Part shown: positions 1 to 64,000 of the stretch, piece by piece | Numbering within the stretch: the stretch's first letter is position 1 | Layout: every line of letters starts with the position of its first letter | DNA from: Treponema sp. | Lineage (GTDB): Bacteria > Spirochaetota > Spirochaetia > Treponematales > Treponemataceae | Direction of reading: 5' to 3' | Assembly (NCBI GenBank): GCA_016287815.1 | Contig: JAEEWW010000005.1 | Coordinates: forward strand, 1-64,000 | Length of the DNA: 64,000 bases | The notes under the pieces: generated by a model | What the model saw: the letters and a program-made list of their open reading frames with translations, nothing else | What the model was told of the DNA's origin: nothing | Database searches by the model: none | Translations under genes and position numbers: made by a program

Positions 1-141
1 AGAGTCAAAATAAGCTTGCAGCATTCTTGTAATACTGTATTACAAGTCTTCAGAAAGCCTTGTACAAGCTTTAAAAACAACTTTACAGAGATACAATACG
101 TGTTTTGAATGTTAAAAAAAGAGGTCAGATAATGTCCAACC

Positions 142-1971
142 CTATTTCTTTCCGACTTTGCTGCGTAAATCGTAAATGTAGCGCTTGATTTTTTGTGTTG
201 CGGTTTTTTCAAATTCCTTAACTTCCTGGATGCGGTTAATCTTGGAACTTTTGTTTACCTTGCTGTTTACAAAGAATTGAATTTCAGAAAGGATTTCTTC
301 GCGTTTGTAAGCCATATCGCGGATAAACTGTTCTTTGGCAAGATTCAGGCTTTCAAGTCGCTTTTTTATTTCTTCTTTTATTTTATCTTCGTCCAGGCTG
401 AGTAGTGCGACAAGCCCTTTATCATCTTCAACTACCAAAGATTCATTTACAAGCGGATGCTGATTCAGCACAAATTCAATATCTTCCGGATAAATATTTT
501 CTCCGGCGGAGCCCAAAATCATGGTTTTGGAACGGCCTTTTAAAGCAAGCCGCTCAACTCCGTGGATTTTCTTTATTACGCCAAGATCTCCGGTTTTAAA
601 CCAGCCTTCACCCAAAGAATCGTCTTTTGTGGTGAACGCGGCGGCCGTCATTTCGCTTTCTTTATAATAGCCTTTCATAATATTCGGGCCTTTTACAACA
701 ACTTCGCCGATTCCTGTTTTTGGGTCAGGATCTAGAATCTTTAAATCTACGCCGTTTACAACAGGACCGATTGTCCCAGGACAGGTAAGCGGAACTCCGG
801 CCGCCGCGAGAAGAGGTGAGGTTTCTGTTAAACCATAGCCAACCGCATACGGAAACTTTCCGTCTTTTAAAAAACGTTCAACCTTATAGTCAATTTTGGC
901 ACCGCCGATTCCAAAGAATACAAGATGTCCGCCAAATGTTTTTTTCAGCTTTGAAGAGGCAATGCGGTGCAGCAAAATCTGGAAAGGACGGATTTTATAT
1001 AGAGTCCGCAAAAGTTTAGACTTAGTAAATTCTGGCAGAACCTTATTTTTGTAAATCTTTTCTACAATCAGAGGAACGGCGCATACAATTGTCGGCTGAA
1101 CAGTTTTAAATGCCGGAAGAAGGGCAGAAATTACAGGAGGTTTTCCAAGGTAGTAAATACATGCGCCGTTCATCAGCTGCATGGTAAAATCAATTGTAAA
1201 TTCGTAAACATGGGCAATCGGCAAAAAAGAAAGACATCGGTCCATTTTATTTACGCGGTGGCAATACTGTCCCTGAACTGCGTTCCACACAAGATTTTTA
1301 TGGCTTAATTCTACACCTTTGGAACGTCCTGTAGTTCCTGAAGTATAAATAATGGAAGCCGTATCATCTTCGTTTACCGTAATTTCCGGCAAGGCAGTTT
1401 GTCTTATTTTTTCATCTTCAATTTTGGCCGGTATCACGGATTTTTTCTGGTTGTTTTCTGTTTCGTCAGCTGAAGATTCTGAATAAATCTTTCCGTCTTT
1501 TTTAATGATTTTAAAATCTTCCAGTTGAATTATTGTTGCAGGAAGTTTTTCAAGATTTTCCGGTTTTTCGGCCAGGCGTTTATACTGTGCTTCAGAAAGA
1601 ACCATGATTTCAGGTTCACAATGAGCGCAAATCGTTTCAATTTCAACTAAAGAAAAATCAGGCAAAAGGGGAACTGCAATCCGGCCGTAATTGACTATCG
1701 CAAAGTAAAGGGCAACCCATTCAGGACATCCGTTTGCAAGAATTGCAATTTTTGTTCCCTGTCTGGCACCTAACAGCGTAAGAAATTTAGCCGAAAAAAT
1801 AATTTTTTCGTTCAGTTGAGTGTAGGTCAGCGGTTTTCCGCCTACAAGAGTGCAGGCATTGCATTCTCCGAATTTTTTTACGGAATTAGCCAGCATCGCC
1901 GGAAAGGTATAATGTCCTAAATCTTTTATAGTTTCCAAAAGTTTCCTCGTGTGAAAAAATGTGCGCACCAA
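142..1971 (-). CDS. AMP-dependent synthetase / long-chain-fatty-acid--CoA ligase
   Basis: ORF 609 aa with AMP-binding motif IIYTSGTTGRSKGVELSH and GYGLTETSP, GWFKTGDLG motifs. A TTG start near 1938 after ACGAGGAAAC is an alternative to the ORF-track start. Confidence 0.9.
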   Translation of the reverse strand: MVRTFFHTRKLLETIKDLGHYTFPAMLANSVKKFGECNACTLVGGKPLTYTQLNEKIIFSAKFLTLLGARQGTKIAILANGCPEWVALYFAIVNYGRIAVPLLPDFSLVEIETICAHCEPEIMVLSEAQYKRLAEKPENLEKLPATIIQLEDFKIIKKDGKIYSESSADETENNQKKSVIPAKIEDEKIRQTALPEITVNEDDTASIIYTSGTTGRSKGVELSHKNLVWNAVQGQYCHRVNKMDRCLSFLPIAHVYEFTIDFTMQLMNGACIYYLGKPPVISALLPAFKTVQPTIVCAVPLIVEKIYKNKVLPEFTKSKLLRTLYKIRPFQILLHRIASSKLKKTFGGHLVFFGIGGAKIDYKVERFLKDGKFPYAVGYGLTETSPLLAAAGVPLTCPGTIGPVVNGVDLKILDPDPKTGIGEVVVKGPNIMKGYYKESEMTAAAFTTKDDSLGEGWFKTGDLGVIKKIHGVERLALKGRSKTMILGSAGENIYPEDIEFVLNQHPLVNESLVVEDDKGLVALLSLDEDKIKEEIKKRLESLNLAKEQFIRDMAYKREEILSEIQFFVNSKVNKSSKINRIQEVKEFEKTATQKIKRYIYDLRSKVGKK

Positions 1972-1990
1972 ATCAAAACGCAGGCAAAAA

Positions 1991-2023
1991 AAAACGCAAA
2001 AGCATCATAATCTTTTGCGTTTT
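1991..2023 (-). terminator. Intrinsic terminator-like hairpin (AAAACGCAAAAG/CTTTTGCGTTTT) followed by a T-run on the minus strand, upstream of the acyl-CoA ligase
   Basis: Perfect 12-bp inverted repeat; minus strand continues into TTTTTTTTT. Confidence 0.6.
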
Positions 2024-2285
2024 TGTGAATAAACTTATTCTATAGTTGTTTTTAATGTTCAGTCAAGTATCTTAAAAGAGGTCAGTTTGGAATGCTTTTT
2101 TGCGAATTTTGGATCTGCATATTGTAAGATTGCGGAGCATTACGTTTGCAGTATTGTAGTTTTGGATTTACATAATTATGAATCTGCAATAAAATCGAAT
2201 TATCAAAAATCAGTTTATAAACTGAATGCCCTGATGCGGTAATACCGTAAAGCGGTAAAAACAGCAGAAAAATAGAGGATTTATT

Positions 2286-2741
2286 ATGGAAGTTATTCAG
2301 AGTTTCACAATTGACCACACAAAGCTAAAACCTGGAATCTACGTTTCACGCGAAGACAAAGGCTTTACAACTTACGACGTTCGGATTACTGAGCCGAATA
2401 AGGAACCTGCAATGTCTCCCGGGGCACTTCATACTTTTGAACATCTTATGGCAACCTGGTTCCGCAATTCTGAAGTAAAGGACGATGTTGTTTATGTTGG
2501 ACCGATGGGCTGTCTCACCGGAATGTATATCATTATGCTTGGAAAATACTCTGTTGAAGATATGCGTCAGCTGACAATCCGCTGTCTTGAATGGATTCTT
2601 ACTCAGAATGAAGTTCCTGCGACCAGACCGGAAGCCTGCGGAAATTATCTTCTTCACGATCTTCCTATGTGCAAGTGGGAAAGTAAACGCTACCTTGACA
2701 GACTAAAAAACGATTTCCACTGCGAATACACAAAACTTTAG
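2286..2741 (+). CDS. luxS: S-ribosylhomocysteine lyase (LuxS)
   Basis: 151 aa; HTFEHLMATWFRNS zinc-binding motif, MGCLTGMY active-site Cys region, ACGNY...HDL C-terminus. Confidence 0.9.
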   Translation: MEVIQSFTIDHTKLKPGIYVSREDKGFTTYDVRITEPNKEPAMSPGALHTFEHLMATWFRNSEVKDDVVYVGPMGCLTGMYIIMLGKYSVEDMRQLTIRCLEWILTQNEVPATRPEACGNYLLHDLPMCKWESKRYLDRLKNDFHCEYTKL

Positions 2742-2839
2742 ATTTCCTTGGATTATCGAAAGTTTTGTGCAGACGCATATTAAGCGTGTGAAAAGAAATT
2801 AATGGTGCTGAACTAAAAATCTTGTCTTATAACAAAAAG

Positions 2840-2859
2840 GGCTTCCATTTCTGGAAGCC
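2840..2859. terminator. Bidirectional terminator between convergent luxS and purA
   Basis: GGCTTCC-atttct-GGAAGCC stem flanked by A-rich and T-rich tracts. Confidence 0.6.
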
Positions 2860-2880
2860 TTAAATTTTATTTAGTAGTGC

Positions 2881-4107
2881 CTACTTTTTCCACGGATTGA
2901 TTCTATTATAGGTTTCGTTTCTATCAGGACCTACAGAAACAATTCCTACCGGAGTTCCGGTAAAATCTTCTATAAATTCAACATATTCTTTTGCAGCTTT
3001 TGGAAGCTTTGAATAAGAACCGCAAGGTCTTAAAGAAGATTTCCAGCCTTTGAACTTTTCCAAAACTGGTTTTGCCTTATTCAAGGCAGGAATAGAAGCC
3101 GGGAAATCCGTAACGATTTTGCCGTCAATTTCGTAAGCTACACAGGCTTCAATTTCGTCCATTTCATCGTAAACATCCAGGTGGGTCAAAACGAGTGAAT
3201 CAATTGAATTAACGTGGCATGCATAGCGGAGTGCTACCAGGTCAAGATAGCCGCAGCGGCGTGCACGGCCTGTTGTAACTCCATATTCATTTCCTGTTGT
3301 ACGAACGTAGTTGCAAAGTTCGCTTTCTGTTTCGTTGTTAAATTCTGTTGGCATTGGACCGTTGCCGACGCGTGTTTCGTAAGCCTTGAAAACTCCGTAA
3401 ACTTTGTCTATTGCGCGTGGACCGATTCCTGAACCGCTTGCAGCACCGTAACTGCCTGAAGCACCTGAAGAAACATAAGGGTATGTACCTGAATCAATGT
3501 CGAGCATTGCACCCTGTGCGCCTTCAAAAAGAATGTTGTCTTTGCGGAATTCCCACATTTTTGCGGCAATATCAACGCGCATTTTTAAAAGCTGTTCTTT
3601 ATATTTATTCAAAAATTCTTTGTCTGCTTCGTCAAGGTCGTTCCATTTTTCTTCCCAGTCCAAATCTGCAAGGCGGATTCCGTCGCGTTCAGCTTTCTGA
3701 GAATATGTGGTTCCGATTCCGCGACCTGTTGTACCAATCGGGCGTTTTCTTGCTGCGTCGCGGTCTTTGTCCATCTGGCGGTAACCCGGCAATGTGATGT
3801 GGGCGCGGTCAGAAATGAATACGCGTCCTTCCCAATCTATTCCGTTGTCGGAAAGCATTTTAAGTTCGTTGAAAAGAGCTTCCGGTTCAATTACCATACC
3901 GGAACCAAGGAAAACTGATTTTCCAGGATAAAGAATTCCTGACGGAACCTGATGAAGTGCATACTTTTTGCCATCAACAACGATTGTATGACCTGCGTTT
4001 GCACCGCCTGCATAGCGGACAACGTATTTTGCTTTTTCTGCAAGGAAGTCTACAATTTTTCCTTTTCCTTCATCACCCCACTGGGCACCCATTACAACAA
4101 CGTTCAT
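2881..4107 (-). CDS. purA: Adenylosuccinate synthetase
   Basis: 408 aa; N-terminal GAQWGDEGKGKIVD, GTTGRGIGTTYSQKAERDGIR, VSVGPDRNET. Confidence 0.97.
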   Translation of the reverse strand: MNVVVMGAQWGDEGKGKIVDFLAEKAKYVVRYAGGANAGHTIVVDGKKYALHQVPSGILYPGKSVFLGSGMVIEPEALFNELKMLSDNGIDWEGRVFISDRAHITLPGYRQMDKDRDAARKRPIGTTGRGIGTTYSQKAERDGIRLADLDWEEKWNDLDEADKEFLNKYKEQLLKMRVDIAAKMWEFRKDNILFEGAQGAMLDIDSGTYPYVSSGASGSYGAASGSGIGPRAIDKVYGVFKAYETRVGNGPMPTEFNNETESELCNYVRTTGNEYGVTTGRARRCGYLDLVALRYACHVNSIDSLVLTHLDVYDEMDEIEACVAYEIDGKIVTDFPASIPALNKAKPVLEKFKGWKSSLRPCGSYSKLPKAAKEYVEFIEDFTGTPVGIVSVGPDRNETYNRINPWKK

Positions 4108-4214
4108 CTAAAAGCCTCCGACGAAATTGCATATTTATTCATTTTTGCACGCACATACTAGCATAAAATGCAATTACATGCAAATACTGTGTGCTTGACA
4201 TTAAAAGTTAACGG

Positions 4215-4227
4215 TGTTAAATTAACA
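4215..4227. promoter_or_regulatory. Palindrome TGTTAA-A-TTAACA overlapping a putative promoter of the TetR-family gene
   Basis: TTGACA at 4195-4200, 17 nt spacer, TAAATT at 4218-4223; perfect 6+1+6 dyad. Confidence 0.45.
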
Positions 4228-4287
4228 GTGTAAAAACGCAGCGCGTACGTAACGCTGGCATAACACTCAAAACATATCGGAGATAAT

Positions 4288-4920
4288 ATGAGGAATTCTA
4301 ATCCGCAGCTGATAATCCAGATAAAAAAACAGGCTCTGGAACTTTTAATGCATAAAAACCCGGAAGAAATCGGAATGCGCGACATAGCATCCGTGTGCGG
4401 GATAACGGCAACAAATATCTATCATTATTACAAAGATAAGAATGAACTTTTTCAGTCAGTTTCGCTTGATTGTCTTTTAGAACTTAATGAGCGGATTAAG
4501 GCGGCTGTAAAAGAAGATTCAGCAAAAAAAGATTTACCGGGAGAAAATGGCACGTCAATTTCAATTAAAGAGAAAATAAAAACTGCAATCAGTGTTTACC
4601 GCGACTGGTGTTTTGAAAACCCCCGGCGTGCGCTTCTGGTTATGCAAGGAATAAAATCTGCAACTGATGCATTGCCAGATATTATAGAAGAATATTATGC
4701 CTGTAACAGAACCGGCGAAAATCTTTTAAAAGAGGCGGTTAGTCAGGGACTTGCAAAATCAGAAAATCCGCGGCTTGATATCGGAATTTTAGTTTCCGGG
4801 CTTTGGGGCTGCATAGAATCAGTAATTCTAAAAAAATCTGAAATTGAATACTGGGAAGACGGAAAGGCTTTTACTGACCGTTTTGTTTCAATGTGGATTG
4901 ATTCAATATTTATTCATTGA
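4288..4920 (+). CDS. TetR/AcrR family transcriptional regulator
   Basis: 210 aa; N-terminal HTH: IGMRDIASVCGITATNIYHYYKDKNELF. Confidence 0.85.
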   Translation: MRNSNPQLIIQIKKQALELLMHKNPEEIGMRDIASVCGITATNIYHYYKDKNELFQSVSLDCLLELNERIKAAVKEDSAKKDLPGENGTSISIKEKIKTAISVYRDWCFENPRRALLVMQGIKSATDALPDIIEEYYACNRTGENLLKEAVSQGLAKSENPRLDIGILVSGLWGCIESVILKKSEIEYWEDGKAFTDRFVSMWIDSIFIH

Positions 4921-4936
4921 TTAATAGGGGAAAAAA

Positions 4937-5602
4937 ATGAAAACTATCAAAAAAAATCAGGTTGTATCTGTTCTTGCCGCAATTATGATTTTTATGGCGC
5001 TTCCTGCCGGGCTTTTTGCGCGGGAAATAAAAGTTAATGTGATTCCTGGTGAAAACTGGAAAGAAAAACGTGAAGCTCAGGCTGTAATCTGGCTTGAAGA
5101 TTTAAAAGGAAATTATATTAAGACTTTATATGTAACAGAAAGGGCGGCGCGCAAAAACTGGATTTTTAGCCCGAAAGAAGGAAGACCTGAATCTCTTCCG
5201 GTATGGTATAACGCTTCAAAGTATGATGCTGCAAAATCTGCAAAAAAAGAAAAGGGTTTGGAGGGCGCAGAATTTGATGCCGTTACAAACGCAACTCCAA
5301 AAAGCGGAATACAGATTACTTCGCAAATTCCGGACGGAGATTTTGTATTAAAGGCAGAATTTAACACAAGTTTTGACTACAACGATTTTTACACAAAAAA
5401 GAATTCCGGAGTAAACGGACAGCCTTCGGTTGTTTATTCAACTGAAATTTCTGCTTCTGACTTAGCCAATTCCAATGGCAGAATAACTATGGAATTCTGC
5501 GGCACAGGTTCGCAAGACGGAACTGACGGAAAAATTCACGATTCTGCAGAAAAACTTACAACGGCAAAATCAATCGTAAAAAATATAGAAGTAAGCTTTT
5601 AG
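4937..5602 (+). CDS. Exported DUF2271-like protein
   Basis: Signal peptide; QAVIWLEDLKGNYIKTLYVTERAARKNW pattern typical of DUF2271; immediately downstream of the tetR gene. Confidence 0.65.
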   Translation: MKTIKKNQVVSVLAAIMIFMALPAGLFAREIKVNVIPGENWKEKREAQAVIWLEDLKGNYIKTLYVTERAARKNWIFSPKEGRPESLPVWYNASKYDAAKSAKKEKGLEGAEFDAVTNATPKSGIQITSQIPDGDFVLKAEFNTSFDYNDFYTKKNSGVNGQPSVVYSTEISASDLANSNGRITMEFCGTGSQDGTDGKIHDSAEKLTTAKSIVKNIEVSF

Positions 5603-5684
5603 TCAGGCATTCAGCCGAACATTCAGGAAAATCAGCCGAACGCCTGAGCCGAATGCGCGGCAAAAATCAAAGGATGGAGAAACG

Positions 5685-6224
5685 ATGAATATTTTAGTGC
5701 TAAATGGAAGTCCACGTAAAAACGGAAACGTAGCAAAAGCGTTACACGCAGAACTTAAGCGGTTTTGTGCAGATAAAATGCCTGAAAATACTGTTTACTG
5801 GCATGACATTTCTGATTTGAACTTTGATTTTTGCCGCGGATGCATGGCCTGCCGCTCAAAAGAAAAAAATGGTGTTTGTATTCTTGCAAACGATGATGCG
5901 CATAAAATAGCCGAAGAAATAAAAAACTGCGGCATGATTTTTGTCGGAACGCCTGTTTACTGGGGTAATTTAAATGGAAAACTAAAAGCTCTGTTTGACA
6001 GGCTTGTCGGTGTTATGATGGGCGAAACCCGCATGGGAATCCCTGTTCCGCTGCATAAAGGGAAAAAAGCAGTTGTTGTTACAAGCTGTACAACGCCGTT
6101 TCCGTTTAATTACATCTGCGGTCAATCAAGCGGGGCAGGCCGCGCATTAAGGGAAATACTCAAATCTTCAGGATTTAAAATCATCAGGACAAAAAATATT
6201 GCCGGTACAAAAAAGAATAATTAA
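5685..6224 (+). CDS. Flavodoxin-like NAD(P)H-dependent FMN reductase family protein
   Basis: MNILVLNGSPRKNGNVAKAL, CRGCMACRSKEKNGVC, VGTPVYWGNLNGKLKALFDRL. Confidence 0.85.
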   Translation: MNILVLNGSPRKNGNVAKALHAELKRFCADKMPENTVYWHDISDLNFDFCRGCMACRSKEKNGVCILANDDAHKIAEEIKNCGMIFVGTPVYWGNLNGKLKALFDRLVGVMMGETRMGIPVPLHKGKKAVVVTSCTTPFPFNYICGQSSGAGRALREILKSSGFKIIRTKNIAGTKKNN

Positions 6225-6227
6225 GCC

Positions 6228-6956
6228 TTAACTTTCCGGTGAATATTTTACCGTCAGAACAGAGGCAATCCGGCCGTCAATTGTATAGGCACGGTCGGGG
6301 TTTGTTTTGTCAATAATTGCCTTCATTCCGCTGTAAAAATTATAATAGTAAGTTCCTTCCGGCAACGGCAAATCGAGCATGTAAAGGCCTGGTTTAACTT
6401 CTGCAAGTGTGTAAATCCACGAATCCCAGTTTGTAAAAGTTCCGCCAACGCGAATCTGCTGACCGGATTCTCCTTCGTAGACAAAATGAACTGTATTGCC
6501 GCTTTCAACCTGAGTTGCCGGCGGAATGAATCTGTTTATGTCGATTTTAGAAAGCCTTATTCCGTTTTCCCGATTGTATTCAGAATTAGGATTTAACGGG
6601 TCTGTTGTCCAAAGCCCGTCAATAATCAGTCTATACGAAATTGATTTTGCATTTTTGGGAATATCTAAAATGTAAAAATACCATGAATCCGTCTGATTTC
6701 CTTCAAAGTCACGGAAAATTCTCAGCTTAAACGGATGAACGGTTTTAAAACTTTCAAAGTCAAATGCAATGCCTACAAAATGTGCATTATGTTCAGCCGT
6801 AAAAACAATACAATCGTTGATTATCTGCGGCGAATTTATGCCCGTGATTTTTGACAAAAGTTCATCTGTTATTTCCGTTTTGCTGTTGTCAAATTCCTGG
6901 GCATATGCTCCCAGAAATGCCGACAGCACGATTAAAGAGAGAAAAAGACGTTTCAT
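6228..6956 (-). CDS. Exported protein with glycogen-binding (AMPK-CBM48-like) E-set domains
   Basis: Signal peptide MKRLFLSLIVLSAFLGAYAQ from an internal Met (ORF extends to 7040); IRVGGTFTNWDSWIYTLAEVKPGLYMLDLPLPEGTYYYNFYSG. Confidence 0.7.
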   Translation of the reverse strand: MKRLFLSLIVLSAFLGAYAQEFDNSKTEITDELLSKITGINSPQIINDCIVFTAEHNAHFVGIAFDFESFKTVHPFKLRIFRDFEGNQTDSWYFYILDIPKNAKSISYRLIIDGLWTTDPLNPNSEYNRENGIRLSKIDINRFIPPATQVESGNTVHFVYEGESGQQIRVGGTFTNWDSWIYTLAEVKPGLYMLDLPLPEGTYYYNFYSGMKAIIDKTNPDRAYTIDGRIASVLTVKYSPES

Positions 6957-7162
6957 ACTTCGTTTATCGGAAGTTTTGGAATTCTTTTTGAGTTTTTTTA
7001 TAGGCCTTTTTTTGGCAAGCTGCGCGCTTCGTGTATTCATTTAAAATTACATTAAAGCCATTTTAGAAAAATTCCGTTAATTATAAGGTAGGTGGGAAAA
7101 AAATCTAAAAGTGATTTTCCTACCTTGTATTGGTCTATTTTGTGGAGTAAAATCAAAGTCTA

Positions 7163-10100
7163 ATGCCAGGAAAAAAGCAATTACAAAAGTTTTCAGATGA
7201 TGTACTCAAAATTGGCGACGAAGTAAAAGTTCGTGCTGCCCGCGGCGAAAAGCCTGCTATTTTTCCTGTTCCGCCGGAAACTCCAGATGTGGATGACAGT
7301 CAGGATTTTGTTCTTGGTATGCCTGACCCTGAAGATGAAAGCCATGCAGTTCCTAATTCACCTGATAATGATGATATTCCTGTCGCAGATGCTGCTGATG
7401 CAGGTTTTGCTTCAGACGGTGCTTCTTCCGGTGGTGATTCTGATCTTTCCATTCCTGATATTCCGATTCCTGGTGAAGAAGGTTTTGTTTCCGACATCCC
7501 GGATTTAAGCGATATTCTTAATTCGATTGCCCAGGGCGATTCGGCAAATGATGAGGGGGCTGCCCTTGATGATGTTTTAGGCAGCGTGGGCGATGATTCT
7601 GGCGATACACTGGGTGGTGCTGCTTTGCCGCCTGATGCTGACTTGGGCGGAGATGATATGCCTTCCGGTGGTGCTATGGCAGACGATGCCTTGACTGGAC
7701 TTGATTTGCCGCCAGAAAATGCCATGGACGGGGATGATTCCATGGCTGAAAGTGACTTACCTGCCGGGGATTTAGCTGCGCCAGACAATACGGAAAATAT
7801 AGAAGAAATTGATGAAATTCCTGAAGTTTTGGAAGATGAATCTTTTGATGCTTCAGCTTTAAATGTTTCTGATGTGCCGGATGCCTCGGCTGTTCCGGCA
7901 GCTGGGGATGGCGACTCTGGTAATGAACCGGATTTAGCAGCCCTTGGTGATATCAGCGATTTTGGTCCTGTTGCTGATGTTGGAACCGGCACCGAAGAGG
8001 CGCCTGAAACAGGAGACAATGTCAATGCAGAGCCTAAAGAAGCCACTGCCGTTTCTGACCTTTCCGATAGTTTAGGCGACTTTGATTTGCCTTCAGAAAC
8101 TGAAAACCCAGATGTTTTTGGCGGAGATTTTGGCCTTAATCTTGGCGACGAAGTTCCTGCATCAGGTTCTGATGCAGGAACTGAAAGTGATTTTACAGCC
8201 GCTCCGGAAGCCGATTTTTCTGAAGTTCCGGATGCTGGTGATATTGATTTTGATGCCCTTAATGCAGCTCCAAAAGCAGAAAGCAGTGATGCTGAATTAA
8301 ATGCGCCTTCTCTTGATGAAAGTTCTGCAAATTCTTCTGCATCGGATTTTGCTTCAGTTGATGATTTCGGACTGGACGATTTTGGTGATTTTGGAAGTTC
8401 TCCAGCTTCTGATGCAGTGGGCGATGCTGGCACAGATTCAGCCGGCGCGGCTGCAGCAGATTTTGGCGATGCATCAGGTTTGGATATTCCGGCTTCAGAT
8501 ACTGCCGGTACTGATGACTTTGAGTTCCAGGGTGAAGATCAGAATCAGGCAGGTCAGGGTGAAGAGAATCCGCTTGGCGATGTTGATCTTTCTGCGTTAG
8601 ACGGTATGGATTTTGGTGATTCTGCCGGAACTGATTCTTCTTTTGGCGATGATTCAGGCTTAGGCTCCTCTTCCGCCGGAAGCGATGATGGACTTGGCGA
8701 CGGATCAGAAAATTCCAACTTTGAAGATATTGACATAAAAGATACCGATGAAAACTTTGGCTCATCTGGCTCGGACGACGACTTTGAACTTGGCGGCGAT
8801 GATGACTTTCTTATTCCAGGTTTCTCCGATACCATGGAAGCGGATTTCGGTTCTACAGAAAAGAAAGAAGTTAATCCTGTTTCATTCAGTCAGAGTTCTT
8901 CAGCAACTCCGCGTGATTATAAATTAACCGAAGAAGATTACGATAAATTCAAGAAAAATCTTGCAAAATATCCGTTGAATGTAAAACTTGCAATCGAAGA
9001 AATGATTGCAAACAATGACTTTACTGAAGACGTTATTTTTGAAGTTATTGAAAAAGTCGTTAAAAAAACTCAGGCTCGTCAGCTTGCAATTTTCCTTGAA
9101 AAAATTCTTGATATTTCGCTTCCTGTTCCTCGTGATTTTGAACACCGTACAGTTGAAGAATACGAAGCATATAAGGCTTCTTTTGAATATCAGCTTAAAA
9201 ATAAAATTATTCCGCTTACACTTATTGTAATAGGTCTTGGTTTAATAAGTACATTCCTGTTTATGTGCGGAAAGCACTATATTTATCGTCCTTTAAAGGC
9301 AGAAAGTCTGTACCGCCAGGGCTATGCTCTGCTACAGTCTGATGAATATCCTCAGTCAGAGCAGAAATTTAAGGAAGCCGTTCATTACAGAAACAGCAAA
9401 AAGTGGTTCTATAAATATGCAAGAGGCTACAGAGAACATAAGCAGTACGAACGAGCCGCAGTTATGTATGATGATATTCTTAAACGCTATAAAAATGATA
9501 AGCCTGCCGGTCTTGAATACGCACAGATGCAGTGGCAGGATTTGTCTGATTACGAAGGCGCTGTAAGAATCTTGAATGACCGTATGCTTATGTACCATGT
9601 AAATGATCCGGACGGTCTTTTGGAATTAGGTGATATTTACCTTGACTGGGCAGATTCCGGCGAAACAGAAATGTACGAAAATGCCCGTTTAAATTATGCG
9701 GCTCTTATAAATCTGTACGGCGGAAAAGATTTGTACATGGCAAGAATGATGCGCTACTTTATCCGCACAGATAATCTGCGTGAAGTTCTTCAGTTAAAAG
9801 AAATTTTCTTCCCGAAGAAAAAAGCATTGGGCGCACAGGATTTAACGGAACTTAGCGGTTACATGTTCGATAAAATGACAGGTAAGCTTTCTGCAAATGA
9901 AGCATATCTTAAAGACCGTATCGAAGATGTTAAAGCCTTAATGGAACGTGCAATAGAGGCAGATTCTTCAAATCCTACGGCTCTTTATAATATGGCCCGC
10001 TACTATCTTAATATGTCTAACTATAATGGTGCAGCTTCGTATCTTGATGCAGCTGTAGACGCCTTTAAGAAAGTTCCGCGCCTCAGAAAAGCAGACGTTT

Positions 10101-10891
10101 ACCGCCAGATTGATTCTTACAGACTGAAAGGTGAACTTCTTGTAAAACAGAAAGAAATCATAAAAGCTGTAGAAACATTTACTGACGGAATTTCAACTTT
10201 TAAAGCACAGACACCTGCTTTGCCTGGAAATCACATCGTAGGAAAACTCTATGCAGATATGGCTGATATTGATTATTTCAATTTTAACAATACAGATTCT
10301 GCATATGAATACTATAAAGCTGCAATAGAAAATGATAATGACATTCCTTCTATCCGCTATAAAATCGGAGCCATTCAGTATGAAAAAGGCTCATTCCATG
10401 AAGCAATGGGGTCTTTCATGGCGACTGCGGAATTTGTACCGGATGATAATAATCTTTTGATGGCATTGGGAAATGTTTTAATAAATAGAAACAGCTACAG
10501 TGCTGCAAAAGGATATTATGAACGCCTTGTAGGAAATCTTGATGCAATCCGTTCTGACCGTGGAATTCTTATGCCGCAGGTTGATTTAAAAGATCAGGGC
10601 GTTGTAGATATGTATATGAAGGCTGCAAACAACCTTGGTGTTACATTGTATCACCTTGCAAAACGCACAGGCAACAGCAATTTAAATGCTCAGGCAATAA
10701 TCAACTTTACGGAATCTCTGCGTGCATGGGATGCACTTACCCGCAATCAGGAAAGTATGAAACGTCTTCCGGGTACAAACCTTGCTCAGGAAAACATACA
10801 GTATGTTTTAAAGCCACGTTCAAATTTTGAACCGGCAATATATCCTGATATTCCAAGAACCTTATCTGGTGAAGAAAAATCAGGTAAATAA
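7163..10891 (+). CDS. Large TPR protein with a ~560-aa acidic low-complexity N-terminus, one TM segment and a C-terminal TPR region
   Basis: 1242 aa; D/S/G/E/A-rich N-terminus, TM IIPLTLIVIGLGLISTFLFMCG, then repeated TPR-like helices. Confidence 0.8.
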   Translation: MPGKKQLQKFSDDVLKIGDEVKVRAARGEKPAIFPVPPETPDVDDSQDFVLGMPDPEDESHAVPNSPDNDDIPVADAADAGFASDGASSGGDSDLSIPDIPIPGEEGFVSDIPDLSDILNSIAQGDSANDEGAALDDVLGSVGDDSGDTLGGAALPPDADLGGDDMPSGGAMADDALTGLDLPPENAMDGDDSMAESDLPAGDLAAPDNTENIEEIDEIPEVLEDESFDASALNVSDVPDASAVPAAGDGDSGNEPDLAALGDISDFGPVADVGTGTEEAPETGDNVNAEPKEATAVSDLSDSLGDFDLPSETENPDVFGGDFGLNLGDEVPASGSDAGTESDFTAAPEADFSEVPDAGDIDFDALNAAPKAESSDAELNAPSLDESSANSSASDFASVDDFGLDDFGDFGSSPASDAVGDAGTDSAGAAAADFGDASGLDIPASDTAGTDDFEFQGEDQNQAGQGEENPLGDVDLSALDGMDFGDSAGTDSSFGDDSGLGSSSAGSDDGLGDGSENSNFEDIDIKDTDENFGSSGSDDDFELGGDDDFLIPGFSDTMEADFGSTEKKEVNPVSFSQSSSATPRDYKLTEEDYDKFKKNLAKYPLNVKLAIEEMIANNDFTEDVIFEVIEKVVKKTQARQLAIFLEKILDISLPVPRDFEHRTVEEYEAYKASFEYQLKNKIIPLTLIVIGLGLISTFLFMCGKHYIYRPLKAESLYRQGYALLQSDEYPQSEQKFKEAVHYRNSKKWFYKYARGYREHKQYERAAVMYDDILKRYKNDKPAGLEYAQMQWQDLSDYEGAVRILNDRMLMYHVNDPDGLLELGDIYLDWADSGETEMYENARLNYAALINLYGGKDLYMARMMRYFIRTDNLREVLQLKEIFFPKKKALGAQDLTELSGYMFDKMTGKLSANEAYLKDRIEDVKALMERAIEADSSNPTALYNMARYYLNMSNYNGAASYLDAAVDAFKKVPRLRKADVYRQIDSYRLKGELLVKQKEIIKAVETFTDGISTFKAQTPALPGNHIVGKLYADMADIDYFNFNNTDSAYEYYKAAIENDNDIPSIRYKIGAIQYEKGSFHEAMGSFMATAEFVPDDNNLLMALGNVLINRNSYSAAKGYYERLVGNLDAIRSDRGILMPQVDLKDQGVVDMYMKAANNLGVTLYHLAKRTGNSNLNAQAIINFTESLRAWDALTRNQESMKRLPGTNLAQENIQYVLKPRSNFEPAIYPDIPRTLSGEEKSGK

Positions 10892-10934
10892 AAAAGCACT
10901 TTAGCAGGGAAACCTTAAAAAACAGGTATTTATA

Positions 10935-11552
10935 ATGAGAAATGAAGTTGTTTCAGGAATTTTAACAAGCCAGCGTGCATTAGATATAAAGAAAGAAATT
11001 TTCAGAAAATCCATACATTTATGCACAGCTTTTATTCCTTTTCTTCTTTCAAAATTTTACAACATAACAATACTGCTTCTTGTTCTTTGCGTCGGGCTGT
11101 ACTGTGTTTTTGAAATTCTGCGATTAGACGGAAAGCGGATTCCTGTTGTTTCTGAAATAACTGCCGCCGCGGCACGAAAACGGGATGAAAATAAATTTGT
11201 CCTTGGTCCTGTAACTTTAGTTTTAGGTATCGTAATTTCAGCTATAGTATGGAATAAAATTCCTGCCGCGGTCGGAATTTACGCTTTAGGATTTGGAGAC
11301 GGTCTTGCAAGCCTTGTCGGAAAACTTGCCGGAAAAATAAAAATTCCATTTACTGCCGGAAAAACCGTTGCAGGAAGTTCGGCATGTTTTATTGCTGTTT
11401 TTATTTCAACTTTGTGCGTACTCCATTCCGTAAAGCTGGCACTCCTTATCGCTTTTTGTGCAATGCTTATTGAACTTCTTCCTTTAAAAGATTTTGATAA
11501 TCTTCTTATTCCTGTTGCTATAGGCGGACTTACGCAATTCCTTCTGGCATAA
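10935..11552 (+). CDS. Diacylglycerol/polyprenol kinase or phosphatidate cytidylyltransferase family membrane protein
   Basis: ALGFGDGLASLVGKLAGKIKIPFTAGKTVAGSSACF motif of the SEC59/CTP-dependent lipid kinase family. Confidence 0.7.
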   Translation: MRNEVVSGILTSQRALDIKKEIFRKSIHLCTAFIPFLLSKFYNITILLLVLCVGLYCVFEILRLDGKRIPVVSEITAAAARKRDENKFVLGPVTLVLGIVISAIVWNKIPAAVGIYALGFGDGLASLVGKLAGKIKIPFTAGKTVAGSSACFIAVFISTLCVLHSVKLALLIAFCAMLIELLPLKDFDNLLIPVAIGGLTQFLLA

Positions 11553-11623
11553 GTTTTAAAAATTGCATAAGACGCTTTTGGGAAAGTTCATACGTTTTTT
11601 TAACTTATGATGTGCTTTTGTAT

Positions 11624-12436
11624 TTAAGTCCACAGATATTTTTTATGAAGGCTTTTCAGATAATTATATGTTCCTGAAAAAAGCAAAATTGTACCGGCTG
11701 CTAAAGCTGCGTAATTATCTGTTCTGCACAAAACCAAATATCCTGTAGACATTATTGCAAAACTTGCAGCCATTTTTTTTGCATTGTCAAAATCATTATC
11801 CTTCGCATTAAGAAACAAAGAAACGGAAGCTGCAAAAATTACAAGAATCCTGAAAAGAATGATAAAACTGTAAAATCCCCATTTAAAAGTACAGCATTTG
11901 GTAATTACCGTTGCATTTACCGGAATAAAATTACAGAAAATCATTGAAATAAATAAGATTACAGTAAGATTTCTTTCTTCGTTTAACCTTTGTTCTGGTT
12001 CGCTCATAAGCGTAACAAAAAGCAGGCTTAAAGGACATAGAATACGACCGAAAATTACAGCTTTCCCTAAAACTATGTACATTGTAGAAAATGAAGAAGC
12101 AAGCCCGTCAATAGGAAGCAGCAGCCTGAATAATTCTGAAAGACAGCCTAGTAAAAAAGTGCTGAAAAACAAAACTTCGGTTGCACGTGTTTTTGCAAAG
12201 TTGTTAAAAATAAAAAACTGAGTTGTCAGTGTATAGATAAAAAACATTATTATGGAAAGAATTACTGCAGTAAAATTGTGCTTGATAAGAAAAAAAGTCT
12301 GTTCAGAAAAAACTTCAGGCTCGAAAATGGAATTATTAAAATAATAGTAAAGAAAAATTCCAAGGCAGAAAAAATAAATGCAGAATGAAAAAATTCTGGA
12401 AAGTATAAAAAGCCTGTTTCTTGTTATTACCGTCAT
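11624..12436 (-). CDS. Polytopic membrane protein of unknown function
   Basis: 270 aa with multiple hydrophobic segments; no recognised motif. Confidence 0.6.
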   Translation of the reverse strand: MTVITRNRLFILSRIFSFCIYFFCLGIFLYYYFNNSIFEPEVFSEQTFFLIKHNFTAVILSIIMFFIYTLTTQFFIFNNFAKTRATEVLFFSTFLLGCLSELFRLLLPIDGLASSFSTMYIVLGKAVIFGRILCPLSLLFVTLMSEPEQRLNEERNLTVILFISMIFCNFIPVNATVITKCCTFKWGFYSFIILFRILVIFAASVSLFLNAKDNDFDNAKKMAASFAIMSTGYLVLCRTDNYAALAAGTILLFSGTYNYLKSLHKKYLWT

Positions 12437-12540
12437 AAAAAAATCATAATCGCAAGGCTGAATTTAGTAAAGACTCTTAATAAAAAACCGAAAATTTAAA
12501 GGTAACAAGATTCTTTTTCCATCTGATTTTTGGAGGATTT

Positions 12541-13248
12541 ATGAAAAAACTGATTGGTCTTGCATTAGCATATTTTTTGTTGCAGGCCATTGCTTTTCCT
12601 GGTGATGCAGCCTATTTTGTAGATGAAGGTTTTTCTAAAGATGGTTCTGTCTACGTTTTTGGCCAGTATGGAAAAACAGATAAAACCTATAATTCCTATG
12701 CAGAAATCTACACTGTAGATGTTGCAAAGAATGACTTTATTCCAAGCGGAGTTTTCAAAACCCTTCCGGGAAAAGCTCCTGCAAATGAAAGCGGTTTTCA
12801 GACCTATGAAAAACTTGCTGCAAAAAGTTTTTTTGTCCTTAAACAGTATGAGTTAAAAAAGACTTCTGCAGATAATCTTCTGTACGTTTGCGAAGATGAA
12901 TCAAAAACTGGAACAGATACAATCGAATTTACTGATTTTGAACTTTCAACTGTTGAAAATCCTGTAAAATGGAATATAAAACTTATTCCAACAGTAACAG
13001 GCCTTGGAGAAAATATTTCTTCTTCTTTTTATATTTCTGTAAAGAAAGTTGATCAGGACGGAAATATTCTCCGGGAATTTACTGTCGGTTCGCCTGATGT
13101 AAAGCGCAAAGGAATTTCTGGTTATAAAATCGAAAAAATAATCCGCGATGCCTCTAAAAAGAATATTGTATTTATAGTAGAAAAAACATTGCAGGAAAAA
13201 GACGGAGTTTCTTTCCGCTACATGGTAGAAACCTGCAAAATAAAATAA
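12541..13248 (+). CDS. Exported hypothetical protein
   Basis: 235 aa with signal peptide; TGGAGGA ribosome-binding site just upstream. Confidence 0.65.
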   Translation: MKKLIGLALAYFLLQAIAFPGDAAYFVDEGFSKDGSVYVFGQYGKTDKTYNSYAEIYTVDVAKNDFIPSGVFKTLPGKAPANESGFQTYEKLAAKSFFVLKQYELKKTSADNLLYVCEDESKTGTDTIEFTDFELSTVENPVKWNIKLIPTVTGLGENISSSFYISVKKVDQDGNILREFTVGSPDVKRKGISGYKIEKIIRDASKKNIVFIVEKTLQEKDGVSFRYMVETCKIK

Positions 13249-13254
13249 CAATAA

Positions 13255-13291
13255 GGAAGTGCAGAATCTTCTGCTGATAAACTGCACTTCC
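13255..13291 (+). terminator. Hairpin terminator candidate
   Basis: GGAAGTGCAG...CTGCACTTCC perfect 10-bp stem right after the stop codon. Confidence 0.55.
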
Positions 13292-13429
13292 ATAAAATTC
13301 AATTCAGTAAAATTTCATTCAGTTCAGCAATCTAAAAAAAAATCACCGAAAATCGATAATTTTTTCATAAAAACTTTCATGTTTTTTATATAAAAACCAA
13401 TTCTATATTGTAAAAGATATGGAGGTTTT

Positions 13430-14575
13430 ATGAAAAAGATTTTTAAATTTGCCTTTCCCTTTATTCAGGTTTGTGTAATCTGTATTCTTGTTTTAAGTTC
13501 TGTCTACAATGTTTCATGCCGGGTTTCTACTCAGGGAATCCAGCTTCTTTCAGGAGATTACGAATCGCCGGAACTTTTAAATGTAAAATCTGTTTCTTCT
13601 TCAAAAATCATTATTGAGTTTTCTGAAGAAGTTAAAGTTACAGGTGTAACATTATGCGAGGCTTCTAATCAGAATATGTCATCTGATTTTACCGGAAATA
13701 GCGGAGAGACTGGAGCGTTTGAAAGTTCATTCGATTTTCTTATGTCTGAGCCTGATTCCATTCCGTTGAATCAGAGTTTATCTTCTGACGGAAAACAGGT
13801 TTTCTGTAATCTTGAAAATCCGCTTAAAATTGGTCAGAAGTATATTTTGTATGGAATTGTAGAAGATAAAAACGGAAACAGCCTTACTTTTGCAAGTCCT
13901 GTTATAGGATTTAATTCACATCCGGCAACTATCGTTATGACTGAAATTCAGGATAAGACAACTACTGGTGGAGGTGTTGAATTTGTTGAATTTTATGTTC
14001 TTGCCCCTGGAAATCTTGCCGGTCTTGTGTTTTCCAGTGCAAATGACGGTGAAGAATTTGATTATATTTTCCCTGCTGTTGAAGTTAATGCAAAAGAGGT
14101 TATTGTTCTGCATCTGCGTAATAGTGATGAAGGTTGTGTTTCAGAGTTTACAGAAGATTTAGCACTTTCTTCTGCACCAGGTTCAAGTATTTCTGCGCGT
14201 GATATATGGATAGAAAATTCTCAGGCACGGCTTGGAGCAAGTCAGGATGTTCTTACGCTTTTTGACGGTAACAGCGGAACTATAAAAGACTGTTTTATGT
14301 ATGCCAGAAACAACAAAACAGAATGGTCAAAAATAGAACTTCAGTCTGCGGCAAACAAAGCATTTGAAAGCGGAATCTGGAAAGGCGGAAGTACATTGGA
14401 AAATGCATTTATGCTTTCTGGTACTTCTGTTCAAGGTATTTTTGAACGGACTAATATTGATGAACTTGAACTTCTTGCAGAAAGTGGAACGCTTGATTAT
14501 GACTGTATCTGTTCTGGCAAAGACGATTGGGAACGGATAACACCAAAGCATGTAAGTCCGGGGCTTGTAAAGTAA
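13430..14575 (+). CDS. Surface/lipoprotein-like hypothetical with Ig-like and lamin-tail-like segments
   Basis: 381 aa, signal peptide with Cys near the cleavage region, SSKIIIEFSEEVKVTGV (Ig-like) and VMTEIQDKTTTGGGVEFVEFYVLAPG (LTD-like). Confidence 0.6.
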   Translation: MKKIFKFAFPFIQVCVICILVLSSVYNVSCRVSTQGIQLLSGDYESPELLNVKSVSSSKIIIEFSEEVKVTGVTLCEASNQNMSSDFTGNSGETGAFESSFDFLMSEPDSIPLNQSLSSDGKQVFCNLENPLKIGQKYILYGIVEDKNGNSLTFASPVIGFNSHPATIVMTEIQDKTTTGGGVEFVEFYVLAPGNLAGLVFSSANDGEEFDYIFPAVEVNAKEVIVLHLRNSDEGCVSEFTEDLALSSAPGSSISARDIWIENSQARLGASQDVLTLFDGNSGTIKDCFMYARNNKTEWSKIELQSAANKAFESGIWKGGSTLENAFMLSGTSVQGIFERTNIDELELLAESGTLDYDCICSGKDDWERITPKHVSPGLVK

Positions 14576-14663
14576 TTTTGGGAGTTTGAAGAACTCTCTA
14601 TCAGCTATTTCTTCTTCCTGCCGGCTGTTTGCAGAAGTGCTTTTTTATGTTATATTTTCCTGT

Positions 14664-16910
14664 ATGGTTGAATTATTAGCTCCGGCTGGAAATTTAGAAG
14701 CACTTGATGCTGCAATCGGCGAAGGTGCAGACGCTGTATATCTGGGCTTAAAAAGCTTTAATGCCCGTTTAAGATCCTCAAATTTTGCATGGAATCAGTT
14801 TGAAGCTGCCGTTCATTCTTTGCATAAACTCGGTAAAAAAATCTATGTAACTGTAAATACCGTATGCGAAGAGCACGAAACTGAACGGCTTTACCGTTTC
14901 CTTGAATACCTCAACAGGGTAGGACCGGACGGTCTTATCGTTCAGGATTTTGCAATTATACGCATGGCGCGCCAGTTTTTTCCGGAACTTGAATTGCATG
15001 CTTCAACCCAGATGAATGTAGAAAGTGCCGCCGCTCTTAATTATTTAAGCCGTGAAGGCTTTAAGCGTGCGGTTGTAGCACGTGAACTTGGGCTTGAAGA
15101 AATTCGTGCCATAAAGGCTCAGACAAATATGGAGCTTGAAATGTTTGTTCACGGGGCTTTATGTGTAAGTGAATCAGGACTTTGTCTTTTTTCAAGCTTC
15201 TTAGGCGGAAAATCTGCAAATCGCGGAATGTGTACGCAGGCTTGTCGCCGCTTATACACGGCTGACGTTCCTGGCGGAATGAAGCAGGGCTATTATTTTT
15301 CTCCATATGATATGCAGCTTATCGAAAAAGTTCCTGATTTAATTGAAGCCGGTGTTGATTCATTCAAGATTGAAGGCCGCATGAAAAGTGCTGAATATGT
15401 TGGAAGTGTTGTTTCAGCTTACCGCTATGTAATAGATCATTACAAGGAAGGAAAAAAAGAAGCTGTTGCTGCTGCAAAGCGCATGCTTTCTACGGATTTT
15501 GCACGCAGTAAAACAACTTACTGGTATGGATTTAAAGAAGTTCAGGAAGGTGTTGAAAAAGCCGGAAGTGCTATCCTTAATCCTGATCAGGCCGGCGGTA
15601 CAGGTATTTATCTTGGCGTAATTGATTCCTGCAAGGAAGCTGATGAAGATGTTCAGGCAAGAGCCGCTGCAAATACTCCTGAAGGTGAAGAAATTCAGCG
15701 CGTAAAAATGGCTTATATTACAGGTGGTTCGTATGATCCGGATCCAGGTGATTCAATCCGCCTTCATAAAAAAGATGATACCGGTCGTGTAAGCCACAAG
15801 GTTAGAACTGTACAGGAAGATTCAAAAGGCAGAAGATGGATTGATATACCTGCAAAGTTTAACAGGGGAGACAGTGTTTATCTTTTGCAGACAAAGGCAA
15901 TGTCTAAGCGATATTCCCGTGTTTTGCCGAATGACATTTCTTCATTCCGCAGGCAGCCGGGACCGGAACATCTGCCGGTATTGGATTTAACGCCCGTGGC
16001 TAAAGATGAATTAAAATATTTTCCGTCGGGGTTATATATTCAGGTTTCTACTGTTTCTGATTTGTTTGTTATTCAGTCAGCGCATCCAGTGCGAGCAATT
16101 CTTGAACTTAACTCTGAAACTGCAAAAGAATTGAAGGCTAAAAAAACAGTTCTTCCTTTCTCTAAAAAACAGATTATAATTTCGCTTGATCCGTTCGTGC
16201 CGGAAGGAATTATAAATCCGCTGAAAGAAAACCTTGATTTCCTTATAGAAGACGGATTTACAACATTTATAATAAATAATATTGCACATATTTCTCTTTT
16301 GAAAGGCAAAAATGTAAATATGATTGCAGGACCGTATTTGTACACGTTCAACAGATGGTCTGTTTCATGGCTTGAAAATCAGGAACTTGGGGCTTTTGTA
16401 AGTCCTTATGAAAATAATAAAAGAAACCTGGAAGCAACTTTCGATAAACCTTTCAGGCAAAGGGTTTTAATTCCTGTTTTTGCATATCCGGCTTTGTTCA
16501 GAATGAGATTTAAGCTTCCATCTTCTTATGATTTTACTTATTTTACAGACAAAGAAGGAAAAGAGTTTAAAGTTAATTCTACGGATGACGGTTCATTTGT
16601 AATGCCTGAAATTCCTTTTTCGATTATTGATAAATCAGAAACTCTTCATTCGCTTGGTTTCTCACATTTCCTTATTGATTTATCAAAAACAAAGATTTCT
16701 AAAGGCGATTTCCGCCAGCTTATTACGGCCTTTGTAAAACATCAGGTGTTGCCGGAAGCTTCAAGATTTAACTGGAAAGAAGGTTTTTATTCTCAGGAAA
16801 AGATTGATGAATACAAAGCAGCAGCTGCAGCTTATGCTGCAGGAACTTTTAAGCCTGACTTTAAAAAACGCAGAACTTACCGTTCGCCTTCCAGAAAGAA
16901 AAGACATTAG
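14664..16910 (+). CDS. U32 family peptidase
   Basis: MVELLAPAGNLEALDAAIGEGADAVYLGLKSFNAR; FVHGALCVSESGLCLFSS; FKIEGRMKSAEYV. ORF track extends upstream to 14586; Met at 14664 is the better start. Confidence 0.93.
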   Translation: MVELLAPAGNLEALDAAIGEGADAVYLGLKSFNARLRSSNFAWNQFEAAVHSLHKLGKKIYVTVNTVCEEHETERLYRFLEYLNRVGPDGLIVQDFAIIRMARQFFPELELHASTQMNVESAAALNYLSREGFKRAVVARELGLEEIRAIKAQTNMELEMFVHGALCVSESGLCLFSSFLGGKSANRGMCTQACRRLYTADVPGGMKQGYYFSPYDMQLIEKVPDLIEAGVDSFKIEGRMKSAEYVGSVVSAYRYVIDHYKEGKKEAVAAAKRMLSTDFARSKTTYWYGFKEVQEGVEKAGSAILNPDQAGGTGIYLGVIDSCKEADEDVQARAAANTPEGEEIQRVKMAYITGGSYDPDPGDSIRLHKKDDTGRVSHKVRTVQEDSKGRRWIDIPAKFNRGDSVYLLQTKAMSKRYSRVLPNDISSFRRQPGPEHLPVLDLTPVAKDELKYFPSGLYIQVSTVSDLFVIQSAHPVRAILELNSETAKELKAKKTVLPFSKKQIIISLDPFVPEGIINPLKENLDFLIEDGFTTFIINNIAHISLLKGKNVNMIAGPYLYTFNRWSVSWLENQELGAFVSPYENNKRNLEATFDKPFRQRVLIPVFAYPALFRMRFKLPSSYDFTYFTDKEGKEFKVNSTDDGSFVMPEIPFSIIDKSETLHSLGFSHFLIDLSKTKISKGDFRQLITAFVKHQVLPEASRFNWKEGFYSQEKIDEYKAAAAAYAAGTFKPDFKKRRTYRSPSRKKRH

Positions 16911-16987
16911 GAAATCCTCTGATAATAAGGTGTCGGGCACCGGTATGTCATACCGGTGCCCGAGGATTTCTGGTATGTAAACCAGAA
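16911..16987. repeat. Nested palindromic element between U32 peptidase gene and ssb
   Basis: TCGGGCACCGGTATG-t-CATACCGGTGCCCGA (16933-16963) inside GAAATCCTC...GAGGATTTC (16911-16919/16962-16970), followed by TTCTGGT-atgtaa-ACCAGAA. Confidence 0.7.
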
Positions 16988-17013
16988 TACCAATAACCTT
17001 AATCAATAGTTTT

Positions 17014-17460
17014 TTAGAATACCATCTCCTTTACCGGTTCGTTTTGACCTTCAGATTCTTCTTCAAAAACTTCTTCTGCGGCTGCATTTTCAGGTGGTGT
17101 TACAGAATCTTTTTTATCAGGTTCACTTTTTTTTAAACGCTTGAATTCTATGTGCTCCGCGATGATGAAAACCCTGCTGACATTTTTACCTTCAGAGTTT
17201 TTCCAGCGGGCCTGTTTTAACCTTCCTACAACGCGCAGTCCCTGTCCTTTTTCAGTAATGTCTGCGCATAATTCGGCAAGTTTACCGTAAGTTTCTACGT
17301 TAAAGTAAGAAACTTCTTCATCGTAAGTTCCTGATGAATTCTTGTAATAGCGGTTAACAGCGAGCGGAAAAATACAGATGCTTGTTCCCTTAGGCGATGT
17401 GCGTAATTCAGGTTTGCGTACAGCATTGCCTTCCACGATTGTTGAGTTCAAATTGTTCAT
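17014..17460 (-). CDS. ssb: Single-stranded DNA-binding protein
   Basis: MNNLNSTIVEGNAVRKPELRTSPKGTSICIFPLAVNRYYKNSSGTYDEEVSYFNVETYGKLAELC; acidic C-terminus. Start taken after GGGTCCTCC (minus GGAGGACCC). Confidence 0.88.
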   Translation of the reverse strand: MNNLNSTIVEGNAVRKPELRTSPKGTSICIFPLAVNRYYKNSSGTYDEEVSYFNVETYGKLAELCADITEKGQGLRVVGRLKQARWKNSEGKNVSRVFIIAEHIEFKRLKKSEPDKKDSVTPPENAAAEEVFEEESEGQNEPVKEMVF

Positions 17461-17741
17461 GGGTCCTCCAAAACAGTTAGTTGATAGATGCCATGCAGGA
17501 ACTGCGCAGGATATGCGCATGTATCCCTGCATGTTACACATAATTAATTGGAGCGAATTTAAAAAACATGAAATAAATTCGGAAAAAAAATAAAAAAAAC
17601 TAAAAAAAATGAGGAATTTTTTGTTTTAGCTATAAAAACACGGCGCGAAGCGCATCGCCAAAGCCTTAAAAGGTTTTGAAGGAACTGACGGACGCGCTGT
17701 CAAAAAAATCTTTTTATAAAAATCGCTTAATAAAAAACGGC

Positions 17742-19667
17742 TTATGAAAGACCTTTTAAGAGATGAATTATGTACATCTGTACGTACATCTTTAAAGCTT
17801 CCGGCTCTCCAATTCTTTTCATGTTAGGAGTAGAGCAGAGTGTGCGTGCAAGGTTTTCAAGGCGGGATGAATCAAATGTTGAACCGTGCAGGGTGTTTAA
17901 AACTTTTCTGATGTAATCGCGAATCAAGGAATTTACATCTTCTTCAAGATTTGCGCGAGCCTGTTTGTCTATCATCTTGTTCCAGATTTTCAGGTAAGAA
18001 ACCATTTCGCGTTCAACAGTTGAGCCTTCCTGAGCAAAAAGCTGTTCAAGTTTTGCGGCACTTTGTGCAAGCTGCTTGCCGCGGCTTACTGGTTTAGACG
18101 ATTTTGAAGTTGATTTTCCCGGCATATCATCATAAACCTTCTGGAATGAAGATTTATTTGAAGAACTTGTTGAATGTCTTTGTTTTGGCTTTTTTGCGAA
18201 CAAAGAAACAATCCAGCTTAACAAAGGAATGAAATACCAGATAGGCAGTTCAATTTTTGCGTTGGAAAGAATATCCTGCTGCCTTAAAAGCAAGAGTGAT
18301 GAATACGGCAAAAGCTTATCATGCTCAAAAAGGGAAAGCTGAACTTCTGCATTTTTTGCCCGTAATTCGTATGTGAGCATCAGAAGAAAATTAGCGTTCA
18401 AAAGAGCATGCAGAACCGGTGAAAGTTTTGCTGTTTTTTCCTTAAGCATTTCTTCAAAACGCGCTGCGTTTGTCATTTCCGGCAGTTTGTTGAAATTCCT
18501 TAATTCTTCAACCCACTGATCTTTTATCATCTGACCAAGAGTTTCATGCGCTTCGTTGCAGAGCCGTATTATTAAAGGAACAATATTGTCTTTGTATATA
18601 AAGTAGCGTGTCCCGCTTGGAATTTTAAATACAAGAAGGCGCGGAAGTTTCGCCGTTCCTTCATCTTCGGATTCAGAAGTTTCATGTTCAAGGAATTTTT
18701 TCAAATCGTCAGCAGAATAAAGTTTTGTAAGCATAACGTTTTTTGAATTCGTAAAATTCAAAATGTCCTGCATCGTAAAATAGTACGGCGGCTTGAGCAG
18801 GTTTTTTTGCAGAGCTTCAAGAGCTTCCTGTGTCTGCTGTTCTGCTTTTATCTTGTCTTTATGATATGTTGTAATTATTTCAGAAATGTAGATTGCCTGC
18901 AGGACATTTACATCTTCCGGAGTAAAATCTTTTATGCTTTCGTAATCCTGCCGGATAAAATAGCAAAGCTGAGTCCAGAAATAAAAACTGTCACCGGAAT
19001 TTTTAAGTTCGGTTATTATGTTTTCAGAAAAATTAACGAATTTATTTATGAAATTCTTACAGGCTATTTCCTTGCCTGGGTTTGAAATACGTAGTTTTTT
19101 AGAAAAATATTCGTACTGGTCTTCTTTTAAAAGAAGTGTTCTGATTTTCGCGATACAGATATCGCCTAAGGTTTCTGCCGGTAAATTTGACGGAACAAGT
19201 ATTGAAGGAACATCGTGTGGCAGGGAAACTGCATATAATGTTTTGTCATTAAGTTCCTGTTTGTTCATGCCGATGGCAAGGTATTCCTGTGCTGTAATTT
19301 TTGTAAGGATATCCAGCGGCACAACTTTTGGTAAGTCACCAACGACAGGAAACGGATTTGTAGGTTTCTTCTGAAGTTCCTGATAGACTTTTGCGAATTT
19401 TTGAACAAAAGCAGGAAGATAGAAAATTGTTCTTTTTTTATCAGTTCCGCCGATTACTATCTGTTTTGATTCAACTAAAGATTCCAGATCTTTTTCTATG
19501 AGAGCATCGGAATTTCCAAGATAGGTTACAAGGTCTGCCTGTTCTTCTACATGAATCTGCGCATACTTTTTTACGTAAGAGATAAATTCCAGACAGTTTA
19601 CTAAAGGAGTATTCATTCTGTTTGCGTAAAACTTTAGAAGAGCAAAAAGCGTTGATTGACTTGCCAT
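17742..19667 (-). CDS. Hypothetical protein (641 aa), probably lineage-specific
   Basis: Long ORF with coding-like composition; no recognised domain; one hydrophobic segment near IWYFIPLLSWIVSLFAKK. Confidence 0.65.
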   Translation of the reverse strand: MASQSTLFALLKFYANRMNTPLVNCLEFISYVKKYAQIHVEEQADLVTYLGNSDALIEKDLESLVESKQIVIGGTDKKRTIFYLPAFVQKFAKVYQELQKKPTNPFPVVGDLPKVVPLDILTKITAQEYLAIGMNKQELNDKTLYAVSLPHDVPSILVPSNLPAETLGDICIAKIRTLLLKEDQYEYFSKKLRISNPGKEIACKNFINKFVNFSENIITELKNSGDSFYFWTQLCYFIRQDYESIKDFTPEDVNVLQAIYISEIITTYHKDKIKAEQQTQEALEALQKNLLKPPYYFTMQDILNFTNSKNVMLTKLYSADDLKKFLEHETSESEDEGTAKLPRLLVFKIPSGTRYFIYKDNIVPLIIRLCNEAHETLGQMIKDQWVEELRNFNKLPEMTNAARFEEMLKEKTAKLSPVLHALLNANFLLMLTYELRAKNAEVQLSLFEHDKLLPYSSLLLLRQQDILSNAKIELPIWYFIPLLSWIVSLFAKKPKQRHSTSSSNKSSFQKVYDDMPGKSTSKSSKPVSRGKQLAQSAAKLEQLFAQEGSTVEREMVSYLKIWNKMIDKQARANLEEDVNSLIRDYIRKVLNTLHGSTFDSSRLENLARTLCSTPNMKRIGEPEALKMYVQMYIIHLLKGLS

Positions 19668-19794
19668 AACTCTTATATTTTACCAATTACTTTTGTTTTT
19701 GGATAGTAAAAAAGTTTAAAAACTCCTTTTATTTTTACCGCCTTTCGTTGACCATAAGCGGTGCATTTCTTAAAATAAGGGAGAGAGGTAAAAA

Positions 19795-20967
19795 ATGCTT
19801 GCAAAAAGAATGAGTGCCCTGAATCCCTATGTTCCAGGGGAACAGCCGAAAGACCGGCCTTATATAAAATTGAATGCCAACGAAAATCCTTATCCGCCGG
19901 CTCCGGAAGTAGCAAAGGCAATAAGCGAATTTGTTTTATCTCACCCTGAAAAAATGGCTCTTTATCCTGATCCGGATTCCCTTTCTCTGCATGAGGAAAT
20001 TGCAGAAATGCTTAATAAAACAGGTGGCGTTTTATGCCGTACAGTCGTAACACATGAAGGAGCCGGCGGAGCCATCTCCGGAAACTGCCAGCCTTCGGAA
20101 AACGACAGGATTCCTTTTAAAGTTACGCCTGACATGATTTATACAGGAAACGGCAGTGATGAAGTTCTTTCTTTTGTTTTCTATGCTTTTTTTGACAGCG
20201 ACCGTCCTGTTGTAACTCCTTCTTTTTCTTACAGTTTTTATCCTGTATACGGAGGATTTTACAGCATTCCGCTTAATAAAATTGATTTAAAATCAGACTG
20301 GTCACTGGATACAGAAAAAATGCTTGAAGAAGCTAATAAAACTGATTCCGGTACTATTTTTGCAAATCCGAATGCTCCTACCGGTATTGGATTAAGCCGC
20401 GAGCAGGTTCGGCAGATGCTTTTAAAAGCTCCAAAGGATAAGGCTTTTGTTGTTGATGAAGCTTATGTTGATTTTGGCGGCGAAAGCTGCATTCCTTTGC
20501 TTGCAGAATTTAAAAACCTTGTTATCGTACGGACTTTCAGTAAAAGTTTATGTGGAGCCGGTATGCGTAGCGGTTATCTTGTTGCAAATCCTGAACTGAT
20601 TCAGGCTGTAACAACGGTAAAAAATTCACTGAATCATTTCCCTATGGATGCAATTACTCAGGTTGCAGCTTCTGCGGCATGTAAAAACGCTGCCTATTAT
20701 GCAGAAAAAGCAAAAGCTGTTGCCGAAGAAAGAGAAAAATTTTCTGCTTTTCTAAAGGCTCACGGCTGGAATGTTTTGCCTTCAAAAACCAATTTTGTGT
20801 TTGCAGAAAAACAAGGTGTTAACGGTCAGGAAGCTTACAGAAAAATAAAGCAGGATGGAATTCTTGTACGTATTTTTGCAACGCCGGGAATAGAAAACTA
20901 TCTTAGAATAACAATTGGAACACCGGAGCAGATGAAAGCTTTGGAAAAATCCATGGAATCTCTGTAA
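19795..20967 (+). CDS. hisC: Histidinol-phosphate aminotransferase
   Basis: KLNANENPYPPAPEV, YTGNGSDEVL, NPNAPTG, VDEAYVDF, RTFSKSLCGAGMRSGY. Confidence 0.92.
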   Translation: MLAKRMSALNPYVPGEQPKDRPYIKLNANENPYPPAPEVAKAISEFVLSHPEKMALYPDPDSLSLHEEIAEMLNKTGGVLCRTVVTHEGAGGAISGNCQPSENDRIPFKVTPDMIYTGNGSDEVLSFVFYAFFDSDRPVVTPSFSYSFYPVYGGFYSIPLNKIDLKSDWSLDTEKMLEEANKTDSGTIFANPNAPTGIGLSREQVRQMLLKAPKDKAFVVDEAYVDFGGESCIPLLAEFKNLVIVRTFSKSLCGAGMRSGYLVANPELIQAVTTVKNSLNHFPMDAITQVAASAACKNAAYYAEKAKAVAEEREKFSAFLKAHGWNVLPSKTNFVFAEKQGVNGQEAYRKIKQDGILVRIFATPGIENYLRITIGTPEQMKALEKSMESL

Positions 20968-21026
20968 AGTTTCGGAAGTATTTTATTGCGATTTTATTTT
21001 GCGGCGGTCGTTATTTGTTCCTTGGT

Positions 21027-22019
21027 TTACTCGTTCGCCGCTTTCGGTGCTGTTGCTGTCGAGCAGATTCTAAAGCCCATGTAGTTATACACTTCGTTGG
21101 GGTCGTAGGAATATCTGTCTCCACAGTAGATGAACGGAGTATAGTCAGAAAAACTTCCGCCGCGTGCAACTCTTTGTGAACCGTAATGCGGGCCTGCGGC
21201 CATTTTTCCGGGCTCGACATCAATGTAGCTTTCCATCCAGTCCCAGCAGAATTCCATTACGTTGCCGCTCATATCAAACAAACCGGAATTATTTGCATTT
21301 CCGCTGCCGGGCGCTGGCATTGCTTCCGGTAAGAATGGATTTCCGGCAGTGCCAACTGTTCTTGTCCTTTTGCTGTTTGAAGGAATCCATGCAACGCTTT
21401 CTTCTATGCTTACAGGACCTTCTTTTTCTTCACTCTGACCGCTTGCAAGGTCTCCGCGCTGAAATCCGTTTTTGGTTTTCCTTGCGGCAAATTCCCATTC
21501 TTCTTCACGAGGAAGTCTGTAACCGTCTGAATCCCAGTTGCATGTGCATAAATCCAAAGATGCTGTATCGGCTGAATCGCGCAGGATTTTTCCGTTGTAA
21601 GTGTAGCAGGGAGTTTTTCCTTTTAATTCGCTTAATGCATTGCACCAAACAACTGCATCATACCAGTTTATCATTGTTACCGGCTGAAATCTGTCTTTAT
21701 CGGAAGGTTCTTTGCCGGGTTTTCCTTCGCTTCCGGCAATTCCCGGGTTTTGGAAATTGTAACCTAAAGTTTCTGCTGCAATTTTGACGGTATACCAGAG
21801 ATTGTATGTTGTTTCATACCTGTTCATTGAAAAAGATTTTATCCACCTTGTTGCAGTATAAGACTGGGAATGTTCGCCTATGGTGTAAACAGAATATTCT
21901 GCTTTATTTTCAGGAATAAAATTCACCATATCAAAGTCTGAGAATTTTTTTGCAGAAACAGGTGCGGCTGCAAGATACAAAAATACAAGTGCGGCGATTG
22001 CAAAGTTTTTTCTCATCAT
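21027..22019 (-). CDS. SUMF1/formylglycine-generating-enzyme-like protein, exported
   Basis: Signal peptide; RYETTYNLW, PVTMINWYDAVVWCNALSELKG, YRLPREEEWEFAAR, NVMEFCWDW, VARGGSFSD. Confidence 0.85.
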   Translation of the reverse strand: MMRKNFAIAALVFLYLAAAPVSAKKFSDFDMVNFIPENKAEYSVYTIGEHSQSYTATRWIKSFSMNRYETTYNLWYTVKIAAETLGYNFQNPGIAGSEGKPGKEPSDKDRFQPVTMINWYDAVVWCNALSELKGKTPCYTYNGKILRDSADTASLDLCTCNWDSDGYRLPREEEWEFAARKTKNGFQRGDLASGQSEEKEGPVSIEESVAWIPSNSKRTRTVGTAGNPFLPEAMPAPGSGNANNSGLFDMSGNVMEFCWDWMESYIDVEPGKMAAGPHYGSQRVARGGSFSDYTPFIYCGDRYSYDPNEVYNYMGFRICSTATAPKAANE

Positions 22020-22042
22020 TTGTCTCCGAAATTAATTAAGGT

Positions 22043-23044
22043 TTATTTTTTCCGGCGGGAATCTTTATTTTTCCTTCGTTTAGACTTTGTATTTGTCTGA
22101 ATTACATTGGAACTTTTTGTAAAGATTATGTTCGCAATTATTGTTGAAATAATGCACCCAAGAACTACAAAGACCATCCCGAGTTTGCCGGAATTCTGTA
22201 AAGGCAGTTCAATATTCATGCCAAAGAAACTTACAATAAATGTTGGAATCATAATTACAATGTTGATTATTGTAAGTTTTTTCATAACGATGTTAAGGTT
22301 GTTTGAAATTACAGAGGCAAAGGCATCCATCATGCCGGAAAGAATGTTGCTGTAAGTATCGGTCATGCCGATTGCCTGCCGGTTATCTACTTCTACGTCG
22401 TCAAGCCATTCCTGGTCTTCTTCGTCAAAGCGCAAAAGTCTTGTTTTTCTGAATTTTTCAAGTAAGAGCTGATTATTTGCAAGTGACGTTGTAAAGTATT
22501 CCAGGGATTTTTCAAGGTTTAAAAGCTGAATGATTTCTTTGTTTTCAATAGAAATCTGAAGTTCTTTCTGAATTGTTGCAGACCGTCTGTTAATTTCCTT
22601 TAAGTAGCGCAGAAACAAGATATTTGCACGGCTTAAAATCTGAATCATAAAGGCAGGAAAGTCTGCAAGGCGAATTCCTTTTATTCTGTTTGCTGAAAAA
22701 TCACGAAGTACTTCACAGTCTGTCCAGCAGATAGTAATTATAAAGTTTTCTTTGATTATAATTCCCAACGGAGTTGTAATATAGGCAATTTCTGAATTGG
22801 GGTCGAAAATCGGAAGACGCATAATTACCAGAATGTAGCCGTCTGCCGGTTCCATTCGCGAAAGTTCATCCGGGTCAAGAATATCAAGAAGATGTTCATT
22901 TTCTATATTAAATTCACTTTCAAGCTGAGAAACTTCAGAAGGGGTAACAGAACGGACATCAACCCAGGTTTTTAACTGCGGGTTTAAGTCTTCCTTTTTT
23001 ACACGTACTAATTTTTGATGAGTTTGCTGCCAGTATGTAATCAT
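22043..23044 (-). CDS. corA: Magnesium/cobalt transporter CorA
   Basis: 333 aa; C-terminal TM with GMNIELP (GMN motif). Confidence 0.93.
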   Translation of the reverse strand: MITYWQQTHQKLVRVKKEDLNPQLKTWVDVRSVTPSEVSQLESEFNIENEHLLDILDPDELSRMEPADGYILVIMRLPIFDPNSEIAYITTPLGIIIKENFIITICWTDCEVLRDFSANRIKGIRLADFPAFMIQILSRANILFLRYLKEINRRSATIQKELQISIENKEIIQLLNLEKSLEYFTTSLANNQLLLEKFRKTRLLRFDEEDQEWLDDVEVDNRQAIGMTDTYSNILSGMMDAFASVISNNLNIVMKKLTIINIVIMIPTFIVSFFGMNIELPLQNSGKLGMVFVVLGCIISTIIANIIFTKSSNVIQTNTKSKRRKNKDSRRKK

Positions 23045-23094
23045 TTTTATGTCCTTTTACGCAAGATTTTTTAGCGTGCAGAACAATGGCGACT

Positions 23095-23181
23095 TTATTT
23101 CCGTTTTAGTCCTGCAGAGGCTTTTATGCAGTTCACGCTGCATAAGTGATAATCTGAACTACGACTCGAGCCGCTGTCCAT
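23095..23181 (-). CDS. Candidate 28-aa leader peptide upstream of corA: MDSGSSRSSDYHLCSVNCIKASAGLKRK
   Basis: Read on minus strand: AAGGAGG (23195-23189), 7-nt T spacer, ATG (23181) ... TAA (23095). Not in the ORF track because of its length. Confidence 0.6.
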   Translation of the reverse strand: MDSGSSRSSDYHLCSVNCIKASAGLKRK

Positions 23182-23425
23182 AAAAAAACCTCCTTAATAA
23201 TGCGGGTGTCCGGAAAACGGAAAACCATGCATGAAATAGGCTTTGTTTTAATCTTTTTTCATTTTGCAGAATTAAAACTTGCCGGGTTTTAGAACCCAAA
23301 CGGTTTAACAAACTACTTAATATTTTACCGAATTTTTTTTTTCAGAGCAAGTTTTTTGCAAAAAGTTTCATATTTTTTAGATTCTCGCCAATTAATTAGT
23401 CATACAAGATAAAAGGAGGTTTTGT

Positions 23426-23764
23426 ATGAGTAAATGCTGTAAGTTTTCTTTGTCGCCGGATTTCTGCATGTTTAACGGAGCTGCAATTATCGAGCAGGAT
23501 AAAAATAAAATTCATTTCGGGCTTGTCCGCCCCGAAGATACAGAATTGCGTATGAAGCTTTTCATGGCTTTTGCAACTTTTTTACGTGATAAAAATATTG
23601 CCGCAGTTCCAGTCCTTACGTTTTCGCTTTTAACGCAAAGGCAGCTTTTGCATTATGTTTCTTCATTATGTAAAAAGATTTCTTATTCTTTTAAAGGTGA
23701 AGAATCTGATAAAAAGGACTTTCTGGTTTTGCGCAGATTTCTTGCACAGGGAGTTGCTGTATGA
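23426..23764 (+). CDS. Hypothetical protein (112 aa)
   Basis: AAAAGGAGG Shine-Dalgarno with good spacing; overlaps the next CDS by 4 nt (ATGA). Confidence 0.6.
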   Translation: MSKCCKFSLSPDFCMFNGAAIIEQDKNKIHFGLVRPEDTELRMKLFMAFATFLRDKNIAAVPVLTFSLLTQRQLLHYVSSLCKKISYSFKGEESDKKDFLVLRRFLAQGVAV

Positions 23765-24297
23765 TGAGTGAGAAGAGATCCGGAAAGAGAAAAAGATCTG
23801 ATTTTATCAGTTTTACAATAATTTATATTTTGTTCTTTTCTTCCTGCATGTTTTTTTCAGCATGTTCGTCATCTGGTACATCAAATTTTTTCAGTTCATC
23901 GCTTAAAAAGTCAGGTTGTCCGTATGAGATTGAAGACCTGGAAATAAAAAACTGCGAAGAAAGCTCTGCAAATTTTACTGATTCACTTTGCTTTGTATTT
24001 TTAAACCTTTCAAAAAAAACTGTAAAAAAACTTACGGTAACATTTTCAATTTCTTATCCTGAAAAGGAGTTTTTTTCAGAAAACAGATTTTACAGGACGG
24101 TTGAAGCTGAGGTTTTTCCTTTTGCAAGTGAAGAAATTCAAATTCAGCTTGATGAGTATCTGGAAGAATGTTCTATAAAAATAGAAGAAATAGAAAATGA
24201 ATGTACCTGTGAAACGGAGTCAGTCTTTATTTCAGGAATTTCATATACAGACGGAACATCCTGGCGTGATGTTTACGGAGCTTATGCTCACTGGTGA
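23761..24297 (+). CDS. Hypothetical lipoprotein-like protein
   Basis: N-terminal hydrophobic region ending in FFSACSSSG; translationally coupled to the upstream ORF. Confidence 0.6.
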   Translation: MMSEKRSGKRKRSDFISFTIIYILFFSSCMFFSACSSSGTSNFFSSSLKKSGCPYEIEDLEIKNCEESSANFTDSLCFVFLNLSKKTVKKLTVTFSISYPEKEFFSENRFYRTVEAEVFPFASEEIQIQLDEYLEECSIKIEEIENECTCETESVFISGISYTDGTSWRDVYGAYAHW

Positions 24298-24497
24298 TAG
24301 GCACAAGTGTACGGGGCTAATTTTTAATGTGTCTTCCTTTTATGTATTTTTGCTCATCGCATTTGCCATTGTATTTACTATTGCATTAATATTATAAATA
24401 TGTATAATTAATTCAATATTTGCATAAATATGCGTTTTATGCTTGCGTATTAATGCATGTTTTTTGGTATTTTCGTATAGCAATGGGGGTATACATT

Positions 24498-25853
24498 ATG
24501 GATGATAAAAATTCAAAGTTCTTAAAAAAACTGACTGTTTTAGCAGAAAGAAACGATCCTATAAATCCCGATCTATATGAAAAGTATCATGTAATGCGCG
24601 GTTTGCGTTATCCTAACGGCACCGGTGTATGCGTAGGTCTTACACGCATTGGTGATGTTGTAGGTTATGAAATGCAGGGTGAAAAAAAAGTTGCAATCCC
24701 TGGCAAACTTCTTTACCGCGGTTACGATGTTGCAGATATTATTGCTGATGCAGAACGGAATCATATTTTTGGCTTTTCGCAGGTTGTTTATCTTCTTCTT
24801 TTTGGTGAACTGCCTACAAAAACTCAGCTTGAAAACTTCCATGAATTTCTTGCATCTATAAGAAATCTTCCGCCGAATTTTACGGAAGACATGATTATGA
24901 AAGCTCCGTCACCTGATATTATGAATAAAATTGCGCGCGGAGTTCTTGCCAGTTATTCTTATGATCCTAATCCGGAAGAACGTTCCATTCAGAATGTGCT
25001 CCGCCAGTGTTGTGAACTTATCGCGCGCTTTTCATCGCTTGCGGCTTATGCCTATCAGGCAAAACGCCGTTACTGGGATGGAAAAAGCATGTATATACAT
25101 AATCCTAAGCCGGAACTTTCTACCGCAGAAAATTTTCTGCGCTTAATAAGAAGTGATACAAAATATACGCCTCTTGAAGCTCATATTCTAGATTTGTCGC
25201 TTATTCTGCATGCTGAACATGGTGGCGGTAACAACTCAAGTTTAACAGTTCATGTTGTTTCTTCTGCCGATACAGATACATATTCAGCAATTGCGGCAGC
25301 TGTAGGTTCATTAAAAGGTCGCCGCCATGGTGGTGCAAATATCCGCGTAATGGAAATGATGGACGATATAAAAGAGCATGTAAAAGACTGGGGTGATGAA
25401 AAAGCTGTTCGCGATTATCTTTATAAGATTGCAAAACGAGAAGCTTTTGATCAGACCGGTTTGATTTATGGTCAGGGACATGCTGTTTATACTATAAGTG
25501 ACCCGCGTGCTGTTCTTTTGCGCGACAAGGCAAAGGATCTTGCAAAAGAAAAAGGAATGCTTGACGAATACAATCTTTATCTTTTGATAGAAAAAATTGC
25601 TCCGCAGATTCTTATGGAACTTCACGGGGATGATAAAAAAATCTGTTCAAACGTTGACTTTTTCAGCGGATTTATTTATTCAATGCTCAACATTCCGCGG
25701 GATTTGTTTACGCCGATTTTTGCAACTTCCCGTATTGCAGGCTGGTCTGCGCACCGCATAGAAGAGATTGTTGCCTGCAAGCGTATTTACCGCCCTGCTT
25801 ATCAAAGTGTTTGTGAACCTCGTCAATTCGTTCCTATGGACGAGCGAAAGTAG
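24498..25853 (+). CDS. Citrate/2-methylcitrate synthase family protein
   Basis: LLYRGYDVADI, LHAEHGGGNNSSLTVHVVSS, GSLKGRRHGGAN, GQGHAVY, CSNVDFFSGFIY. Met at 24498 chosen rather than the ORF-track start at 24420. Confidence 0.9.
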   Translation: MDDKNSKFLKKLTVLAERNDPINPDLYEKYHVMRGLRYPNGTGVCVGLTRIGDVVGYEMQGEKKVAIPGKLLYRGYDVADIIADAERNHIFGFSQVVYLLLFGELPTKTQLENFHEFLASIRNLPPNFTEDMIMKAPSPDIMNKIARGVLASYSYDPNPEERSIQNVLRQCCELIARFSSLAAYAYQAKRRYWDGKSMYIHNPKPELSTAENFLRLIRSDTKYTPLEAHILDLSLILHAEHGGGNNSSLTVHVVSSADTDTYSAIAAAVGSLKGRRHGGANIRVMEMMDDIKEHVKDWGDEKAVRDYLYKIAKREAFDQTGLIYGQGHAVYTISDPRAVLLRDKAKDLAKEKGMLDEYNLYLLIEKIAPQILMELHGDDKKICSNVDFFSGFIYSMLNIPRDLFTPIFATSRIAGWSAHRIEEIVACKRIYRPAYQSVCEPRQFVPMDERK

Positions 25854-25871
25854 ATTCTGTACACTTGTTTT

Positions 25872-26738
25872 ATGGCAGATTCAACGGAGCGCATAGATAA
25901 AATCCTTTCAAATAACGGTTACGGAACCCGCAAGGACGTAAAAAAAATCCTTCATGCAAAGGCTGTAACCGTTAACGGTAAAACCGTCTGCGATGCTTCT
26001 TTTCATGTAAATCCTGTTTCTGATGAAATAATTGTGGACGGAGTGCGTTTAAATGTACGCAGGTTTGTTTATCTTATGATGAATAAATGCCGTGATGTTG
26101 TAAGTGCAAATAAAGACGGCGAACATCAGACGGTTTTTGACCTTCTTTCTGATGAATACCGCACAGGAAAAACTTTAAACGATTTGCATACTGTAGGACG
26201 CCTTGATATAGATACAGAAGGTCTGTTGCTTTTAACTACAGACGGAAATCTGACTCATTCTATTATTTCGCCAAAATCAAACATTACAAAAACCTATCTT
26301 GTTTTTTTGGAAAATAAGATGTCAGAAGAAGCTCAAAAGCAATGTGAGCTTAAGTTTAAAAATGGCATTCATATTCCTGCGGAAGATAATGATCCGGAAG
26401 CTGACTGCGAAAGCTCAATCGTTAAGTTTCTTACAGCAGAAAAAGCCTTTCAATTGGCGGGAAAAGGTGCGTGGATTTTTGACGACAAAAAAAATCTTCA
26501 GCGCGAATCTTTTGAAAAAAACTTTACCGGTGATTTTGCACTTCTTGCAATCCACGAAGGAAAGTATCATCAGGTAAAACGAATGTTTAGGGCTGTCGGC
26601 AATACGGTAATCTATTTAAAGCGCATGTCAATCGGTTCTTTGGAGCTTGATTCTTCTTTGATGCCGGGGCAATACCGCGAACTTACTGAAGAAGAAGTTT
26701 CTTCCTTGAAAGAGCTTCAATTTTCATATAAGGTGTAA
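25872..26738 (+). CDS. Pseudouridine synthase, RsuA/RluB/RluE/RluF family
   Basis: S4-like N-terminus, HTVGRLDIDTEGLLLLTTDGNLTH, EGKYHQVKRMFRAVGNTV. Confidence 0.92.
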   Translation: MADSTERIDKILSNNGYGTRKDVKKILHAKAVTVNGKTVCDASFHVNPVSDEIIVDGVRLNVRRFVYLMMNKCRDVVSANKDGEHQTVFDLLSDEYRTGKTLNDLHTVGRLDIDTEGLLLLTTDGNLTHSIISPKSNITKTYLVFLENKMSEEAQKQCELKFKNGIHIPAEDNDPEADCESSIVKFLTAEKAFQLAGKGAWIFDDKKNLQRESFEKNFTGDFALLAIHEGKYHQVKRMFRAVGNTVIYLKRMSIGSLELDSSLMPGQYRELTEEEVSSLKELQFSYKV

Positions 26739-26890
26739 TAAAAGCAATGTTTACTAAGGCTTTTCGTCCTGAGTTTTTCTTTTTATCAGCCTTTTTACAT
26801 TGATCGAATAGAGCACTGGAAACTTCGGATATGTCTTTTGCGGATTTTTCAGTGTGTTAAATCAATTAATTTATTTTTGAGAGGATTATA

Positions 26891-28576
26891 GTGCTGTCTG
26901 ATATTGAAATCGCCATGCAAAATAAAATGGCACCGATTGTAGAAATTGCAAAAAAAATCGGTATTGCTGAAGATGAACTTGATTTATACGGAAAATATAA
27001 GGCTAAGCTTACGATGAAAACTTTGCGTAAGCTTCAAAAAAAGGCAGAAGAGCCTTCAAACCGCGGAAAACTTATCCTTGTGACGGCAATTACTCCAACT
27101 CCTGCCGGAGAAGGAAAGTCTACGGTTTCTATCGGGCTTGCAGACGGACTTTCCCGCATAGGAAAAAAAGTTGTTGCTGCCTTGCGTGAACCTTCGCTTG
27201 GTCCATGTTTTGGTGTAAAAGGCGGCGCCTGTGGCGGCGGTTATGCACAGATTGTTCCTATGGAAGACATTAATCTTCATTTTACAGGTGACATACATGC
27301 AATAACGGCTGCAAATAACCTTATTGCGGCATTAATTGATAATCACATTCAGCAGGGAAATGAACTCAATATAGATCCGCGCACAATTTCATGGAAGCGT
27401 TGTGTAGATTTAAACGATCGTGCATTACGCAACATAATGATTGGACTTGGCGGAACTGCAAACGGCGTTCCGCGCGAGGACCATTTCCAGATTTCTGTTG
27501 CAAGTGAAATTATGGCAATGATTTGCCTTTCCCGCTCAATTGCAGATTTGAAAGAACGGCTTTCGCGTATCGTAATCGGCCAGAACTATGAAAAAAAGAA
27601 TGTAACTTTCGGACAGTTAAAATGTGTCGGTGCTGTTGCAGCCCTTTTAAAAGATGCAATACGCCCTAATTTGGTTCAGACGCTGGAAAAAACTCCTGTT
27701 TTTGTTCACGGTGGACCTTTTGCAAATATTGCCCACGGATGTAACAGCATTAATGCAACCTTCTGTGCTCTTGCAACCGGCGATTATGTAGTGACTGAAG
27801 CAGGCTTTGCTTCTGATCTTGGCGCTGAAAAATTCTTTGACATAAAGTGCCGTGTGGCTGGCTTAAAGCCTTCCGCTGTTGTTCTTGTAGCAACAATCCG
27901 CGCATTAAAGATGCATGGCGGAGTTGCAAAAAATGAACTTGCTTCTCCTGATTTAACGGCTTTGGAAAAAGGTTTTGAAAACCTTAAAGCTCATGTAAAG
28001 AACATGAAGCAATACGGAGTTCCTGTAATTATTGCAGTGAACAGATTTGTTAGTGATTCTATGGAAGAAACTGAGCTTTTGATGAAGCTTTGTTCTGAAC
28101 TTGGCGTAAAAGCTGTTCTTTGTGAAGGCTGGGAAAAAGGCGGAGTAGGGGCAGAAAAACTTGCAGAAGCTGTGGTTAAACTCTGCGATGAAGAAAAATC
28201 CGATTTCCACTGTTTGTATGAAGATGAGCTGCCATTGAAAGAAAAAATTGAAAAGGTTGCAAAGTGTGTTTACAGTGCTTCAGACGTTGAATTTTCTTCG
28301 GTTGCCCTTAGGAAGCTTAAACAGTATACGGAAAATGGCTACGGAAAACTGCCTGTATGTATTGCCAAAACCCAGAATTCTATAAGCCACGATCCAAAGG
28401 TAATTGGTGCTCCTTCAGGCTACAGTTTCCCTGTGCGTGATGTTCAGCTTTGTGCCGGTTCTGGTTTTGTTGTTGTTCTTGCAGGCGATATCATGACTAT
28501 GCCGGGGCTTCCCAAACTTCCGGCTGCGCTTAATATTGACGTTGATGATGACGGAATAATTTCCGGCTTGTTCTAG
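26891..28576 (+). CDS. fhs: Formate--tetrahydrofolate ligase
   Basis: TAITPTPAGEGKSTVSIGLADGL, REPSLGPCFGVKGGACGGGYAQI, FANIAHGCNS. GTG start. Confidence 0.96.
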   Translation: MLSDIEIAMQNKMAPIVEIAKKIGIAEDELDLYGKYKAKLTMKTLRKLQKKAEEPSNRGKLILVTAITPTPAGEGKSTVSIGLADGLSRIGKKVVAALREPSLGPCFGVKGGACGGGYAQIVPMEDINLHFTGDIHAITAANNLIAALIDNHIQQGNELNIDPRTISWKRCVDLNDRALRNIMIGLGGTANGVPREDHFQISVASEIMAMICLSRSIADLKERLSRIVIGQNYEKKNVTFGQLKCVGAVAALLKDAIRPNLVQTLEKTPVFVHGGPFANIAHGCNSINATFCALATGDYVVTEAGFASDLGAEKFFDIKCRVAGLKPSAVVLVATIRALKMHGGVAKNELASPDLTALEKGFENLKAHVKNMKQYGVPVIIAVNRFVSDSMEETELLMKLCSELGVKAVLCEGWEKGGVGAEKLAEAVVKLCDEEKSDFHCLYEDELPLKEKIEKVAKCVYSASDVEFSSVALRKLKQYTENGYGKLPVCIAKTQNSISHDPKVIGAPSGYSFPVRDVQLCAGSGFVVVLAGDIMTMPGLPKLPAALNIDVDDDGIISGLF

Positions 28577-28595
28577 GTTTTTAATTGAATTTATA

Positions 28596-28624
28596 GGGCG
28601 GGACTTTTATTTGTTCCGCCCTTT
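28596..28624 (+). terminator. Intrinsic terminator after fhs
   Basis: GGGCGGGAC...GTTCCGCCC followed by TTTTTT. Confidence 0.65.
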
Positions 28625-28632
28625 TTTAGTTT

Positions 28633-29238
28633 TTAGCTATTTAAAACATTTTTTATTGCGTTCAAAAAATCCTTATATTCTGTAAAGGCCGGAATTTCAG
28701 GATTGTCTTTTATAATCTTTTCAGTTGAACGGAATAAAAATCCTGCTTTTGAAGCCTTAATCATTGCAAGATCGTTAAAAGAATCACCTGCGGCAATTGT
28801 TTCAAAACCGATGGACTGCAAGGCTTTTACTGCATGGAATTTTCCATTTGACTGGCGTAATTTATAGCCTGTAATTTCTCCGTTCGGGGCAACTTCCAGT
28901 GTGTTGCAGAAAATTGTTGGCCAGCCCAGTTTTTTCATCAACGGACCTGCGAACTGCGTAAAGGTATCGCTTAAAATAATTACCTGTCCGATGCTGCGAA
29001 GTTCATCCATAAATTCTTTTGCACCCGGCAGCGGGTCAATTTTAGAAATGGTTGCCTGAATTTCTTTTAATCCAAGTCCCTTTTCTTTTAACAGATTGAT
29101 TCTGAATTTCATCAGTTTATCATAATCCGGTTCATCACGTGTTGTTCTGCGGAATTCAGGAATTCCTGTTTCTTCAGCAAAAGCAATCCAGATTTCCGGT
29201 ACTAAAACACCTTCCAGGTCCAAACATGTAACGTACAT
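28633..29238 (-). CDS. thrH: Bifunctional phosphoserine phosphatase/homoserine phosphotransferase ThrH-like
   Basis: MYVTCLDLEGVLVPEIWIAFAEETGI, VIILSDTF, AAGDSFNDLAMI; start at 29238 preceded by GGAGG. Confidence 0.85.
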   Translation of the reverse strand: MYVTCLDLEGVLVPEIWIAFAEETGIPEFRRTTRDEPDYDKLMKFRINLLKEKGLGLKEIQATISKIDPLPGAKEFMDELRSIGQVIILSDTFTQFAGPLMKKLGWPTIFCNTLEVAPNGEITGYKLRQSNGKFHAVKALQSIGFETIAAGDSFNDLAMIKASKAGFLFRSTEKIIKDNPEIPAFTEYKDFLNAIKNVLNS

Positions 29239-29870
29239 AAACTCCTCCAAAGATGATTTTATTATAGCGCCTACGGATTCTTTCGGCAATGTTCTGCTAG
29301 GAGTGTGGCAGGGGGCGGAGTTTTTGGTTCATAGGCGCATTAGTTGCCTTAGCTCATTAGCATTTGGTGCTTTACAGTTACACGGGTCGGAGTTTATAAA
29401 ATCTTTTTTTTTAATGAAGATGAGTTAAGAAACAAGCCTTATTTTTAAGGAAAATTTTAGCAACTGTATAAAAAAGTGCACCATACAAACTTAAACAAAT
29501 CTGTCAGGTATTACAAAATATTACATTTTTTGCAGATATACGGTAAATATAGTGCTTTTTAGCGGTAAAAATCAAAAATAACGCTATTTTGAAAATTTAC
29601 TGTATAAAAAAATATACAGACACACTTTAAAGGTTAAATCAAACTTAAATATTACTGTCTAAAAAATGATACAGTGACAAATGTCATTTTTTTTGTTCTT
29701 CCGCTGGATCAAAATGTTTATTTAAATGGTAAAATATATAACTCTTTGTAATATAAGAAATAAGAGTTTTTACTTTTTCCGGGAATACTAAAATTAATTT
29801 AATCTTAAAAAACTTGGCACGTAATTTGCTATATTGAAATCGGATCGAATAAAAAAGAATCGGAGGTTAC

Positions 29871-30707
29871 GTGATTATGGAGAGTTCTAGCTATCAACGG
29901 TATGTGAATGAAATTAGACGTTATGCCCTTTTAACAGCAGAAGAAGAGCATGAACTTGCAAAAAAGATTCAGAGCGGCGATAAAGATGCTCGTGTCCGCC
30001 TGGTAAAAAGTAATCTTCGTCTGGTTGCTTGTCTTGCCAAAAAATATGCATCTTCCAGAATTTCAATCATGGATTTGATTCAGGAAGGTAATTTAGGTCT
30101 TATGACTGCTGCATCCAAATATACCTGCGAATTCAATACACGCTTTTCTACTTATGCTTATGCCTGGATTTTGCAGTACATCCTTCGCTATATCCGCAAT
30201 AAATCTGATGCAATCACTTTGCCACATCGCAAAGAAGAACAGATTCGTGCTTTGCGCGCAGCCCGCGGTTATCTTGAACAGAAAAATGGCCGTCAGCCTT
30301 CTATTGAAGAACTTGCCTGCTATATTAGTCTTCCTGTAGATAAGGTAAGAAAACTTTATCAGTATGATCAGCCGATTTGCAGTCTTGATATCGAATGCAA
30401 TGAAGAAGGTGATGGTAAGATTGAAGATATGATTTCAGATGAAACATTCCAGCCGGAACAGCTTTACCTTAAGGAAGAGAAAAAAGCATGTGTCCGTGGA
30501 ATGGTTGAAATGCTCCCGGAACGCGAAAGACATGTAATTAATAGAAGATACAATCTTGACGGTTCAAACGAAGCTCAGACTTTGCGCGAGATGAGTAAGG
30601 TTATGGGAGTTTCTTCAGAAACTGTAAGACAGATTGAACTTCGTGCGGTAAGAAAACTCCGTGCTTTTGTAGACTCTTCAGAAATCCGAACTTTATATCA
30701 TGCATAA
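29871..30707 (+). CDS. RNA polymerase sigma-70 family factor
   Basis: Region 2 LRLVACLAKKYASSRISIMDLIQEGNLGLMTAASKY...FSTYAYAWI; region 4 LREMSKVMGVSSETVRQIELRAVRKLR. GTG at 29871 or ATG at 29877. Confidence 0.92.
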   Translation: MIMESSSYQRYVNEIRRYALLTAEEEHELAKKIQSGDKDARVRLVKSNLRLVACLAKKYASSRISIMDLIQEGNLGLMTAASKYTCEFNTRFSTYAYAWILQYILRYIRNKSDAITLPHRKEEQIRALRAARGYLEQKNGRQPSIEELACYISLPVDKVRKLYQYDQPICSLDIECNEEGDGKIEDMISDETFQPEQLYLKEEKKACVRGMVEMLPERERHVINRRYNLDGSNEAQTLREMSKVMGVSSETVRQIELRAVRKLRAFVDSSEIRTLYHA

Positions 30708-30837
30708 TTTCTAGACACTGCCTTGCAAAAATCGTAAAATAGGCAGTGTCACAGTAGAATTGCATTAAAGGCTGTCAGAATGACTGTGATGTCATATGAT
30801 AGCCTTATTTTTTTAGCAATGTTGATTAACGCTTATT

Positions 30838-32064
30838 ATGGCCAAAAAGAAAAAGACCTTTTTTAAAAAACCTAAGGTAAAAATTTCAATCTCGCAAACA
30901 ATAATACTGACTTCAATTATACTCTCAGCATGTATCCTTATGCTTGCATTCAGTGTGCTTTTTTCAGGTCAGAAAAAAACAGCCGGGAAGATAGATTCTA
31001 AACACTCTGTTGAAAAGGTTTCTGAACCGGCTAAATCTGAAAAGAATGCGGTGCAAAAAAAAGTTGAAGAGCCAAAGAAAAATTCCTCTGAAAAAAAAGC
31101 AACTGAAAAAAATAAATCCGGAAAAAATACGAAGAGTTCGCCGGCAAAAACTCCTGCCGGAAATGCAGCACCTGCACAAGCTGCGCCGGCACGTGATAAT
31201 TCTGTACATACTTCGCCTTCTCAAAAAGAACCTTTGCAGTCTGCGCCTGCTGCATCTGCTGCAAAACCCGAAGTGCCGGCGCATGATATCCCTGTTGCAA
31301 AACCCGAAGGCAAGGGAACTGTAGCACCTTCTGATGTTCCGGTTGTAAAAGATGAGCCTGTAAAAAATGAATATGGTATTCCTCAGGCAAAAAATAATGC
31401 CCAGCTTATTTTTGTATTTGATGACGGCGGACAGAACTTGAATCAGCTTAAAAAATATCTTGCGCTGCCGTTTCCGGTTTCGATTGCGGTTTTACCGAAG
31501 ATTGCACATTCGGCTGAAAGCGCACGGCTTATTAAAAATTCAATGCATGAGCTTATGCTGCATCAGCCTATGCAGGCTTTAAATCTTTCTGTAAATCCGG
31601 GGCCGGGCGCAATTACGCCGGAAATGGATGTGCATTCAGCACGCAGCCTTATAGCAGAAAATATTGCCGAGCTAGGCGGAGTTGCAGGCTTTAACAATCA
31701 TGAAGGCTCTTTGATTCTTGAAAATACGGTTCTGGTTGAAGCGATTATTGAAGAAGCTGAAAATCAGGGTGTTTTCTTTTTGGATTCAAAAACATCTGCT
31801 GCGTCAAAGGCGCCTGCTGTTGCTCAGGAAATGGGAACTAGAATTTACACACGGGATATTTTTCTGGATAATGTAAAGACGCGCGAAAATGTAATGTCTG
31901 AATTATTAAAAGGCCTTGAAATAGCCAATAAAAAAGGATATTGCATCATGATCGGGCATGTATGGTCAGCGGATTTAATTCCTGCTATATTAACGGAACT
32001 GTATCCTGTACTGAAAGAAAAAGGATATACTTTCTCTGTCGTTTCTAAATCTAAAGGCAGATAA
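30838..32064 (+). CDS. Divergent polysaccharide deacetylase (YibQ/DUF610-like)
   Basis: N-terminal TM, Lys/Ala/Pro linker, then LIFVFDDGGQNLNQLKKYL...LPFPVSIAVLPKI...HELMLHQPM...GFNNHEGS. Confidence 0.85.
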   Translation: MAKKKKTFFKKPKVKISISQTIILTSIILSACILMLAFSVLFSGQKKTAGKIDSKHSVEKVSEPAKSEKNAVQKKVEEPKKNSSEKKATEKNKSGKNTKSSPAKTPAGNAAPAQAAPARDNSVHTSPSQKEPLQSAPAASAAKPEVPAHDIPVAKPEGKGTVAPSDVPVVKDEPVKNEYGIPQAKNNAQLIFVFDDGGQNLNQLKKYLALPFPVSIAVLPKIAHSAESARLIKNSMHELMLHQPMQALNLSVNPGPGAITPEMDVHSARSLIAENIAELGGVAGFNNHEGSLILENTVLVEAIIEEAENQGVFFLDSKTSAASKAPAVAQEMGTRIYTRDIFLDNVKTRENVMSELLKGLEIANKKGYCIMIGHVWSADLIPAILTELYPVLKEKGYTFSVVSKSKGR

Positions 32065-32091
32065 GTATTTCGTAGCTGATTGGAGAATTAT

Positions 32092-33108
32092 ATGTTTGTA
32101 TTAGGAATAGAATCTTCATGTGATGAAACTGCTGCTGCAATTGTTGAAGACGGACATAAAATCATTAGCAATGTTGTTGCAACACAAATTCCTTTTCATC
32201 AGATTTATAAAGGTGTAGTACCAGAAATTGCAAGCCGTAAGCATGCTGAATGGATTTTACCAGTAGTTCGTCAGGCTCTTGAGCAGGCAAATATGAGTTT
32301 AAATCAAGTTGATGCAATTGCTGCTACGAACAGACCTGGGCTTATGGGTTCTCTTCTTGTTGGACTTACGTTCGGAAAAACTCTTGCATGGTCACTGAAC
32401 AAGCCTTTTATTGCAATAAATCACATGCTCGGACATTTGTACGCAGCTCATCTTGTTCAGGATATTCCGTATCCGTATCTTGGGCTTTTGGTTTCTGGCG
32501 GACATACGATTATCTGCAAGGTAAACGGATTTGATGACCTTGAAATTCTCGGAACTACAGTTGATGATTCTGTAGGCGAAGCCTTTGATAAGGTTTCTAA
32601 GTTTTACGGATTGGGGTATCCGGGCGGAGTTGTCATAGATAATCTTGCAAAAAAGGGTAATGCAGAAGCAGCTCATTTTCCTGTTCCAAAGCTTGATAAA
32701 GAAGAGCACAGATATGATGTTTCTTTCAGCGGATTGAAAACGGCTGTAATTCAGCAGCGTGATTTATTCTGGAACGATAAATTTGAAAAGACGAATGAAA
32801 ACATGTGTGCAGCTTTTCAGGAAACTGCGTGCAAAACGATTACAAGCCGTTTGTTCAGAGCGGTCGAAGATACAGGGCTTAAAACTGTAGTTGCAGGTGG
32901 CGGCGTTGCTGCAAATTCAAGACTTCGCGAACTTCTTGCAGAAAGAAAGGATATAAACTGTATTTTCCCTCCGTTAAAACTTTGCGGAGATAATGGTGCT
33001 ATGATTGCGGGAGTTGCATATCACTTTTTGGCAAGAGGAGATAGAAGTCCGTGGAATACAACCGCCAGTGCGAGAATCCCGCAGTTTAAGCGCGGCTTAA
33101 AACGATAA
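32092..33108 (+). CDS. tsaD: tRNA N6-adenosine threonylcarbamoyltransferase
   Basis: MFVLGIESSCDETAAAIVEDG, NHMLGHLYAAHL, LVSGGHT, VVAGGGVAANSRLRELL. Confidence 0.96.
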   Translation: MFVLGIESSCDETAAAIVEDGHKIISNVVATQIPFHQIYKGVVPEIASRKHAEWILPVVRQALEQANMSLNQVDAIAATNRPGLMGSLLVGLTFGKTLAWSLNKPFIAINHMLGHLYAAHLVQDIPYPYLGLLVSGGHTIICKVNGFDDLEILGTTVDDSVGEAFDKVSKFYGLGYPGGVVIDNLAKKGNAEAAHFPVPKLDKEEHRYDVSFSGLKTAVIQQRDLFWNDKFEKTNENMCAAFQETACKTITSRLFRAVEDTGLKTVVAGGGVAANSRLRELLAERKDINCIFPPLKLCGDNGAMIAGVAYHFLARGDRSPWNTTASARIPQFKRGLKR

Positions 33109-33279
33109 GGTTTTGAAGAAATTTTTTCAAAGGCTTGTTGAATAGCGATTGCAGTAAAACAGATTTATGATAAAATAATAAGTAAGTGCTGGAAAATTCC
33201 GTCTTTTTATGCGGAAAAGGTAATTCCCGCACTTTCTGGAAAAATTTGGTTTTTCGGTTAGTAAATTTTGGAGTTAATA

Positions 33280-33645
33280 ATGTACGAATCTAGAGAAGAT
33301 TATCTTGAGACTATATTGATTTTGCAGAAACAAAATGGCTTTGTACGCTCTGTTGATGTAGCAAAACATATGGGTGTTTCTAAACCGAGTGTTAGCCGTG
33401 CTATGGATGTTTTGTCTTCCGGCGGATTCATAACATTTGGGCTTGGCAATATGATAAAGCTTACGGAAGAAGGCGAAAAAAAAGCTGAAAGTGTTTACGG
33501 CCGTCATCTTCTGTTAACTGATTTTTTTGTAAAAATTACTGGTGTGCCCAGGGAACAGGCTGAAGAAAATGCATGTCGCGTTGAGCATGCAATCGATGCT
33601 GATGTTGAACAGGGAATCCGCAAATGGATGGAAGACAATAAGTAG
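33280..33645 (+). CDS. DtxR/MntR-family metal-dependent regulator
   Basis: YESREDYLETILILQKQNGFVRSVDVAKHMGVSKPSVSRAMDVL; RVEHAIDADVEQGI. About 122 aa, lacks an SH3-like C-terminal domain. Confidence 0.88.
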   Translation: MYESREDYLETILILQKQNGFVRSVDVAKHMGVSKPSVSRAMDVLSSGGFITFGLGNMIKLTEEGEKKAESVYGRHLLLTDFFVKITGVPREQAEENACRVEHAIDADVEQGIRKWMEDNK

Positions 33646-33664
33646 GATATTTTGATCTTTTGAA

Positions 33665-33694
33665 AAGGCACTGCGAATGCAGTGCCTTTTTTTT
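33665..33694 (+). terminator. Intrinsic terminator after the dtxR-like gene
   Basis: AAGGCACTGC-gaat-GCAGTGCCTT followed by a T-run. Confidence 0.8.
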
Positions 33695-33734
33695 TATGCC
33701 ATGCGCTAAAAAAAAGTTAAACGATTATTCTAAA

Positions 33735-33775
33735 AGTTATTGACATAAAATAAAAGTTACTATAAGCTAACTATG
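33735..33775 (+). promoter_or_regulatory. Putative metal-regulated promoter of the DUF3793 gene
   Basis: TTGACA...GTTACTATAAGCTAACTAT (motif 33756-33771); near-identical block upstream of the feo operon. Confidence 0.5.
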
Positions 33776-33815
33776 TAATCAGGCAGAGATAGAAAGCCGG
33801 TACGGGTGGTGGAAA

Positions 33816-34385
33816 ATGTCTTTTGAACAGCTTGTGATTTGTCATTGTGCTCCGGTTTTACGGGGAATAAAGATTTCTAATCTTGTAAGCTGCTCAAAAC
33901 AGGATTTTCCATTTGCTAAAAGAGAAGCAGAAAACTTGAACAGGCGTTTTGAGCCGTTCGGCTTAAAGTGTTCAGTTCTTTGCGAATGCAAAAATTTTTC
34001 TTTGATTTTTGTTTATGATTGCTGCAAATTGGAAAACTTTTTAAGTGAACATGACAACAGGGAATATCTTGAATCTGTTGGTTACAGCTGCGTTTCTACA
34101 GAATGTATGCTTTCTGAGCTTGCACAAAGAATTAACGGGCGCAAGGAATTCCCGCATGAAATCGGTTCGTTTTTAGGTTATCCGATTGAAGATGTTGTGG
34201 GCTTTACCAGAAACCATGGAGCTAATTTTAAGTATTCGGGTTACTGGAAAGTTTATGGAGATATCAGAAAAGCAAAAGCTCTTTTTGCAAGCTTTGATTT
34301 ATGCAGCAGAAAATGTTCAAAGCTTGCTATGAATGGCTTTTCTATTGAAGAAGTAATTAATTATGCGGATTTGCAGTCTGCATAA
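33816..34385 (+). CDS. DUF3793 family protein
   Basis: HEIGSFLGYPIEDVVGFTRNHGANFKYSGYWKVYGD signature; located beside iron-related genes. Confidence 0.8.
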   Translation: MSFEQLVICHCAPVLRGIKISNLVSCSKQDFPFAKREAENLNRRFEPFGLKCSVLCECKNFSLIFVYDCCKLENFLSEHDNREYLESVGYSCVSTECMLSELAQRINGRKEFPHEIGSFLGYPIEDVVGFTRNHGANFKYSGYWKVYGDIRKAKALFASFDLCSRKCSKLAMNGFSIEEVINYADLQSA

Positions 34386-34461
34386 AAAGATATTTTAATT
34401 TTTGTAGCCTTGGCTTGTGTCCAGATGAGAGTGGCTTAGGCTGTAAAATGTGGAGGATTTT

Positions 34462-34875
34462 ATGGGAAAGGCAGTTATTGTTTACGCTAGTACAACTGGA
34501 AACACAGAAGCTATGGCAAATGCAATTAAAGAAGGAGCTCCTGAAGCAGATTTGTTTAGCGTTGCAGATACATCAAGTGGTGCTGTGTCAGGATATGACA
34601 CTTTGATTCTTGGAAGTCCTGCTATGGGCAGCGAAGTTCTTGAAGATTCTATGGAATCACTTTTCAGCGAACTTGAAGGAAGCCTTGCAGGTAAAAAGGT
34701 TGCCCTCTTTGGTTCTTATGACTGGGGCGACGGACAGTGGCTCCGCGATTGGGCTGACCGTGTAACAGCTGCAGGAGCAACATTGGTTGGAGAACCTTTG
34801 AAAATCCAGACAACTCCTGATGATGCAGGACTTGCTTCTTGCCGCGATTTTGGTAAGGCAGTTGTTTCTGCATAA
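34462..34875 (+). CDS. Flavodoxin
   Basis: MGKAVIVYASTTGNTEAMANAI, LILGSPAMGSE, VALFGSYDWGDGQWLRDWADR. Confidence 0.93.
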   Translation: MGKAVIVYASTTGNTEAMANAIKEGAPEADLFSVADTSSGAVSGYDTLILGSPAMGSEVLEDSMESLFSELEGSLAGKKVALFGSYDWGDGQWLRDWADRVTAAGATLVGEPLKIQTTPDDAGLASCRDFGKAVVSA

Positions 34876-35257
34876 CGGATTTTGTTTTTATGGAAGCGCT
34901 TTGCTTGTTATGAGAATATGCGGGCAGGGCGGCTTCCCTGATTTTGGGGATAAGTTTTAGAGTAATGTAAGCACGGTTTTAATTGTGTTTACGAAATACT
35001 AAGTATACAGTTTCCTGGATTTGGTTGTTAAAACGTCGTTTTGCACAACCTGGTCCGCAGTTTTTTACTGCATCATGTCAAAATGTTTCCCTCGTTTTGG
35101 AGGCGGCTGAAGTTACCGTATTCAGTCGCCTTTTTTTATGCATGTGGCTAATTATTCAAATTGGTGTACCGGGAAAATAAAGAAGACAATGAGTCTTTCA
35201 GCTCATTGTCTTTCGTTTGAACGGCGTATTCAGTCGCCTTTTTTTATCGCCTGCTTT

Positions 35258-35503
35258 TTACCAGAACAGACCTTTCTTTGTATAAGGTTCTTCAGAAACA
35301 GAAACTACTGTGTAACCTGTGTCTTCTATCGCTTTTTTTAATTCATCATGGTTAAGAGCAGATTCAGAAATAATTTCTGTAAGAGCTTTTTTATGGCTTG
35401 ATTTTACTTTTTTTACGTTGAAATTACCGCGGATAACGTCATTAATGTGGCTTTCGCACATGGAACATGACATTCCTGTTATATTACAAATTGTTTTAAT
35501 CAA
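35258..35503 (-). CDS. Heavy-metal-associated (HMA)-like small protein
   Basis: 81 aa; ITGMSCSMCESHINDVIR (CxxC of HMA fold). Confidence 0.75.
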   Translation of the reverse strand: MIKTICNITGMSCSMCESHINDVIRGNFNVKKVKSSHKKALTEIISESALNHDELKKAIEDTGYTVVSVSEEPYTKKGLFW

Positions 35504-35508
35504 TTATT

Positions 35509-35673
35509 TCTCCTGTAAAAAGTCAAGAAGAAAGTTTCAACTTTCGATTGACTTTTTAAGCACATTCATAACGAAGTGAGAATGTGCAGTTGATATGAAA
35601 GTTTGCGACGCAAACTTTTGAAGATAAAAACTGACGGCATTTCGGCAGTTTTTATCTCACTCTCCTGTAAAAA
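35509..35673 (-). repeat. Hairpin-rich insertion flanked by direct repeats TCTCCTGTAAAAA, upstream of the HMA gene
   Basis: Identical 13-mers at 35509-35521 and 35661-35673 enclosing several strong hairpins. Confidence 0.6.
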
Positions 35674-35718
35674 AAAGCTGCCTAATCTCTTTTAGACAGC
35701 CTTTATGGTTTTCTTAAA

Positions 35719-35955
35719 TTATTTAGAAGCGTGGCAGGAATGTGTAGTCGTGGAACTAATTCTGCTTCCTATACAACTGCCACCGCAGCCGCTGCAACCA
35801 GAGCAACCTCCGCCACAGCCGCCGTTTTTTGCGGCAAGTTTTTTTTCTTTAATCATATTGAAAATGATAAAAGAAACGATTGCCAGCAATATAAATGAAA
35901 CTAAAACTGTTCCCATAAAATCTCCTGCCATTGTGGCTTTCGCTGAAATATTCAA
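35719..35955 (-). CDS. FeoB-associated Cys-rich membrane protein
   Basis: 78 aa: one TM then KNGGCGGGCSGCSGCGGSC; directly downstream of feoB. Confidence 0.85.
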   Translation of the reverse strand: MNISAKATMAGDFMGTVLVSFILLAIVSFIIFNMIKEKKLAAKNGGCGGGCSGCSGCGGSCIGSRISSTTTHSCHASK

Positions 35956-35996
35956 GACGGGCTGTATCCGTGCAACCCGTTCATGTAAATTAAGCG

Positions 35997-38387
35997 TTAT
36001 TTTGCATATTTATCTTTTCTTACGATAAAGTAAATCATTCCTACAAGGGCTGCAACTGCAAATACAAGCCCGATTACGCTTCCGGCACCTGTAATTCCGT
36101 TTGTAATAACGTTACCAAACTGATTAACAAGGAAAGCAATTAAGTAAGCAAAACCACATTCATAGCCGATTGCAAACCAGAACCATTTTGCATTGTTCAT
36201 TTCCCGCTTAATAGCACCCATAGCTGCAAAACAAGGAGCACACAAAAGGTTAAAAATAAGGAATGACATACCTGTTACAGAAGTAAATGCTTCTGCAAGA
36301 TTTGCCCATGCTTCTTCGCCGCCGTAAAGAATACCCATTGTACCAACAATGTTTTCTTTTGCTACAAGACCTGTAATGGAAGCAACGGCTGCCTGCCAGT
36401 TACCCCAGCCGAGCGGGCTGAAAATCCAGGCGATTGCGCCGCCAACTTTTGCAAGTATAGAACAGTCCATCTGATCTTCTTCAAGCATTCCGAATGCACC
36501 GTCAGCCCATCCAAAGAAAGAAAGGAACCAGATAACGATTGTAGAAAGAAGAATGATTGTTCCTGCTTTCTTGATGAATGACCAGCCGCGTTCCCACATA
36601 GAGCGTAAAAGGTTACCCAGTGTAGGCCAGTGATAAGCCGGCAATTCCATTACGAACGGAGCAACATCACCTGCAAACATCTTTGTCTTTTTAAGCATGA
36701 TACCGGAAATTACGATTGCTGCAATTCCAAGGAAGTAAGCACCTGTTGCTATCCATGCAGCGCCGCCAAAAATAGCACCGGCAACCATTGCGATAAACGG
36801 AGTTTTTGCACCACAAGGAATAAATGTTGTTGTCATAATAGTCATCTTTCTGTCGCGGTCGTTTTCAATTGTGCGGCTTGCCATAATACCAGGAATTCCA
36901 CAGCCTGTACCTACAAGCATTGGAATGAATGATTTTCCTGAAAGACCGAAGCGGCGGAAAATCCTGTCCATGATAAACGCAATACGAGCCATATAACCGC
37001 AAGCTTCAAGGAATGCAAGCATAAAGAACAGAACAAGCATCTGTGGAACAAATCCAAGAACAGCCCCTACACCGGCAACAATACCGTCAAGAATAAGACC
37101 CGAAAGCCAGTCTGCACAGCCTGCTTTTTCAAGCCAGCTTCCGATTACTGCCGGAACACCCGGAACCCAGATTCCAAAATCTTCAGGAGACGGACCTTCT
37201 TCGCCGTACTTTTCAACAGCAGCCTTTGCATTTTCAACGTCTTCAGAGCTGAATTCAATCGGTTCTGAAAGTTCAAGAGTTTCTTCATCCTGAACAATGT
37301 ATGTTGTTTCTCCGTTTTCAAATGCTTCAAGGATTGCAGGTGCATCGCCAAACTCTTCAGCGGCTTCTTCGTAAGCACCTGTACCGATTCCAAGCAAATG
37401 CCATCCGTCGCCGAACAACCCGTCGTTTGCCCAGTCTGTAGCGGCAGAACCAACTGTTACCATTGCAATATAGTAAACAAGATACATAATTACCGCAAAA
37501 ATCGGCAATGCTGCCCAGCGGTTTGTAATTACGCGGTCAATTTTGTCAGAAACTGTAAGTGAACTTGAACGGTTTTTCTTTGTAACACAGCTTTTAATAA
37601 TTGATTCAATATACTTATAGCGTTCAGCTGTAATAATTGATTCTGAATCATCATCAAGTTCTTTTTCGCAGGATTTAATGTCTTCATCAATATGAGAAAG
37701 GGTATCTGCGCTTATTTCAAGACCTTCTGCGTCCTTTAACTGTTCAACAGCTTTAGAATCGCGTTCAAAAAGTTTTACAGAATACCATCTCTGTTTTTCT
37801 TCCGGCAGAGAATGAATTGCAGCTTCTTCAATATGAGCAAGTGCATGTTCTACGCAGGATTCAAAACGGTGCTGGTAAAGCATGGCCTTGCCGGATTTTC
37901 CGGCTTCAACAGCAGCTTCAGCTGCTTCCATGCATCCTTTATTTTTAAGGGCAGAAATTTCATAAACAGGGCAGCCTAAGGCTTTAGACATTGCGTCAAT
38001 ATGGATTTTGTCACCATTTTTTCTTACAACATCCATCATGTTAACGGCAATTACCATTGGAATGCCAAGTTCTGCAAGCTGTGTTGTAAGATAAAGGTTT
38101 CTTTCAAGGTTTGTACCGTCAATGATATTAAGGATTGCGTCCGGACGTTCCTTTGCAAGATAATTTCTTGAAACAACTTCTTCCAGTGTATATGGAGAAA
38201 GTGAATAAATACCCGGAAGGTCCATAATGATTACTTCATCATCTTTTGAAGTATGACCTTTTAATTTACCTTCTTTCTTTTCAACTGTAACTCCAGGCCA
38301 GTTACCAACAAACTGGTTTGAACCTGTAAGTGCGTTGAACAATGTTGTTTTACCGGCGTTCGGGTTACCGGCTAATGCAATTTTCAT
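35997..38387 (-). CDS. feoB: Ferrous iron transport protein B
   Basis: GNPNAGKTTLFNALTGSNQFVGNWPGVTVEKKEG, MDLPGIYSLSPYTLEE, C-terminal Gate domains. Confidence 0.96.
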   Translation of the reverse strand: MKIALAGNPNAGKTTLFNALTGSNQFVGNWPGVTVEKKEGKLKGHTSKDDEVIIMDLPGIYSLSPYTLEEVVSRNYLAKERPDAILNIIDGTNLERNLYLTTQLAELGIPMVIAVNMMDVVRKNGDKIHIDAMSKALGCPVYEISALKNKGCMEAAEAAVEAGKSGKAMLYQHRFESCVEHALAHIEEAAIHSLPEEKQRWYSVKLFERDSKAVEQLKDAEGLEISADTLSHIDEDIKSCEKELDDDSESIITAERYKYIESIIKSCVTKKNRSSSLTVSDKIDRVITNRWAALPIFAVIMYLVYYIAMVTVGSAATDWANDGLFGDGWHLLGIGTGAYEEAAEEFGDAPAILEAFENGETTYIVQDEETLELSEPIEFSSEDVENAKAAVEKYGEEGPSPEDFGIWVPGVPAVIGSWLEKAGCADWLSGLILDGIVAGVGAVLGFVPQMLVLFFMLAFLEACGYMARIAFIMDRIFRRFGLSGKSFIPMLVGTGCGIPGIMASRTIENDRDRKMTIMTTTFIPCGAKTPFIAMVAGAIFGGAAWIATGAYFLGIAAIVISGIMLKKTKMFAGDVAPFVMELPAYHWPTLGNLLRSMWERGWSFIKKAGTIILLSTIVIWFLSFFGWADGAFGMLEEDQMDCSILAKVGGAIAWIFSPLGWGNWQAAVASITGLVAKENIVGTMGILYGGEEAWANLAEAFTSVTGMSFLIFNLLCAPCFAAMGAIKREMNNAKWFWFAIGYECGFAYLIAFLVNQFGNVITNGITGAGSVIGLVFAVAALVGMIYFIVRKDKYAK

Positions 38388-38405
38388 ATATTTCTACCTC
38401 TCTGC

Positions 38406-38627
38406 TTACTTTTCTACATCAATAAGTTCTGCGTCAGCCTTGCGGACTGAAAGTTCATAACCGCGCACAGTAATTTCTACAGGATCTCCAAGCGGGGCAA
38501 CTTTACGCACAAAAATTTCAACGCCCTTTGTAATTCCCATGTCCATGATTCGCCGTTTTACGGCTCCTTCGCCATTGAGCTTTACGACTTTAATCGTTTC
38601 TCCTGGTTTAACTTCCCTTAATGTCAT
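38406..38627 (-). CDS. feoA: Ferrous iron transport protein A
   Basis: 73-aa FeoA domain, KRRIMDMGITKGVEIFVRKVAPLGDPVEITVRGYELSVRKADA. Confidence 0.9.
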   Translation of the reverse strand: MTLREVKPGETIKVVKLNGEGAVKRRIMDMGITKGVEIFVRKVAPLGDPVEITVRGYELSVRKADAELIDVEK

Positions 38628-38637
38628 ATATATTCTC

Positions 38638-38847
38638 CTAAATTTTTATTTTTCCCGCCATCTCTTTGCTGATTGCAACGCGTGCGTCCTTTATCTGAAC
38701 AATTACGTTCCCGCCTGCAACGGAAATAACTGAAATTTCTGAGCCAACTACAAAACCTAAGTTTTTAAGATGATGCTGAGTTTCTTCCAGTCCGCCGATT
38801 TTTTTAATCAGATATTCTTCTCCGATATTAGCCATGTATAAGGGCAT
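38638..38847 (-). CDS. Second FeoA-domain protein
   Basis: 69 aa; QHHLKNLGFVVGSEISVISVAGGNVIVQIKDARVAISKEMAGKI. Confidence 0.85.
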   Translation of the reverse strand: MPLYMANIGEEYLIKKIGGLEETQHHLKNLGFVVGSEISVISVAGGNVIVQIKDARVAISKEMAGKIKI

Positions 38848-38899
38848 TTTTTCCCCCGATTAAAGAAATGTAAATTTTGTTAGTTTTGCCTAATTTTTT

Positions 38900-38945
38900 G
38901 TGTATCTATTAAGTTAGCTTTATATAACAAAAATGTCAATAATTT
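38900..38945 (-). promoter_or_regulatory. Putative feo operon promoter with candidate metal-regulator operator
   Basis: Minus strand TTGACATTTTTGTTATATAAAGCTAACTTAATAG; motif at 38913-38928. Confidence 0.5.
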
Positions 38946-38994
38946 AATAATAATTATATCCCGCTTTTTTTGAGGTCAGTTTTTTTTAGAAGAA

Positions 38995-39314
38995 GGGGCT
39001 GTCTATAAAGATTGCATGACAGAATATGCAGGATATGCTGAAATGAATTCAGCATGACAGAATATGCAGAATAAACAGGAGCGTTAGTACGGCGCGAAGG
39101 AGTGAAAATGCTTTCGAAAACACTCTGTTTGTGCTGGCGCGCGAGCGGCATACGTAAATAATTACAGGCATAAACAGCGTGTAGCAGGCGAGCCTGCGGT
39201 TTCGACAAGCATTTTGCACGACTGGGAGTCTGTATAAATCTGTAATGCGTTTGTCTAAAATACACAGAAAATGCTGAAATGAATTCAGCATGACTAAATT
39301 TTATAGACAGCCCC
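38995..39314. mobile_element. MITE-like non-coding element with 15-bp perfect terminal inverted repeats
   Basis: GGGGCTGTCTATAAA (38995-39009) / TTTATAGACAGCCCC (39300-39314); two internal copies of ATGCTGAAATGAATTCAGCATGAC (39035-39058, 39271-39294). Confidence 0.6.
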
Positions 39315-39511
39315 GGAACAGTGCGCTTTCCACGCATGAGCTTTCGCCTGCTGATTTCCGGCGCCGCCGCATTTCCTGGATTCTGTTTATATTTATTTAA
39401 CTGAATAATTACAAAAAATCACATTTCAGTACTAAAAAAATTATACATTTTTTTTAAATCTGTTGTATACTTTAGAGACTATAAATTAAAATTTTCATTA
39501 CAAGGAGGAAA

Positions 39512-40471
39512 ATGATGAAAAAGTTAATTAGCGCAGTTGTTTTACTGGCTCTTGTAGCTTCTGCTTCAACATTCGCAGCAAAAGCAAAGTATCCTAAAAA
39601 AGGAATTACAATGATTTGTCCGTGGGGCGCAGGCGGCGGAACAGATGCTGTTCTTCGCGGAATCTGTAAGGCAGCAGAAAAAGAACTTGGTAAAACAATC
39701 ACTGTTGAAAACAAAACAGGTGGCGGCGGCGCAATCGGTCACGCAGCAATCAAGAACGCAAAGAAAGACGGTTATACAATCGGTATGATTACTTTTGAAT
39801 TAAACTCTCTTCCACAGCAGGGTTTAATTGATTTTACATACGCAGATTATGATCCTCTTATCCGTGTTAATGCAGATGCAGCAACTCTTACAGTAAAAGC
39901 AGATGCTCCTTACAACACAGTTCAGGAATTCGTTGACTACTGCAAAAAGAATCCTGGAAAAGTTTCTATCGGAAACTCTGCTCCTGGTTCTGTATGGCAC
40001 ATTGGTGCTGGTCTTCTTGCAGACAAAACAGGAATCGACGTAAAGCACGTTCCTTTTGAAGGAGCTGCAGGTGCTGTAACAGCTTTGGCTGGCGGACACA
40101 TTGAAGCAGTTTCTGTTTCTCTTGCAGAAGTAAAATCTCAGCTTGATGCAGGTAATGTAAAAGTTATCGGTATTATGGATGAAAAACGTCCTGCTTCTTA
40201 CCCGAATATCAAGACATTCAAAGAACAGGGATTTGACATTACATATTACACATGGCGTGGTCTTGCACTTCCAAAAGGTGTAGATCCGGCAATCAAACAG
40301 ATTCTTGTTGATGCATTTACAAAAGCAGAAAAAGATCCTGAATTTGTAAAAATGGCTGCAAACATGAACCTTAACCTTGCATACCTTAATCCGGAAGATT
40401 TTGGAAAATTCTTAAAGTCTAACTTTGATGATGTTACAAAAACTATGAAAGCCCTTAAGCTTATTGATTAG
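39512..40471 (+). CDS. Tripartite tricarboxylate transporter substrate-binding protein (TctC/Bug family)
   Basis: Signal peptide; YPKKGITMICPWGAGGGTDAVLRGICKAAEKELGKTITVENKTGGGGAIGHAA. Confidence 0.93.
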   Translation: MMKKLISAVVLLALVASASTFAAKAKYPKKGITMICPWGAGGGTDAVLRGICKAAEKELGKTITVENKTGGGGAIGHAAIKNAKKDGYTIGMITFELNSLPQQGLIDFTYADYDPLIRVNADAATLTVKADAPYNTVQEFVDYCKKNPGKVSIGNSAPGSVWHIGAGLLADKTGIDVKHVPFEGAAGAVTALAGGHIEAVSVSLAEVKSQLDAGNVKVIGIMDEKRPASYPNIKTFKEQGFDITYYTWRGLALPKGVDPAIKQILVDAFTKAEKDPEFVKMAANMNLNLAYLNPEDFGKFLKSNFDDVTKTMKALKLID

Positions 40472-40482
40472 TTTTTAACTTG

Positions 40483-40507
40483 CCGGGCGGATTTTTTTTC
40501 CGTCCGG
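40483..40507 (+). terminator. Intrinsic terminator between tctC- and tctB-like genes
   Basis: CCGGGCGGA-tttttttt... TCCGTCCGG followed by TATTTTTTT. Confidence 0.65.
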
Positions 40508-40536
40508 TATTTTTTTATCTTAAAATAGGAGTAAAT

Positions 40537-41007
40537 GTGCGAATAGCAAATATAGTTTCTGCATTGATTGGAATGATTCTTTCGATGACAGCATTTTTAT
40601 ATACTTTTACATTTAAACATTTTAAAAATGTTCCTGTAGGACCTGAAGTTTTTCCGCAGTGGCTGGCAATCGCTCTTTTTATCTGTTGTACAATTCTTCT
40701 TATAAAAAATATTATAGAAAAAAATGATAAATCCGAAGCTCCGGCAATCAGTCCTTTGAACAAGGACATTCAGCGGATGCTCATTGGTCTTTTAATTATT
40801 GTACTTTCTGCATTACTTTGGAATGTAACCGGTTTTATAATTACAACACCGTTTTCTTTGTTTTTTATGATGCGTCTTCTTGGTAAACGCAATACAAAAA
40901 TGATGATTATCATAAGCATCGTTGCAACGGCCATAATTTTCTGTGCATTCAGATTCATTCTTGGAATTGAAATGCCGATGGGGCTGCTTGATATGCTTGA
41001 TTTCTAG
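40537..41007 (+). CDS. Tripartite tricarboxylate transporter TctB-family protein
   Basis: Four-TM TctB-like sequence; GTG start at 40537 follows TAGGAG; ORF-track start (TTG 40480) lies in the terminator. Confidence 0.8.
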   Translation: MRIANIVSALIGMILSMTAFLYTFTFKHFKNVPVGPEVFPQWLAIALFICCTILLIKNIIEKNDKSEAPAISPLNKDIQRMLIGLLIIVLSALLWNVTGFIITTPFSLFFMMRLLGKRNTKMMIIISIVATAIIFCAFRFILGIEMPMGLLDMLDF

Positions 41008-41018
41008 GAAGGTAAATT

Positions 41019-42521
41019 ATGGATTTTTCACTTATGCTTACAAGTTTTGCCGCCGTATTTAACCCGTTTAACATGCTTTATGTTTTGCTTGGTGCTTTCG
41101 GCGGCATATTAATCGGCTGTATTCCAGGCCTTACTTCAACAATGGGAATAGCTCTTTTGGTTCCGTTTACTTACGGGCTTGACCTTTTGCCTTCTGTAGG
41201 AATGCTTCTTGGTATTTTCTGCGGTGCAATGTACGGCGGCTCAATTTCTGCAATTTTAATTCATACGCCGGGAACGCCTGCGGCTGCGGCAACAATCCTT
41301 GACGGATATCCTATGGCAAAACGCGGAGAAGCAGGTCGTGCTCTTTCTGTAGCGCTTTTTGCTTCTTTTGTCGGCGGAATGATTGGTGCCCTATGTATGA
41401 CGTTTCTTTCGCCATTTATTTCTAAAATGGCACTTAAATTCGGACCGGCTGAATTCTTTTCTCTGGCAGTATTCGGACTTTCTGTAATTGTTTCAATTTC
41501 AGGTAAGTCGCTTCTAAAAGGTCTTATTACAGCGCTTTTCGGTCTTTTAATTTCTACGGTAGGCATGGATAAAACCTGTGCATATTTAAGGTTTTTTAAG
41601 ATGCAGGGCCTGTATGATGGAATTCCTTTTATTCCGGCTTTAATCGGTTTGTTTGCAATTTCTGAAGTTCTTGCAGGAATTGAATCTAACCTTGGAACAC
41701 AGAAAATGGAAACAAAAATTTCTGGTGTTCTTCCAAGCAAGGCGGATATAAAAGCAATCCTGCCTACTATCGTAAAAGGCGGATTTTTAGGTTCGTTTAT
41801 CGGAGCAATTCCTGGAGCCGGCGGCGATATTGCGGCGTTTGTTTCTTACAGCGAAGCAAAACGTTCAAGCAAACATCCTGAAAAATTCGGTACAGGAATT
41901 CCTGAAGGAATTGCAGCTTCTGAATCTGCAAATAACGGCTGTTCCGGCGGTGCAATGATTCCTATGCTTAGTCTTGGTGTACCTGGAGATTCCAATACGG
42001 CAATTCTGGTTGGTGCTTTTATTATGAAAGGCTTTCAGCCAGGTCCTATGATGTATGTTGAACATCTTGATATTGTTTATCAGGTATTTGCTTCTTTAAT
42101 GGTTGCAAACCTTGCCTTCCTTGTAGTCGGAATGTGCGGCGTACGGATTTTTTCTAAGATTATTTCTATAGAAAGAAAAATACTTTTGCCTGCTATTCTG
42201 GTTCTTTCTCTTGTTGGCTCTTATGCAATAAATCAGAATATGTTTGATGTATTCTTTGCAATTATAATGGGTGTTATCGGATATCTTTTCCAGAAATACG
42301 GATTCCCGCTTTCTCCAATTCTTCTTGCACTGATTTTGGGACCTATGAGCGAAAGCAATATGAGGCGCTTTATGCAGATTGATGACGGTAAATTCTATCT
42401 GATTTTTACAAAACCGATTTGCTGTCTTTTCCTTTTGCTTGCCGTTGTTTCAATGGTTATTTCTGTAATACAGCAGAATAAGATAAATAAAAAACTTTCT
42501 GCAGAAGATTCTGCTAAATAA
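41019..42521 (+). CDS. Tripartite tricarboxylate transporter permease TctA
   Basis: GCIPGLTSTMGIALLVPFTYGL, HTPGTPAAAATILDGYPMAKRGEAGRAL, GAIPGAGGDIAAFVSY. Confidence 0.95.
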   Translation: MDFSLMLTSFAAVFNPFNMLYVLLGAFGGILIGCIPGLTSTMGIALLVPFTYGLDLLPSVGMLLGIFCGAMYGGSISAILIHTPGTPAAAATILDGYPMAKRGEAGRALSVALFASFVGGMIGALCMTFLSPFISKMALKFGPAEFFSLAVFGLSVIVSISGKSLLKGLITALFGLLISTVGMDKTCAYLRFFKMQGLYDGIPFIPALIGLFAISEVLAGIESNLGTQKMETKISGVLPSKADIKAILPTIVKGGFLGSFIGAIPGAGGDIAAFVSYSEAKRSSKHPEKFGTGIPEGIAASESANNGCSGGAMIPMLSLGVPGDSNTAILVGAFIMKGFQPGPMMYVEHLDIVYQVFASLMVANLAFLVVGMCGVRIFSKIISIERKILLPAILVLSLVGSYAINQNMFDVFFAIIMGVIGYLFQKYGFPLSPILLALILGPMSESNMRRFMQIDDGKFYLIFTKPICCLFLLLAVVSMVISVIQQNKINKKLSAEDSAK

Positions 42522-42527
42522 AAAAAA

Positions 42528-42550
42528 CGGCCGCTTCTTTGAAGCGGCCG
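42528..42550. terminator. Bidirectional terminator between tctA and the convergent OMP gene
   Basis: CGGCCGCTTC-ttt-GAAGCGGCCG with A-run and T-run on either side. Confidence 0.85.
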
Positions 42551-42578
42551 CTTTTTTTATGTGTGTATTGCGTTTAGC

Positions 42579-43838
42579 CTAGAAAGGTTTAACTGTTACA
42601 CCAACTGCTGCAAGGTGTATATCTTTGTTAAGAGTCATAGCACCGTAGTCTTGTTCAAAGTAGCGGCAGTGCATGTAAGAGCCTGTAAGCATAACCTGCT
42701 TTGTAACCTTGTATTCAACACCAAAACCTGTAACCAGGCTGTCAAGAACAGGGCTGAATGCGCTGTTTACGTCATCTTTTGTTCCCTGTTTGCTGTACAT
42801 TGTTCCTGCAGAAAGTCCAAGCTGTGGAAGAACCTGCCAGTCAGCACCAAGACCGATTTCCCATGAATCATTGTATTCCATGTCAGTTCCACCAAGAGGA
42901 TTCTGCATTTTAGCCTGCTTGTTAAAGTAGTAGTTAAAGCTTGTGCTTACATAGATATCATCATTTACATAGTAGCCGATTCCAAGACCAAGGACAGCAG
43001 GAAGGTCGTTCTTGAATTTTTTACCTTCTTCAATACCAAATTCTGAAACCATTGTTCCCTCAGTTGATTTAAATTCCATGTTCAACTTTGTAATTGTCTG
43101 GTACTGGAGTGCAAGATAAAGGCCTGGAACAAATACGTCTTTTGCGTTGATTCCTAAGATACCACCAAAGCCGTAACCTTTTGCATCGTATCCGATATCA
43201 TTTCCGCCGTTCTGTGTTGCAAGTGCACCACCTGCAATTGTACTGAATTTTGGACATGTTAAAGTCATGTTCTGTGTTGCATGTAAAAAGCGTACTGCGC
43301 CAGAAAGAGAAATATTGTCGTTCAATACGTAAGAGCCGCCAAGGATTTCTCCCATTGTAACTGAATAAACGTCAAGAGATTGGTCGGCTGCTATTGTTGC
43401 TGCATATGAAGCTAATGCAGTTGTTGCTATTTTTCCAGCTATAGCGGCGCGTGTAACAGCTGTTCCGTCTTTGTATTCCAAAGAACCGCCGCCTGCAAAT
43501 ACTCCAAAGCCAAAGAAGGCTGCCCAGTTGTCTTTTTTGTAAACAATTTCTGCATCCGGGAATAAGAATACTGGTTTTTCATCCTTGTATTCTGTGCCAG
43601 CTGCTTCATGTGTGTATTTCTTAAAAATGAACTGGTTTCCAACGTTGAATGCAAGACCTTCGTCCATAAAACCAGTACCTGCAATATTATAAATTACTGC
43701 TTCCGGTCTTTTGTGTTCAGAGTTGCGGCTAGGGTTACGAAGGAATCCTGAGTTCAGGTTAGTTTTGTTGTCAATTCCTCCGGCAAACAATGCAGCTGTG
43801 CAAACTAAAGTAAGCGCTGCGGCTATAATTTTCTTCAT
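42579..43838 (-). CDS. FadL/OmpP1-like (UPF0164-type) outer-membrane protein
   Basis: Signal peptide; beta-barrel alternation; C-terminal HLAAVGVTVKPF ending in Phe. Confidence 0.7.
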   Translation of the reverse strand: MKKIIAAALTLVCTAALFAGGIDNKTNLNSGFLRNPSRNSEHKRPEAVIYNIAGTGFMDEGLAFNVGNQFIFKKYTHEAAGTEYKDEKPVFLFPDAEIVYKKDNWAAFFGFGVFAGGGSLEYKDGTAVTRAAIAGKIATTALASYAATIAADQSLDVYSVTMGEILGGSYVLNDNISLSGAVRFLHATQNMTLTCPKFSTIAGGALATQNGGNDIGYDAKGYGFGGILGINAKDVFVPGLYLALQYQTITKLNMEFKSTEGTMVSEFGIEEGKKFKNDLPAVLGLGIGYYVNDDIYVSTSFNYYFNKQAKMQNPLGGTDMEYNDSWEIGLGADWQVLPQLGLSAGTMYSKQGTKDDVNSAFSPVLDSLVTGFGVEYKVTKQVMLTGSYMHCRYFEQDYGAMTLNKDIHLAAVGVTVKPF

Positions 43839-43977
43839 AATATCCTCCTAAGTTTGGATAAAAATAATGGTAACACAGTTTATTTTAAGTGACAAGACAA
43901 AAAATGCAAAAATGTCAAAATAAAATCTTCATATTTGTTAAGCTTGTGCTGTATTCGCTCATATAAAGTAGCGTAAT

Positions 43978-44340
43978 ACAGAAGCAAAAACGTGTCTGCC
44001 TCCGCAAGAGAACCGCTGCCATTAGTTGATAAGTTTCTTTTGTATATATTTTGCGGTTCAATTGCTCCGCAGTCATCGTTTTTGCTTCTGTTTACAAATA
44101 GGTTGGCTTTTATTCTGCTCATACAGCACAACAGTAGCATTCTGTTTTGATATTCTTGCAAAGAAACGGAAAAGGCGCAGTGAAAGCACATACGTTTTTT
44201 ACAGAAGCAAAAACGTGTTTTCGAAAGCCGTTTCGCTCCTTTGCGCCATTTTCAAATACCGATTAAAAGACGTATGCCCTGGCTTTAGCATTCAGCGATA
44301 TTGCTTTTGTGCGGGCACATACGTTTTTTATAGAAACAAA
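43978..44340. repeat. Intergenic repeat island
   Basis: ACAGAAGCAAAAACGTGT at 43978-43995 and 44202-44219, inverted partial copy at 44077-44091; CACATACGTTTTTTA twice. Confidence 0.6.
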
Positions 44341-44389
44341 TAATGCGCTTGTCTTGACGTTTTGGCGGGAAAACGGCTAGGGTGTTAAA

Positions 44390-45103
44390 ATGCGGCGGAT
44401 TGATACATTAAAAAACGGTTATAAAATTATTCAGGACGATAAGGCATTTTGCTTTGGAATTGACGCACAGCTGCTTGCCGCATTTGCAGATTTAAAACGT
44501 GCAAAAACGGTTGTGGATTTAGGCTGCGGCAACGGAATTTTACCGCTTCTTTTATACCCTGAATCGCAAAATTGCTTTTTTACGGGAATAGAAATTCAAT
44601 CTGAAGCTGCTGAAATGGCAGAAGAAACGGTTTCTCTTAACAATCTGGATGAAAAAATAAAAATAATTAACGGGGACATAAAGCAAATTAAGAAATTGAT
44701 GTTGCCGCAAAAAGTTGATGTTGTGGTAGCAAATCCGCCGTACATGACTGTAAAAGCCGTAAAGGAAAACGCAACAGATGCAAAGTCCATTGCGCGTCAC
44801 GAAGTTTTGTGCAGTCTTGAAGATTTAATCGCCGCGGCGAAATATCTTTTAAAGCCGAACGGCAGGTTTTATATGATTCACCGGCCATACCGGCTTCAGG
44901 AAATTTTTTCAGCTTTGGAAAAAAATAATTTAACGCCGCGGCGAATGCAGCTTGTTTATCCTTCTTTAACTGCAAGGGCAGAAATGGTTTTGCTTGATTG
45001 CCGCGTGAATTATAAGCCGGATTTAAAAATGGAAAAACCGCTTATAATGTACGATTCTACAGGTGTTTACACAAAAGATTTTGAAGAATTTGTATTTTCA
45101 TAA
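44390..45103 (+). CDS. tRNA1(Val) (adenine(37)-N6)-methyltransferase family (TrmN6-like)
   Basis: VVDLGCGNGILPLLL and VVANPPYM motifs. Confidence 0.87.
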   Translation: MRRIDTLKNGYKIIQDDKAFCFGIDAQLLAAFADLKRAKTVVDLGCGNGILPLLLYPESQNCFFTGIEIQSEAAEMAEETVSLNNLDEKIKIINGDIKQIKKLMLPQKVDVVVANPPYMTVKAVKENATDAKSIARHEVLCSLEDLIAAAKYLLKPNGRFYMIHRPYRLQEIFSALEKNNLTPRRMQLVYPSLTARAEMVLLDCRVNYKPDLKMEKPLIMYDSTGVYTKDFEEFVFS

Positions 45104-45223
45104 TCAGCGCGGAAAAGACGGTATACGATAGGTGATGAATAATTGCCGCACTGTCTGCGGCTGGTTATGAAAAATGGTTTAAAAATTTTGTTGCGGATTC
45201 CGGATGACAGCTTTTTATAATAA

Positions 45224-45268
45224 ATGCCGGGCTGTGCCCGGCATCCAGTGCGACTTTTATAGACAGCC
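45224..45268. repeat. Palindrome ATGCCGGG-ctgtg-CCCGGCAT adjoining a TTTTATAGACAGCC terminus
   Basis: 14-nt end identical to the terminal repeat of the 38995-39314 element. Confidence 0.5.
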
Positions 45269-45293
45269 GCCTTCTTTTTAATTATAAAAAATC

Positions 45294-46625
45294 CTATTTA
45301 AAGAATGAAATTAACCCGATTACGTAGATTACGATTACGGCAAGCGGAACAAAGTATCTGAAAACAGGTTTCATAAAAGGTTTTATTTTGAGGCCGGCGC
45401 CGGAATTTGCTTCTTTTACAAAATCGTCCCAGTCCCAGCCGAAGCTGTTTGTGCAGAACAGTGCAAAAATAAGGGCTCCGAGCGGCAAAATATTATTGCT
45501 TACGATGAAATCCCAGAAATCAAGCCATGCAGAACCTTCTCCGAACGGTGCGAAATGAAGTTTGCTGTAACCGAGTGCGGTTGTAAGGGCAATAGTAAAA
45601 ATTCCAGCTCCACAGATGGCAGCAGTTTTTTTGCGGCTCCACTGTGTAAGTTCACGTACGCAGGCTACGATGTTTTCGCATACGGCAAGTTCTGTAGAAA
45701 ATGCTGCAAAGAACATAAAAAGGAAGAATAATGTTCCCCAGATCCGGCCGCTTTTCATGCTGTTGAATACTGTAGACATTGTGTTGAACAAGAGAGAAGG
45801 ACCTGCGTCTACTTCAAGGTTAAAGCTGAAACATGCCGGGAAAATTATAAGGCCTGCCATAAGTGCAACGGCTGTATCAAGAAGAATTACGTTTACTGAT
45901 TCGCCTAAAAGTGAACGTTCTTTTCCGATGTAGCTTCCGAAGATTGCCATTGAACCAATACCTACAGAAAGTGAAAAGAATGCCTGATTCATTGCGGCAG
46001 CAGCCACGTTCCAGTTGATTTTTGAAAAATCCGGGATCAGGTAGAATTTTAATCCTTTTGCAGCGTCTGAAAGCGTTATGCTTTTTACGGCAAGAATTAT
46101 CATTAAAAGAAGAAGCAGAACCATCATGTTTTTGGTTACTTTTTCGAGCCCTTTTGTAAGATTGAATGTAAGGATAAAAAAGCATGCGGCAACTGCAATA
46201 AACAGGTATGTTACGTTTACCTTTGCGTTTGTTATCATTGAAACGAAGTTAAGTTCTGCAGAATGTCCTGTTAAAAATGATACAAAGTAGTAAATCATCC
46301 AGCCGGTTACAACGGTGTAGAAAGCCATTAAGCAGATGTTTCCGATAAGGCAGACAATTCCGTGAATGTGCCATTTTGCACCCGGGTTTTCAATTGCCTG
46401 ATACATTTTTACCGGGCTTTTCTGAGCTGCCCGTCCAAGGGCAAATTCCATTGTTAATGCAGGAAGTCCTAAAAAGATAAGGAAAAAAAAGTATACAAGG
46501 AGGAATGCGCCTCCGCCATTTTTACCAACCATCCACGGAAATTTCCATACGTTTCCGCAGCCAATCGCACAGCCAGCACTGAGCATGATAAAGCCCAGTC
46601 TGGTACCCAACTTTTCTCTAGCCAT
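45294..46625 (-). CDS. Neurotransmitter:sodium symporter (SNF/NSS) family transporter
   Basis: LGTRLGFIMLSAGCAIGCGNVWKFPWMVGKNGGGAFLLVYF. Start at internal Met 46625. Confidence 0.93.
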   Translation of the reverse strand: MAREKLGTRLGFIMLSAGCAIGCGNVWKFPWMVGKNGGGAFLLVYFFFLIFLGLPALTMEFALGRAAQKSPVKMYQAIENPGAKWHIHGIVCLIGNICLMAFYTVVTGWMIYYFVSFLTGHSAELNFVSMITNAKVNVTYLFIAVAACFFILTFNLTKGLEKVTKNMMVLLLLLMIILAVKSITLSDAAKGLKFYLIPDFSKINWNVAAAAMNQAFFSLSVGIGSMAIFGSYIGKERSLLGESVNVILLDTAVALMAGLIIFPACFSFNLEVDAGPSLLFNTMSTVFNSMKSGRIWGTLFFLFMFFAAFSTELAVCENIVACVRELTQWSRKKTAAICGAGIFTIALTTALGYSKLHFAPFGEGSAWLDFWDFIVSNNILPLGALIFALFCTNSFGWDWDDFVKEANSGAGLKIKPFMKPVFRYFVPLAVIVIYVIGLISFFK

Positions 46626-46881
46626 TTTCAGCCTCAACTTTGAAAAACTAAATTAAAAATATTCTTCATTCTAACATGGAAAAACATTGCCGACAATGGA
46701 AAATATTGGTCGTTTTATTTATATTGCATGACTTTCGTAATTACGCTAAATTTCTAGCGCAATTAATATGCGTACAGTATTTGTGTGGCTGGTATGGTGT
46801 TTTTGCATTTGTTTTATGCAAAATGGCTGCATTTAATTGTAATTTATTATTTAAAAATTATAATTTAACATAGGAGAATTT

Positions 46882-48978
46882 TTGATGAAATTTTATGAAT
46901 CTTTGAAATTCAAACTGACAGTCGTGGTTTCTGTTATTGTTCTTCTTTCTCTTTTAGCACAGGGATTTGTTTCTTTTAGGGTTTCTACACGATCTGTTGA
47001 TGATTCGATTAAGCAGCTTTTGGATTCAATTACTGAATCTGCTGCCGGTAAAATTCAGGCTGAAGTCGATAAGCATTATCATATGCTTTCTACAATTGCG
47101 AACTTTAAGTATTTTAAGGATACGGATACGCCGCTTGCTGAAAAAAGCCGGCAGCTTACACGTCTTGCCAAGGTACACAGTACGGTTTACGAAAATATCG
47201 GCTATTTTACACTTGAAGGAGAAGGCTTTACAGCTGCCGGCTTACCAATCAAGATTGATAGAGACTATATACGGGCCGGAGCCAAAGGTGAACGTTTTAT
47301 TCAGGATCCTACTGTAAACCCGGTTACTAATGTACTTTTTCAGATTTATGCAACTCCTGTATGGGGAAGTCCTAGAAAGGTTACCGGTGTAATCACTGCC
47401 AACGTATATGGCGAAAGTCTTTCTAACAGTATAAAAAATATCAAATTCGGTTCTGAAAAAGCCTTTGTTAAAGTAATAAATACAACAACGGGTAATGTAC
47501 TTGCTTCTACAAATGTTGAAGAAGTTCAGACCGGAGCTAATGTTAACAGCCTTATTAATTCTGACCGCGGTATAGGCAAGGTTTTAAGAGAGGCTATGGA
47601 ATGCGAAGTTGGTTCAGACCTTTATTTTGACGAAGAGCTTAAGACAATGATGGTTTCTGCATATCGTCCGATTCAGGGAACTGACTGGATTGTTTTCTGC
47701 AGCTGTCCGCGTTCTGATTTTTATGGTTCTTTGGACCGTATGAAGACTGTTAATATTATTTCTATGGTTCTTGCCATAATAATTTCTGCAATTATTCTTA
47801 TAATCATAAACAATGTAAGTTTTGCAACGCTTACAAAGGTTCAGAAAGCTATAGAAGAAGTTGCTTCCGGTGATGCTGATTTGACTCATCGTCTTAATGT
47901 AAAGGTAAAAGATGAAATCGGTCAGATTGTTCAGAGCTTTAACGGATTTACAGGAAAACTTCACAATATTATTTCTGAATTAAAAGAATCTAAACAGGGA
48001 CTTGGGGTTGCCGGTGAAGAATTAAAAGCAGGAACAGCTGATACAGCTTCTGCAATTACACAGATTATTGCAAATATTGAATCAGTTCATTCTCAGATTA
48101 CAAATCAGTCAAATAGTGTCCATCAGACTGCGGGCGCAGTAAATGAAATTGCAAGCAATATTGAATCTCTTGAAAAGATGATTGAAGGTCAGAGTGCTGG
48201 CGTTAGCCAGGCTAGTGCTGCAGTTGAAGAGATGATTGGAAACATTCGTTCTGTAGGTAATTCAATGAACAGAATGGGTGAATCTTTTGAAGAACTTTTG
48301 CAGAGTGCACAGAGCGGTTCTGCTGTGCAGGCAGAAGTAAACCACAAGATTGAACAGATTGCAGATTTAAGTAAGACTTTGCAGGAAGCAAACCTTGCCA
48401 TTGCAAGTATAGCTGAACAGACAAACCTTCTTGCAATGAATGCGGCGATTGAAGCGGCTCACGCTGGTGAAGCAGGAAAAGGTTTTGCCGTTGTTGCTGA
48501 TGAAATCAGAAAACTTTCTGAAACTTCAACACAGCAGTCTAAGACAATTGGTGAACAGCTTACAAATATTCAGGCTTCAATTCAGGGTGTTGTAGGAGAT
48601 TCTGAACATTCAAGTAAGGCATTTGAAACTGTTACTACAAAGATTCGTGAAACAGAAGAACTTGTTCGCCAGATTAAGGCAGCAATGGAAGAACAGAATG
48701 AAGGTTCTAAGCAGATTGGTGAAACTTTAAGTAACATGAACAATAGTACACTTCAGGTAAGAAATGCCAGCCAGGAAATGTCTGAAGGTAATAAGGCTAT
48801 TCTTGAAGAAGTTAGAAGCCTCCAGGATTCTACAAATGTTATGGAACAGAGCATGAGTGAAATGGCTGTTGGTGCTAAAAAGATTAACGAAACAGGGGAA
48901 TCTTTGAGGGCCGTTGCAAGCCAGATGGAAGATTCTATCATTCAGATTGGAAGTCAGATCGACCAGTTTAAAGTTTGA
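46882..48978 (+). CDS. Methyl-accepting chemotaxis protein with N-terminal periplasmic sensor and HAMP
   Basis: Two TMs, HAMP, conserved hairpin tip [41 protein letters not shown]. Confidence 0.95.
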
Positions 48979-49043
48979 TCTATAAGTACGCGCGAAAAAA
49001 TGGATATAGCGCTAAGCGTTAAAGATATTTTACGCAATGTTTG

Positions 49044-49073
49044 AGCGGCCGCGGCTTTTAAGCCGCGGCCGCT
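49044..49073 (+). terminator. Strong hairpin after the MCP gene
   Basis: AGCGGCCGCGGCTT-tt-AAGCCGCGGCCGCT, 14-bp perfect stem followed by TTCGTCTTT. Confidence 0.7.
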
Positions 49074-49139
49074 TTCGTCTTTAAATCTTGTAAAATATAA
49101 AATCTTGAGTTTTGCCCTGTATTGTGCGAAAATTAAATA

Positions 49140-51020
49140 ATGAATCGTGCTAAAAAAAATAATGAGGCTAAAAAAAATATCGGGACAGAGGCAGCTCTTG
49201 TCTTTCTTTTTGCTTTTTTCTGCCTGTGCGTTTTGGGTTGCTCAAAAAAGATTCCGGAAATGACACTGGAAGAAATTGAGCAGGCGCAGGAAAATGTTTA
49301 TCTTTCTGTTTTGTCCAGTACAAGGTCAAAGCCTTACGAAGGTCAGGAATATAAAACAGGCGTTGTTGGCGGTGACTGGTATACTTCTGTAACTGCTGAC
49401 CCGAAAACCTTTAATTTTCTTATTGCGGAACGAGACGGTGCATCGTATTCCTTGCTCGCAATGGTTACCGATTCCCTTTCTGATTATGACATAAATAAAC
49501 GACAGTGGACTGCTGCCCTTGCGTTTCCTGAGATTGTTGAAAATAAAGAAAAGCAGACAATGGATGTTTATTTTACAATCCGCGAAGAAGCATTCTGGTC
49601 GTTTTACAATTCTGATAAAAAAATCCCTGTTACAAGCGACGACGTTATTTTCTGGTACGATAAAATTGAAGGAAATCCTGAATTTGCAACCTCCGGTTAT
49701 GGCTCGCAGTTTGTAACAATGCCGGATGGAAGTTCTAAACGTATCACTATAGAAAAGATTGATGATAAAAAATTTGTCTTTCATTATCCGCGGGTTGTTG
49801 CAAATCCACTTTTGTCTACAAATACTTCAGTTTATCCTTCCTTTTTATATAAAAAGGCTTTGGAAGAAGGCGGCGTTCAGGCTGTAAAAGACATTTTTAG
49901 TGTAGAAGCCGATGTAAAAACAATTCCTTCATGCGGAATGTGGTTTTTGGTTGAATATACCCCTGGGCAGCGTCTGGTTTATGAGCGCAATCCTGACTAC
50001 TGGGACAAGGACGCTGCAGGTAATTCGTTTCCGTACAGGCAGCGATGTATTGTCCAGATTGTAGGTGACGCGAATACACAGCTTCTGCTTTTTAAGCAGG
50101 GCAAGCAGGAAGCCTATTCAGTTTCTGCGCGTGAAGTTGCAGAACTTGCTTCAAATCAAAAAGATTATACGGTTTACAATGCAGATGCTTCGCTTGGTGC
50201 AGGTTTCTGGAGTTTTAATCAGAATCCTAAAAACAAGAATGAACCGTATTATAAATGGTTTACAAAAAAAGAATTCCGACAGGCGATGAGCTGCATTTTA
50301 AACAGAGACAGAATTATTAAACAGACTTACCGGAGCATGGCAAGCGCAAAGTATGATTTTTTCCCGAAAGGAAATCCTTTTTATAATGAAAATATTCAGT
50401 TGAAATATAAATATAATCCTGAAATGGCTCTTTCGCTTTTAAAAAAGGCAGGTTTTACCCGCCGCAAAAATTCAGACGGAACAGACGGATTTTTATTTGA
50501 CTCAAACGGAAATCAGGTTGTTTTTGATTTGACCATTCCTTCTGGAGTTTCTACAAATAGTGATATTGCGCAGATTATAGCCGATGAATGTTCAAAAGTC
50601 GGTATAACGCTAAATGTCCGCCAGTTAGATTTTCAAAAAATTGTTGAACTTATTACATCAACTTATGACTGGCATTCTGTGCTTATGGGTTTTGGTGCAA
50701 ATTTCTGGCCTACGCAGGGACCTAATGTCTGGCTTTCTAACGGAAACCTTCATCTCTGGTATCCTTTACAGAAAAAGCCTGCAACTGACTGGGAAGCGCG
50801 CATTGATTATCTTTACAATGAAGGAGCTTATACTATAGACGAAAAAAAAGCGCAGAAAATCTGGGATGAATATCAGTCTATAATTTTGGAGCAATGTCCT
50901 GTAATTTATCTTGTAAGTGCCCGCAGTTTTTATGCGATTCACAATAAATGGAATCAAAGTAATTTTTATTACGATAATCTTAACGGTGCAATGACAGAGC
51001 GCATCTGGCTTTCGCAATAA
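49140..51020 (+). CDS. Peptide/nickel ABC transporter substrate-binding lipoprotein (SBP family 5)
   Basis: Lipobox FCLCVLGCSKK; SBP_bac_5 features such as SVTADPKTFNFLIAERDGASYSLLAMVTDSL and LVYERNPDYWDKD. Confidence 0.92.
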   Translation: MNRAKKNNEAKKNIGTEAALVFLFAFFCLCVLGCSKKIPEMTLEEIEQAQENVYLSVLSSTRSKPYEGQEYKTGVVGGDWYTSVTADPKTFNFLIAERDGASYSLLAMVTDSLSDYDINKRQWTAALAFPEIVENKEKQTMDVYFTIREEAFWSFYNSDKKIPVTSDDVIFWYDKIEGNPEFATSGYGSQFVTMPDGSSKRITIEKIDDKKFVFHYPRVVANPLLSTNTSVYPSFLYKKALEEGGVQAVKDIFSVEADVKTIPSCGMWFLVEYTPGQRLVYERNPDYWDKDAAGNSFPYRQRCIVQIVGDANTQLLLFKQGKQEAYSVSAREVAELASNQKDYTVYNADASLGAGFWSFNQNPKNKNEPYYKWFTKKEFRQAMSCILNRDRIIKQTYRSMASAKYDFFPKGNPFYNENIQLKYKYNPEMALSLLKKAGFTRRKNSDGTDGFLFDSNGNQVVFDLTIPSGVSTNSDIAQIIADECSKVGITLNVRQLDFQKIVELITSTYDWHSVLMGFGANFWPTQGPNVWLSNGNLHLWYPLQKKPATDWEARIDYLYNEGAYTIDEKKAQKIWDEYQSIILEQCPVIYLVSARSFYAIHNKWNQSNFYYDNLNGAMTERIWLSQ

Positions 51021-51071
51021 CTCGTAATAATTTTCAATAATTTGCAATAGATAGAAGGATTAAATAAAAAA

Positions 51072-52247
51072 ATGACGGCAATAAATCAGCTGAAAAACTT
51101 TATTGAAAACTTGTCTTTCCCGTGGAGAAAATTTAAGGAAAAAAAGCCGCTTGCAGCCTTTATTACAGGCCGTCTTGCAACGATGTTCACAATGCTTTTT
51201 CTGCTTGGCTTTGCACTGTTTGCGCTTATAGAACTTGCTCCGGGTGATATTGTTGATCAGCTTGTTCAGCAGCAGCTTATGGCAAGTACAGACGGTGGAA
51301 CAGGCTCTTCCGGCGGTGGAGCTGGCGGCTCAATCGGTGCAGGAAGCGGTGGAATTGGAGGCGGAGGTGCATTTTCTTCAAAATCTGATTCTTCTTTTGG
51401 CAATGAACAGTATGAAAAATTGAGGCAGGAGCTTGGCCTTGATAAGCCGTTTTACATGCAGTATTTTGCCTGGCTTAACCGCGTAATAATTCACCATGAT
51501 TTAGGAATAAGCCTTATTTCGCGCGCGCCTGTAAGTTTTTTAATCCGTACAAGGCTTATTAATTCGCTTATATTAAATCTTATTTCACTTTTTACTATAA
51601 CAGTTTTTTCGTTTCTGCTTGGCGTTTATTTTTCAAGCAAGGCAGGAACTAAAATAGATATTGCCGCAACATTTTTTGCCTTGTTTTTCCATGCATTCCC
51701 TGGAATTCTGCTTTTAATTTTATTGCAGCTTTTTGCTTCTTTTTCGGGGCTTTTTCCGGTAACGGCTTATCCTGATTTTCCGTTTAATCAGGCACCTGTA
51801 AAATTTGTTTTTTCGTATCTGCATCATGTTTTTCTGCCGCTGTTTGCAGCCTTTTTAGGCGGAATAGGAAGTACCATGCGGATGATTCGTGCAACCATGC
51901 TTGACCAGATGGGTATGCCTTACATAATGGCACTGCGTGCCCGTGGAATAAGCGAAAAACGCGTTTATCTTTGCCATGCATTCCGCAATACGCTTAATCC
52001 GTATATAACAGGCAGCGCAAATCTTTTAGCAGGGCTTTTTTCAGGCTCAATGGTACTCGAAATTATTTTTGCCTATCCCGGAATCGGGCGGCTTATGTAT
52101 GAGGCGGTTTTGCAGGAAGATATAAATCTTGTACTTGCAAATACAATGTTCCTTTCGTTTCTGGTTCTTGCCGGAATGGTAATTTCGGATATCATGCTTG
52201 CCTTTGTAGATCCAAGAATCCGTTATGCCGGAGGAAGTGAAAAATGA
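51072..52247 (+). CDS. ABC oligopeptide permease OppB-like with Gly-rich periplasmic insertion
   Basis: APGDIVDQ, RQELGLDKPFYMQYFAWL, EAA-loop MPYIMALRARGISEKRVYLCHAFRNTLNPYIT. Confidence 0.93.
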   Translation: MTAINQLKNFIENLSFPWRKFKEKKPLAAFITGRLATMFTMLFLLGFALFALIELAPGDIVDQLVQQQLMASTDGGTGSSGGGAGGSIGAGSGGIGGGGAFSSKSDSSFGNEQYEKLRQELGLDKPFYMQYFAWLNRVIIHHDLGISLISRAPVSFLIRTRLINSLILNLISLFTITVFSFLLGVYFSSKAGTKIDIAATFFALFFHAFPGILLLILLQLFASFSGLFPVTAYPDFPFNQAPVKFVFSYLHHVFLPLFAAFLGGIGSTMRMIRATMLDQMGMPYIMALRARGISEKRVYLCHAFRNTLNPYITGSANLLAGLFSGSMVLEIIFAYPGIGRLMYEAVLQEDINLVLANTMFLSFLVLAGMVISDIMLAFVDPRIRYAGGSEK

Positions 52248-54451
52248 AAAAGTTCATTCAGTTTTTAAAAGTAAGGCCGCTGGCCATAATTTCAACAGTT
52301 TTTATTTTTCTTCTTTATCTGATGATGATTTTTGCAGAATTCATTGCGCCTTATTCACCTGCAAAAACGTTTGAAGATGCAACTTTTCATCCGGCAAATG
52401 TAGAATTTCACTTTATTGGAACAAAGTCCGGCGGTGGGTTTGGTTTATGTGCCCGTGAATGCCGCGTAATAAATCCTGTAACATGGGAATATGCCAAAGT
52501 AAAAGATGCTCCGTCAAAGGGGATTTCTGGCGACGAATTTCATCACAAAATACGCTTTTTTGTTCACGGCGAAAAATACAAGCTCTGGGGCATTTTCAAC
52601 TCTGATTTACACCTGTTCGGTGTAGTGTCTTCTGGGGCGGATTCTGCCGAGCCTTACCCTGTATTTTTGCTGGGTGCAGACGGACTTGGCCGCGATATGT
52701 TTTCAAGAATCGTTTACGGAAGCCGCATTTCGCTTACAATCGGCTTTGTAGCGTCGGCAATTTCACTTTTCCTTGCAATAATGCTTGGCGGCCTTGCAGG
52801 CTTTTATGGCGGCGTAACAGACTGGTCAATCATGCGCTTTGCAGAATTTTTCATGCTTATTCCTGGGCTTTATTTAATTCTATTTTTGCGCTCGCTATTA
52901 AACACAAAAATGGACAGTGGAACTTCCTACATGATTATCACGATAATTTTGTCGCTTGTAGGCTGGCCTGGGAGTGCGCGCACAATCCGCGGTATAGTTC
53001 ATGCGGTAAAGCGCGAAGATTTTATTTTGAATTCAACGCTGGAAGGCGTTCCTTCTCCGAGGATTATTTTCTTCCAGATTATTCCGCAGATTTCTAGTCT
53101 TTTGATTGTAAGTGCGGCCTTGAGCGTCCCGGGTTTTATAATGAGTGAAACAACTCTTTCTTACCTTGGACTTGGAATTGCTGACCCTGCGGTAAGCTGG
53201 GGTTCCCTTATAAACCGTGACATTTCAACTTTGAGCAACCTTCAGCACTATCCGTGGCTTTTAACGCCGGTCTGGCTTCTGTTGTTTGTAACTCTGGCGT
53301 TCAACTTTTTTGGTGACGCGCTGCGTGATTTTTTTGATCCGTATCATGCGGTGTTCCATACGTTTAGAAAAAAGAATAGAGTTGCTTCGGGCCAGCAATC
53401 AGTTGAATCGCCAGCCAATGAATCTGCCGTTGCCGAATTTCAAAAGATAAATTCATCAATCGCCCACAATAGTCCGGCTCCTGTCAATTCGCCTTCGGTT
53501 GTTGATTCGTCGGAGGTTCAGCCGGGTAAGTCTGATCGCGAACTTCCAGAAGCTACTTCTAAAGGAATTCCGCTTCTTGAAGTTCGCGACCTTTGTGTAA
53601 CATTCAGCATTCTGCGCGGATTTAAACGCGTTGCCGTAAATGCAGTTAAGGGAATTTCTTATTGTGTAAACAAAGGCGAAATTCTTGGCCTTGTCGGCGA
53701 ATCAGGCAGCGGAAAATCTGTTTCAACTTCGGCAATACCAAGTCTGCTGCCGGAAAATGCTTCTGTTTCAGGTCGTGTTTATTTTAACGATGGAAAATCT
53801 GGTTCTGTCGATTTGCTTTCTTTAAGCGGTGAAAAACTTCGTTCCTACCGCGGCAAAAAAATTGCATTGATTTTTCAGGAACCCGGGCGTTCTTTTGATC
53901 CGTTGCAGAATATTTCCAGTGTGTTCTTAGAAACCTTCCGTAACGAAAATCCTGAAATTTCTAAAACCGAATCAGATAAAAAGGCTGCAAAACTTCTGGA
54001 AGAAGTCGGTATAAAAGAGCCGTTCCAGAGGCTTGTAAACTTTCCGCATCAGTTTTCAGGCGGACAGCTCCAGCGAATCGGAATTGCACTTGCGCTTGCC
54101 CAGAACTGCGAGCTTCTTATAGCCGATGAGCCTACAACCGCCCTTGATGTTACGATTCAGGCTCAGATTGTAGATTTGCTTCTTGAATTAAAGAAAAAGC
54201 GGAATCTTTCTATTATTTTTATCAGCCACAATATTGAACTTGTCGCCCAGATTTCTGACCGCATTGCCGTAATGTACAAGGGAAAAATTGTAGAGCAGGG
54301 CAGTGCAAAAGATGTATTTAATAATCCGCAGCATGAATATACTAAGGCTTTGCTTTCGTGTCTTCCTCAGTTTGGAACTCATTATACAGACGGAGATTTA
54401 AAAACTTTCAGCGGAAAATTTGAATCTAAATCCGCAGAGGAGGCTCTCTAA
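52244..54451 (+). CDS. Fusion of OppC-like permease and OppD-like ATPase
   Basis: Permease part: GADGLGRDMFSRIVYGSRISLTIGF. After a linker, ATPase part: GLVGESGSGKSVS (Walker A), FSGGQLQRIGIALAL (signature), LLIADEPTTALDVT (Walker B). Single uninterrupted frame. Confidence 0.93.
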   Translation: MKKFIQFLKVRPLAIISTVFIFLLYLMMIFAEFIAPYSPAKTFEDATFHPANVEFHFIGTKSGGGFGLCARECRVINPVTWEYAKVKDAPSKGISGDEFHHKIRFFVHGEKYKLWGIFNSDLHLFGVVSSGADSAEPYPVFLLGADGLGRDMFSRIVYGSRISLTIGFVASAISLFLAIMLGGLAGFYGGVTDWSIMRFAEFFMLIPGLYLILFLRSLLNTKMDSGTSYMIITIILSLVGWPGSARTIRGIVHAVKREDFILNSTLEGVPSPRIIFFQIIPQISSLLIVSAALSVPGFIMSETTLSYLGLGIADPAVSWGSLINRDISTLSNLQHYPWLLTPVWLLLFVTLAFNFFGDALRDFFDPYHAVFHTFRKKNRVASGQQSVESPANESAVAEFQKINSSIAHNSPAPVNSPSVVDSSEVQPGKSDRELPEATSKGIPLLEVRDLCVTFSILRGFKRVAVNAVKGISYCVNKGEILGLVGESGSGKSVSTSAIPSLLPENASVSGRVYFNDGKSGSVDLLSLSGEKLRSYRGKKIALIFQEPGRSFDPLQNISSVFLETFRNENPEISKTESDKKAAKLLEEVGIKEPFQRLVNFPHQFSGGQLQRIGIALALAQNCELLIADEPTTALDVTIQAQIVDLLLELKKKRNLSIIFISHNIELVAQISDRIAVMYKGKIVEQGSAKDVFNNPQHEYTKALLSCLPQFGTHYTDGDLKTFSGKFESKSAEEAL

Positions 54452-55305
54452 TGAATGAATCTTTGAAAAATGAACCGCTAAATTCTTCAAATGAATTTTC
54501 GGAAAATATAATTCAGGCTGAGCATCTTTATAAAAAATTCAAACTGGAAGCCGGTGCATTTGCACATACGGATAAAATGGTTTATGCCGTAAACGATGTA
54601 AGTTTTGCAATAAAGCGCGGAGAAACATACGGGCTTGTCGGTGAATCAGGTTGCGGTAAAACCACAACGGCCAGAATGTTAATCGGAATGTATACGGCAG
54701 ATTCAGGAAACATTTTATATTCAAACAATAATAATGCCGTGAATATTTCTGATTTGAAAGGCCGGGAATTAAAAAACTACCGCGAAAAAGTTAAATACGT
54801 TTTTCAGGATCCTGCAAAATCGCTTAATCCCCGGATGAGCGTTTACAGTGTTTTAACTACAGGGCTCCGCTATTCGTCTCAATGGAAAGGCGAAAAAGAC
54901 GCAAAAGAGCGTGCCGTTCAGATTATAGAAGAAGTCGGTTTAACGGCCGATGACCTTGAAAAACGTCCAGCAGAATTCTCAGGTGGTCAGCGGCAGAGAA
55001 TTTCCATAGCACGCGCCCTTATAATGAATCCTGATTTTATGATTTGTGATGAAGTTGTAAGTGCGCTTGATGTTTCAATTCAGGCTCAAATTCTAAATCT
55101 GCTTTCAAAAATCCGCAGGGAACGCAATTTGAGTATGCTTTTTATTACGCATGATTTAAAAGTTGCCTGCTATTTTTGTGACAGAATCGGTGTAATGTAT
55201 AAAGGCTCTTTAATCGAAGAAAAACCGGCGGCTGAAATTTACAAAAATGCCGAAAACGATTATACAAAAAAACTTTTTGCCGGTGCAAATTACAAGGCAT
55301 TTTAG
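54451..55305 (+). CDS. Oligopeptide ABC transporter ATPase OppF-like
   Basis: GLVGESGCGKTTTARML, FSGGQRQRISIARAL, MICDEVVSALDVS; start overlaps the upstream stop (TAATG). Confidence 0.94.
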   Translation: MNESLKNEPLNSSNEFSENIIQAEHLYKKFKLEAGAFAHTDKMVYAVNDVSFAIKRGETYGLVGESGCGKTTTARMLIGMYTADSGNILYSNNNNAVNISDLKGRELKNYREKVKYVFQDPAKSLNPRMSVYSVLTTGLRYSSQWKGEKDAKERAVQIIEEVGLTADDLEKRPAEFSGGQRQRISIARALIMNPDFMICDEVVSALDVSIQAQILNLLSKIRRERNLSMLFITHDLKVACYFCDRIGVMYKGSLIEEKPAAEIYKNAENDYTKKLFAGANYKAF

Positions 55306-55315
55306 AATTTGTACT

Positions 55316-55344
55316 TTGACAAAAAAAATACAAATCTGTATACT
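55316..55344 (+). promoter_or_regulatory. Consensus-like sigma-70 promoter
   Basis: TTGACA (55316-55321), 17-nt spacer, TATACT (55339-55344). Confidence 0.7.
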
Positions 55345-55371
55345 CCATTCTATCAGTTTTGTGCGGTATGC

Positions 55372-55545
55372 GCGGAACTGGTTCTCTGGAGAGTCTCCGA
55401 AAAGGAGCGCCGAAGGGTTAAGTTTTATTTACGGATTTTCTAAAAATCTACGCAGATGCACACAATGTGAAAAATCTGCGATACGAGTTTTTAGGGAACT
55501 GAAAATAAAATGATATCTCAGGCACAAAGGACAGAGCATTTCTTG
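55372..55545 (+). promoter_or_regulatory. Glycine riboswitch (single aptamer apparent)
   Basis: GGTTCTCTGGAGAGTCTCCGAAAAGGAGCGCCGAAGGG ... ATCTCAGGCACAAAGGACAGAGCATT matches gcvT-type glycine aptamer conserved segments; upstream of an AGCS symporter. Confidence 0.88.
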
Positions 55546-55563
55546 CTGTTCTAAACTCTTTAG

Positions 55564-55596
55564 AGAGCCACCAAAAAACGGTGGCTCTTATCTTTT
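55564..55596 (+). terminator. Riboswitch expression-platform terminator
   Basis: AGAGCCACC-aaaaaac-GGTGGCTCT followed by TATCTTTTT. Confidence 0.8.
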
Positions 55597-55644
55597 TAAA
55601 GAGGATTCTGTTGCGTTCTGCATCAGAATCTAAAGGACAATCTT

Positions 55645-57108
55645 ATGTCTTTCGATTCAATTCTCAATGCCCTTGACGACATTGTCTGGGGTTTGCCAAC
55701 AATCATTTTGATTCTGGCAACAGGTCTCATTCTGACCATTCGTTTGCGTGGAATGCAGTTTTCAAAATTAGTACGTGCATTCAAATCAATTTTCCGCAAA
55801 GGCGACGGCCAGAAAGGTGAAGTTTCAAGTTTTGGAGCACTTTGTACGGCTCTTTCTGCAACTATCGGAACAGGAAATATTGTCGGTGTTGCAACAGCCA
55901 TTGCTGCCGGTGGTCCAGGCGCACTTTTCTGGATGTGGATTGCAGCTCTTGTAGGAACTGCTACAAAGTATGCAGAATGTATGCTTGCCGTAAAATACCG
56001 CGAACACATGGCAGATGGTCATATTCTTGGCGGCCCATTCTTTACAATTGAAAAAGGTATGAAAGAACAGACAGGAATTTCCTGGAAATGGCTTGCCGTT
56101 TTATTTGCGATTTTCGGCGTATGTGTCGGACTTTTTGGAATCGGAACATTTACCCAGATTAACGGTATTGCGTCCGCTGTAAAAAATGCTTTTGACCCGG
56201 AAACAAAAAATGTTGCATTTACACTTTTTGGTACATCATATTCATGGGCAACTGTAATTGCAGGAATTTTTGTAACAGTTTTTGCAGCCCTTGTAATCAT
56301 TGGCGGCTTGCAGAGAATTTCAAAAGTTGCGCAGGTTATAGTTCCTTTTATGGCAGTTCTTTACGTTTTCCTTGGCGTAAGCGTTCTTGTAATGAATGCT
56401 ACAAAAATTCCTGAGGCCTTTGCCCTTATTTTTAAGGCAGCATTCGCACCAAAAGCTGTTACTGGCGGAATTGTAGGTTCAATGATTGTAGCAATGCAGA
56501 AAGGTATTGCCCGCGGAATTTTCAGTAACGAAGCAGGTCTTGGTTCAGCCGCTATTGCAGCTTCTACTGCTCAGGTTGAAGAACCTGTTGCACAGGGACT
56601 TGTTTCCATGACAGGAACATTCATCGACACAATCATAGTTTGTACTATGACAGGTCTTTCCATTGTAATTGCTTTTTCTAACAATGGAAGTTTTGTTCTT
56701 CCTGTAAATGCTTCAGGTGAAATTTTAAGAGGCGTTGACCTTACATCGGCTGCATTCAGCACTGTTTTAGGCGGAGACGGAATTTCCGTACAGTTCCTTC
56801 TTATGATTTGTCTTGTATTCTTTGCCTTTACTACAATTTTAGGCTGGGATTACTATTCAGAACGCTGTCTTGAATATCTTACATGTGGAAAAATGAAGCT
56901 TGTAATGATTTACAGAGTATTGTACATCGTAGCGGTTGCAATCGGACCATATATGACAATCAGTCAGGTATGGACAATTGCTGATATTACAAACGGACTT
57001 ATGGCATGGCCAAACTGTATTGCTTTGATTGTACTTTCTGGTGTTGCCGCAAAAACAACAGAAGATTTCTTTAAAAAATATCCGACCTTGCAATCTGAAG
57101 TAAGATAA
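55645..57108 (+). CDS. Alanine/glycine:cation symporter (AGCS family)
   Basis: SSFGALCTALSATIGTGNIVGVATAIAAGGPGALFWMWIAALVGTATKYAE; GIARGIFSNEAGLGSAAIA. Confidence 0.95.
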   Translation: MSFDSILNALDDIVWGLPTIILILATGLILTIRLRGMQFSKLVRAFKSIFRKGDGQKGEVSSFGALCTALSATIGTGNIVGVATAIAAGGPGALFWMWIAALVGTATKYAECMLAVKYREHMADGHILGGPFFTIEKGMKEQTGISWKWLAVLFAIFGVCVGLFGIGTFTQINGIASAVKNAFDPETKNVAFTLFGTSYSWATVIAGIFVTVFAALVIIGGLQRISKVAQVIVPFMAVLYVFLGVSVLVMNATKIPEAFALIFKAAFAPKAVTGGIVGSMIVAMQKGIARGIFSNEAGLGSAAIAASTAQVEEPVAQGLVSMTGTFIDTIIVCTMTGLSIVIAFSNNGSFVLPVNASGEILRGVDLTSAAFSTVLGGDGISVQFLLMICLVFFAFTTILGWDYYSERCLEYLTCGKMKLVMIYRVLYIVAVAIGPYMTISQVWTIADITNGLMAWPNCIALIVLSGVAAKTTEDFFKKYPTLQSEVR

Positions 57109-57146
57109 AATGATTCTGGTGCCTGATAAGTAGGCATGCCAAAAAA

Positions 57147-57174
57147 AAGCCTGCTGTTTTAATTCAGCAGGCTT
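57147..57174 (+). terminator. Terminator after AGCS symporter
   Basis: AAGCCTGCTG...CAGCAGGCTT perfect 10-bp stem. Confidence 0.65.
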
Positions 57175-57255
57175 GTCTGCTATGGCAGACTTGGAGGTAC
57201 GGACGATTCTTTTTTAGAAAGGAGAAAAAACTAACCGCCCGATAAAAGCAAGGAA

Positions 57256-57441
57256 ATGGCATTTTCCTTACTTTTATTCTCACCAGAACATTTACCCCTA
57301 TATATAAATGAACCGGCAAAACAGCACAAATCATTAAGGCAACGCCTGAATGAACTTGCAGCTGAATACGTAAAAGAAACTGCAGGTAAATTTTACGTAT
57401 TTACAATGTATGAAAATGATAAACGCTACATTGCGATTTAA
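57256..57441 (+). CDS. Small hypothetical protein (61 aa), doubtful
   Basis: Isolated short ORF with AAGGAA just upstream of ATG; followed by hairpin GTTCTGT-attat-AGAACAG. Confidence 0.3.
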   Translation: MAFSLLLFSPEHLPLYINEPAKQHKSLRQRLNELAAEYVKETAGKFYVFTMYENDKRYIAI

Positions 57442-57612
57442 CTAAACCGTTCTGTATTATAGAACAGTGTTTGTTATTTCGTTATGTTTTATTGTAGCAT
57501 AAATAGATTTTTAGTCAAGTAAAAAAGTATGTTTTAAAAAAAGTTTATACGCGCTTGCAGGTTTTAGAAAATGCTACTTTTCTGAAAAGCTCAAACAATA
57601 TATATTTGTCCT

Positions 57613-58641
57613 GTGGCTGATTTTTTAAATTATAACCTTTCAGAAGAAATTGAAAACCAAAAGAGAAAAACCGGCGGTCTTTATGTATGTCTGCCGTTTG
57701 TTTATAAGGGAAAGTTTTTAAACGATGCAGTTGATTCTGCCGGCGAAATTGAAAATACAGCATCTGTAAAAAAAAATCCTGTCTGGGGAATGAGCCTTTT
57801 AAAAGCAGGAAGCATGCGCTTCCGCTGGAATGAAACTAACGAAAGCCGTAAAAACTTTCTTGCAGAACTTTGTACTGATGCAGCAACTCATGAATCTTCA
57901 AAAGAAAGCTCTTCAGACGAACTCTCTTCGCTTCCTTCTGCACAAAATCTTACGCCTGTTTCGCTTGAGCTTATTCATTCAAAAACTGTATATCTTTTAA
58001 CTGACGGCACAGAAACTTTTGAACGGCAGGGCGACGGAATGATTACAAAAAATCCTGCGCTGCTTCCGGTTGTAACGGTTGCTGATTGCGTTCCAATCTA
58101 TTTTTATGATGTCCGCACCGGTTGTTTTGGTCTTGTTCATTCGGGCTGGAAAGGCACTGGAATAATTGCTTCGGCTATTGAACTTGCCAGAAAAACTTTT
58201 GGAACACGCGTAGAAGATGTTTGTGTGGCGATTGGGCCGCATATAGGTGAATGCTGTTATACGGTAGATGCCGGGCGTGCGCAGCATTTTGCCAAAAACT
58301 TTGGGCCTGACTGCGTAACTCGGATTCCCGGTACGATTCCTGGCAGTGATGAAAAATTTTCTTTGTCGTTGACGAAAGCTAATCTTGCAGTCTTAAATAA
58401 ATGCGGCGTAAACCCAGAAAATATTATTGTTTGTGCGGATTGCACATGCTGCGCGCGCTTCGGCGACACCACAAAATGCCGCAGCAAAAATGCTGCTTCT
58501 GGCGATTTTATTTACGGTTCTTTCAGGCGGCAGGCAGCACCCGTTATCGAAAAACAGACTTCATCAGGAAATCCTCTTGCACCTGATGACGTTTCAAAAG
58601 TTCCTTTTACGGTACAGGCTGCATTCTGCGGATATTTATAA
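57613..58641 (+). CDS. YfiH/LACC1-type multicopper-like polyphenol oxidase family protein
   Basis: VTVADCVPIYFYD, FGLVHSGWKGTGIIASAIEL, CVAIGPHIGECCYTVDA. Confidence 0.9.
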   Translation: MADFLNYNLSEEIENQKRKTGGLYVCLPFVYKGKFLNDAVDSAGEIENTASVKKNPVWGMSLLKAGSMRFRWNETNESRKNFLAELCTDAATHESSKESSSDELSSLPSAQNLTPVSLELIHSKTVYLLTDGTETFERQGDGMITKNPALLPVVTVADCVPIYFYDVRTGCFGLVHSGWKGTGIIASAIELARKTFGTRVEDVCVAIGPHIGECCYTVDAGRAQHFAKNFGPDCVTRIPGTIPGSDEKFSLSLTKANLAVLNKCGVNPENIIVCADCTCCARFGDTTKCRSKNAASGDFIYGSFRRQAAPVIEKQTSSGNPLAPDDVSKVPFTVQAAFCGYL

Positions 58642-58698
58642 AGCGTGAAGTTCATAAAAAATACCCGGCTAAAAAGCCGGGCATAAGTTTTATTCTGA

Positions 58699-61026
58699 TT
58701 ACTCTGTAAAGGTCTTAATCAGTTTTTCAACAGCTTCTGCATCGTGGCCGTTTGCCAGAAGCTGTTTTTTATACCAGTCTGTAACACCGGCTGTTGCTTT
58801 CTTAAAGCTTTCCGTGTCAATTTCTTCAGTTTCGACTACAGAAATTATATTGTTTGCCTTCCAGTCTTTAATCAGTTCTTCGCATTCATAGCGGTTTATA
58901 GCACGTTCATAGTCAACGGCTTTGCGGGCGTTTTCGTCAACTATGCGCTTCTGCTCATCGCTTAAGGAATTGTAAACATCTCCGTTCATACAGAAGAAAA
59001 GACAGTCATAGTAAGCATTCCAGAGGGAAATGTACTTCTGTACGCTCTGTACTGAAGCAGAGGCAATTGAAGGTAGAGGATTTTCCTGTCCTTCTACTGT
59101 GTTCTGCTGCAATGCAGTGTATGTTTCGGACCAGTTCATGTTGGTCGCATTTGCTCCCCATGCGCGGTAGGCCTGCATAAGAAGATTGCTTCCTGCTACG
59201 CGGATTTTTAGGCCTGCAAGATCAGCAACGCTTTTTATCGGGCGGCGTGAATTGGTAAGCTGACGGAATCCATTTTCTGCAATTCCAAAGCAATGCAGGT
59301 TTAGGCTTTCAAGGATTTCTTTTAGCTGAGCTCCTGCGTCACCGTCAAATTTTGTATCTGCGTCTTCATAACTTGAATAAATATAAGGAAGTGAAACTAC
59401 GTTAAAACGGTCGTCCAATGCTGAATAAATCAGGTTTGAATGCATTGAAAGCTGTATCGGATCACCTTCACGAAGAGCTGCAATACCATCCGGCTGGCTT
59501 CCGTTTGTCAGCTGATCAGAAAATCCGTCAACAAGGACAGTTACTTTTCCTCCTGTTGATTCTTTCATCAATGCTGCAAAATAACGTCCTGCCTTTGCCC
59601 AGGTACATGTTTCACCCGGAGAGCAGGCAAAATGCCATGTCATAGGTTTCCATTCTACGGTAGCAGGGGCTGCATCTTTTGAAGCATCATACTGTTCACT
59701 GTCGTAAAGGGCAATCTGGCTTCCGTCTCCTGCAATGCTGTTTGCTTTTACAACTGCAACGCTTTGGCGCGGCCAGTAAGTATAGCCGATAAGGACAACA
59801 AGGCTTGCTGCAATCATCGGAAGCACTGCCGTTGAAATTTGATGCAGTGTAACTTTAACTGTATTTTTTATTTTAAGGCTGATTGCAACAAAAAGGTTTA
59901 TTCCGACCGGCGGTGTAACCTGACCAATTGCAAGGTTTACTGTTGCAATGATTCCGAATATGACAGAATTAAATCCAAGCATGCGGCATACAGGAATCAT
60001 TACCGGAATAAAAATGTACATTGCGCTGTTTGCATCGATAAAACATCCTGCAATCAGGAAAATTATGTTGATTACCAGAAGGAAAATGATTTTGTTTGTT
60101 GAAACGGCGGCAAGAATCTGTTCTGCTGCGTTTGAAATCCCAAAAAGGGTACATACATAAGAAAACAGTGTTGCTGAACCGATGATAAGCATGATGCTTC
60201 CTGTAGTCTTTGCAGATTCTACAAGAATGCGAACCAAAGATTTGAAGCTTACTTCACGATAAACGAACATACCTACGATAAGTCCGTAGACTGCTGCAAC
60301 CGCTGCGGCTTCTGTTGGTGTAAATACACCGCCGTAGATTCCGCCAAGAATAATTACCGGCATCAAAAAAGCCCAGGAAGCATCTTTAAATGCATTCCAC
60401 CTTTCTTTTGCGCTTGAACGTGGTTTTGTAGACTGGATATTCTTGCGGTGAACTTCAATCAAAACAACGGCAATTAAAGCAGCTCCCATAAGGATTCCCG
60501 GAAGAATACCTGCCATGAAAAGCTTACCGACATCGTCACCGGTGATTGAAGCATAAACGACATACGCAATACTTGGCGGAATGATGATTGCAATAGAAGA
60601 AGAAGCTGCCATAAGAGCCGTTGCAAAAGGAGCTGAAAAACCGGATTCAATCATGGCCGGAATAAGAATTGCTCCAAGGGCAGCAACGGTAGCTGGCCCC
60701 GAGCCTGAAATTGCTCCAAAAAGACAGGAAACAATTACACAGACGATTGCAATGCCGCCGCGTGTGTGACCGATGCATGAATTTACAAAGGCGATAAGGC
60801 GTTTTGAAATACCGGCTTTAGCCATAATGTTTCCTGCAAGAACAAAGAAAGGAATTGCAAGAAGAAGCGTTTTACTGATGCCGGAATATGTATTTACCGC
60901 AACAACAGAAAGTTTCTGGCCGGCTGCAAGAATGGCGGCAACGGAAGAAGCTCCAAGACAGATTGCAATTGGTACATCGATGATAAGAAGGATAAAGAAA
61001 ACAGAAAAGAGGATTGTCGTAATCAT
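58699..61026 (-). CDS. TRAP transporter fusion: DctM large permease followed by DctP-like solute-binding domain
   Basis: 775 aa. N-terminal DctM: DVPIAICLGASS, GPATVAALGAILIPAM, FTPTEAAAVAAVYGLIVG. C-terminal SBP: WKPMTWHFACSPGETCTWAKAGRYFAALMKESTGGKVTVLVDG ... NTVEGQENPLPSIAS. Confidence 0.93.
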   Translation of the reverse strand: MITTILFSVFFILLIIDVPIAICLGASSVAAILAAGQKLSVVAVNTYSGISKTLLLAIPFFVLAGNIMAKAGISKRLIAFVNSCIGHTRGGIAIVCVIVSCLFGAISGSGPATVAALGAILIPAMIESGFSAPFATALMAASSSIAIIIPPSIAYVVYASITGDDVGKLFMAGILPGILMGAALIAVVLIEVHRKNIQSTKPRSSAKERWNAFKDASWAFLMPVIILGGIYGGVFTPTEAAAVAAVYGLIVGMFVYREVSFKSLVRILVESAKTTGSIMLIIGSATLFSYVCTLFGISNAAEQILAAVSTNKIIFLLVINIIFLIAGCFIDANSAMYIFIPVMIPVCRMLGFNSVIFGIIATVNLAIGQVTPPVGINLFVAISLKIKNTVKVTLHQISTAVLPMIAASLVVLIGYTYWPRQSVAVVKANSIAGDGSQIALYDSEQYDASKDAAPATVEWKPMTWHFACSPGETCTWAKAGRYFAALMKESTGGKVTVLVDGFSDQLTNGSQPDGIAALREGDPIQLSMHSNLIYSALDDRFNVVSLPYIYSSYEDADTKFDGDAGAQLKEILESLNLHCFGIAENGFRQLTNSRRPIKSVADLAGLKIRVAGSNLLMQAYRAWGANATNMNWSETYTALQQNTVEGQENPLPSIASASVQSVQKYISLWNAYYDCLFFCMNGDVYNSLSDEQKRIVDENARKAVDYERAINRYECEELIKDWKANNIISVVETEEIDTESFKKATAGVTDWYKKQLLANGHDAEAVEKLIKTFTE

Positions 61027-61520
61027 TTAGAAGCCTCCTCTTTTTTTGAATTACAAAAGTATTCCAGAAGATTTTCAATAAAATGAAGAATCAGGCATAT
61101 ACCGCAAAGAGGAACAAAAGACCAGAAAATCCAGCGAGGGAGGTGCATTACAAAAGTGTGTTCTCCCTGCAGAAGGCTTGAAATCATGCGGATAAAGCCC
61201 TGCCATGTAAGTACGATACAGTAAATAATACAGATGATGCTTGAAAACAGTTTTTGTGCTGTTTTTTTGCTTCCTGTAAGACGGCTTGAAATAAGAGAAA
61301 GTCCGATAAGTCCGTCATTTTCTCTTGCACAAAGGGCAGCTCCCATTAGCGAAATAAGGACGAACAGGGCAACAACAAGCTCATCTGCAAAGGCCAGTGA
61401 ATGATTTAAAGCAAATCTTCCTATGACATTTGCAAACGTAAAAGCAAGCGTCACAGACATAGTTATTGCCAGAAGGTATTTTTCAATTCGGGCAATCAGT
61501 GGCATGATTTTTTTTAACAT
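61023..61520 (-). CDS. TRAP transporter small permease DctQ
   Basis: Four TM, NVIGRFALNHSLAFADELVVALFVLISLMGAALCAREN; overlaps dctM start by 4 nt. Start at internal Met 61520. Confidence 0.9.
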   Translation of the reverse strand: MLKKIMPLIARIEKYLLAITMSVTLAFTFANVIGRFALNHSLAFADELVVALFVLISLMGAALCARENDGLIGLSLISSRLTGSKKTAQKLFSSIICIIYCIVLTWQGFIRMISSLLQGEHTFVMHLPRWIFWSFVPLCGICLILHFIENLLEYFCNSKKEEASK

Positions 61521-61731
61521 GAATTCTCCTATCGTCAAGTTTTCAAGACGAACTTGACAGAATAAAACAACCGGGTTTTAGGCAGATTTTATCTGAAACT
61601 CCTGATTTTTTTTTACGTTATATTTTACAGGATAAAATAGGAAATGAAAATACTTTTATATTGAACTATTTTTTCTGGTTTGACTTTCTTTGCCAGGGAT
61701 TTTATACAAAAATTTGTTTTAGAAGTGGTTT

Positions 61732-62874
61732 TTATTTTAAAAGTCTGTATTCGTTATAGGCCAGAATAAAAGGACCAACGCCTTTAGCGTCGTCTTTTAC
61801 AATCGGTTCGCTCATGTAATATTCAAAAGAGCCGTCGCGGTTCGGACGGTCTTCAGGCCCAAGCCCTGCAACAAGACAGATTCCGCCAAGGCTCATTTTG
61901 CCGTTTTCCGTTACAAGATATTTTGAACAGATTCCTTCAAACGCTTTTTTTGCAGGATTAATATATGCTTTGCTTAAAATTCCTGTTCGCACGGCTTTTA
62001 AAAGCGAGTAGGCAAGAATTGCACTTCCGCTTGTTTCAAGATAGTTAGGAGCTCTTCCACCCATATCAGGAATCTGGAACCACATTCCGCTTTCATCCTG
62101 AAAGTGTAGAATTGAATCCATCAGTTCAACGAAAATATGTTTCAGTTTGTTCCACTGTTCAGAATTTTTGCTTTTTTCCGGGGCTTTGTTTAACGTATCA
62201 AGCAGAGCCATTGAATACCAGCCGATTGAGCGAAGCCAGAAATGTTTTGAAAGGCCTGTTGTCTTGTCTGCCCAGAAAATTTTGCGTGAACTGTCGTAGG
62301 CATGGTAGTAAAGACCATTATCCGTGCAGCGCATTTTTTCGTAAACGGTAAAAAACTGTCTGTAAATATCGTCAGCCCAGTTTATGTCTGTTTCAAACGC
62401 TGCCTGATATTCCATTAAAAACGGCAGAGCCATGTAAAGTCCGTCAAGCCAGACCTGATTTGGATAAATTTTTTTGTGCCAGAAATTGCCTTCCGCCGTG
62501 CGTGGATGAGTTTTCATCTGGTCTTCAAGTTTTGCGGCAGCTTTTTTATATTTTTCCTTTCCGGTAAGTTTGTATAAGGTAATAAGATTTTTGCCGCCGT
62601 TGATTTCGTCTATATTATAATCTTCTTTTTTGTAGCCTGTAATCGTTCCGTCTTCGCTGATTCTGTAATCTTCGTACCAGTCTGCAAATTCAAAATATTT
62701 TTTGTCGCCTGTAGTGCTGTAGATTTCAAGCAGCGCCATAATCATGCAGCCGTCAATATAATCCCAGCCGGATTTTTTACCGGCACGGACTTTTTCAATA
62801 TTCCATACAGGTGCTTCCTGAGTAGAGTTTTTTATGAGTGACTGAATGTATGAATCGATTACCGAAAAATCCAT
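61732..62874 (-). CDS. Glycoside hydrolase family 88/105 unsaturated rhamnogalacturonyl hydrolase
   Basis: WDYIDGCMIMALLEIYSTTGDKKYFEFADWYEDY; FWHKKIYPNQVWLDGLYMALPF; HFWLRSIGWYSMALLDTL. Confidence 0.92.
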   Translation of the reverse strand: MDFSVIDSYIQSLIKNSTQEAPVWNIEKVRAGKKSGWDYIDGCMIMALLEIYSTTGDKKYFEFADWYEDYRISEDGTITGYKKEDYNIDEINGGKNLITLYKLTGKEKYKKAAAKLEDQMKTHPRTAEGNFWHKKIYPNQVWLDGLYMALPFLMEYQAAFETDINWADDIYRQFFTVYEKMRCTDNGLYYHAYDSSRKIFWADKTTGLSKHFWLRSIGWYSMALLDTLNKAPEKSKNSEQWNKLKHIFVELMDSILHFQDESGMWFQIPDMGGRAPNYLETSGSAILAYSLLKAVRTGILSKAYINPAKKAFEGICSKYLVTENGKMSLGGICLVAGLGPEDRPNRDGSFEYYMSEPIVKDDAKGVGPFILAYNEYRLLK

Positions 62875-63037
62875 TGACGCCTCGCTTTTTTGCAGTACCT
62901 ATCGCAATAAAATAAAAATTTTGTTACAATAGGATACATTTTGATTATAGATAAAAGCAATATGCTTTTTCCGAAGAAAACTTGCATAAAAAAGGATTTG
63001 CGCAGGTTTAAGTATTCTGTAATTTTAGAGGAATAAT

Positions 63038-64000
63038 ATGTCTGATACAAAGAATGACAGCCGTTTGTTAGTTTGTGCGGCGCTTAATCAGTTTAAAACA
63101 GAAAAAAATCTTGCAGGCGATGATGTAAAGCCTGAATCAATTCCACTGGAAACTCCGCCGAACCCGGAAATGGGTGATATCGGTATGCCGATGTTCATGT
63201 TTGCAAAAACTTTCCGTATGGCTCCTCCTGTAATTGCCCAGAGTGTTGCAAAAATCATTAACGAAAATAAAAATCTTGCAGGAATTGACAGCAGCGCAAT
63301 TGGTGAATTCATCGCTGTTGGCCCTTACGTAAATTTAAAACTGGACAAGGCAAGTGCAGCAAAAACAATTCTTGAACGTATTGTAAATGAAGGCGATAAT
63401 TATGGTTCGTTCAACGAAAAAGGTGAAAAGCCTCTTGCTGGCCGCAAGGTTATGATTGAATATTCCAGTCCGAACACAAATAAGCCGCTTCACCTTGGAC
63501 ACATGCGTAACGATGCCTTGGGCGAAAGTGTAAGCCGCATTCTTAAAAAAGCCGGTGCTGAAGTTTTCAAGGTAAACATCATCAATAATCGCGGTGTTCA
63601 TATCTGTAAATCAATGCTTGCCTATAAACTATTCCATGAGCCTAAAAACGAAACTCCTGAATCGCTTGGAATGAAAGGCGACCATTTTGTAGGCCAATGC
63701 TACGTTGAATTTGATAAATATTCAAAGGAACATCCTGAAGCCGTAAAAGAAGCCGAAGAAATGCTTGTAAAATGGGAGCAGGGCGATAAGGAAGTTCGCG
63801 AACTCTGGCAGAAAATGAACGACTGGACTTTAAACGGCGTTCAGCAGACTTACGACCGCACTGGCGTTTCGTTCGATAAACTTTATTTTGAAAGCGACAC
63901 TTATCTTAAAGGCAAAGACGAAATTCTAAAAGGTCTTGAAAAAGGAATTTTCTTTAAGGCAGAAGACGGTTCTGTTCGTATTGATGTTACCGAAGCTGTC
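63038..64000 (+). CDS. argS: Arginyl-tRNA synthetase, 5' part (truncated by window end)
   Basis: My own translation from ATG 63038: MSDTKNDSRLLVCAALNQF... KVMIEYSSPNTNKPLHLGHMRNDALGESVSRILKKAGAEV; open to 64000. Missing from the ORF track because no stop is in the window. Confidence 0.95.
   Translation, partial: MSDTKNDSRLLVCAALNQFKTEKNLAGDDVKPESIPLETPPNPEMGDIGMPMFMFAKTFRMAPPVIAQSVAKIINENKNLAGIDSSAIGEFIAVGPYVNLKLDKASAAKTILERIVNEGDNYGSFNEKGEKPLAGRKVMIEYSSPNTNKPLHLGHMRNDALGESVSRILKKAGAEVFKVNIINNRGVHICKSMLAYKLFHEPKNETPESLGMKGDHFVGQCYVEFDKYSKEHPEAVKEAEEMLVKWEQGDKEVRELWQKMNDWTLNGVQQTYDRTGVSFDKLYFESDTYLKGKDEILKGLEKGIFFKAEDGSVRIDVTEAV

Follow-up and report, generated by a model that had tools for sequence, protein, structure and literature searches.

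Is the short ORF immediately upstream of corA in this DNA of a gut Treponema a translated leader that controls corA, and if so, to what signal would it respond? The window, i.e., the whole stretch of 64,000 nt analyzed here, carries corA on the minus strand. In the source genome (estimated to be 94% complete, its nearest named relatives being Treponema), neither a second CorA-family gene nor MgtE was found, and no MgtA candidate above the cut-off. Besides the Pfam match listed below, the corA product matched the NCBI corA model TIGR00383 with an E-value of 8e-32 but did not reach the cut-off of the model. The gene and its leader comprise the following features:

22043-23044, minus strand: corA, Mg2+ channel of 333 aa (Pfam CorA, E 1.6e-53)
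23195-23189, minus strand: leader Shine-Dalgarno (SD) sequence AAGGAGG, read from the sequence; RNA segment 1 together with the 7-nt spacer and ATG
23095-23181, minus strand: leader peptide ORF of 28 codons, called from the sequence and family conservation
23155-23181, minus strand: conserved leader N-terminus M-D-S-G-S-S-R-S-S, called from pN/pS; proposed ribosome-destabilising nascent chain
23124-23145, minus strand: hairpin TTATGCAG-cgtgaa-CTGCATAA in the leader, predicted by folding and stacked within stem 1:2

The ORF (23181-23095) encodes MDSGSSRSSDYHLCSVNCIKASAGLKRK, starts at the ATG at 23181, and terminates at the TAA at 23097-23095, leaving 50 nt between its stop codon and the corA ATG at 23044. 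The SD sequence, the 7-nt spacer, the start codon, the 28 codons, and the 50-nt distance to corA are exactly as a preliminary description of this DNA had them, and the internal hairpin that it reported was located at 23145-23124. The hairpin is kept, with changes, only in the two nearest relatives.

CorA orthologues were retrieved from named genomes and 146 genomes of the genus, and 142 non-redundant upstream regions were inspected with a rule that accepts an SD-preceded small ORF starting with M-[D/E]-[S/G]-G-S-S or a close variant. Leaders of this type were found in 78 of the 142 regions, whereas the rule matched 7 of 2840 shuffled regions (0.25%) and approximately 3 of approximately 338 regions lying 5' of other long ORFs (about 1%; 12 raw matches in 347 regions, 9 of which were corA itself). 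The few non-corA matches in the genus lay inside or antisense to unrelated genes. At the nucleotide level, the pattern comprising SD and MD(S/G)G gave 31 matches in the genus versus 2 for the reversed control, and they were at corA except for chance-type ones that fell within other genes or antisense to them. The leader was also found at all of the 8 close corA orthologues from two other families of the order, and was lacking at a 32%-identical paralogue. Thus, the reading frame proposed from the window is kept in relatives, both at the 78 corA regions and in the two other families. Searching by DNA similarity with the region 5' of corA as the query retrieved no more than the start of corA in four relatives; the leader was missed because its nucleotides diverge. 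Judging from this conservation, we regard the unannotated ORF as a real regulatory leader of corA, and as a member of a gene family missing from the present annotation.

The leaders range from 20 to 38 aa in length, and their N-termini fall into the types MD(S/G)GSS..., MDSDPGS, MPDPDS, and MSDSDGGGS, with the remainder of the peptide being variable. The nearest relatives possess MDSGGSRSSDYHLCSLNCIKASAGLSRN, the rumen types MDGGSSYPIRSLITNKSLLNKCL-like leaders, Treponema lecithinolyticum MDSDPGSKRI..., Breznakiella homolactica MSDTDGGGSLPCHRRRLK..., and other Spirochaetota MPDPDSCSRQDIPPF... Leaders of Clostridia, namely MDSGPEHSCYNQ..., MDEGPGLYCFN..., and MDSDPGGSRD..., are of like composition and precede some of the corA genes there. 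Eight clostridial corA loci were found to be preceded by small ORFs starting with MDEGP, MDSGP, MTADP, MNADP, or MDSDPG. These clostridial small ORFs suggest that the corA leader is distributed more widely than in spirochaetes, through either homology or convergence. In the CorA tree, the leader was scattered, which requires no fewer than 14-22 changes, the lower figure being for starred branches; as this number of changes is needed and approximately 45% of the sampled corA genes are without the leader, it is dispensable. Most of the changes are probably losses, since the leader is present in every family of the order that gave a close orthologue, and the losses are overcounted because some genes were labelled as leaderless on truncated contigs.

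We estimated pN/pS from 31 independent sister pairs. The ratio was 0.13 at codons 2-5 and 0.43 at codons 6-9, compared with 0.82 at codons 10-15 and 0.59 in the later codons. The value at codons 6-9 is the unbiased one, residues 2-5 having been favoured by the leader rule. AGY encodes Ser5 in 34 leaders and TCN in 26, and this mixture implies that, family-wide, the residue rather than a nucleotide motif is kept; only one switch between the Ser codon classes was seen between close sister pairs. Asp or Glu occurs within positions 2-5 in 78/78 leaders and at position 2 in 73/78, acidic N-termini being favoured, albeit not forced, by the search rule. After residue 8, the leaders are net basic (187 K/R versus 46 D/E). 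In the window peptide, which is Ser-rich and has two Cys and no Pro, D2 is the one acidic residue in the first nine. GGAGG was found at most 20 nt from the start in 72 of the 78 leaders and from none of the 78 corA starts: the leader SD is strong, and that of corA is weaker. Neither Pfam nor NCBIfam contained a family matching the leader peptide.

If the peptide is variable beyond its N-terminus, what does the rest of the leader keep? Four segments were defined a priori, namely the leader SD and start (segment 1), the leader from codon 9 to the stop (segment 2), the intergenic part (segment 3), and the corA SD and start (segment 4). In the window, they include the following parts:

23108-23129, minus strand: RNA segment 2, in which GCATAAAAGCCTCTG (23129-23115) pairs with the leader SD/start and GCAGGACT (23115-23108) with segment 3
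23074-23094, minus strand: RNA segment 3, in which GTTCTGC (23084-23078) pairs with segment 2
23085-23080 and 23077-23074, minus strand: TGTTCT and ACGC, the parts of segment 3 that pair with segment 4 in folds and duplex analysis
23050-23062, minus strand: RNA segment 4, GCGTAAAAGGACA, which includes the corA SD AAAAGGAC and is hidden in stem 3:4

Stem 1:2 of the window is AGGAGGTTTTTTTATG/GCATAAAAGCCTCTG, stem 2:3 includes GCAGGAC/GTTCTGC (23115-23109 with 23084-23078), and stem 3:4 consists of TGTTCT/AGGACA (23085-23080 with 23055-23050) around ACGC/GCGT (23077-23074 with 23062-23059) with the corA SD inside. Pairing was scored on the 62 leaders less than 90% alike. For 1:2, 2:3, and 3:4, the native duplex energies were better than those with cross-species partners, and 10,000 rounds of partner permutation confined to clades never attained the native mean for any of the three. 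The same within-clade permutation of the 62 leaders gave no signal for 1:3 and 1:4 and a weak one for 2:4 (217/10,000). Stems 1:2 and 2:3 draw on stretches of segment 2 that overlap above chance, and the same holds, less strongly, for the stretches of segment 3 on which 2:3 and 3:4 draw. The mean energies were -16.9 kcal/mol for 2:3 and -9.6 kcal/mol for 3:4. As in mgtQ (see below), 1:2 plus 3:4 and 2:3 are mutually exclusive, and the corA SD lies in 3:4. The further pairing options pointed out in the preliminary description are real, being parts of the two mutually exclusive stems, and its idea of alternative RNA structures coupled to the leader is supported by the covariation across the 62 leaders. 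Beyond the N-terminus, the leader keeps RNA complementarity instead of peptide sequence. The leaders of GC-rich spirochaetes have a Pro/Arg-rich end (e.g., RWPPR, RMPPSR) with CCCCC-rich coding, and GGGGGC at the corA SD; their Pro codons may double as anti-SD RNA.

We folded 58 leaders with a simulated ribosome footprint either on segment 1 or at the stop codon. With segment 1 occupied, 2:3 increased in 52/58 leaders (from 4.4 to 12.4 pairs) and 3:4 decreased in 48/58 (from 8.1 to 3.9 pairs). Some stems are excluded by the footprint as such, and what is informative is the replacement of 3:4 by 2:3 under occupation of segment 1. When the footprint was placed at the stop codon, 2:3 disappeared and 3:4 returned to 8.4 pairs, being restored in 46 of the 58. 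The mean accessibility of the corA SD shifted little (+0.05, p 0.056, for footprints clear of segment 3), and the stop footprint reaching into segment 3 brought about a slight change in the wrong direction. The small change in accessibility is a weakness of either the static model or the idea of a switch.

The closest counterpart is mgtQ, the intergenic translation-aborting ORF of Salmonella mgtQ-mgtB, of which Asp2 and Glu5 destabilise ribosomes, so that 2:3 replaces 3:4 and mgtB translation increases (PMC8092293). The two systems share an AGGAGG SD, Asp at codon 2, a position 5' of a Mg2+ transporter gene, the competition of 1:2 plus 3:4 with 2:3, a target ribosome-binding site in 3:4, and a 2:3 stabler than 3:4; the stem energies of mgtQ (-16.4 for 2:3 and -12.3 for 3:4; PMC8092293) rank in the same way as those of the spirochaete leaders. 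On the other hand, mgtQ is 8 codons long, is situated within an operon ahead of mgtB, which encodes a P-type ATPase, and is known from enterobacteria and relatives, whereas the Treponema leader belongs to a type with 20-38 codons and a Gly/Ser-rich N-terminus that spirochaetes have before corA. CorL is likewise a leader ORF before corA with a proposed Mg2+ response, and its N-terminus, (L)DTPSRY..., is comparable to MDSGSSR.../MDSGSSY... of Treponema. It differs in Rho-dependent termination (PMC11552253) and a weak TTG start, and its homology to the Treponema peptide is unproven. In E. coli K-12, CorL is annotated only as protein YsgD. MgtL is a short leader as well, in which a basic tail comes after an acidic/Pro N-terminus (MEPDP...), and MPDPDS and MDSDPGS of Spirochaetales look alike, but its target is mgtA, its read-out is Rho-based, and it has more Pro, in contrast to the window peptide with none. 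Both E. coli MgtL (MEPDPTPLP...) and CorL/YsgD ((L)DTPSRYWLTILSSRINS) have an acidic residue at position 2. The present locus has in common with MgtL, CorL, and MgtQ an SD-led short ORF that precedes the gene for a Mg2+ transporter and is kept in relatives, and acidic residues and/or Pro near the N-terminus, of which the window peptide has D2 only. The leader probably works like mgtQ, and it may be akin to CorL.

We propose, with a probability of about 0.62, that the ORF is the translated leader of a translational attenuator controlling corA, on which ribosomes drop off at low Mg2+. In ample Mg2+, ribosomes would read the leader to its stop and cover segment 2 or let 1:2 re-form, and stem 3:4 would hide the corA SD, keeping CorA synthesis low. 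At low Mg2+, the acidic, Gly/Ser/Pro-rich N-terminal nascent chain would destabilise the ribosome and cause early drop-off; ribosomes would then keep loading on segment 1 only, and 2:3 would form and release the corA SD. Both the signal and the direction of corA regulation are taken from the analogy with known leaders. Ribosome destabilisation of such kind in E. coli is suppressed by high Mg2+, according to work cited in PMC9718836. With one acidic residue in its first nine and no Pro, the window peptide falls short of the acidic stretches by which the phenomenon has been defined in that bacterium. Five genomes have a leader ORF that reaches across the corA start, the frame being the same in every measured case; the four leaders with starts 61-73 nt 5' of corA all use one frame and end 26-50 nt past its start. 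Such an overlap leaves no room for the four-segment switch. In this minority of genomes, where the leader is read across the corA start in a frame other than that of corA, a ribosome that drops off early would uncover this start directly, possibly as a simpler variant with the same sign of control. We further propose, at slightly worse than even odds, that this class of corA leader, which resembles enterobacterial CorL, is widespread and common to Spirochaetota and some Clostridia and that its short acidic, Gly/Ser-rich N-terminus, rather than an acidic/Pro run, is the Mg2+ sensor. If so, Mg2+ sensing by the translating ribosome would be the usual control of corA well outside the enterobacteria, among lineages that have no M-box.

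The same attenuator may answer to another signal, namely charging of Ser, Cys, or Gly tRNA, Co2+/Ni2+, polyamines, or general ribosome impairment, to which the covariation of the segments is blind. The preliminary description suspected a different signal from the lack of Pro; this holds for the window peptide, the Ser-richness and two Cys of which fit such a reading, but relatives do have Pro (MDGGSSYP, MDSDPGS, MPDPDS), and an acidic residue within positions 2-5 is universal. Furthermore, corA is the only target in the genus, Mg2+ is indicated by the acidic residue at position 2 and by the likeness to MgtL, CorL, and MgtQ, the spread of Ser codons over AGY and TCN implies that no single tRNA is read, and Cys is not conserved across the leaders. 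Altogether, we consider another signal unlikely, if the most serious competitor of Mg2+.

Control by transcription attenuation, in which access of Rho and the coupling of RNA polymerase to Rho would matter more than 3:4, is rather improbable. E. coli and Salmonella corL and mgtL do act through Rho, and corA expression varies inversely with the translation of corL (PMC11552253), but in the leaders studied here the covarying stem 3:4 holds the corA SD itself, pointing to translational control as in mgtQ, and no intrinsic terminator was found in the region. A scan of the region for sigma-70-type promoters found nothing. We give very little credence to the ORF encoding a functional micropeptide, e.g., one binding CorA: the N-terminus is under purifying selection, as this would demand, but conservation is poor after approximately residue 9 (pN/pS 0.6-0.8), lengths vary, no Pfam or NCBIfam family matches, and the 3' half is constrained as RNA instead. 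SD-led short ORFs do arise by chance, and a weak resemblance to M-box RNA (RF00380), an aptamer that shares 5' leader control of a Mg2+ transporter but needs no peptide, had been noted, yet both readings are ruled out, chance by the family-wide conservation set against the shuffled regions and other genes, and the M-box or another Rfam element by a search of the region with no family at the gathering threshold and none convincing at a relaxed E-value, and by the absence of RF00380 from the 146 genus genomes, in which positive controls worked.

Translated-leader control of CorA is already documented in E. coli and Salmonella, and in our survey of the open-licence literature, no corA leader was described for either spirochaetes or Firmicutes. 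If the proposed attenuator is true, the ribosome itself would report the Mg2+ status in this phylum, in a genus in which no M-box was found, acting on the only CorA found in the genome. The many natural leaders, which differ at the N-terminus and carry matched RNA switches, could serve to test which nascent-chain residues destabilise ribosomes at low Mg2+. Elsewhere in the window, divergent ORFs of 112 and 178 aa adjoin corA on the plus strand (23426-24297), neither with a Pfam match, the second being lipoprotein-like. A glycine riboswitch (RF00504, 41.8 bits; 55376-55544, plus strand) lies directly 5' of a gene for a 487-aa membrane protein resembling sodium:alanine/glycine symporters (55645-57108), an ordinary arrangement.
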